DNA of 32,180 bases from Pseudomonadota bacterium (GTDB lineage Bacteria; Pseudomonadota; Gammaproteobacteria; Xanthomonadales; Xanthomonadaceae). Within the stretch, counting starts at the first letter, position 1. Each line of letters begins with the position of its first letter. The notes beneath the pieces are model-generated. The model had not been told where the DNA came from, made no database searches, and worked only from the letters and a program-made list of their open reading frames with translations. The stretch is from NCBI GenBank assembly GCA_963205445.1, contig CAUJJG010000031.1:1-32180 (forward strand), in the 5' to 3' direction. Shown here piece after piece: positions 1 through 32,180 of this stretch. Position numbers and translations under genes: made by a program.

Positions 1-390
1 CCCGAGGCGCTGATGCAGCTGGCACGCCTGTACTGGTACACGGTGGAATTCGGCCTGATCCGCCAGCCAGATGGCCTGCGCATCTACGGCGCCGGCATCG
101 TCAGCAGCAAGGGCGAATCGATCCATTGCCTGGAATCGGACGCACCCAACCGTGTCGACTTCGACCTCGAACGCGTCATGCGCACCCGCTACCGCATCGA
201 TACCTTCCAGAAAACCTATTTCGTGATCGACAGCTTCGACCAGCTGATCGCAGCCACCCAGCCGGACTTCAACCCGATCTATGCCCGCCTGGCAAAACAG
301 GACACCATCCCCGCCGGCATGCTGCTGGCCAGCGATACCGTGCTTCACCGCGGAAACGGCGAAGGCTGGGCCAGCGACGGGGATGTCTGA
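1..390 (+). CDS. phhA: Phenylalanine-4-hydroxylase, C-terminal part (5' truncated by window edge)
   Basis: Frame is open from base 1; [33 protein letters not shown] is the characteristic aromatic amino acid hydroxylase catalytic segment. Confidence 0.9.
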
Positions 391-442
391 TCCGCAGGGC
401 CCTGCCATCGGCGACAATATCGGTCTGCACAAAGGACCTGCC

Positions 443-1474
443 ATGACCGCCCCCCACATATCGCTGACCCATTTCCTGATCGACGAAGAACGCGCCGGCC
501 GCATCAATGCCGATCTGCGCCTGCTGGTGGAGGTGGTGGCCCGCGCCTGCAAGCGGATTTCCATTGCCGTGGGCAAGGGCGCACTGGGGGGGGTGCTGGG
601 CGACGCCGGTGAAGCCGGGCAGGCCAGCATCAACGTGCAGGGCGAGGCGCAGAAGAAGCTCGACGTGCTCAGCAACGAGATCCTGCTGGAAGCCAATGCC
701 TGGGGCGGTCACCTGGCCGGGCTGGCCTCGGAGGAAATGGACACTTCGCAGCCGATCCCGGACAAATATCCGCAGGGGAACTACCTGCTGCTGTTCGATC
801 CGCTGGACGGCAGCTCCAATATCGACGTCAACATCTCGGTGGGCACCATCTTCTCGGTACTGCGCTGCCCGGAGGGCGTGGTCTCGCCGACCGATGCCGA
901 TTTCCTGCAGCCGGGCACCGCCCAGGTGGCGGCCGGCTACTGCACCTACGGGCCCAGCACCATGCTGGTGCTGACCGTGGGCAGCGGCACCCACGCCTTC
1001 ACCCTCGATCGCGAGGTCGGCAGCTTCGTGCTGACCACCCGCGGCATGCGGATTCCGGAAGAAACCAAGGAATTCGCGGTCAACATGTCCAACCAGCGCT
1101 TCTGGGAAGCGCCGATGCAGGCCTATGTGGGCGATCTGCTGGCCGGCAAGGAAGGGCCGCGCGGCAAGGACTTCAACATGCGCTGGGTGGCCTCGATGGT
1201 CGCCGACGTACACCGCATCCTGACCCGCGGCGGCATCTTCAGCTATCCACTGGACAGCAAATGCGCGGCAAAGGGCGGCAAGCTGCGGCTGATGTACGAG
1301 GCCAACCCGATGAGCTTCCTGGTCGAACAGGCCGGCGGTGCCGCCAGCACCGGACGCCAGCGCATGCTTGAGGTGCAGCCCAACGGGCTGCACCAGCGCG
1401 TGCCGGTGTTCCTGGGCAGCAAGGCCGAGGTGGAGGTCGCAGTCGGGTATCACCTGCGCCACGACGCGGCTTGA
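443..1474 (+). CDS. fbp: Class 1 fructose-1,6-bisphosphatase
   Basis: ORF 281..1474; likely start ATG at 443 ([17 protein letters not shown]). Motifs [25 protein letters not shown] and [21 protein letters not shown]. Confidence 0.93.
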
Positions 1475-1578
1475 ATCCAAGCGCGGGCAAACGCAAGCAC
1501 TGCAGGCAGAACGCTTGCTGTGCTCGCCATTCCGCCCCGTGATGCGGCAAACGTCGTCATTTTGGGCAGAATGGGCCC

Positions 1579-3393
1579 ATGGCTCTTGATCCCCACCTCT
1601 GGCCCCAACTCGCCTTCGGTTTGATCCTGATGGGCGGGCTGTACCTGTTCGTCACGGAAAAGCTGCGCGTCGATGTCACCGCGATGCTGATTCTGCTGGC
1701 GCTGGTGCTCACCGGCGTGCTGGACGGCAAGCAGGCCCTGTCGGGGTTTTCCAGCGAACCGGCCATCATCGTGGCCGCCGTGTTCGTGATCTCCGGCGCG
1801 CTCGGGGCCACCGGCATCAGCGAACGGCTGGGCAAGTGGATGGAACGTGCTTCCGGCAACCACGAATGGCGCACGATCGCCGTCGTGATGCCACTGGTGG
1901 CGCTGCTGGCCTCGTTCACCCACCACGTGATGGTGACCGCGATGATGCTGCCGCTGCTGCTGCGGCATGCGCGCAACCGCCAGCTGCCGGCCTCGCGCCT
2001 GCTGATGCCGATGTCGCTGGCGGCGTCGCTGGGCACCACGTTGACCTTGTTCAGCGCGCCCGCCTTCCTGTTGGCCAACGACATGCTGGAGCGCGCGGGC
2101 AGCGAGGGTCTCGGCATTTTCTCCATCACCCCCATCGGCATCGCGCTGGTGGTGGTGGGTACCGCCTACATGCTGCTGACCCGTTGGCTGCTGCCCAAGC
2201 GCAGCGGCGAGCAGAACGACGCCGATTACCTGCGCCTGGACCGCTATCGCACCGAACTGGTGGTAGTGAAGGATGGGCACTGGTGCACCCGCACATTGGG
2301 CGAGTTGAACCGCTCCCTGGGTGAGCGCTTCCGCCTGATCGGCTGGCTGCGTGACGGTGTGCGCCGCGATGATCTCGGCACGTCCAGCCCCCTGCTGGCC
2401 GGTGACGTGCTGCTGGTGGAAGCGGCGGCCGACGAGCTGCTGTCCTTGCACGACGACAGCGGGCTGGACCTCAACGCCATCACCCGCTTCGGCCGCAACG
2501 TGGGCGCCGAAAGCAGTGCCCAGCTGGTACAGGCCGTGGTGGCACCCGGTTCGGAATTCATCGGCCACAGCATCCGCGAACTGGATTTCGCGCGGCGCTT
2601 CCACACCATCATCGCCGGCCTGTGGCGCCGCGGCGAAGACATGGCCGACCGCCTGTCCGACGCCCGCCTGCGCGAGGGTGACCTGCTGGTGCTCTGGGGG
2701 CATCCGTCGCGCTTTGCGGAATTGGCTGCGCACCACGGCTTCCTGATGCTGGTTCCCTTCTCCGGCCAGGCCAAGCGCCGCTTGCGTGCACCGCTGGCCC
2801 TGGCCCTGCTGGGCCTGACCATCCTGGCCGCCGCCACCGAGTGGATCTCGCCTCCGCTGGCCTTCCTGTTCGGGGCCGTGGCCATGGTCGCCACCCGTTG
2901 CATCGACGTCGAACAAGCCTACCGCAGCATCGACTTGCGCATTTTCGTCATGATTGCCGGTGTGATCCCGCTGGGCATTGCGATGGAACAGACCGGCACC
3001 GCCGCCCTGCTGGCGCAAGGCCTGTCACACTTGATTGCGCATTGGCCGCCACTGGCCATCTTGCTGGTGATGTTCTCGGTGGCCGCCCTGTTGACACAGG
3101 TGATGAGCGATGCCGCCACCACCGCGCTGCTGGGCCCCATCTCCATCGCCACTGCCCAAGTGTTGGATCTGCCGCCTGCACCTTTCGTGGTCTGCACGGC
3201 TCTGGGCGCGGTGGTTGCCTTCCTGACCCCCATCGGCCACCACGGCAATTTGCTGATCCTGCAGCCGGGGCAATACCGGTTCGGCGATTTCCTCCGTGTT
3301 GGCCTGCCGCTGACGGTCCTGATTGGACTGGTGAGTGCCTGGATGGCACGCTGGCTGTGGATGGGGGGGCCGCTGCTGCCGCAGTTAGGCTGA
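1579..3393 (+). CDS. SLC13 family permease with TrkA-C (RCK_C) domains
   Basis: Multi-TM ORF with two hydrophobic halves around soluble TrkA-C-like segments (LAGDVLLVEAAADELL, LREGDLLVLWG); C-terminal FLTPIGHHGNLLILQPGQYRFGDFLRVGLP typical of the family. Confidence 0.85.
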   Translation: MALDPHLWPQLAFGLILMGGLYLFVTEKLRVDVTAMLILLALVLTGVLDGKQALSGFSSEPAIIVAAVFVISGALGATGISERLGKWMERASGNHEWRTIAVVMPLVALLASFTHHVMVTAMMLPLLLRHARNRQLPASRLLMPMSLAASLGTTLTLFSAPAFLLANDMLERAGSEGLGIFSITPIGIALVVVGTAYMLLTRWLLPKRSGEQNDADYLRLDRYRTELVVVKDGHWCTRTLGELNRSLGERFRLIGWLRDGVRRDDLGTSSPLLAGDVLLVEAAADELLSLHDDSGLDLNAITRFGRNVGAESSAQLVQAVVAPGSEFIGHSIRELDFARRFHTIIAGLWRRGEDMADRLSDARLREGDLLVLWGHPSRFAELAAHHGFLMLVPFSGQAKRRLRAPLALALLGLTILAAATEWISPPLAFLFGAVAMVATRCIDVEQAYRSIDLRIFVMIAGVIPLGIAMEQTGTAALLAQGLSHLIAHWPPLAILLVMFSVAALLTQVMSDAATTALLGPISIATAQVLDLPPAPFVVCTALGAVVAFLTPIGHHGNLLILQPGQYRFGDFLRVGLPLTVLIGLVSAWMARWLWMGGPLLPQLG

Positions 3394-3433
3394 ACCGCCT
3401 CGGGGCCCGTCTGCGCACAGTGAGGGAGAAGGG

Positions 3434-4879
3434 ATGGCGGACGTCATCTGGCAGGCTTGGAACAGCATCTGGAGCATTCCCCACATCCACACCTGGCTGG
3501 GTCTGGGTTGGGCGCTGTACCTGCTGTGGCTGGGCGGCTGGATCGTCCTGCAGAAACGCGAACCCGTCGCAACGCTGAGCTGGTTGATCAGCCTCGCTGC
3601 CCTGCCCTACCTAGGTTTCTTCATTTACTACATCTTTGGGCCGCAGCGGCTGGTACGCCATCGGGCACGGCGAGAACGCCGGCATGTGTCACTCCCGCCC
3701 GATGCCTCGCCGCTGGGGCGCACGGTGCAGGAATTGCGCACCCTGGCGCAGGCCACCACCGGGCTGGCGCCGTCCACGGCCTGCGACGTCCGATTGCTGG
3801 TCGACGGCTGCAGCAAATACCCGGCCCTGCTGGATGCCATCGCCCACGCGTGCCATCACGTGCATCTGGAGTACTACATCTTCGAGCCTGACCATACCGG
3901 GCGCGCCCTCGTCGAAGTCTTGGCCGAGCGGGCTCGTGCCGGCGTCGCCGTACGGCTGCTGCTGGATGCGGTGGGCTCCAAACGCGCCGCCCGGAGCGGG
4001 TTGTTCCAACCCTTGCTGGCGGCGGGTGGCGCACTGGCCTGGTTTCACCCGCCGCGGCTGTGGCTGCCTTGGCGCCGACCGCTGGTAAACCTGCGAACAC
4101 ATCGCAAGATCGTGGTGGTCGATGGCCACATCGGCTTCATCGGCGGCATCAATCTGACCGATGAAGAAGATCCGAGGCTGCGTCCGGACGCCTACCGCGA
4201 CTTGCACCTGCGCATCGAAGGCGATGCGGTTCGCAAGCTGCAGGACGTATTCGTGGATGACTGGGCCTATGCCACCGGCGACAAGCGGTTCCTCAGGGAC
4301 GTGGCTTGCCAAATGCCGCCCCCCTGTCCTGGCAAAGTGAAGGTCCAACTCCTCACCTCCGGGCCGGACTCGCCCTGGGAAGCCATCCACCGGCTGCATG
4401 TGGCCGCCATCCATGCCGCCGAAACTCGCGTCTGGCTGGCCAGCCCGTATTTCGTCCCCGGTGAAGCAGCCATGATGGCGCTGACCTCCGCGGCGCTGGG
4501 CGGGCTGGACGTTCGCCTGCTGGTGCCGTGCATGAGCGACAGCCGGTTGGTGACGTGGTGCGTGCGCTCTTTTTACGACGAGCTGCTGGCAGCCGGCGTC
4601 AAGATCCACGAATACGGCCCACGCATGCTGCACAGCAAGGCCCTGCTGGTGGACGACCACCTGGCGATCATCGGCAGCGCCAATTTCGACCACCGCAGTT
4701 TTCGGCTGAACTTCGAAGCCTCGCTGCTGATCGACGATCACGACATCGCTGCCCAGCTGGACAGTCTGCTTGACCATGAATTCCGGCAATCGTCCCCAGT
4801 CACCTCAGCACGGCCGCGCCCCCTGCTCACCGCACGCCTGCCGGAAGCCATCGCACGCCTGTTTGCACCCCTGCTTTGA
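3434..4879 (+). CDS. cls: Cardiolipin synthase (phospholipase D family)
   Basis: Two HKD motifs: HRKIVVVDGHIGFIGGINL and HSKALLVDDHLAIIGSANFDHRSF; N-terminal TM segments. Confidence 0.93.
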   Translation: MADVIWQAWNSIWSIPHIHTWLGLGWALYLLWLGGWIVLQKREPVATLSWLISLAALPYLGFFIYYIFGPQRLVRHRARRERRHVSLPPDASPLGRTVQELRTLAQATTGLAPSTACDVRLLVDGCSKYPALLDAIAHACHHVHLEYYIFEPDHTGRALVEVLAERARAGVAVRLLLDAVGSKRAARSGLFQPLLAAGGALAWFHPPRLWLPWRRPLVNLRTHRKIVVVDGHIGFIGGINLTDEEDPRLRPDAYRDLHLRIEGDAVRKLQDVFVDDWAYATGDKRFLRDVACQMPPPCPGKVKVQLLTSGPDSPWEAIHRLHVAAIHAAETRVWLASPYFVPGEAAMMALTSAALGGLDVRLLVPCMSDSRLVTWCVRSFYDELLAAGVKIHEYGPRMLHSKALLVDDHLAIIGSANFDHRSFRLNFEASLLIDDHDIAAQLDSLLDHEFRQSSPVTSARPRPLLTARLPEAIARLFAPLL

Positions 4880-4937
4880 GCGCACTCCTTCCCTTCACCG
4901 CGGCGTACACTGCCGCATCCAACCCGGAGCCCCCTGC

Positions 4938-5186
4938 ATGCACTGGTTGTTCCTTCTCCTCGCCTTCGCCGCGATGGCCTTCGCCTTCATGACCACCTCC
5001 ACCGCCATTCTGGCCGGCTGCCTGTTGGCGGCATTGGTACTCTTCCTGCTTTGGATCATGGGGATGTACCAAGCCCGGGTGGCCGGGGCCTCCCGTGATG
5101 CCACCACCATGCTCGATCCCGTCGAAATGCGCCGGCTGCGCGAACAGGCCGAGGCCCGCAAGGCCGACGAAACGCTGGAGCCCTGA
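4938..5186 (+). CDS. Small membrane protein of unknown function
   Basis: In-frame ATG at 4938 inside ORF 4770..5186 gives [44 protein letters not shown] (two TM helices) plus a charged tail; fits between cls and pdxJ. Confidence 0.65.
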
Positions 5187-5197
5187 CGGCCGCCCAT

Positions 5198-5965
5198 ATG
5201 ACCGCACTCAGCGTCAACCTCAACAAGATCGCCGTGCTGCGCAACTCACGAGGCGGCAATGCGCCCGATATCCTCCGCGCCGCCACCGTTTGCCTGAACG
5301 CCGGGGCCCACGGCCTCACCGTGCACCCCCGGCCGGATGCCAGGCACATACGCGAAGACGATGTCCACGTGCTGGCCGCGTTGTGCAACCAACGTGGCGT
5401 CGAATTCAACATCGAGGGGAATCCCTTCGCACCGCCCAGAGCCGGCTACCCCGGCCTGCTGGCCTTGTGCGAAGCCGTTCGGCCTGCGCAGGTCACGCTG
5501 GTGCCGGATGGTGACGGCCAATTGACCTCCGACCATGGCTTTGATTTTCGCAGTGATGGCGAGCGCCTGCGCCCGGTGATTGCTGCCTTTCGTGCCCTTG
5601 GGGCACGCGTCAGCGTCTTCGTGGATGTCGGTGACCCCTTCGTCAGCCTCGCTGCCGAACTCGGTGCCCAGCGCGTTGAACTGTATACCGGCCCATTTGC
5701 CGAGGCGTTTGCACAGCAGCTCGCAGGCCCGGTACTCGCCGCGGCTGCGTCAACCGCACGCCTCGCCCAATCCATCGGGCTTGCGGTCAACGCCGGCCAC
5801 GACCTCAATCAGGACAACCTTGGCCCGTTCCTGGCCCAAGTCCCTGGTGTTCAGGAAGTCTCCATCGGTCACGCGCTGATCGATGATGCCCTGTACGCCG
5901 GGCTGGACGCCACCGTCCGCGCCTATCGCCGGATCGTTGATGCAGCGGCAGGCGTGAACGCCTGA
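5198..5965 (+). CDS. pdxJ: Pyridoxine 5'-phosphate synthase
   Basis: [42 protein letters not shown] and [20 protein letters not shown] motifs. Confidence 0.95.
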
Positions 5966-6002
5966 TTTAGTTGCTTCTTGTCGTGCTGGACCACGACAAA
6001 AA

Positions 6003-6028
6003 AAACGCCGCCCAAGAGGGCGGCGTTT
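6003..6028. terminator. Bidirectional rho-independent terminator between pdxJ and exbD2
   Basis: aaacgccgccc-aaga-gggcggcgttt: 11-bp perfect stem, 4-nt loop, flanking A run and short T run, between convergent genes. Confidence 0.85.
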
Positions 6029-6068
6029 CGTCATCCACGACGTGCTCCGGAAACCGGAGCGGAAATAC

Positions 6069-6482
6069 TTATTTTTGGACGAAGCCAATCTTGATCATGT
6101 CGGCGTTCTTGGCCGCCACCAGCACGCGAGCCAGCACGCCGTATTCCGCCTGATCGTTGGTATCGATCTGCAACTCAGGCTGGTTGGTCGGGTCGCGCGC
6201 GACCTCTTCCTCCATCATGCGTTCCAATGCGTTGAGCGACGTCGGCGAATTGTTCCAGAACACCTGACCCGAGGAATCGATGCGCAATTCGATCGGATCC
6301 GGCGGTTCTTTCGGATTCTCCGGTGGCTTGTCCGTCTTTTGCGGCAAGTCCACATCGACCGGGATCGACTGGATCGGCATGGTCACCATGAAGATGATCA
6401 GCAGGACCAACATCACGTCCACCAGGGGCGTGACGTTGATTTCGGCCATTGCACCCTGGCTGGATTTCGCTGAAAAAGCCAT
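6069..6482 (-). CDS. exbD2: ExbD/TolR family biopolymer transport protein (second copy)
   Basis: [27 protein letters not shown]: ExbD N-terminal TM with conserved Asp; directly downstream of another exbD. Confidence 0.9.
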
Positions 6483-6494
6483 CGTGCGGTCTCC

Positions 6495-6923
6495 TTACTG
6501 ACCTTTCTTCGGCGGCGTGGTGACAAAGCCCACTTTGGCCATGCCCTGTGCCTGTGCGATCTTCACGATTTCGTTGACCATGCTGTAAGGCGTGGTCTTG
6601 TCACCGCGAATTTGCACCGGAGGCTGCGGGGTCTTCTGCGCCTCGACCGACAGTCGGCTTTCGATCGCCTGCTTGGTCGAGGGCTCGTCATTGAGGAACA
6701 GCGCCCCCGACTCGGTCACCGCGATGGTGACCGGCGGAATCTGCTGTTTCTTTTCCTCTTTCTTCTCGACCACCGCCTCCGGCAGCTGCACCTTGACCTT
6801 GTGGTTCATCAGTGGGGTGGTGATCATGAAGATGATCAGCATCACCAACATCACGTCCACCAGGGGCGTGACGTTGATTTCGGCCATTGGTGCGCCGTCT
6901 TCTTTACCGACACTTGCTCCCAT
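6495..6923 (-). CDS. exbD1: ExbD/TolR family biopolymer transport protein
   Basis: [36 protein letters not shown] motif; follows exbB. Confidence 0.92.
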   Translation of the reverse strand: MGASVGKEDGAPMAEINVTPLVDVMLVMLIIFMITTPLMNHKVKVQLPEAVVEKKEEKKQQIPPVTIAVTESGALFLNDEPSTKQAIESRLSVEAQKTPQPPVQIRGDKTTPYSMVNEIVKIAQAQGMAKVGFVTTPPKKGQ

Positions 6924-6961
6924 GGTCAGGGGCCTCCGTCAGGATCAGTACGCAAGGAGGA

Positions 6962-7720
6962 TCAGTTCTTGCCGCCAGCTTCGCCAACGCGCGAGCCGGT
7001 GGCAAAGAAGTCGTGCAGGTCGTGCGCGAAGGTGTCGAACTGGTTGTTGGTCACGCGGTTGAAGCGCACGAAGGCGTTGTACGCCAGCAGCGCCGGGATC
7101 GCGGCGAACAGACCGATCGCGGTCATGATCAGCGCCTCACCCACCGGGCCGGCCACGGCCGAGATCGAAGCGTCACCCGAAGAACCGATTTTGATCAGGG
7201 CGTGGTAGATGCCCCACACGGTACCCAGCAGACCGACGAACGGCGCCGACGAACCCACGGTGGCCAACACGGTCAGACCGTCTTCCAGGCCCAGCGATTC
7301 ACGGGTCACGGCCTGACGCAGGGCGCGGTCCACGAACTCGGAGCGGTTCAGGGACTCGGCGAGACGCGAACCATCATGACGCTGGTGGTGCGCAGCCGCC
7401 TGGGCGGCGTCAAGGGCGATCTTGGAGAACGGCTCGGAACGCGGCTGCTCTTCCATGTAACGGATCGCATCCTGGGCGTTCTGGGTCTCCCAGAAAGTGT
7501 TGATCACGCGCTCGCCGCGACCGCGCAGACGCATGTTCTTCAGGGCGTTGATGATGATCCAGTACCAGGACATCACCGACATGATTGCCAGGGTCACGAA
7601 GACCACCCAGCCAACCGCGTCAAAGTTCTGGATCAGATGGTCGAAGCCCATCTGCTGCAGCGCGGCGGCGTTGTTGCCTCCGGCGGCGGCAGGTGCGGCA
7701 GCAGTCGATTCTTGCAACAT
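6962..7720 (-). CDS. exbB: MotA/TolQ/ExbB proton channel family protein
   Basis: LATVGSSAPFVGLLGTVWGIYHALIKIG and VAGPVGEALIMTAIGLFAAIPALLAYN motifs. Confidence 0.95.
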   Translation of the reverse strand: MLQESTAAAPAAAGGNNAAALQQMGFDHLIQNFDAVGWVVFVTLAIMSVMSWYWIIINALKNMRLRGRGERVINTFWETQNAQDAIRYMEEQPRSEPFSKIALDAAQAAAHHQRHDGSRLAESLNRSEFVDRALRQAVTRESLGLEDGLTVLATVGSSAPFVGLLGTVWGIYHALIKIGSSGDASISAVAGPVGEALIMTAIGLFAAIPALLAYNAFVRFNRVTNNQFDTFAHDLHDFFATGSRVGEAGGKN

Positions 7721-7798
7721 ACGCTTACCTTTGGATGTCGTGGATGGAGTATTGCGAAAGGGTGGAACCAGGGGTACTGCAGGTGGAACGCGCTTGCA

Positions 7799-8470
7799 TT
7801 ACATCTTGAATTCGACCGGGACGCGCACCCGGCTGGCAACCTTCTGTCCGTTCTTGACTTCAGGGTTGAAGCGCCAGCGCTTGGCCGCAGTGATCGCTGC
7901 GCGATCCAAGTTGCGGTTGCCACTGGAACGTTCGACGGTGACGTCAATCACGCCACCGCTGGCATCAATGCTGACGATCAGGATCGTAGTGCCCTGCACA
8001 CCGCGGCGCATTTCTTCCGGCGGATACTTCGGTGGATTCATGGCGCGTGACGAAGGATCAACACCAGAACTCATGTCCGGCACAGCCGACGGCGGCGACG
8101 GCGGCGACGGCGGCGGTGCGGCGACGTCAACGGCACGCGACTCGCTCAGTACCACCGGCGGATCTTCCGGCGGCGGCGGGACCGGGCTGGGACGCGGCGG
8201 AGACAAAGTCTTCGGCGGCGTCAGCGGCTTGATCTCCTGCGGCGGCGGCGGGGGCGGCGGCGGGGGCGGCGGCGGCGGCGGTTCGATGAAGGTGACGCTT
8301 ACCACATCATCCTTTTCGACATCCTGCGGCGGCGGCGAAACCGGCGACAGCAACAACAGCAAGGCAGCCGCGTGCAACGCGATGGCGAAGCTGAAGCCAG
8401 CGATACGCGGCCAGTTCAACCCGACGTCGCGGTGGTCTTTCTTCTCGATGGTGGCGAGGTCTTCCGTCAT
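7799..8470 (-). CDS. tonB: Energy transducer TonB
   Basis: Start at 8470 (MTEDLATIEKKDHRDVGLNW); one TM helix, poly-Pro region, C-terminal TonB domain (YPPEEMRRGVQGTTILIVSIDASGGVIDVTVERSSGNRNLDRAAITAAKRWRFNP). Confidence 0.93.
   Translation of the reverse strand: MTEDLATIEKKDHRDVGLNWPRIAGFSFAIALHAAALLLLLSPVSPPPQDVEKDDVVSVTFIEPPPPPPPPPPPPPPQEIKPLTPPKTLSPPRPSPVPPPPEDPPVVLSESRAVDVAAPPPSPPSPPSAVPDMSSGVDPSSRAMNPPKYPPEEMRRGVQGTTILIVSIDASGGVIDVTVERSSGNRNLDRAAITAAKRWRFNPEVKNGQKVASRVRVPVEFKM
8241..8281. repeat. GGC/GGG low-complexity tract encoding 14 consecutive prolines in TonB
   Basis: ggcggcggcgggggcggcggcgggggcggcggcggcggcgg read directly; antisense encodes PPPPPPPPPPPPPP. Confidence 0.95.
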
Positions 8471-8553
8471 GCGCACGGCTCTGGAGTGAAGGACCCGGGT
8501 CAAAATGACCTGGGTGGGTTTCCTGCGTACTTGCAGTCGCAGGAATCTCCTAG

Positions 8554-8582
8554 TTTATACCAATCCGTTCGACTTGTTCCAA
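8554..8582 (-). promoter_or_regulatory. Predicted sigma70 promoter of the tonB-exbB-exbD1-exbD2 cluster
   Basis: Minus strand TTGGAA - 17 nt - TATAAA, about 85 nt upstream of the tonB start. Confidence 0.55.
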
Positions 8583-8622
8583 GTCCCGGAACTGTATTAG
8601 GCGCAAAAATGCGCAGGACGTC

Positions 8623-9738
8623 TCAACGCGAGAGGATGACCTTCGCGTCCTGCGGCTTCTTGATGCCCCGTTCAATGGCCTTCTTGGCAGCCGCTTTGGC
8701 CTCGGCCTTGCGATCTGCGTAGTCCAGCACCTTGGCAAGGTTGAGGTAAGCCTCGCCATCCGCCGCCATGGGTGCGGCGCGCGAATACAACTCGATGGCC
8801 AACGGGATCTTGTCATCCACGTAGGCGTTCTGCGCAAGCACCTGGTAGTCGCGCGAGAGATCCGGGCCTTCCTTGATGATGCCCTTGGCCACGCCGTCTT
8901 CAATGACTTTTTGCGCATCCGCCCAGCGTGAGTCATTCATGTAGCCCACGTAGAGCGCGCGCAGCTCGCGCTGTTCGCTGAGCATGCCACGCTTGTAGGC
9001 CGCTTCCAGCAGGACGTTGGCCTCCGCGAACTTGTCATCGCTCTGCATCGCAGCAACGGCATTCATCAAGATGCGCTTGTCATCCGGAAACTTGGCGATC
9101 AGGCCCTTGTAGACCTCGGCAGCTTCGGCATTGCGATCCAGCGCAGCCAGGATGCCGCCACGCAAGCCCAGGTGATCTACCTTCTCGGTCTTGGTTTCCG
9201 CGATGAAGCGGTCCAGGGTGGCAAGCGCGTCCACGTACTTTTCTTCCTGATACTGGATGACGATCAGGTTGAACATCGTGGAGTAATGGCCGTTGTTGTC
9301 GAGGCCATTGGCTTCAATCGCCTTCTTGAAATAGTCGGCCGCCTTGAGCTGGTCGTCCTGGCTGGCCGCGGCATTGCCGGCCATCGAGTAAGCGATGGCC
9401 TTGTCGTAAGCGCCGGCCGAGGGCATGGCAGCGACTTCGTCCGCCTTGGCGATCACGCCGGCCCAGTCGTCCTTCTCGTAGAGCCCCTGCATCTCCTGCA
9501 GAGACTTGATCACCTTCGGGGATGCCTTGGTTTCAGGTTCCTTGCGGGTGGCGTTGGGGTACAGCGGTGGCGCTTTGGCTTCCTCGGCGTTGCCCTTGCC
9601 AGCACCTGCTCGCCGCTGCGCACGCTCCTCACGCTTGCTGGAGAACTGCGGATCGGCCTGCACCACCGGGGCCAGGATCATCATGCTCAACGCTGCGCAC
9701 AGGGCGATGGCAAGCGGTTTGCGAGATTGCGTGGACAT
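8623..9738 (-). CDS. Exported tetratricopeptide-repeat protein
   Basis: Signal peptide MSTQSRKPLAIALCAALSMMILAPVVQA; repeated helical TPR-like units (KAADYFKKAIEANGLDNNGHYS, EAYLNLAKVLDYADRKAEA). Start chosen at 9738 within ORF to 9771. Confidence 0.75.
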   Translation of the reverse strand: MSTQSRKPLAIALCAALSMMILAPVVQADPQFSSKREERAQRRAGAGKGNAEEAKAPPLYPNATRKEPETKASPKVIKSLQEMQGLYEKDDWAGVIAKADEVAAMPSAGAYDKAIAYSMAGNAAASQDDQLKAADYFKKAIEANGLDNNGHYSTMFNLIVIQYQEEKYVDALATLDRFIAETKTEKVDHLGLRGGILAALDRNAEAAEVYKGLIAKFPDDKRILMNAVAAMQSDDKFAEANVLLEAAYKRGMLSEQRELRALYVGYMNDSRWADAQKVIEDGVAKGIIKEGPDLSRDYQVLAQNAYVDDKIPLAIELYSRAAPMAADGEAYLNLAKVLDYADRKAEAKAAAKKAIERGIKKPQDAKVILSR

Positions 9739-9835
9739 GGAATCACCTCGAAAGTTGGCTGCTGCGTACACAGGCGGGCAGCGAGGGGGGAAACGTAACA
9801 GAAAGCGGGAAAGATGGCGCGTGCCGGAATATTGG

Positions 9836-10651
9836 TCAACGGCAGTTGGTGAAATGACCCGCTTTGCGTGCCGCTTCCATGACGGGGATCAAGCCGTACG
9901 CTCGCGCCTGCAGCTCACGCAGCCGCGATGCCGGATCTGGATGGGTAGACAGCCATTCAGGGGAACGGCCACCGCCCGCGGCAGCCATGTTGCGCCACAG
10001 GGACACAGCCCCTTCGGGATCGAAACCGGCTTTGGCCATCAACGCCTGTCCCACCACGTCGGCTTCGGTTTCCTGGGCCCTTGAGTTGGGCAACAGGAAG
10101 GCACCCTGCAGCAGCGCTCCGCCCAGCTGGCCCGTGGTTTGCTGGGCAGCCTCCCCATAGCGCGCGCCCGCCACTGCCCCCGCCACTCCCAAGCCCGTCT
10201 GGGCCAACAGCTGGCGAGTGATGCGCTCATCGTGGTGGCGGGACAGCACGTGGCCAATCTCATGCGCGATTACGCCAGCCAGCTGATCCTGGTCTCGCGC
10301 CACTTTGAAAATGCCCGTGTAAACGCCGATCTTCCCGCCCGGCAGGGCCCAGGCATTGGCTTCGGCATTCTCGAACAGGGCAAACTCCCAAGGCGTCTGG
10401 CGTGCTTGTGGCGGCAGCTGGGCCACCACCGCATCGACCACGCAGGCCACATAGGCCAGTTGCTTCGAATCCTTGACAAGCGGCCCTTGCTTGCGGGCTT
10501 CGGTGAATGCCTGCAGGCCCATTTGCTGCAGTTGGGCCTGCGAGACCGCACCCACGTATTGGGTGCGCCCGGTTGGCGACGTGGTGGTCGCACAAGCCAC
10601 CAGCACGGCAGCGATGACGCTTGCGATCAGGATGCGCGTTGGCGTTGCCAT
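9836..10651 (-). CDS. M48 family metallopeptidase, lipoprotein-like
   Basis: HEIGHVLSRHHDERI (HExxH), ETEADVVGQALMAKAGFDP, N-terminal signal with LVACATTT lipobox. Confidence 0.9.
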   Translation of the reverse strand: MATPTRILIASVIAAVLVACATTTSPTGRTQYVGAVSQAQLQQMGLQAFTEARKQGPLVKDSKQLAYVACVVDAVVAQLPPQARQTPWEFALFENAEANAWALPGGKIGVYTGIFKVARDQDQLAGVIAHEIGHVLSRHHDERITRQLLAQTGLGVAGAVAGARYGEAAQQTTGQLGGALLQGAFLLPNSRAQETEADVVGQALMAKAGFDPEGAVSLWRNMAAAGGGRSPEWLSTHPDPASRLRELQARAYGLIPVMEAARKAGHFTNCR

Positions 10652-10670
10652 GCGTTGCCGCTCCCCGTGG

Positions 10671-13160
<2,490 letters not shown>

Positions 13161-13223
13161 TCAGGCGCGTCAAGACACGTTGGCGATTGGGGTGGACAGT
13201 ATAGCAACCCACTGGCACCCCCT

Positions 13224-14309
13224 TCATGCCTGCTGCCGTAGCACCCCATGTTCCACGTGAAACATCGCGATATTCCCTTGCCCACCCAACAAACCCGGGG
13301 GGGGGCTGGTACCCGTGACCAAGATCTGGGCCCCTGTTTCCTGCAGGACTTCAGCCAAGCAGGCCTGATGGCGGCTATCCAGTTCTGACCCCAAGTCATC
13401 CAGTTGCAGCAAGGGCCAAGTGCCCCGCTCCTGCGCAATCTGCCCTGCCTGCGCCAACAACAGTGCAAGCGCCAGCTGCTTGGCCTGGCCTCGAGACAGG
13501 CATTCCCGCCCAGGAAGACCCGACAGTTGGATGCGCAGATCGGCACGATGCGGCCCTACGCTGGTGTAGCCCAGCCCCTGGTCCCGATCCCGACCCAACA
13601 GCAAGGCATCCCGCAGCGCGAGCTCCTTGCGCCGCCATCCGGGGGCCAAATCGAGCGCAAGCCCGTTGGCTGCCGGCAACAGGCGCTGGACCAGCGGGCC
13701 AAGCGCGTTCGCCAACTGGGTTACATGTGTTTCACGAAGGTGGGTGAGGGCCTCACCGGAGTTGGATAGCTCCACCTCCCAAGCATCGAGCTGGGTTGCA
13801 GCACCACCGGAGCGCAGCAAGGCATTCCGTTGCTTCAGGGCGCGGGCATAGCGGCGCCACAACGGCATGAATGCATGTTCCACGTGAAACATGCCCCAAT
13901 CCAGATAGCGCCGGCGCACCTCACTGCTGCCATCCACCAGCGCGTGGCTGCCGGGTTCGAAACTGACCACCGCCACGGCCTGGCAAAGCGCGCTCAACTG
14001 CGTGACAGTGGCACCATCCATTCGCGCTTCCCAGCGGCTGCCCGCATGCCGAAGCCCAATGCGACGCAGTCCGCCATCAGGAAGTGTCCATTCCGTGAAC
14101 ACTTGCAAGTCAGCCTGTCCGCTGCGGATCAATCCGTCCCGCACGCGCCCACGAAAGCTTCGACCATGCGCCAACAGATGCAGGGCTTCCAGCAACGTGG
14201 TCTTGCCGCTGCCGTTTTCACCCGTGATGAGGTTGAAACCGGGTTGCGGTTGAAACGCGACCTCGGAAAAACAGCGGAAATCATGCAGGTGCAGGCGGCG
14301 GATCATCAT
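13224..14309 (-). CDS. recF: DNA replication/repair protein RecF
   Basis: LHLHDFRCFSEVAFQPQPGFNLITGENGSGKTTLLEALHLLAHGRSFR (Walker A), SRGQAKQLALALLLAQ signature; between dnaN and gyrB. Confidence 0.96.
   Translation of the reverse strand: MMIRRLHLHDFRCFSEVAFQPQPGFNLITGENGSGKTTLLEALHLLAHGRSFRGRVRDGLIRSGQADLQVFTEWTLPDGGLRRIGLRHAGSRWEARMDGATVTQLSALCQAVAVVSFEPGSHALVDGSSEVRRRYLDWGMFHVEHAFMPLWRRYARALKQRNALLRSGGAATQLDAWEVELSNSGEALTHLRETHVTQLANALGPLVQRLLPAANGLALDLAPGWRRKELALRDALLLGRDRDQGLGYTSVGPHRADLRIQLSGLPGRECLSRGQAKQLALALLLAQAGQIAQERGTWPLLQLDDLGSELDSRHQACLAEVLQETGAQILVTGTSPPPGLLGGQGNIAMFHVEHGVLRQQA
13249..13264. promoter_or_regulatory. parS-type centromere site, copy 1 (inside 3' end of recF)
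   Basis: TGTTCCACGTGAAACA matches consensus TGTTnCACGTGAAACA at every fixed position. Confidence 0.85.
13876..13891. promoter_or_regulatory. parS-type centromere site, copy 2 (inside recF)
   Basis: TGTTCCACGTGAAACA, identical to copies 1 and 3. Confidence 0.85.
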
Positions 14310-14337
14310 GCCGGATGCCCAAGAGAGGGGACAAGAA

Positions 14338-14361
14338 AACGCCCGGTGGGAACCGGGCGTT
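14338..14361 (-). terminator. Rho-independent terminator between dnaN and recF
   Basis: aacgcccggt-ggga-accgggcgtt: 10-bp perfect stem; minus-strand transcript continues TTTTCTTGT after the stem. Confidence 0.7.
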
Positions 14362-14369
14362 GCAAGGGA

Positions 14370-14385
14370 TGTTCCACGTGAAACA
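14370..14385. promoter_or_regulatory. parS-type centromere site, copy 3 (dnaN-recF intergenic)
   Basis: TGTTCCACGTGAAACA, identical to copies 1 and 2. Confidence 0.88.
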
Positions 14386-14394
14386 TGGCTTGTG

Positions 14395-15495
14395 TCAGAG
14401 CCGCAACGGCATCACCACGTGGCGGGCATGTTGGCTTTCCGCGCCACGCACCAAAGCCGAAGAATTGGCGTCACGCAACTGAATGATGACAAATTCGTCG
14501 CGAAGCGAGGTCAACGCTTCCAGCAAGTAGGTGACATTGAACCCAATTGCCAGGGCGTCCACGCGCGTTTCTGCTTCCAGTTCTTCCTGTGCTTCTTCCT
14601 GCTCCGGGTTGTGGGCACTGATGCGCAGCAGATCCGGGGCAATTTCAATGCGCACACCCCGGTATTTTTCGTTGGAGAGGATGGAAGCACGCTGCAACGC
14701 GGCGCGCAGGGCTTCACGATCCACCTTCACTTCACGGTCCGCGCCAATCGGGATCACTGCTTCGTAATCGGGGAACTTGCCATCGATCAACTTGCTGGTG
14801 AAGGTCACGTCATCCCGCTTGACCCGGATGTGGCTTTTCCCGATCTCCAGCGCAAGTGACCTGTCGCCGCCCTCCAGCAAGCGCTGCAGCTCCTGCACAC
14901 CCTTGCGCGGCACGATGATCTGGCGCTTTCCGCCGTGCGCTTCCGACAAGGTGGTTTCGCAGAGCGAGAGGCGATGCCCGTCGGTGGCAACACAGCGAAG
15001 GCTGTCTTCACGCAGATCAAACAGCAGGCCGTTCAAGTAATAACGCACGTCCTGTTGCGCCATGGCGAAGGCCGTGCGTTCCAGAAGCTCCTTCAACGCC
15101 GCTTCCAACACCGTCACACGCTCACTGGCATCGACATCATCCAGTGACGGGAAATCGTTGGCGGGCAGGCTTGCAAGGCTGAAGCGGCTACGCCCGGCCT
15201 GTACCGTGACCTTTTCCCCGTTCTGGCTGACTTGTACGCGGCTGCCGTCCGGAAGCGCGCGAACGATTTCGAAGAACTTTCTGGCGGGAATGGTGGCTTC
15301 ACCGTCCTGCGCATCATCCACGGCGGTACGCGCCACCATTTCGACTTCCAGATCGGTGCCTGTCAACGCCAATTGACCGTCTTGAACACGGACCAGCAGG
15401 TTGGCAAGAACCGGCAGGGTGTGCCGGCGTTCGACGACGTTGACCACCTGCGCCAATGGCTTGAGCAGGACTTCGCGTTGGAGGGAAAACCGCAT
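14395..15495 (-). CDS. dnaN: DNA polymerase III subunit beta (sliding clamp)
   Basis: MRFSLQREVLLKPLAQVVNVVERRHTLPVLANLLV; C-terminal ALVRGAESQHARHVVMPLRL; between dnaA and recF. Confidence 0.97.
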   Translation of the reverse strand: MRFSLQREVLLKPLAQVVNVVERRHTLPVLANLLVRVQDGQLALTGTDLEVEMVARTAVDDAQDGEATIPARKFFEIVRALPDGSRVQVSQNGEKVTVQAGRSRFSLASLPANDFPSLDDVDASERVTVLEAALKELLERTAFAMAQQDVRYYLNGLLFDLREDSLRCVATDGHRLSLCETTLSEAHGGKRQIIVPRKGVQELQRLLEGGDRSLALEIGKSHIRVKRDDVTFTSKLIDGKFPDYEAVIPIGADREVKVDREALRAALQRASILSNEKYRGVRIEIAPDLLRISAHNPEQEEAQEELEAETRVDALAIGFNVTYLLEALTSLRDEFVIIQLRDANSSALVRGAESQHARHVVMPLRL

Positions 15496-15746
15496 GAGGA
15501 CCCCTTGCCCTGGTTGGTAGCGGGAGCGTCAAAGGCAACGGCTCCTGCTTTTGAGAGATGTATAAAGCTATGAAAATGGTGGTGCTGGTGTTGCCAAAAT
15601 TCCGGTATAACTTGCTTATGCTGTTGATTTAATTGCTTTTTTTATTTTTTAACTAGGTTGGAAAAACTGGCTGGCGCTTTGTACAAGTTGTGGATGGATT
15701 TTGCGGTGAAAAACAGTTCACGTGTTGTCCACAGCGTATCCCGAGG
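15496..15746. other. oriC: Candidate chromosomal replication origin (oriC), dnaA-dnaN intergenic region
   Basis: Strongly AT-rich core (about 15600-15655: ctgttgatttaattgctttttttattttttaacta) in a GC-rich window; DnaA-box-like TTGTCCACA at 15725-15733 (8/9) and CCATCCACA (minus, 15689-15697, 7/9); position between dnaA and dnaN. Confidence 0.65.
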
Positions 15747-17093
15747 TCACTCACTGAGTTTGCGGATCAGCTTCTCCCAATCCTCATGCAGCTTGCCATC
15801 CCCTTCCATCAGCTGGCGGATCTGGCGGCAGGCATGCAGGACGGTGGTGTGGTCGCGCCCATCGAAGGCGGCGCCGATTTCAGGCAGGCTGTGTTCGGTC
15901 AGCTCTTTGGCCAAGGCCATGGCGACTTGGCGAGGACGTGCCAGCGAGCGAGTGCGCTTGGGTCCCAGCATCTCCCTCAGTTGAAGGCCGTAGTAGTCTG
16001 CCACGGCCTTTTGGATGTTGGCGATGCTGATGGCCTGCTGCTGGGCCCGCCAGAGATCCCGCAGGGTTTCCTGCGCGAATTCAATGGTCACCGGGCGTCC
16101 CAGCAAGCCCGCTTGGGCCGTGAGCTTGTTGATGGCGCCTTCCAGCTCGCGCACATTGCTGCGCATCTTCTTGGCGATCAGTTGGGCAACTTCATCAGGG
16201 ACTGCGGCGCCGCGTTCGCGGGCCTTGGCCAGCACGATCTGGGCGCGGGTCTCGAAATCCGGGGGGTCGATGGCCACCGACAGGCCCCAACCCAGACGTG
16301 ATTTCAGGCGCGGCTCAAGCCCGTCCACTTCGCGTGGATAGCGGTCGCAGGTCAGGATGATCTGCTGCCTGCCATCGAACAGGGTGTTGAAGGTGTGGAA
16401 AAACTCTTCCTGGGTACGGTCCTTGCCCGCGAAGAACTGGATGTCGTCGATCAACAGCGCATCGATGCCGATGAACTGCCGCTTGAAGGCCTCCATGCCG
16501 CCACTGCTTTTGTCATACAGGGCCTTGGTGAAGGCGTTCATGAACTGCTCGGAACGCAGGTACATGACTTTGGCATCGGGGTTGACAACCCGCATCTGGT
16601 TGCCGGCGGCAAACATCAGGTGGGTCTTGCCAAGGCCGGTGCCGCCGTAGAGCAGCAAAGGGTTGTGGGCGCGGTCGCCGGGCTTGAGCGCGGCGTGCCA
16701 GGCTGCCGCACGGGCAAGTTGGTTGCTGCGGCCTTCCACGAAGTTGTCGAAGGTGTAGTGCGCGTCGACATTGCCCTGGAACGGGGCGGCCGACGGGGCG
16801 GGCGCCTTGCTGCGAGGCGACTGCGTGGCCGTTGTGGCGGTTGCGGTCGTGCTGCGCTGCGGAGCGCCGATGTCCAGATAGACGTTGCTGGCCTCCCCGC
16901 CGAAGTGGCGAGCCAATTCGCGGATGCGCGGGAGGAAGCGAAGCTGCACTTCGTCGCGGACAAAGGCATTGGGGGCGTACAGCACGAGGTCGCTTTCACG
17001 GCGATCGGCTTGCAAGGGTTTGAGCCAAGTACGCACGTCTTCCTGTGGATATTCTGTTTCGAGGCGTTGCAGGCAGGCGGGCCAAAGGTGCAT
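15747..17093 (-). CDS. dnaA: Chromosomal replication initiator protein DnaA
   Basis: [22 protein letters not shown] (Walker A), [24 protein letters not shown], domain [46 protein letters not shown]. Start at 17093 ([28 protein letters not shown]) preferred over 17177. Confidence 0.96.
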
Positions 17094-17144
17094 GGGGCGG
17101 AGGGATCCAGAAAACGAACGACGGCCGGATGGGAACCCGACCGC

Positions 17145-17153
17145 TGTGGATAA
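17145..17153 (-). promoter_or_regulatory. Perfect DnaA box upstream of dnaA
   Basis: tgtggataa on plus = TTATCCACA on minus, 52 bp upstream of the dnaA start. Confidence 0.7.
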
Positions 17154-17232
17154 GAGGGGAGTGAGGCAGGTTACCACCGCGGCCGGATGCGGCCAAACGT
17201 GGCGGCTTCAATTTGTCGATTGCAGCAAAGGC

Positions 17233-17261
17233 TTGCATGGGGCAGTCTGACGGGCTATCAT
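17233..17261 (+). promoter_or_regulatory. Predicted sigma70 promoter of rpmH-rnpA-yidC
   Basis: TTGCAT - 17 nt - TATCAT, about 40 nt upstream of rpmH. Confidence 0.55.
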
Positions 17262-17301
17262 CGAAAGTCTTTTCCGTTGAAACAAAGCAAGCAGGCCCGC
17301 C

Positions 17302-17442
17302 ATGGCGACCAAGCGCACTTACCAGCCCAGCAACCTCAAGCGCAAGCGTGATCACGGCTTCCGCGCCCGCATGGCAACCGCCGATGGCCGCAAGGTCCTG
17401 GCGCGTCGTCGTGCCAAGGGCCGTCGCCGTCTGACTGTCTGA
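17302..17442 (+). CDS. rpmH: 50S ribosomal protein L34 (46 aa; absent from ORF track)
   Basis: Translation [46 protein letters not shown]. Confidence 0.97.
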
Positions 17443-17483
17443 CCCTCGGGTCAGCTGCGCTTCCGGCCATCGGCCGGGCCGCA

Positions 17484-17999
17484 ATGAAGTTGCCAGCGAT
17501 GAACAACACGCCGGTATCCGAACAGGGTGCCGGCGTCGTTGCGTCTGTTCTGTCGACGCGGCAACGCTTCCCAGCTTCCGCCAGGGTTCGGGCCAAGGCG
17601 GAGTTCGCCCGCGTCTTCGATGCTGGCCGCCGAACCGCCGAGCCGCGCCTGGCCTTGCATTGGTTGGAAGACCAAGCGTCGCCACGGCTTGGGTTGGCGG
17701 TTTCGCGCAAGGTGGATAAGCGCGCGGTGGGCCGCAACCGAATCAAGCGCGCATTGCGGGAAGCGTTTCGCAGGCAGCGCCATGCCCTGCGCGGTGGCGC
17801 CTATGTGGTCGTGGCGCGCGTGGCGGCTGCCCAAACCGATGCCTTGGCGCTGCAAACCGCCTTTGAACACTTGTTGACGCGGGCTGGCGCATTGCCGCGG
17901 CCAGCCATGGCCGGCACAATGCCGCCCGCCGATACCCATCTTCCCGCCTCTGGCGCGCCCGCAAGCGCAGCCGGCCCAACGGAATCGCCTGTCCGATGA
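17484..17999 (+). CDS. rnpA: Ribonuclease P protein component
   Basis: LGLAVSRKVDKRAVGRNRIKRALREAFR is the RnpA RNR signature; follows rpmH. Start may be 17484 or 17499. Confidence 0.93.
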   Translation: MKLPAMNNTPVSEQGAGVVASVLSTRQRFPASARVRAKAEFARVFDAGRRTAEPRLALHWLEDQASPRLGLAVSRKVDKRAVGRNRIKRALREAFRRQRHALRGGAYVVVARVAAAQTDALALQTAFEHLLTRAGALPRPAMAGTMPPADTHLPASGAPASAAGPTESPVR

Positions 18000-19642
18000 A
18001 CCAGATTCGCACCTTCCTCCTGATTGCTTGGCTGATGCTGGCGTTCCTGCTGTGGCAGGAATGGGGCAAGGAGCAGTTGGCGTCCGCGCAACCGGCAGCC
18101 ACGCTGCCTGCATCCCCGCAAGCGGCTGCAGGGGGCGTTCCGGTGGCGGGCGTGCCCACGACCGCGGTACCGCAGGCCGGCAGCGCGCCGCAGGCCGTGG
18201 TGCATCAAGCCGCGGCCAAGGTGCGCTTGCGCAACGATGTGCTGACTCTCGAACTCGACGGGCGCAACCTGACCCACGCGGAGCTGGCGGGGTATCGGCA
18301 GTCCACTGCCGCGGGCAGCAACGCCGTGGTGCTGTTCGATACCGATCCAAGCCGGCTCTACATGGCCGAGGCGATTTGGCGGGCAAACGATGGTGCCGAA
18401 CTGATCTTGCAGCCGCAGGATGATGCGCGCGACATCCGCTTGGCCGATGGCGCCGCCAGCGTCCAGGCGCGGTTCGTGGCTACTGCCGCCAATGGCATGC
18501 AGCTGCAGCGTACCGTCACCCTTGCCCGCGGCAGTTACGCCGTCCAGGTCAAGGATGTGCTGGCCAACCGCGGCACGGCGGCCTGGACAGGTGACATCGA
18601 ACGCCGCTTGGAGCGCGTTCCCCCCGTGGTAAAGACCGGCTTCACCAACCCGGAATCGTTCAGCCTGAACGGTGCGGCGTGGTACAGCCCGGAAGAAAAG
18701 TACGAGAAGCGCAAGTATCCGGATTTCGTCGAGGATGGCCCGCTCAACCAGCAAGTCACCGGTGGTTGGGTGGCCCTGTCCCAGCACTATTTCCTGGGTG
18801 CCTGGGTGCCGCAGAAGGATCAGGCCGCGTTGTTCACGCTGGGAGCGCGGGGCAACCAGTACAGCATCGCGGCCCGCGGCCCGCAGGTGACCCTGGCACC
18901 GGGCCAGACGTTCAGCAGCACGGCCACCCTGTGGGTGGGGCCCAAGTTGGCCGACAAGCTGGATGACACGGCAACCGGCCTGGGCTTGGCAATGGACTAT
19001 GGGATGTTCACCGTGCTGTCCAAGCCGATCCACTGGCTGTTGATGCAGCTGCACAAGCTCACCCACAACTGGGGCTGGGCGATCGTGTTGCTGGTGGTGC
19101 TGATCAAGCTGGTGCTGTACCCGCTGTCGGCGGCGCAGTACAAGTCGATGGCGAAGATGCGCAAGTTCCAGCCGCGCATCCAGCAGCTGAAAGAGCGCTA
19201 CGGCGACGACAAGCAGAAGTTCCAGATGGCGATGCTGGACCTGTACAAGAAAGAGAAGATCAACCCGGCCGGCGGCTGCCTGCCGATCTTCATCCAGATG
19301 CCGGTGTTTCTGGCGTTGTATTACGTGTTGCTGGAAGCCGTGGAACTGCGCCAGGCGCCGTGGATCCTGGGCTGGGTCAGTGACCTGACCGCGCGCGACC
19401 CGTTCTTCATCCTGCCGGTGCTCAACGGCGTGGTGATGTGGCTGACCCAGAAGATGTCGCCGATGGTCGGCATGGACCCGATGCAGCAAAAGATGATGCA
19501 GATGATGCCGCTGGTGATGGCGGTGATGTTTGCGTTTTTCCCAGCCGGTCTGGTGCTGTACTGGGTGACCAACGGCGCGTTGGGCATGGCCCAGCAGTGG
19601 TGGAACATGAAACGCTTTGCCGAGGAGCCGTCGCAGGCTTGA
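17996..19642 (+). CDS. yidC: Membrane protein insertase YidC
   Basis: N-terminal TM plus periplasmic domain; HNWGWAIVLLVVLIKLVLYPLSAAQYKSMAKMRKFQPRIQQLKERYGDDKQKFQMAMLDLYKKEKINPAGGCLPIFIQMPVFLALYYVL. Confidence 0.97.
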   Translation: MNQIRTFLLIAWLMLAFLLWQEWGKEQLASAQPAATLPASPQAAAGGVPVAGVPTTAVPQAGSAPQAVVHQAAAKVRLRNDVLTLELDGRNLTHAELAGYRQSTAAGSNAVVLFDTDPSRLYMAEAIWRANDGAELILQPQDDARDIRLADGAASVQARFVATAANGMQLQRTVTLARGSYAVQVKDVLANRGTAAWTGDIERRLERVPPVVKTGFTNPESFSLNGAAWYSPEEKYEKRKYPDFVEDGPLNQQVTGGWVALSQHYFLGAWVPQKDQAALFTLGARGNQYSIAARGPQVTLAPGQTFSSTATLWVGPKLADKLDDTATGLGLAMDYGMFTVLSKPIHWLLMQLHKLTHNWGWAIVLLVVLIKLVLYPLSAAQYKSMAKMRKFQPRIQQLKERYGDDKQKFQMAMLDLYKKEKINPAGGCLPIFIQMPVFLALYYVLLEAVELRQAPWILGWVSDLTARDPFFILPVLNGVVMWLTQKMSPMVGMDPMQQKMMQMMPLVMAVMFAFFPAGLVLYWVTNGALGMAQQWWNMKRFAEEPSQA

Positions 19643-19702
19643 GCCGTTGCCGCAGGCATGTCATCGCCATGATGCGGCGGGCAAACGTGTCATCCTCCCA
19701 CG

Positions 19703-21031
19703 ATGCCTGACACCGTCACCATCGTCGCGATCGCCACTGCCGCCGGAGAGGGCGGGGTGGGCATCGTGCGGTTGTCCGGGCCGCAGGCGCGCCACATCGG
19801 GGAGCGCATCTGCGGCAAGCCGTTGGGGGTTCGGTCGGCCCGGTATGCGCGTTTCGCGGACGCCGACGGCACCCTCCTCGACGACGGCATCGCCCTGTAC
19901 TTCGCCGCACCGGCCAGCTTCACCGGTGAGGATGTGGTGGAACTGCAGGCCCATGGCAGCCCCGTGCTGTTGCGCGAGCTGGTGGCCCGGTGCGTGGCGT
20001 TGGGCGCACGCCAAGCAGCACCTGGCGAGTTCAGCCAGCGGGCGTTCCTCAACGGCAAACTGGATTTGGCGCAGGCCGAGGCCGTTGCCGACCTGATCAC
20101 CGCCACCGACCTGCGTGCGGCGCGTGCGGCGCGGCGTTCGCTGGATGGGGTGTTCTCGCAGCAGACGGAAGCGCTCATGGCCCAGGTGCTGGCGATCCGC
20201 GTGCACGTGGAGGCCACGATCGATTTTGCGGACGAGCCACTGGAGACCTTGGGTGGGGCGCTGCTGCGGCGTCGCTTGGAGGAGACGCGAACGGCGCTTG
20301 CAGACCTGCGTGCGGCAGCTGAGCGAGGTCAGAAACTGCGGGACGGCCTGCATGTGGTGCTGGTGGGCCCACCCAACGCCGGCAAGAGCTCCCTGCTCAA
20401 TGCCTTGGCCGGCACTGACCGGGCCATCGTCACCGAGATCGCCGGCACCACCCGCGACCTGCTGCAGGAAACCGTGCGCATCGACGGGGTGGAGCTGACC
20501 TTGGTGGACACCGCCGGCCTGCGGCCGTCGGAGGACCGCATCGAGGCCGAAGGCATGCGCCGGGCGCGTGTTGAATTGACCCGTGCCGACCTGGCCCTGG
20601 CGGTGCTGGATGCCCGCGACCCGGAAGCGGGGCGTGGGGCGTTGGTCGATGACCTCGATGGCGTGCCGGCGGTGCTGTGGTTGCACAACAAGGCGGACCT
20701 GCTGGCGCAGCCGATGTCACTGGCAGACGATGCCTTGGCGATTTCCGCCAAAACCGGCGCAGGCTTGGCCGATTTGCATGCGCGATTGCATGCATTGGCC
20801 GGTGGCATGGGCGGCGAAGGTGCGTTCACCGCACGTGCGCGCCACGTGCATGCACTGGCGCAGGCGCAGGAATGGTTGCAACAGGCAGCGGATGAACTGG
20901 CGCATGAGCGCCTGGAGCTGGCGGCGGAAGGCTTGGTCCGGGCCCATGATGCCTTGGGGGAAATCGGTGGGCGGGTTGATGCAGACCGGCTACTGGGTCA
21001 CATTTTCTCGACGTTTTGCGTCGGAAAATGA
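19703..21031 (+). CDS. mnmE: tRNA uridine-5-carboxymethylaminomethyl(34) synthesis GTPase MnmE
   Basis: [44 protein letters not shown]-terminal STFCVGK. Confidence 0.97.
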
Positions 21032-21119
21032 GCATGGGTCACACGGGGGCTTGACAAAAAAGCCGCCGTGCCGCGTGCTATCGTCGGCTGAAATGTGCAT
21101 GAACTAAGGGGGAGGCACA

Positions 21120-22151
21120 ATGTCCACAAAGGAAAGTATGTTCCGCGGCGCCAAGCCGGTTGCGCTGGTGCTTGCGGCTGCGTGCGCGTTCACCGCATGC
21201 AAAAAAGAGGATGCGGCAGCGCCGGCTGCGGGTCAGGCCGCGTCGCAACAAGCTGCGGCGCCGACACCGGAATCGGTGGTTGCCTCCTCGGTGACGGCGA
21301 TGGGTGCGGATCAACTTCGTGATGCTGCCAGCAAGGCCTACAACGAGAATCGTCTGTACGCACCGGCCGGCAACAACGCGATGGAGTACTACCTCGCACT
21401 GCGTGACAAGCAGCCAGGGGATGCGGGTGCATCCAGTGCGCTCAACGACTTGCTGCCAATGGCGGTGATCGCCACCGAGCAGGGCATTGCACGCGAAGAC
21501 TTTGCCGAAGCCAAGCGCCTGTTGGCTTTGCTGGGCAAGTCGGATGCCAACCATCCGGCGATGGCACGTCTGAAGGACAGCATCGCCAAGAGCGAAGCTG
21601 CTGTTGCGAAGCGGTCAGAGACCGAAAAGCTGACCGCCGAAGAAGAAGCCAAGCGCCAGCAGGATCTCGCCAAGAAGCGTGAGGAAGACCAGCGCAAGTT
21701 GCAGGAGCAGCAGCGCCAGCAGGTCACCGCCGATCAGCAGCGCCAACAGCAGGAGGTTGCGCAGGCGGAAACGGAACGCCAGCGTCAACAGCAGGCGGCA
21801 GCGGCGGAAGCCGAGCGCCAGCGCCAAGCGGCGGCGCAGCAGGCGGCGGCCCAGTCTGCGCGGCCTGCAGAAACGTCGCGGCCGGCCGTCAGCAATGATC
21901 TGCGTGCGGTCAGCCAAGCGGGGCCGAAGTTCCCGCAGACGGCGCAGCGTGCAGGCGCGACCGGCAGCGTGCAGGTGGAATACACGGTGGGGACGGATGG
22001 CTCGGTAGTCAATGCGCGCGTGGTGTCCAGCAATGGGCCGCGCCAGTTCCAGCGTGACTTCGAGCGTGAGGCGCTGGCCGCCGTCAAGCGCTGGCGGTTC
22101 CAGCCCATTGGGCAGTCAACCACCACGCGAGCGACGGTGTCCTTCCAGTAA
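21120..22151 (+). CDS. TonB C-terminal-domain protein with lipoprotein-like N-terminus and Gln-rich coiled coil
   Basis: VLAAACAFTACKKEDAA N-terminus; long RQQQ/EAERQRQ region; C-terminal GPKFPQTAQRAGATGSVQVEYTVGTDGSVVNARVVSSNGPRQFQRDFEREALAAVKRWRFQP (TonB-like). Confidence 0.8.
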   Translation: MSTKESMFRGAKPVALVLAAACAFTACKKEDAAAPAAGQAASQQAAAPTPESVVASSVTAMGADQLRDAASKAYNENRLYAPAGNNAMEYYLALRDKQPGDAGASSALNDLLPMAVIATEQGIAREDFAEAKRLLALLGKSDANHPAMARLKDSIAKSEAAVAKRSETEKLTAEEEAKRQQDLAKKREEDQRKLQEQQRQQVTADQQRQQQEVAQAETERQRQQQAAAAEAERQRQAAAQQAAAQSARPAETSRPAVSNDLRAVSQAGPKFPQTAQRAGATGSVQVEYTVGTDGSVVNARVVSSNGPRQFQRDFEREALAAVKRWRFQPIGQSTTTRATVSFQ

Positions 22152-22168
22152 CGCATCTGAAGGCAAAG

Positions 22169-22198
22169 AAAAAGCCCGGCACAAGTGCCGGGCTTTTT
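22169..22198. terminator. Bidirectional rho-independent terminator
   Basis: aaaaagcccggcac-aa-gtgccgggcttttt: 14-bp perfect dyad with A and T tracts, between convergent genes. Confidence 0.92.
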
Positions 22199-22263
22199 CA
22201 TGGTTGGAATCCGAGGGAGGACCCCCGGTGAGACCGGGGGTTCCATGGTGCTCCCGGTAATGC

Positions 22264-23457
22264 TCAGGCAGAGATCGCGAGCTTTTCCTGGCGGTAGCGC
22301 CATACCGCCAGCGCCCACAGCACGATGGCCAAGGCCAGGGAGCAGGCCAGATACACCCCCCACTGCGCCATCGAAGCTGCCTCGCCACGGGAAATTTTCT
22401 GGATCAGCTGATTCTGCGACAGGAAGGGTACGGCGTATTGCCACAACGCCGTGTCCTTCAGGGGGTAAGCCATCAACCCATAGGCTGGCAGCATCGGCAG
22501 CATCATCAGCCACATGATGTGGCTCTGTGCCTCCTTCATGCTCTTGGCGCCGGCGGCGAGTGCGGTGACCAGGGCGGTGCCGATCAGGACCAACGGGACC
22601 AAGGTCAGCAGCAGTTTGCCCATGGCCAGGAAGCTCACGTCCATTTGCTTGGCCATGCCGCTGGCCAAGGAAGCCGACACTTTGAACGACACCAGGATCA
22701 GCAGCATCGTCAACAGCCCCAGCAGCGAGGCCGACAGCATCTTGCCGCCCACCAAGGCCGCACGTGATGCTGGCGTGGCCAGCAGAGGTTCCAGCGATTG
22801 CCGTTCGCGTTCCCCGGCGGTGGTATCCATGGCGAGATGGGCGCCGCCGATGAAGGCGAAGATCGTCAGCAGCATCGGCAGCAGCACGGCCATGAACTGG
22901 CTGCTCTTGGCCTCCGGTGTGGCCATGTCGCGGGTTCCCACGTGCAGCGGGGTGGCGACGCCCGGGTTGATGCCGCGAATCAGCAGGCGCATGGTGCCAA
23001 CCGCACCGCTGTAGGTCTCCAGCAGTTTGGTGACCCGTGCCACCTTCACGTCGCCATTGCGGCGGGTGGTGTCGGTGATGACGTCGATCTTGGCAGGTTT
23101 GCCGGCATGCCAGTCCTTGTCGAAGTCAGGATCGATGGCCAGTGCCAGATCCACATCCTGTGCGCGTACCCGCGCCTCGATGTCGGCCGGTGCGGCATGG
23201 GTCTCGATGCCGTAGCTGGCGAGGAATTTCATCAGGTTGGGGGCCCGCTCGATGCCGATGACGGGCACCTGCAGGGTTTTTTCCAGCTGGGTTTCGGCGC
23301 GTTTCTGGCTGAGCCAGCCGATGCCAAGGAAGATCAGCGGGTACAGCAGCGGCGCCATCAGCAGGGACAGCAGGAAGGTGCGACGGTCGCGGAAGAAATC
23401 CAGCCATTCCTTGCGCATCACCATCAGCATGGTGGCGGTGAACGAGGCTTTGTTCAT
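22264..23457 (-). CDS. ABC-2 type transporter permease (NatB-like)
   Basis: MRKEWLDFFRDRRTFLLSLLMAPLLYPLIF; large periplasmic loop; multiple C-terminal TMs; overlaps the upstream ATPase gene by 4 nt. Confidence 0.85.
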   Translation of the reverse strand: MNKASFTATMLMVMRKEWLDFFRDRRTFLLSLLMAPLLYPLIFLGIGWLSQKRAETQLEKTLQVPVIGIERAPNLMKFLASYGIETHAAPADIEARVRAQDVDLALAIDPDFDKDWHAGKPAKIDVITDTTRRNGDVKVARVTKLLETYSGAVGTMRLLIRGINPGVATPLHVGTRDMATPEAKSSQFMAVLLPMLLTIFAFIGGAHLAMDTTAGERERQSLEPLLATPASRAALVGGKMLSASLLGLLTMLLILVSFKVSASLASGMAKQMDVSFLAMGKLLLTLVPLVLIGTALVTALAAGAKSMKEAQSHIMWLMMLPMLPAYGLMAYPLKDTALWQYAVPFLSQNQLIQKISRGEAASMAQWGVYLACSLALAIVLWALAVWRYRQEKLAISA

Positions 23458-24209
23458 GCGTGCAGGCCCTCTTCGCTGCCGATCAGTTTCACGAATGCGT
23501 CTTCCAGATTGTCTTCGCCTGCCTGCGCCCGGAGTTCGTCGGTGCTGCCCTGCGCCATGACCCGCCCGTGGGCGATGATCACGATGCGATCACACAGGGC
23601 AGCCACCTCCTGCATGATGTGGCTGGAAAAGATCACGCAGCGGCCTTCCGCGCGCAGCTCCTTGAGGAAGCCGCGCAGGCCGCGGGTGGTCATCACGTCA
23701 AGACCATTGGTGGGTTCGTCGAGGATCACGTTCTTCGGGTCGTGCACCAACGCACGGGCGATCGCGGTCTTGGTGCGCTGGCCTTGGCTGAAGCCCTCGG
23801 TGGCACGGTCGAGAAAATCTTCCATCTGAAGCGCAGCCGCCAGTTTGGAAGTCCGTGCGGCAATGTCGGCACTCGACATGCCGTGCAGCCTGCCGAAGTA
23901 ATCGATGTTCTCGCGCGCGGTCAGGCGTTTGTAGACGCCGCGCGCGTCCGGCAAAACGCCCAGATTGCGGCGCACGCGTTCGGGATCGGCGGCCACATCC
24001 ACACCGTCCACCAGTACGCGTCCGGTTTCCGGGCTCATCAGGGTGTAGAGCATGCGCAGGGTGGTGGTCTTGCCGGCGCCATTGGGGCCCAGCAGGCCGG
24101 TGATCTCGCCATCACGGGCGGTGAAGCCCACCTCATCGACGGCGATTACGCGCTGTTTGTCCTTGCCCCTGCCGGGAAAGGTCTTGCGAAGTTGTTCTGC
24201 AACGATCAT
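23454..24209 (-). CDS. ABC transporter ATP-binding protein (NatA-like)
   Basis: LLGPNGAGKTTTLRMLYTLMSPETG, FSQGQRTKTAIARALVHDPKNVILDEPTNGLD. Confidence 0.92.
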   Translation of the reverse strand: MIVAEQLRKTFPGRGKDKQRVIAVDEVGFTARDGEITGLLGPNGAGKTTTLRMLYTLMSPETGRVLVDGVDVAADPERVRRNLGVLPDARGVYKRLTARENIDYFGRLHGMSSADIAARTSKLAAALQMEDFLDRATEGFSQGQRTKTAIARALVHDPKNVILDEPTNGLDVMTTRGLRGFLKELRAEGRCVIFSSHIMQEVAALCDRIVIIAHGRVMAQGSTDELRAQAGEDNLEDAFVKLIGSEEGLHA

Positions 24210-24252
24210 GACGTGATTCCTTGGGGATCGTATCGAAGCGGGATTCGGGGGC

Positions 24253-25803
24253 TCACGGCTCGGCGCCGTTGAAGCTGACGAAAGGTGTGGGGTAACCCAG
24301 CTTGTCCAGGCAGCTGCCGTCCAGTGCCTTGGCGTTGGCCTTCTCGATGAACTGGGTAAACAGCTTGGGCATGCAGCCAGCGCCGATCACGTTGTGGCCG
24401 GCGCCCTTGAGCACGAACAGGCGGCCGTTCGGCAGGGTCTTCACCACCTCGGTGCCGTAGCGTGGCGGCGTCACCGGGTCGAACTCGCCTTCCAGCACCA
24501 ATGCGGGCACCGCCGTGGCCAGTGGCTTGTGGAAATCGGCGGGCGGTTGGCTCTTGGGCCAGACCTTGCACATCGCCGCCATGCCGCGAGGCATCAGGTT
24601 GCCCAGCACCGTGCCGGCATCTTCCTCGCGCGGCACCATGCTGTCGGCGTCCTCGCTGCAGACCACCGACAGCTGCATGCCCAGTGCCATTCCATCCTCC
24701 ATGCCGCTGGTGACCATTTGCGCCAAGGCCATCAGGCTTTCGTAGTGACCGGCATTGGCCTCATGGATCAGCTTGGGCAGCAGGCCGCTGGCCAGCGGCA
24801 TGTAGGCATACATCCGCACCAGTCCGGCCACCGCTTCGGCACGCAGGGTGCCTTGCTTCACTTCGCCGCTGGTGGCGTCGCGGTATTCAATCTTGGCCGG
24901 CTGTGCGCGCAGAGTCGCCAGCAGCTTGTCCAGTTCGGCACGCGGGTCGCCCAGCTTGTTCTTGCACGCGGGGTTCTTGCTGCACAGGCCGAACTGCAGG
25001 GTGAGCGCATCATCCAGATTGCGGGCAAAGATATTGCCCAACCCCAGTGCATTGGGCACAACCGAATCGAGCACGATGCTGCGGGTCGCGTCTGGGTGGC
25101 GCATCGCGTATTGCTGGGACACGCGGGTGCCGTAGCTGACGCCGACCAGATTGATCTGCGCGGCACCAATCGCCTGGCGCACGGCATCGAGGTCGGCCAC
25201 GGCGTCGGTGGTGGTGTAGTGACGCAGGTCGGCATTTTTCGACAGCTCCGCCACGCATTGCTCGGCTTGCGCCTGCATCGCTTCCGGCGACGGGTCGAAG
25301 GCATCGTCATCCTCCTGCGGCGCCTTGCACGAAAGCAGGTTGGACTTGCCGGTGCCGCGCTGATCCACCAGGATCACGTCGCGCTGCTGACGGACTTCGC
25401 GGAACACCGGGTTCAAACCCGGAAAGGTTTCCACCGCCGACTGGCCTGGGCCGCCGGCAAGGAAAAACACAGGGTCTGGCTGCTTCTCGCCATTGCTGGT
25501 GGCTTGCAACCAAGCGATGTTGAGCGCGATCTTGCGGCCAGTTGGTGTCGCCCGGTTCTCCGGCACCGCATAGGTGGCGCACATCGCCTCAAGACTGTCC
25601 TTGGCCTGCGGTGAGCTCAGGCTGCAGGGCGTGAAGGCGATCTTGCCCAGCAGCACGGGGGCAATGGGTGCGACCGGCGCGGCAGAGGCATTGGCGGTGG
25701 TGGCTGCATGTTGCGACCCGTGTTCCGGGCGCAGTGCCTTGTAGCCAAAAATCGCAGCGGCGATTGCGACGGCAAGGATCAATCGGGTCTTGCGGGAGTT
25801 CAT
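24253..25803 (-). CDS. Alpha/beta hydrolase, S33/TAP-like peptidase family
   Basis: FFLAGGPGQSAVETFPGL, DQRGTGKSNLLSC, LVGVSYGTRVSQQYAMRHPDATRSIVLDSVVP (nucleophile elbow), C-terminal LVLEGEFDPVTPPRYGTEVVKTLPNGRLFVLKGAGHNV. Confidence 0.88.
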   Translation of the reverse strand: MNSRKTRLILAVAIAAAIFGYKALRPEHGSQHAATTANASAAPVAPIAPVLLGKIAFTPCSLSSPQAKDSLEAMCATYAVPENRATPTGRKIALNIAWLQATSNGEKQPDPVFFLAGGPGQSAVETFPGLNPVFREVRQQRDVILVDQRGTGKSNLLSCKAPQEDDDAFDPSPEAMQAQAEQCVAELSKNADLRHYTTTDAVADLDAVRQAIGAAQINLVGVSYGTRVSQQYAMRHPDATRSIVLDSVVPNALGLGNIFARNLDDALTLQFGLCSKNPACKNKLGDPRAELDKLLATLRAQPAKIEYRDATSGEVKQGTLRAEAVAGLVRMYAYMPLASGLLPKLIHEANAGHYESLMALAQMVTSGMEDGMALGMQLSVVCSEDADSMVPREEDAGTVLGNLMPRGMAAMCKVWPKSQPPADFHKPLATAVPALVLEGEFDPVTPPRYGTEVVKTLPNGRLFVLKGAGHNVIGAGCMPKLFTQFIEKANAKALDGSCLDKLGYPTPFVSFNGAEP

Positions 25804-25848
25804 CAGGACAACCCCTTCACGTGTTGCGGGTGGAAAAACGGGATGGTT

Positions 25849-26046
25849 TCAGTCGTCGTCGGGCAGGAATACGTCTTCGATGCGGCAGGCGAACAGGCGG
25901 GCGATGCGGAAGGCCAGCGGCAACGACGGGTCGTATTTGCCGGTCTCCAGCGCGTTGATGGTCTGGCGTGAGACCTCCAGTCGTTGGGCCAGTTCACCCT
26001 GCGACCAGCCCTGTCGTTCGCGCAGTGCGCGCAGTTGGTTGTTCAC
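25849..26046 (-). CDS. XRE-family helix-turn-helix regulator (65 aa)
   Basis: [65 protein letters not shown]. Confidence 0.92.
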
Positions 26047-26056
26047 CGGGCCGGCC

Positions 26057-26653
26057 TCACAGGTAGCGCCGGGTGAACACGAATTTGGCGATGCCGTAGA
26101 ACAACATCAGCATCGGGAACACCCAGATCATGGCCGTGGCGCTGCCGATCTCGATCACCTTGGCTTTCTGCAGCAGGCCACCGGCGAAATACAGCACCGA
26201 CACCAGCAAACTGGCGGCGCCGATCGCCTCGGTTTCGATGCGGCGCTGCAGTTCATCGATCTCGCGCAGGTAGCGCAACGCGGCGCGCATCAACAGCACG
26301 ATGGCCAGCGCCGGCAACACCGCGATGACGGCGCGCAGCGGCAAGGAAGCGATGCCGTGCTTGATTACCCAAATCGAGCCGAACAGGGCCAGTGAGTAGA
26401 AGATCAGGATTGGCCACATGGCCCGGATGTAACGCTTTCCGGCGGGTTGCGCATACATCTCGTCGCAGTGCTCGCGCCACCAACGCGGCACCAGAAGAAA
26501 CAGCAAAGCACCCACCAGATAGCCACCACCGATCCAGAGCCAGATGGTCACCGCCGCTTGTGGCCATTGCAGCAACCAACGGCCGGCCGCCGCCAGCAGC
26601 AGGCAGCCTAGGGCAATGGCGATAAACCCCAACATCCAGCGGCGCAGGGTCAT
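26057..26653 (-). CDS. Integral membrane protein of unknown function
   Basis: Several hydrophobic helices; cotranscribed with the downstream HTH gene (10-bp gap) and overlapping the upstream small ORF by 4 nt. Confidence 0.75.
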
Positions 26654-26820
26654 GGCTGGTCACCCGTGTGGGCCTTGGCCCGCAACGTGGCGCCCAAGGC
26701 CATGAAGACCGTGCCAACGCCAAGGAATACGGTTTGCCCGCTGCACCCCAGTGCGAGGAAGACCAGCCCGATCACCAGGAAGGCAGGGCTTGCGGTGTTG
26801 CCCGGAGCTTGCTTGTCCAT
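26650..26820 (-). CDS. Small two-helix membrane protein (56 aa)
   Basis: In-frame ATG at 26820: [60 protein letters not shown] overlap with the next gene. Confidence 0.7.
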   Translation of the reverse strand: MDKQAPGNTASPAFLVIGLVFLALGCSGQTVFLGVGTVFMALGATLRAKAHTGDQP

Positions 26821-26834
26821 CGCGATCCCTGTTA

Positions 26835-26852
26835 TGTCAAGTACGCTTGACA
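26835..26852. promoter_or_regulatory. Operator-like inverted repeat, proximal
   Basis: TGTCAAG-TACG-CTTGACA, perfect 7-bp arms, 14 bp upstream of the ATG at 26820. Confidence 0.65.
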
Positions 26853-26878
26853 GAACGATAGGCGCAGCCACGACGGGT

Positions 26879-26896
26879 TGTCAAGTGAGCTTTACA
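26879..26896. promoter_or_regulatory. Operator-like inverted repeat, distal
   Basis: TGTCAAG-TGAG-CTTTACA, one mismatch to the proximal repeat's arms; centres 44 bp apart. The minus-strand TTGACA within it is followed by 18 nt and TATCGT (candidate -35/-10). Confidence 0.6.
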
Positions 26897-26926
26897 GTTT
26901 GTGCCTGCGCCCCTGCAGGCTCGCCG

Positions 26927-27691
26927 TCACTTGTTGCTGACGTATTTCTCGCGCCGGATCATCGGTACCGGCAGGCCAATGGTTTTCAGCACTTCAAACG
27001 TGGCATCCACCATGTCCGGATTGCCGCACAGATAGGCGATGTCACCCGCCGGATCAGGCGTCAACTCGGCCAATACGTTTTGCACATAACCATGGCGCAC
27101 GTCCGGGTGGGCATGCGTGCTGCCTGCCGGCGGCATTTCACGCGAGAGGCAGGGCATGTAGCGAAAGCCCGGATGCGCGTCTGCGAAGGCACGGAATTCA
27201 TCGCCGTACAGCAGCTCGGCGGCGGTGCGTGCGCCCTGCAGCAGCACGATCTCGACCCCGCGCTGCTGCATCTGTTGCGCCAGCTGCGGCAGCATCGCCC
27301 GGTAGGGGGTGATGCCGGTGCCGGTACCGATCAGCAGGTAGCGGCGGTTGGCGTCATTGGGGAACAGGCAGAAGCGACCGAACGGGCCGCTGGCATCCAC
27401 CGTGGCTCCGATGTCCAACGCTTCGAACAAAGCCGTGGCGGCACCGCCTTTGACATAGCTCACTGCAATGTCCACCCGGCCATCGGGCACGGCATCGGGC
27501 GCTCGGCCCACCGCGATCGAATAGCTGCGCCGGGCGGCACTGCCATCGGCCAGGGTGAAGTGGATCTGGATGAACTGGCCCGGGAGACAGGCCAAGGGCT
27601 GGCCGTCGTCACGCAGGAAGGACAGATGCGCCACGCTGGGCGCGATCATGCGGCGGTCGGTCAGTTTGAGCGGGAAATGGACAATGGCCAC
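26927..27691 (-). CDS. fpr: Ferredoxin--NADP reductase
   Basis: FAD-binding RRSYSIAVGRAP; NAD-binding LLIGTGTGITPYRAMLPQL; C-terminal YLCGNPDMVDATFEVL...REKYVSNK. Confidence 0.85.
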   Translation of the reverse strand: MAIVHFPLKLTDRRMIAPSVAHLSFLRDDGQPLACLPGQFIQIHFTLADGSAARRSYSIAVGRAPDAVPDGRVDIAVSYVKGGAATALFEALDIGATVDASGPFGRFCLFPNDANRRYLLIGTGTGITPYRAMLPQLAQQMQQRGVEIVLLQGARTAAELLYGDEFRAFADAHPGFRYMPCLSREMPPAGSTHAHPDVRHGYVQNVLAELTPDPAGDIAYLCGNPDMVDATFEVLKTIGLPVPMIRREKYVSNK

Positions 27692-27780
27692 GAGACTGCA
27701 ACACTGCGTGGCAAGGGTGGTGCCACAAGGCTGCCTATACTACCGGCTTCCCGCGCGGGCTTCCGCGCCAGAGGCCCACC

Positions 27781-28725
27781 ATGACTTCAGACAACGGCGC
27801 GCCGGCACTGCGCGTTCGCGAGTTGCGCAAGACCTATGACAACGGCGTGCAGGCGCTGCAAGGTGTCAGCCTGGATGTTGCCCCCGGCGACTTTTTCGCT
27901 TTGCTGGGCCCCAACGGGGCGGGCAAATCCACCTTGATCGGCATCATCAGCTCGCTGGTCAACATGAGTGCCGGCAGCGTGATGGTGCATGGCATCGACA
28001 TCCAGCGAGAGCGCAGTGCGGCGATGCGCCAGATTGGTCTGGTGCCGCAGGAGTTCAACTTCAACATGTTCGAAAAGCCGTTGGACATCTGCGTGAATTA
28101 CGCGGGGTTCTACGGGGTGCCGCGTGCGCAGGCATTGGCGCGGGCGGAGGAGGTGCTGAAGGAGGCGCAGCTGTGGGACAAGGCCGACAAGGTCAGCCGC
28201 AGCCTGTCCGGCGGCATGAAGCGGCGCCTGATGATTGCGCGGGCGATGATGACCCGGCCGAAGCTGCTGATCCTGGATGAGCCCACCGCCGGCGTGGACA
28301 TCGAGATCCGGCGCGGCATGTGGTCCACCCTGCAGCAGATCAACGCCGCCGGTACCACAATCATTTTGACCACGCATTATCTGGAAGAAGCCGAGAGCCT
28401 GTGCCGCAATCTGGCCATCATCGACCACGGCCGCATCGTCGAGCAGGGCCCGATGAAGGCGCTGCTGGCCAAGCTCGACGTGGAGGGCTTTCTGTTCGAT
28501 GTCGAGGGTGTGCTGCCTGCCAGCCTGCCGCAGATCGCAGGGGCCAGCCTGCGTGCCAGCGATGCACACACGCTGGATTTGGACATGCCGCGTGCGATGG
28601 ACTTGAACCGCGTGTTCGCCGCGTTTGAATCCGCCGGCATCCGCGTGCGCTCGATGCGCACCAAGAGCAATCGCCTGGAAGAGTTGTTCGTGCGGTTGAC
28701 CGCCAAGGATGGGGCTTCGGCATGA
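27781..28725 (+). CDS. ABC transporter ATP-binding protein (YadG-like)
   Basis: LLGPNGAGKSTLIGIISSLVNMSAGSV, RSLSGGMKRRLMIARAMMTRPKLLILDEPTAGVDIEIRR. Confidence 0.93.
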   Translation: MTSDNGAPALRVRELRKTYDNGVQALQGVSLDVAPGDFFALLGPNGAGKSTLIGIISSLVNMSAGSVMVHGIDIQRERSAAMRQIGLVPQEFNFNMFEKPLDICVNYAGFYGVPRAQALARAEEVLKEAQLWDKADKVSRSLSGGMKRRLMIARAMMTRPKLLILDEPTAGVDIEIRRGMWSTLQQINAAGTTIILTTHYLEEAESLCRNLAIIDHGRIVEQGPMKALLAKLDVEGFLFDVEGVLPASLPQIAGASLRASDAHTLDLDMPRAMDLNRVFAAFESAGIRVRSMRTKSNRLEELFVRLTAKDGASA

Positions 28726-29492
28726 GCAATCCCAATTTCATAGCACTTGCCACCATCGCCCGGCGCGAAGTCAGCCGCATCCTGCGCATCTGGACGCAGA
28801 CGCTGATCCCGCCGGCCATCACCATGACCTTGTACTTTTTGATCTTCGGCGGCCTGATCGGTTCGCGCGTGGGCAAGATGGGCGGGATGGATTACATGCA
28901 GTTCATCGTGCCGGGGCTGGTGATGATGAGCGTGATCCAGAACAGCTACGGCAATGTGTCGTCTTCCTTTTTCAGCGCCAAGTTCGGACGCTACGTGGAA
29001 GAGCTGCTGGTCAGCCCGATGCCGAGTTGGGTGATTCTCGGCGGCTACATCACCGGCGCGGTGCTGCGCGGGGTGATGGTGGGCGCGATCGTGCTGTGCA
29101 TCGCGATGCTGTTCACGCGCGTGCATGTACCGCATCCGCTGGTGACCTTGAGCGCGGTATTGCTGGGTGCGGTGATCTTTTCTCTGGCTGGGTTCATCAA
29201 CGCGGTGTACGCGAAGAAGTTTGATGACGTGGCCATCGTGCCCACCTTCATCCTGACCCCGCTGACCTATCTGGGCGGCGTGTTCTATTCCATCCACCTG
29301 TTGCCCGGCTGGGCGCAGGCGGCCACCCACGCCAACCCGATCTTCTACATGGTCAACGCCTTCCGCTACGGCCTGCTGGGGCAGAGTGATGTGCCGCTGT
29401 GGGTGGCGTATGCGTTGATGCTGGCATTTGTTGCGGTGTTGTCGACGATCGCCCTGCAGTTGCTCAAGCGGGGCGTGGGGCTGCGAGGTTGA
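28722..29492 (+). CDS. ABC-2 transporter permease (YadH-like)
   Basis: REVSRILRIWTQTLIPPAITMTLYFLIFGGLIGSRVG; FYMVNAFRYGLLGQSDV; 4-nt overlap with the ATPase gene. Confidence 0.92.
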   Translation: MSNPNFIALATIARREVSRILRIWTQTLIPPAITMTLYFLIFGGLIGSRVGKMGGMDYMQFIVPGLVMMSVIQNSYGNVSSSFFSAKFGRYVEELLVSPMPSWVILGGYITGAVLRGVMVGAIVLCIAMLFTRVHVPHPLVTLSAVLLGAVIFSLAGFINAVYAKKFDDVAIVPTFILTPLTYLGGVFYSIHLLPGWAQAATHANPIFYMVNAFRYGLLGQSDVPLWVAYALMLAFVAVLSTIALQLLKRGVGLRG

Positions 29493-29562
29493 GTGCCTGG
29501 AATGTCATCGCCATGTTCGTTTCGTACACTGATGCATCCCCCAAGAACAGGAGCGTGTGTCG

Positions 29563-30249
29563 ATGTCGATGAAATCCGCTGTGCTTGCCTTGGCCGTCTG
29601 TGCCGCACTGGCAGCGTGCAAGAAGGACGAAGCGCCTGCCCCGGAGGCCCCTGCAGCGGCTGCAGCGGCCACGACTGAAGCCGCGCCTGCGCCGGAGGTT
29701 GCATCCGAGGCAACGGCCGCGACAGCGGCGCCAGCCGTGACCACATTTGACATCAACACCATTGCGGTCAGCGACAAGCCGCTTCCGGATTGGCCGTACG
29801 TGGCCCTGCCCGCCGGTTACCACTACGACAATGAGGAGACTGCCGCGCAGAGCAAGGATCTGGCACGGGTACCGGTGTGGACCGGTGGTCAGTTGCTGTG
29901 GGTGGAAGGCAAGACGTTCACGGACCGCATCAGCAACGATGAGGGCAAGACGTTTTCCAAATTTGAAGTCCGCAAGAACCTGCAACAGGCCATCGAAGCC
30001 TTGGGTGGCGTGCGCCTGAGTGAACGCTCTGTGGAGGAGGCCGCGGAGAAGGCGAATCAGAAGGAGCTGGAAGACTTCCGCGTGGAGTTCAGCCAGATCA
30101 GCGAAGCCTATTACGCGGGGTATGACGCCGACACCTATGTCATCCGTCGTGCCGACAAGGCAATCTGGGTTGTGACGTCCGTGAAGGATGGACGGGCAGG
30201 GGTGATGGTGGCCGAAGGCCCGTTGCCGGAAGCACCTGCCAAGCAGTAA
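29563..30249 (+). CDS. Hypothetical lipoprotein
   Basis: MSMKSAVLALAVCAALAACKKDEAPAPEAPAAA: signal peptide with LAAC lipobox and Ala/Pro linker. ORF may start at 29557. Confidence 0.75.
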   Translation: MSMKSAVLALAVCAALAACKKDEAPAPEAPAAAAAATTEAAPAPEVASEATAATAAPAVTTFDINTIAVSDKPLPDWPYVALPAGYHYDNEETAAQSKDLARVPVWTGGQLLWVEGKTFTDRISNDEGKTFSKFEVRKNLQQAIEALGGVRLSERSVEEAAEKANQKELEDFRVEFSQISEAYYAGYDADTYVIRRADKAIWVVTSVKDGRAGVMVAEGPLPEAPAKQ

Positions 30250-30274
30250 GCGGCACAGCGCCGCGCGATGCATG

Positions 30275-30301
30275 ACGCCCGGCCCTGCGCCGGGCGTTTT
30301 G
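30275..30301 (+). terminator. Rho-independent terminator after the lipoprotein gene
   Basis: acgcccggc-cctgc-gccgggcgt followed by tttgctttt. Confidence 0.8.
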
Positions 30302-30309
30302 CTTTTCGA

Positions 30310-31101
30310 TCAAGTTGGCAGGCGGAAAAATGCGGCGCTGGTGGCGGTGGTGTGGGCGGCGGTGACGGCCACGTCTTCACCGCGGTCGCGCGCCAGCTCC
30401 TCCACGATATGCGCGAGAAAGGCAGGCTCGTTGCGGCGGTCCTTCGGCAGCGGCTTCAGCGTGCGCGGCAACAGATAGGGCGCGTCGGTTTCGACCATCA
30501 GCCGGTTGGCCGGGATGTGTTTCACCAGCTCGCGCAGATGCGCGCCGCGGCGCTCGTCGCAGAGCCAGCCGGTGATGCCGATGTGCCAGTCCTGGTCGAG
30601 ATAGTCGAACAGCTCCTCGCGGCTGCCGGTGAAGCAGTGCACCACCGCCGGGCCGAGGCGGCCGTCGAAGTTCTTCATCATCGCCATGAAGTCGGCGTGG
30701 GCGTCGCGCTGGTGCAGGAACAGCGGTTTCTGCGTGTCCACCGCGATCTGCAGCTGCTGCTCGAAGGCACTGCGCTGCGCCGGCCGCGGCGAAAAATCGC
30801 GGAAATAGTCCAGCCCGCATTCGCCCACCGCCACCACTTCCGGATGCGCCTGCAACGCGCGCATTTCGGCGTCGCATTCGGCGGTGTATTCGCTGGCGTG
30901 GTGCGGGTGCACGCCGGCGGTGGCAAACCACTCGCCGGGGCGCGTGCGCGCCAGCGCCAGCGCCTTCGGCGAATGCGCGCGGCAGGCGCCGGTGAGGATG
31001 GCGCGGCGGACGCCGGCCTCGCGCGCGCGCTGCCAGACCGCGTCGCGGTCGCGGTCGAAGCTGTCGTGGGAAAGATTGAGGCCGATGTCGATGAGATCCA
31101 T
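30310..31101 (-). CDS. tatD: TatD family hydrolase/DNase
   Basis: MDLIDIGLNLSHDSFDRDRDAVWQRA, AGVHPHHA, VAVGECGLDYFRDFSPRPAQRSAFEQQLQIA, LMVETDAPYLLPRT. Confidence 0.94.
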   Translation of the reverse strand: MDLIDIGLNLSHDSFDRDRDAVWQRAREAGVRRAILTGACRAHSPKALALARTRPGEWFATAGVHPHHASEYTAECDAEMRALQAHPEVVAVGECGLDYFRDFSPRPAQRSAFEQQLQIAVDTQKPLFLHQRDAHADFMAMMKNFDGRLGPAVVHCFTGSREELFDYLDQDWHIGITGWLCDERRGAHLRELVKHIPANRLMVETDAPYLLPRTLKPLPKDRRNEPAFLAHIVEELARDRGEDVAVTAAHTTATSAAFFRLPT

Positions 31102-31128
31102 GCCGTGATTTTATCCGCCCTTTGATCG

Positions 31129-31247
31129 CGCCAGCGCCCTTGGGCAGCGGCAGGATTCGCCGCTTAGGCTCCGCATCCAGCTACGATTCGCGGCCGCGCG
31201 CCATCCATGGCGCGCTCGAACCCCACCGCTGCCCAAGGATGCTGGCG
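31129..31247. repeat. Nested inverted-repeat element between tatD and hrpB
   Basis: Outer arms 31129-31150 (cgccagcgcccttgggcagcgg) and 31226-31247 (ccgctgcccaaggatgctggcg), 20/22 complementary; inner perfect palindrome gcgcgccat-cc-atggcgcgc at 31196-31215. Confidence 0.8.
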
Positions 31248-31281
31248 ATTCCATGGTGTGTGCGGCTCCTACAATGCGCGC

Positions 31282-32180
31282 ATGCAATTTCCCATCAACG
31301 AACTGCTGCCGCAGATTTGCTCATCCCTCGCCGCGCACGCGCGGCTGGTGCTGGAAGCCCCGCCCGGCGCCGGCAAGACCACCCAGGTGCCGCTGGCGCT
31401 GCTGGGCGCACCGTGGCTGGACGGGAAGAAAATCGTGATGCTGGAGCCGCGTCGTGTCGCCGCGCGCGCGGCGGCCGGGTTCATGGCTCAGCAACTGGGC
31501 GAAGCGGTGGGCGAGACCGTCGGCTACCGCATCCGCTTCGAGAACAAGGTCGGACCGAAGACGCGGATTGAAGTCGTCACCGAGGGCATCCTCACCCGCA
31601 TGCTGCAGGACGACCCGCTACTGGAGGGCGTCGGCGCGATCTTGTTCGACGAATTCCACGAGCGCCATCTGGCCGGTGATCTGGGGCTGGCGTTGGCATT
31701 GGACGTGCAGGAAGGCTTGCGGGAGGACCTGCGCATCGTGGTGATGTCGGCCACGCTGGATGGCGAGCGGCTGGCCACGTTTCTCGACGCGCCGCGGCTG
31801 TCCAGCGCAGGGCGCAGCTATCCGGTGGCGATCGAACACGTCCCCGCGCGTCGCGAGGAAGCGCTGGAACATCAGGTCCGCCGCGCGGTCGAGCACGCGC
31901 TGGGCCAACACCCCGGCGATGTGCTGGTGTTCCTGCCGGGGCAGCGCGAGATCAAGCGGGTGGAAGCCGTGCTGGCCGTGGGGCAGCCGGCAGTGACGGC
32001 GCAGGACATCGAGCTGCTGCCCCTGCACGGCGAGCTGCCGATCGAGCAGCAGACCCGCGTGCTGCAGCCGGCCGCCGATGGCCGCCGGCGGGTGGTGCTG
32101 GCGACCAATGTCGCCGAGTCCTCGGTCACCCTGCCCGGCGTGCGCGTGGTGATCGACGCCGGGCTGGCGCGCGAGCCGCG
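31282..32180 (+). CDS. hrpB: ATP-dependent helicase HrpB, N-terminal part (3' truncated by window edge; absent from ORF track)
   Basis: Frame open from ATG 31282 to window end: MQFPINELLPQICSSLAAHARLVLEAPPGAGKTTQVPLALL, MLEPRRVAARAAAGFMA, DEFHERHLAGDLGLALALDVQ, VVMSATLDG, LATNVAESSVTLPGVRVVIDAG. Confidence 0.94.
   Translation, partial: MQFPINELLPQICSSLAAHARLVLEAPPGAGKTTQVPLALLGAPWLDGKKIVMLEPRRVAARAAAGFMAQQLGEAVGETVGYRIRFENKVGPKTRIEVVTEGILTRMLQDDPLLEGVGAILFDEFHERHLAGDLGLALALDVQEGLREDLRIVVMSATLDGERLATFLDAPRLSSAGRSYPVAIEHVPARREEALEHQVRRAVEHALGQHPGDVLVFLPGQREIKRVEAVLAVGQPAVTAQDIELLPLHGELPIEQQTRVLQPAADGRRRVVLATNVAESSVTLPGVRVVIDAGLAREP

Follow-up and report, generated by a model that had tools for sequence, protein, structure and literature searches.

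A probable oriC-proximal parS cluster written in part into recF, and recurrence of the recF pair across Gammaproteobacteria

Three copies of one 18-mer lie close to dnaA-dnaN in the genome analyzed here, two of them inside the coding sequence of recF. We assign a probability of about 0.93 to the reading that these are parS sites of the chromosome's own ParB, forming an oriC-proximal centromere, and that the recF pair is ancestral in Gammaproteobacteria. It is furthermore likely that the two in-frame recF sites were the ancestral gammaproteobacterial centromere and as such wrote, over a large part of the history of this class, the same hexapeptide at two unrelated structural positions of RecF, and that lineages losing ParABS, such as Escherichia coli, keep decayed fossils of them (CFHNEP and MFTVEK).

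Results

Three identical sites beside the probable replication origin

The window, i.e. the whole stretch of 32,180 nt that was analyzed, contains the 16-mer TGTTCCACGTGAAACA at 13249-13264, 13876-13891 and 14370-14385, each copy being enclosed in the common 18-mer ATGTTCCACGTGAAACAT (Table 1). Both the positions and the shared 18-mer had been given in a preliminary description of this DNA and were borne out by exact sequence match. With regard to placement, its coordinates hold; however, it missed that the sites at 13249 and 13876 are recF coding sequence and form a class-wide pair, only the site at 14370 being intergenic. When up to three mismatches were allowed, these three sites alone were matched in the window, each scored on both strands. 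Shuffled windows gave a mean of 0.40 matches and never reached 6, in keeping with the earlier claim that the repetition is beyond chance.

The genome scanned (G000) comprises 2.44 Mb in 194 contigs and is 84.6% complete. It holds three perfect matches to the 16-bp palindrome TGTTNCACGTGNAACA, all within 1.1 kb beside dnaA-dnaN, and a reversed control pattern had no perfect match in the 2.44 Mb. The genome-wide scan that the preliminary description had proposed thus returned oriC-proximal copies and none that were scattered. At up to three mismatches, 65 matches were obtained genome-wide compared to 84 for the reversed control, hence there is no hidden second tier of sites. Given the fragmented and about 85% complete assembly, further parS copies could lie in its unassembled parts. 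Judged from its named relatives, the genome would belong near Thermomonas (Lysobacteraceae/Xanthomonadaceae, Gammaproteobacteria).

The gene order on the minus strand is dnaA, dnaN, recF and gyrB, with rnpA, yidC and mnmE next on the plus strand. The GC skew changes sign at ~14-16 kb of the window, and because the dnaA-dnaN gap is also A+T-rich and carries the DnaA-box-like TTGTCCACA, oriC is probably located in this gap. All three parS sites lie 1.1-2.5 kb from it, which agrees with the 1-2.5 kb expected earlier, as measured from this predicted oriC. A strong hairpin with a T-rich tail was observed directly after dnaN, adjoining the gap parS (Table 1). Hairpins of this type are not in excess over shuffles and the assignment as a terminator is only suggestive; an attenuator between dnaN and recF is possible. 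Elsewhere in the window, the minus-strand ORF at 9836-10651 shows, as read by eye, a HEIGH-type metal-binding motif and probably encodes an M48-family metallopeptidase. An RNA family search of the window gave no matches.

Table 1. Features of the window around the three parS sites (coordinates in nt of the window)
Feature	Coordinates	Strand	Details
gyrB	10671..13157	-	TIGR01059, above cut-off
recF	13224..14309	-	361 aa; TIGR00611, E 1e-96, above cut-off; host of two parS sites
parS 'site 2', recF 3' end	13248..13265	.	ATGTTCCACGTGAAACAT; coding strand ATG TTT CAC GTG GAA CAT = MFHVEH, RecF aa 349-354
parS 'site 1', mid-recF	13875..13892	.	same 18-mer; MFHVEH within ...RRYLDWGMFHVEH..., RecF aa 140-145
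Terminator-like hairpin after dnaN, just past gap parS	14338..14361	-	10-pair stem, loop 4
Gap parS, dnaN-recF	14369..14386	.	same 18-mer as both recF sites
dnaN	14395..15495	-	TIGR00663, E 3e-100
dnaA-dnaN intergenic region, probable oriC	15496..15746	.	A+T-rich stretch; DnaA-box-like TTGTCCACA at 15725
dnaA	15747..17177	-	TIGR00362, E 9e-160

The genome encodes a single ParB next to ParA

The preliminary description had located parA and parB outside the window and had made its reading depend on a parB in the genome. Both genes are present on contig C34, separate from the contig with the parS sites, in the directly consecutive order rsmG-parA-parB, and parB exists as a single copy in the genome (TIGR00180, E 2.3e-57). 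The protein has the N-terminal domain, the helix-turn-helix and the dimerisation domain (ParB_N, HTH_ParB and ParB_C). Residues R173 and G201 (Caulobacter numbering) are absolutely conserved in ParB and altered in Noc to Q173/R201 (PMC7383237); alignment to Caulobacter ParB (6t1f) revealed that the equivalents of both are retained here. The presence of ParA and ParB, the preserved specificity residues, the clustering of the sites and their recurrence in relatives all support the original reading as an oriC-proximal parS cluster.

The recF pair recurs across the class

Gammaproteobacteria were sampled evenly, with approximately one genome for each family (class sample); the regions around 120 recF genes were fetched and the RecF proteins aligned. 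Sites were counted by position window, as counting from the alignment alone overlooked a few. Relatives found by means of motif-containing seeds were excluded from all frequencies, and the class sample and a sample of 100 genomes of the family were used instead. The 14-bp core GTTYCACGTGRAAC is present at site 1 in 97/120 and at site 2 in 92/120 class genomes, and 82/120 carry both. The two sites are 627 bp apart in our genome and 606-669 bp apart across 78 class genomes. Within the family, site 1 has the core in 99 of the 100 genomes, site 2 in 94 and both in 93. The core was absent from all 49 recF regions examined outside the class but within the phylum, and the site-1 motif is absent from the solved RecF structures of other phyla. 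Strict 16-mers total 137 in the 120 class genomes; 117 are located in recF, 8 in the flanking DNA that was fetched together with it, and the other 12 elsewhere.

Upstream of recF, 85 of the 100 family genomes have a core site, as against 0/120 in the class sample; the gap parS is accordingly an addition at the level of the family. About one third of the family genomes contain no strict 16-mer. We considered and rejected this as true absence: for the most part the sites are missed because the last or first codon is one for Pro or Arg, and 99/100 family recF genes examined have the site-1 core. Relatives with one mismatch to the strict 16-mer escape such strict scans.

Neither core is present in 13/120 class genomes (~11%), most of which do carry ParB; these genomes speak against the reading proposed here. 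Six loci with ParB and neither recF site were noted individually (L131, L145, L150, L176, L181 and L212), several of them from genomes without any strict parS.

Codon choice points to constraint on the DNA

Both coding sites are read in one recF reading frame and encode the identical peptide MFHVEH. One might argue that RecF itself requires MFHVEH and that the likeness to parS at the DNA level is a by-product. The elements DW-G-x-F-H and a C-terminal F-x-V are indeed partly common to RecF proteins of parS-less bacteria (E. coli CFHNEP and MFTVEK), and certain RecF C-termini from outside the Gammaproteobacteria, such as TFHVQA and TFHVES, resemble the motif. However, RecF proteins outside the class lack the FHV of site 1, and the choice of codons is difficult to reconcile with a need of the protein. 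Among class genomes with FHV(E/K), the pattern NNG-TTY-CAC-GTG-RAA-CNN was found in 95/98 cases at site 1 and 89/94 at site 2, whereas the codon usage of the individual genes, given the residues present, would predict 2.8 and 3.7. In the class sample, this corresponds to a ~25- to 35-fold excess over expectation. When all 4-codon windows of recF were scanned, both site positions ranked first. In genes with GC3 <0.4, His is encoded by CAC in 32/33 (site 1) and 30/31 (site 2) cases, whereas elsewhere CAT dominates and CAC accounts for 32%.

The residues vary exactly where the DNA is free, and the codons do not. The first residue may be V, L, M, A, T, S, R, W, K or Q (once I), and its codon ends in G in 191/192 cases; E and K are exchanged at the fifth residue; the last is H, P, Q or R, always with a codon starting in C. 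FHVE with freely chosen synonymous codons was not seen in ParB-bearing relatives. Two genomes (L209 and L225) have the core at its usual place in recF or close to it, but read in a different frame and encoding STWNI, which gives the impression of a shift in position or frame with retention of the DNA. An AlphaFold2 model of RecF (mean pLDDT 91.6, pTM 0.90) places the site-1 peptide at the end of a predicted helix (129-143) and the site-2 peptide in a predicted C-terminal beta-hairpin (347-353, 356-360). A constraint on DNA would be expected to produce just this, the same peptide in structural contexts that have nothing in common, and in the model this too speaks against a protein requirement, which we consider very improbable. 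Selection at the recF sites thus acts on the DNA rather than on the peptide.

The two sites also tend to change together, a further sign of selection on the DNA. Both deviate in five genomes. They are identical to each other in L132 (GTTCCACATGGAAC), L160 (GTTCCACGTAGAAC) and L207 (GTTTCATATGAAAC) and reverse complements in L185 (GTTTCACATGAAAC and its reverse complement); in L222 one change is common to the two sites and another is not. The paired deviations in L132, L160, L185 and L207 suggest a shifted ParB specificity. The Y position agrees between the two sites above expectation (Fisher p 1e-7), an agreement to which shared ancestry and base composition contribute.

Decay of the sites in Enterobacterales without ParB

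All recF sites are broken in the clade of Enterobacterales that lacks a chromosomal ParB. Site 2 is intact in 21/25 ParB-positive and 0/7 ParB-negative genomes of the Enterobacterales sampled (Fisher p 1e-4), although the ParB-negative genomes form one clade and hence approximately one independent event. In E. coli K-12, recF reads TGC TTT CAC AAC GAA CCC and ATG TTT ACC GTG GAA AAG at the two positions, with 4 and 3 mismatches to the core. Vibrionaceae-like genomes (L300 and L301) are the sister group of this clade; they have kept ParB and lost site 1, and their site 2 has a change of one base (CATGTG), which counts against the reading proposed here. As far as these sequences go, the decay of the sites along with ParB is consistent with relaxed constraint, as a single event and not as an independent statistical test. 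A further candidate for such a loss, apparently without ParB and sites (G309, L209), was discarded: its core lies ~21 bp further downstream and is read in a different frame, while its ParB may be encoded in unassembled DNA.

The ParB-less clade bears on another explanation, namely that the parS sites are unused relics in the lineage studied here. Since all sites are broken in that clade, disuse would be expected to show. The lineage studied here has three identical 18-mers and an intact ParA and ParB, and its family keeps both recF sites in 93/100 genomes. We regard the sites as probably in use and find the idea of relics hardly credible.

Comparison with known ParABS systems

In Pseudomonas aeruginosa, parS1 and parS2 are located within recF, near oriC (PMC5521831, PMC3909081). 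ParB has a high affinity for both parS1, TGTTCCACGTGGAACC (...GGAACC), and parS2, TGTTCCACGTGGAACA (...GGAACA); for partitioning, any single site out of parS1-4 is both required and enough, and mutation of parS1-4, coding-neutral for the intragenic ones, leads to a parS-null phenotype (PMC4368675). Experiments thus support both the one-mismatch (Pro) form, through the high affinity for parS1, and a role at the DNA level, through the coding-neutral mutants. The likeness to our genome lies in the two recF sites. In P. aeruginosa, parS1 ends in C (Pro codon) and parS2 is a perfect palindrome; a Pseudomonadaceae-like locus (L299) has exactly the parS1 and parS2 forms at both class-wide positions. 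In contrast, P. aeruginosa has its additional sites, parS3 and parS4, near PA0011 and PA0013, while our genome has its additional site between dnaN and recF, and all of its sites are the same 18-mer.

The P. aeruginosa data also allow a mainly regulatory role to be weighed, in which spreading of ParB would repress or tune the dnaA-dnaN-recF-gyrB operon and segregation would be secondary. An excess of ParB lowers expression of PA0003-PA0015, which the authors tied to parS1 and parS2 in recF (PMC5521831). However, at native levels the only genes whose expression rises when ParB or parS1-4 are lost are PA0010-PA0015, which lie close to the intergenic sites, and not the neighbours of the intragenic sites (PMC5521831), and a single site of parS1-4 already suffices for segregation (PMC4368675). 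Regulation as the main role therefore seems unlikely to us. By analogy with P. aeruginosa, binding of ParB and a function in segregation may be expected in the organism studied here.

Xanthomonas citri has been described as having "at least one" parS, located where dnaN has its 3' end (PMC3937727, with reference to Livny et al. 2007). This bacterium would belong to the same family and shares the dnaN-recF neighbourhood, and its site probably corresponds to the gap parS at 14370; the recF sites are not mentioned in the passages of PMC3937727 that deal with parS. Bacillus subtilis and Caulobacter, whose chromosomal parS sites work with ParB-CTP clamps, share the same 16-bp site and a ParB family with R173 and G201. 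To our knowledge, neither has an in-frame parS pair in recF. The recF-gyrB region of Caulobacter is a hot spot for artificial parS insertions, which the authors left unexplained (PMC5815017). We found no description of the class-wide recF pair or of its codon signature in the open papers searched; an earlier notice in Livny et al. 2007 is possible.

Discussion

How the sites would work follows from the known ParABS mechanism. ParB dimers would bind the parS palindrome, form closed clamps in a CTP-dependent manner and slide onto adjacent DNA; ParA would then move the ParB-coated region right after oriC has been copied, and this region may also load SMC. Selection on the 14-bp core sets the codons and most of the RecF residues at two places (x-F-H-V-E/K-x), and the third site, in the dnaN-recF gap, was added in this family.

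The presence of parS1 and parS2 in recF and their role in segregation are already known from P. aeruginosa, and as a parS cluster the site is unremarkable. Noteworthy is its location: across a class, a centromere and a DNA-repair gene are encoded by the same DNA, and the residues can vary only where this DNA can. Such an arrangement explains why RecF of Gammaproteobacteria contains two FHV(E/K) motifs that are mostly absent from other RecF proteins, and it is a warning that these residues should not be taken as a sign of protein function. It also implies that centromeres are undercounted when only strict 16-mers are scanned for, as is the case with proline as the last residue. The naturally co-varying site pairs offer material for the study of changes in ParB specificity, and in the relatives of E. 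coli, recF would preserve a sequence fossil of the loss of ParABS.
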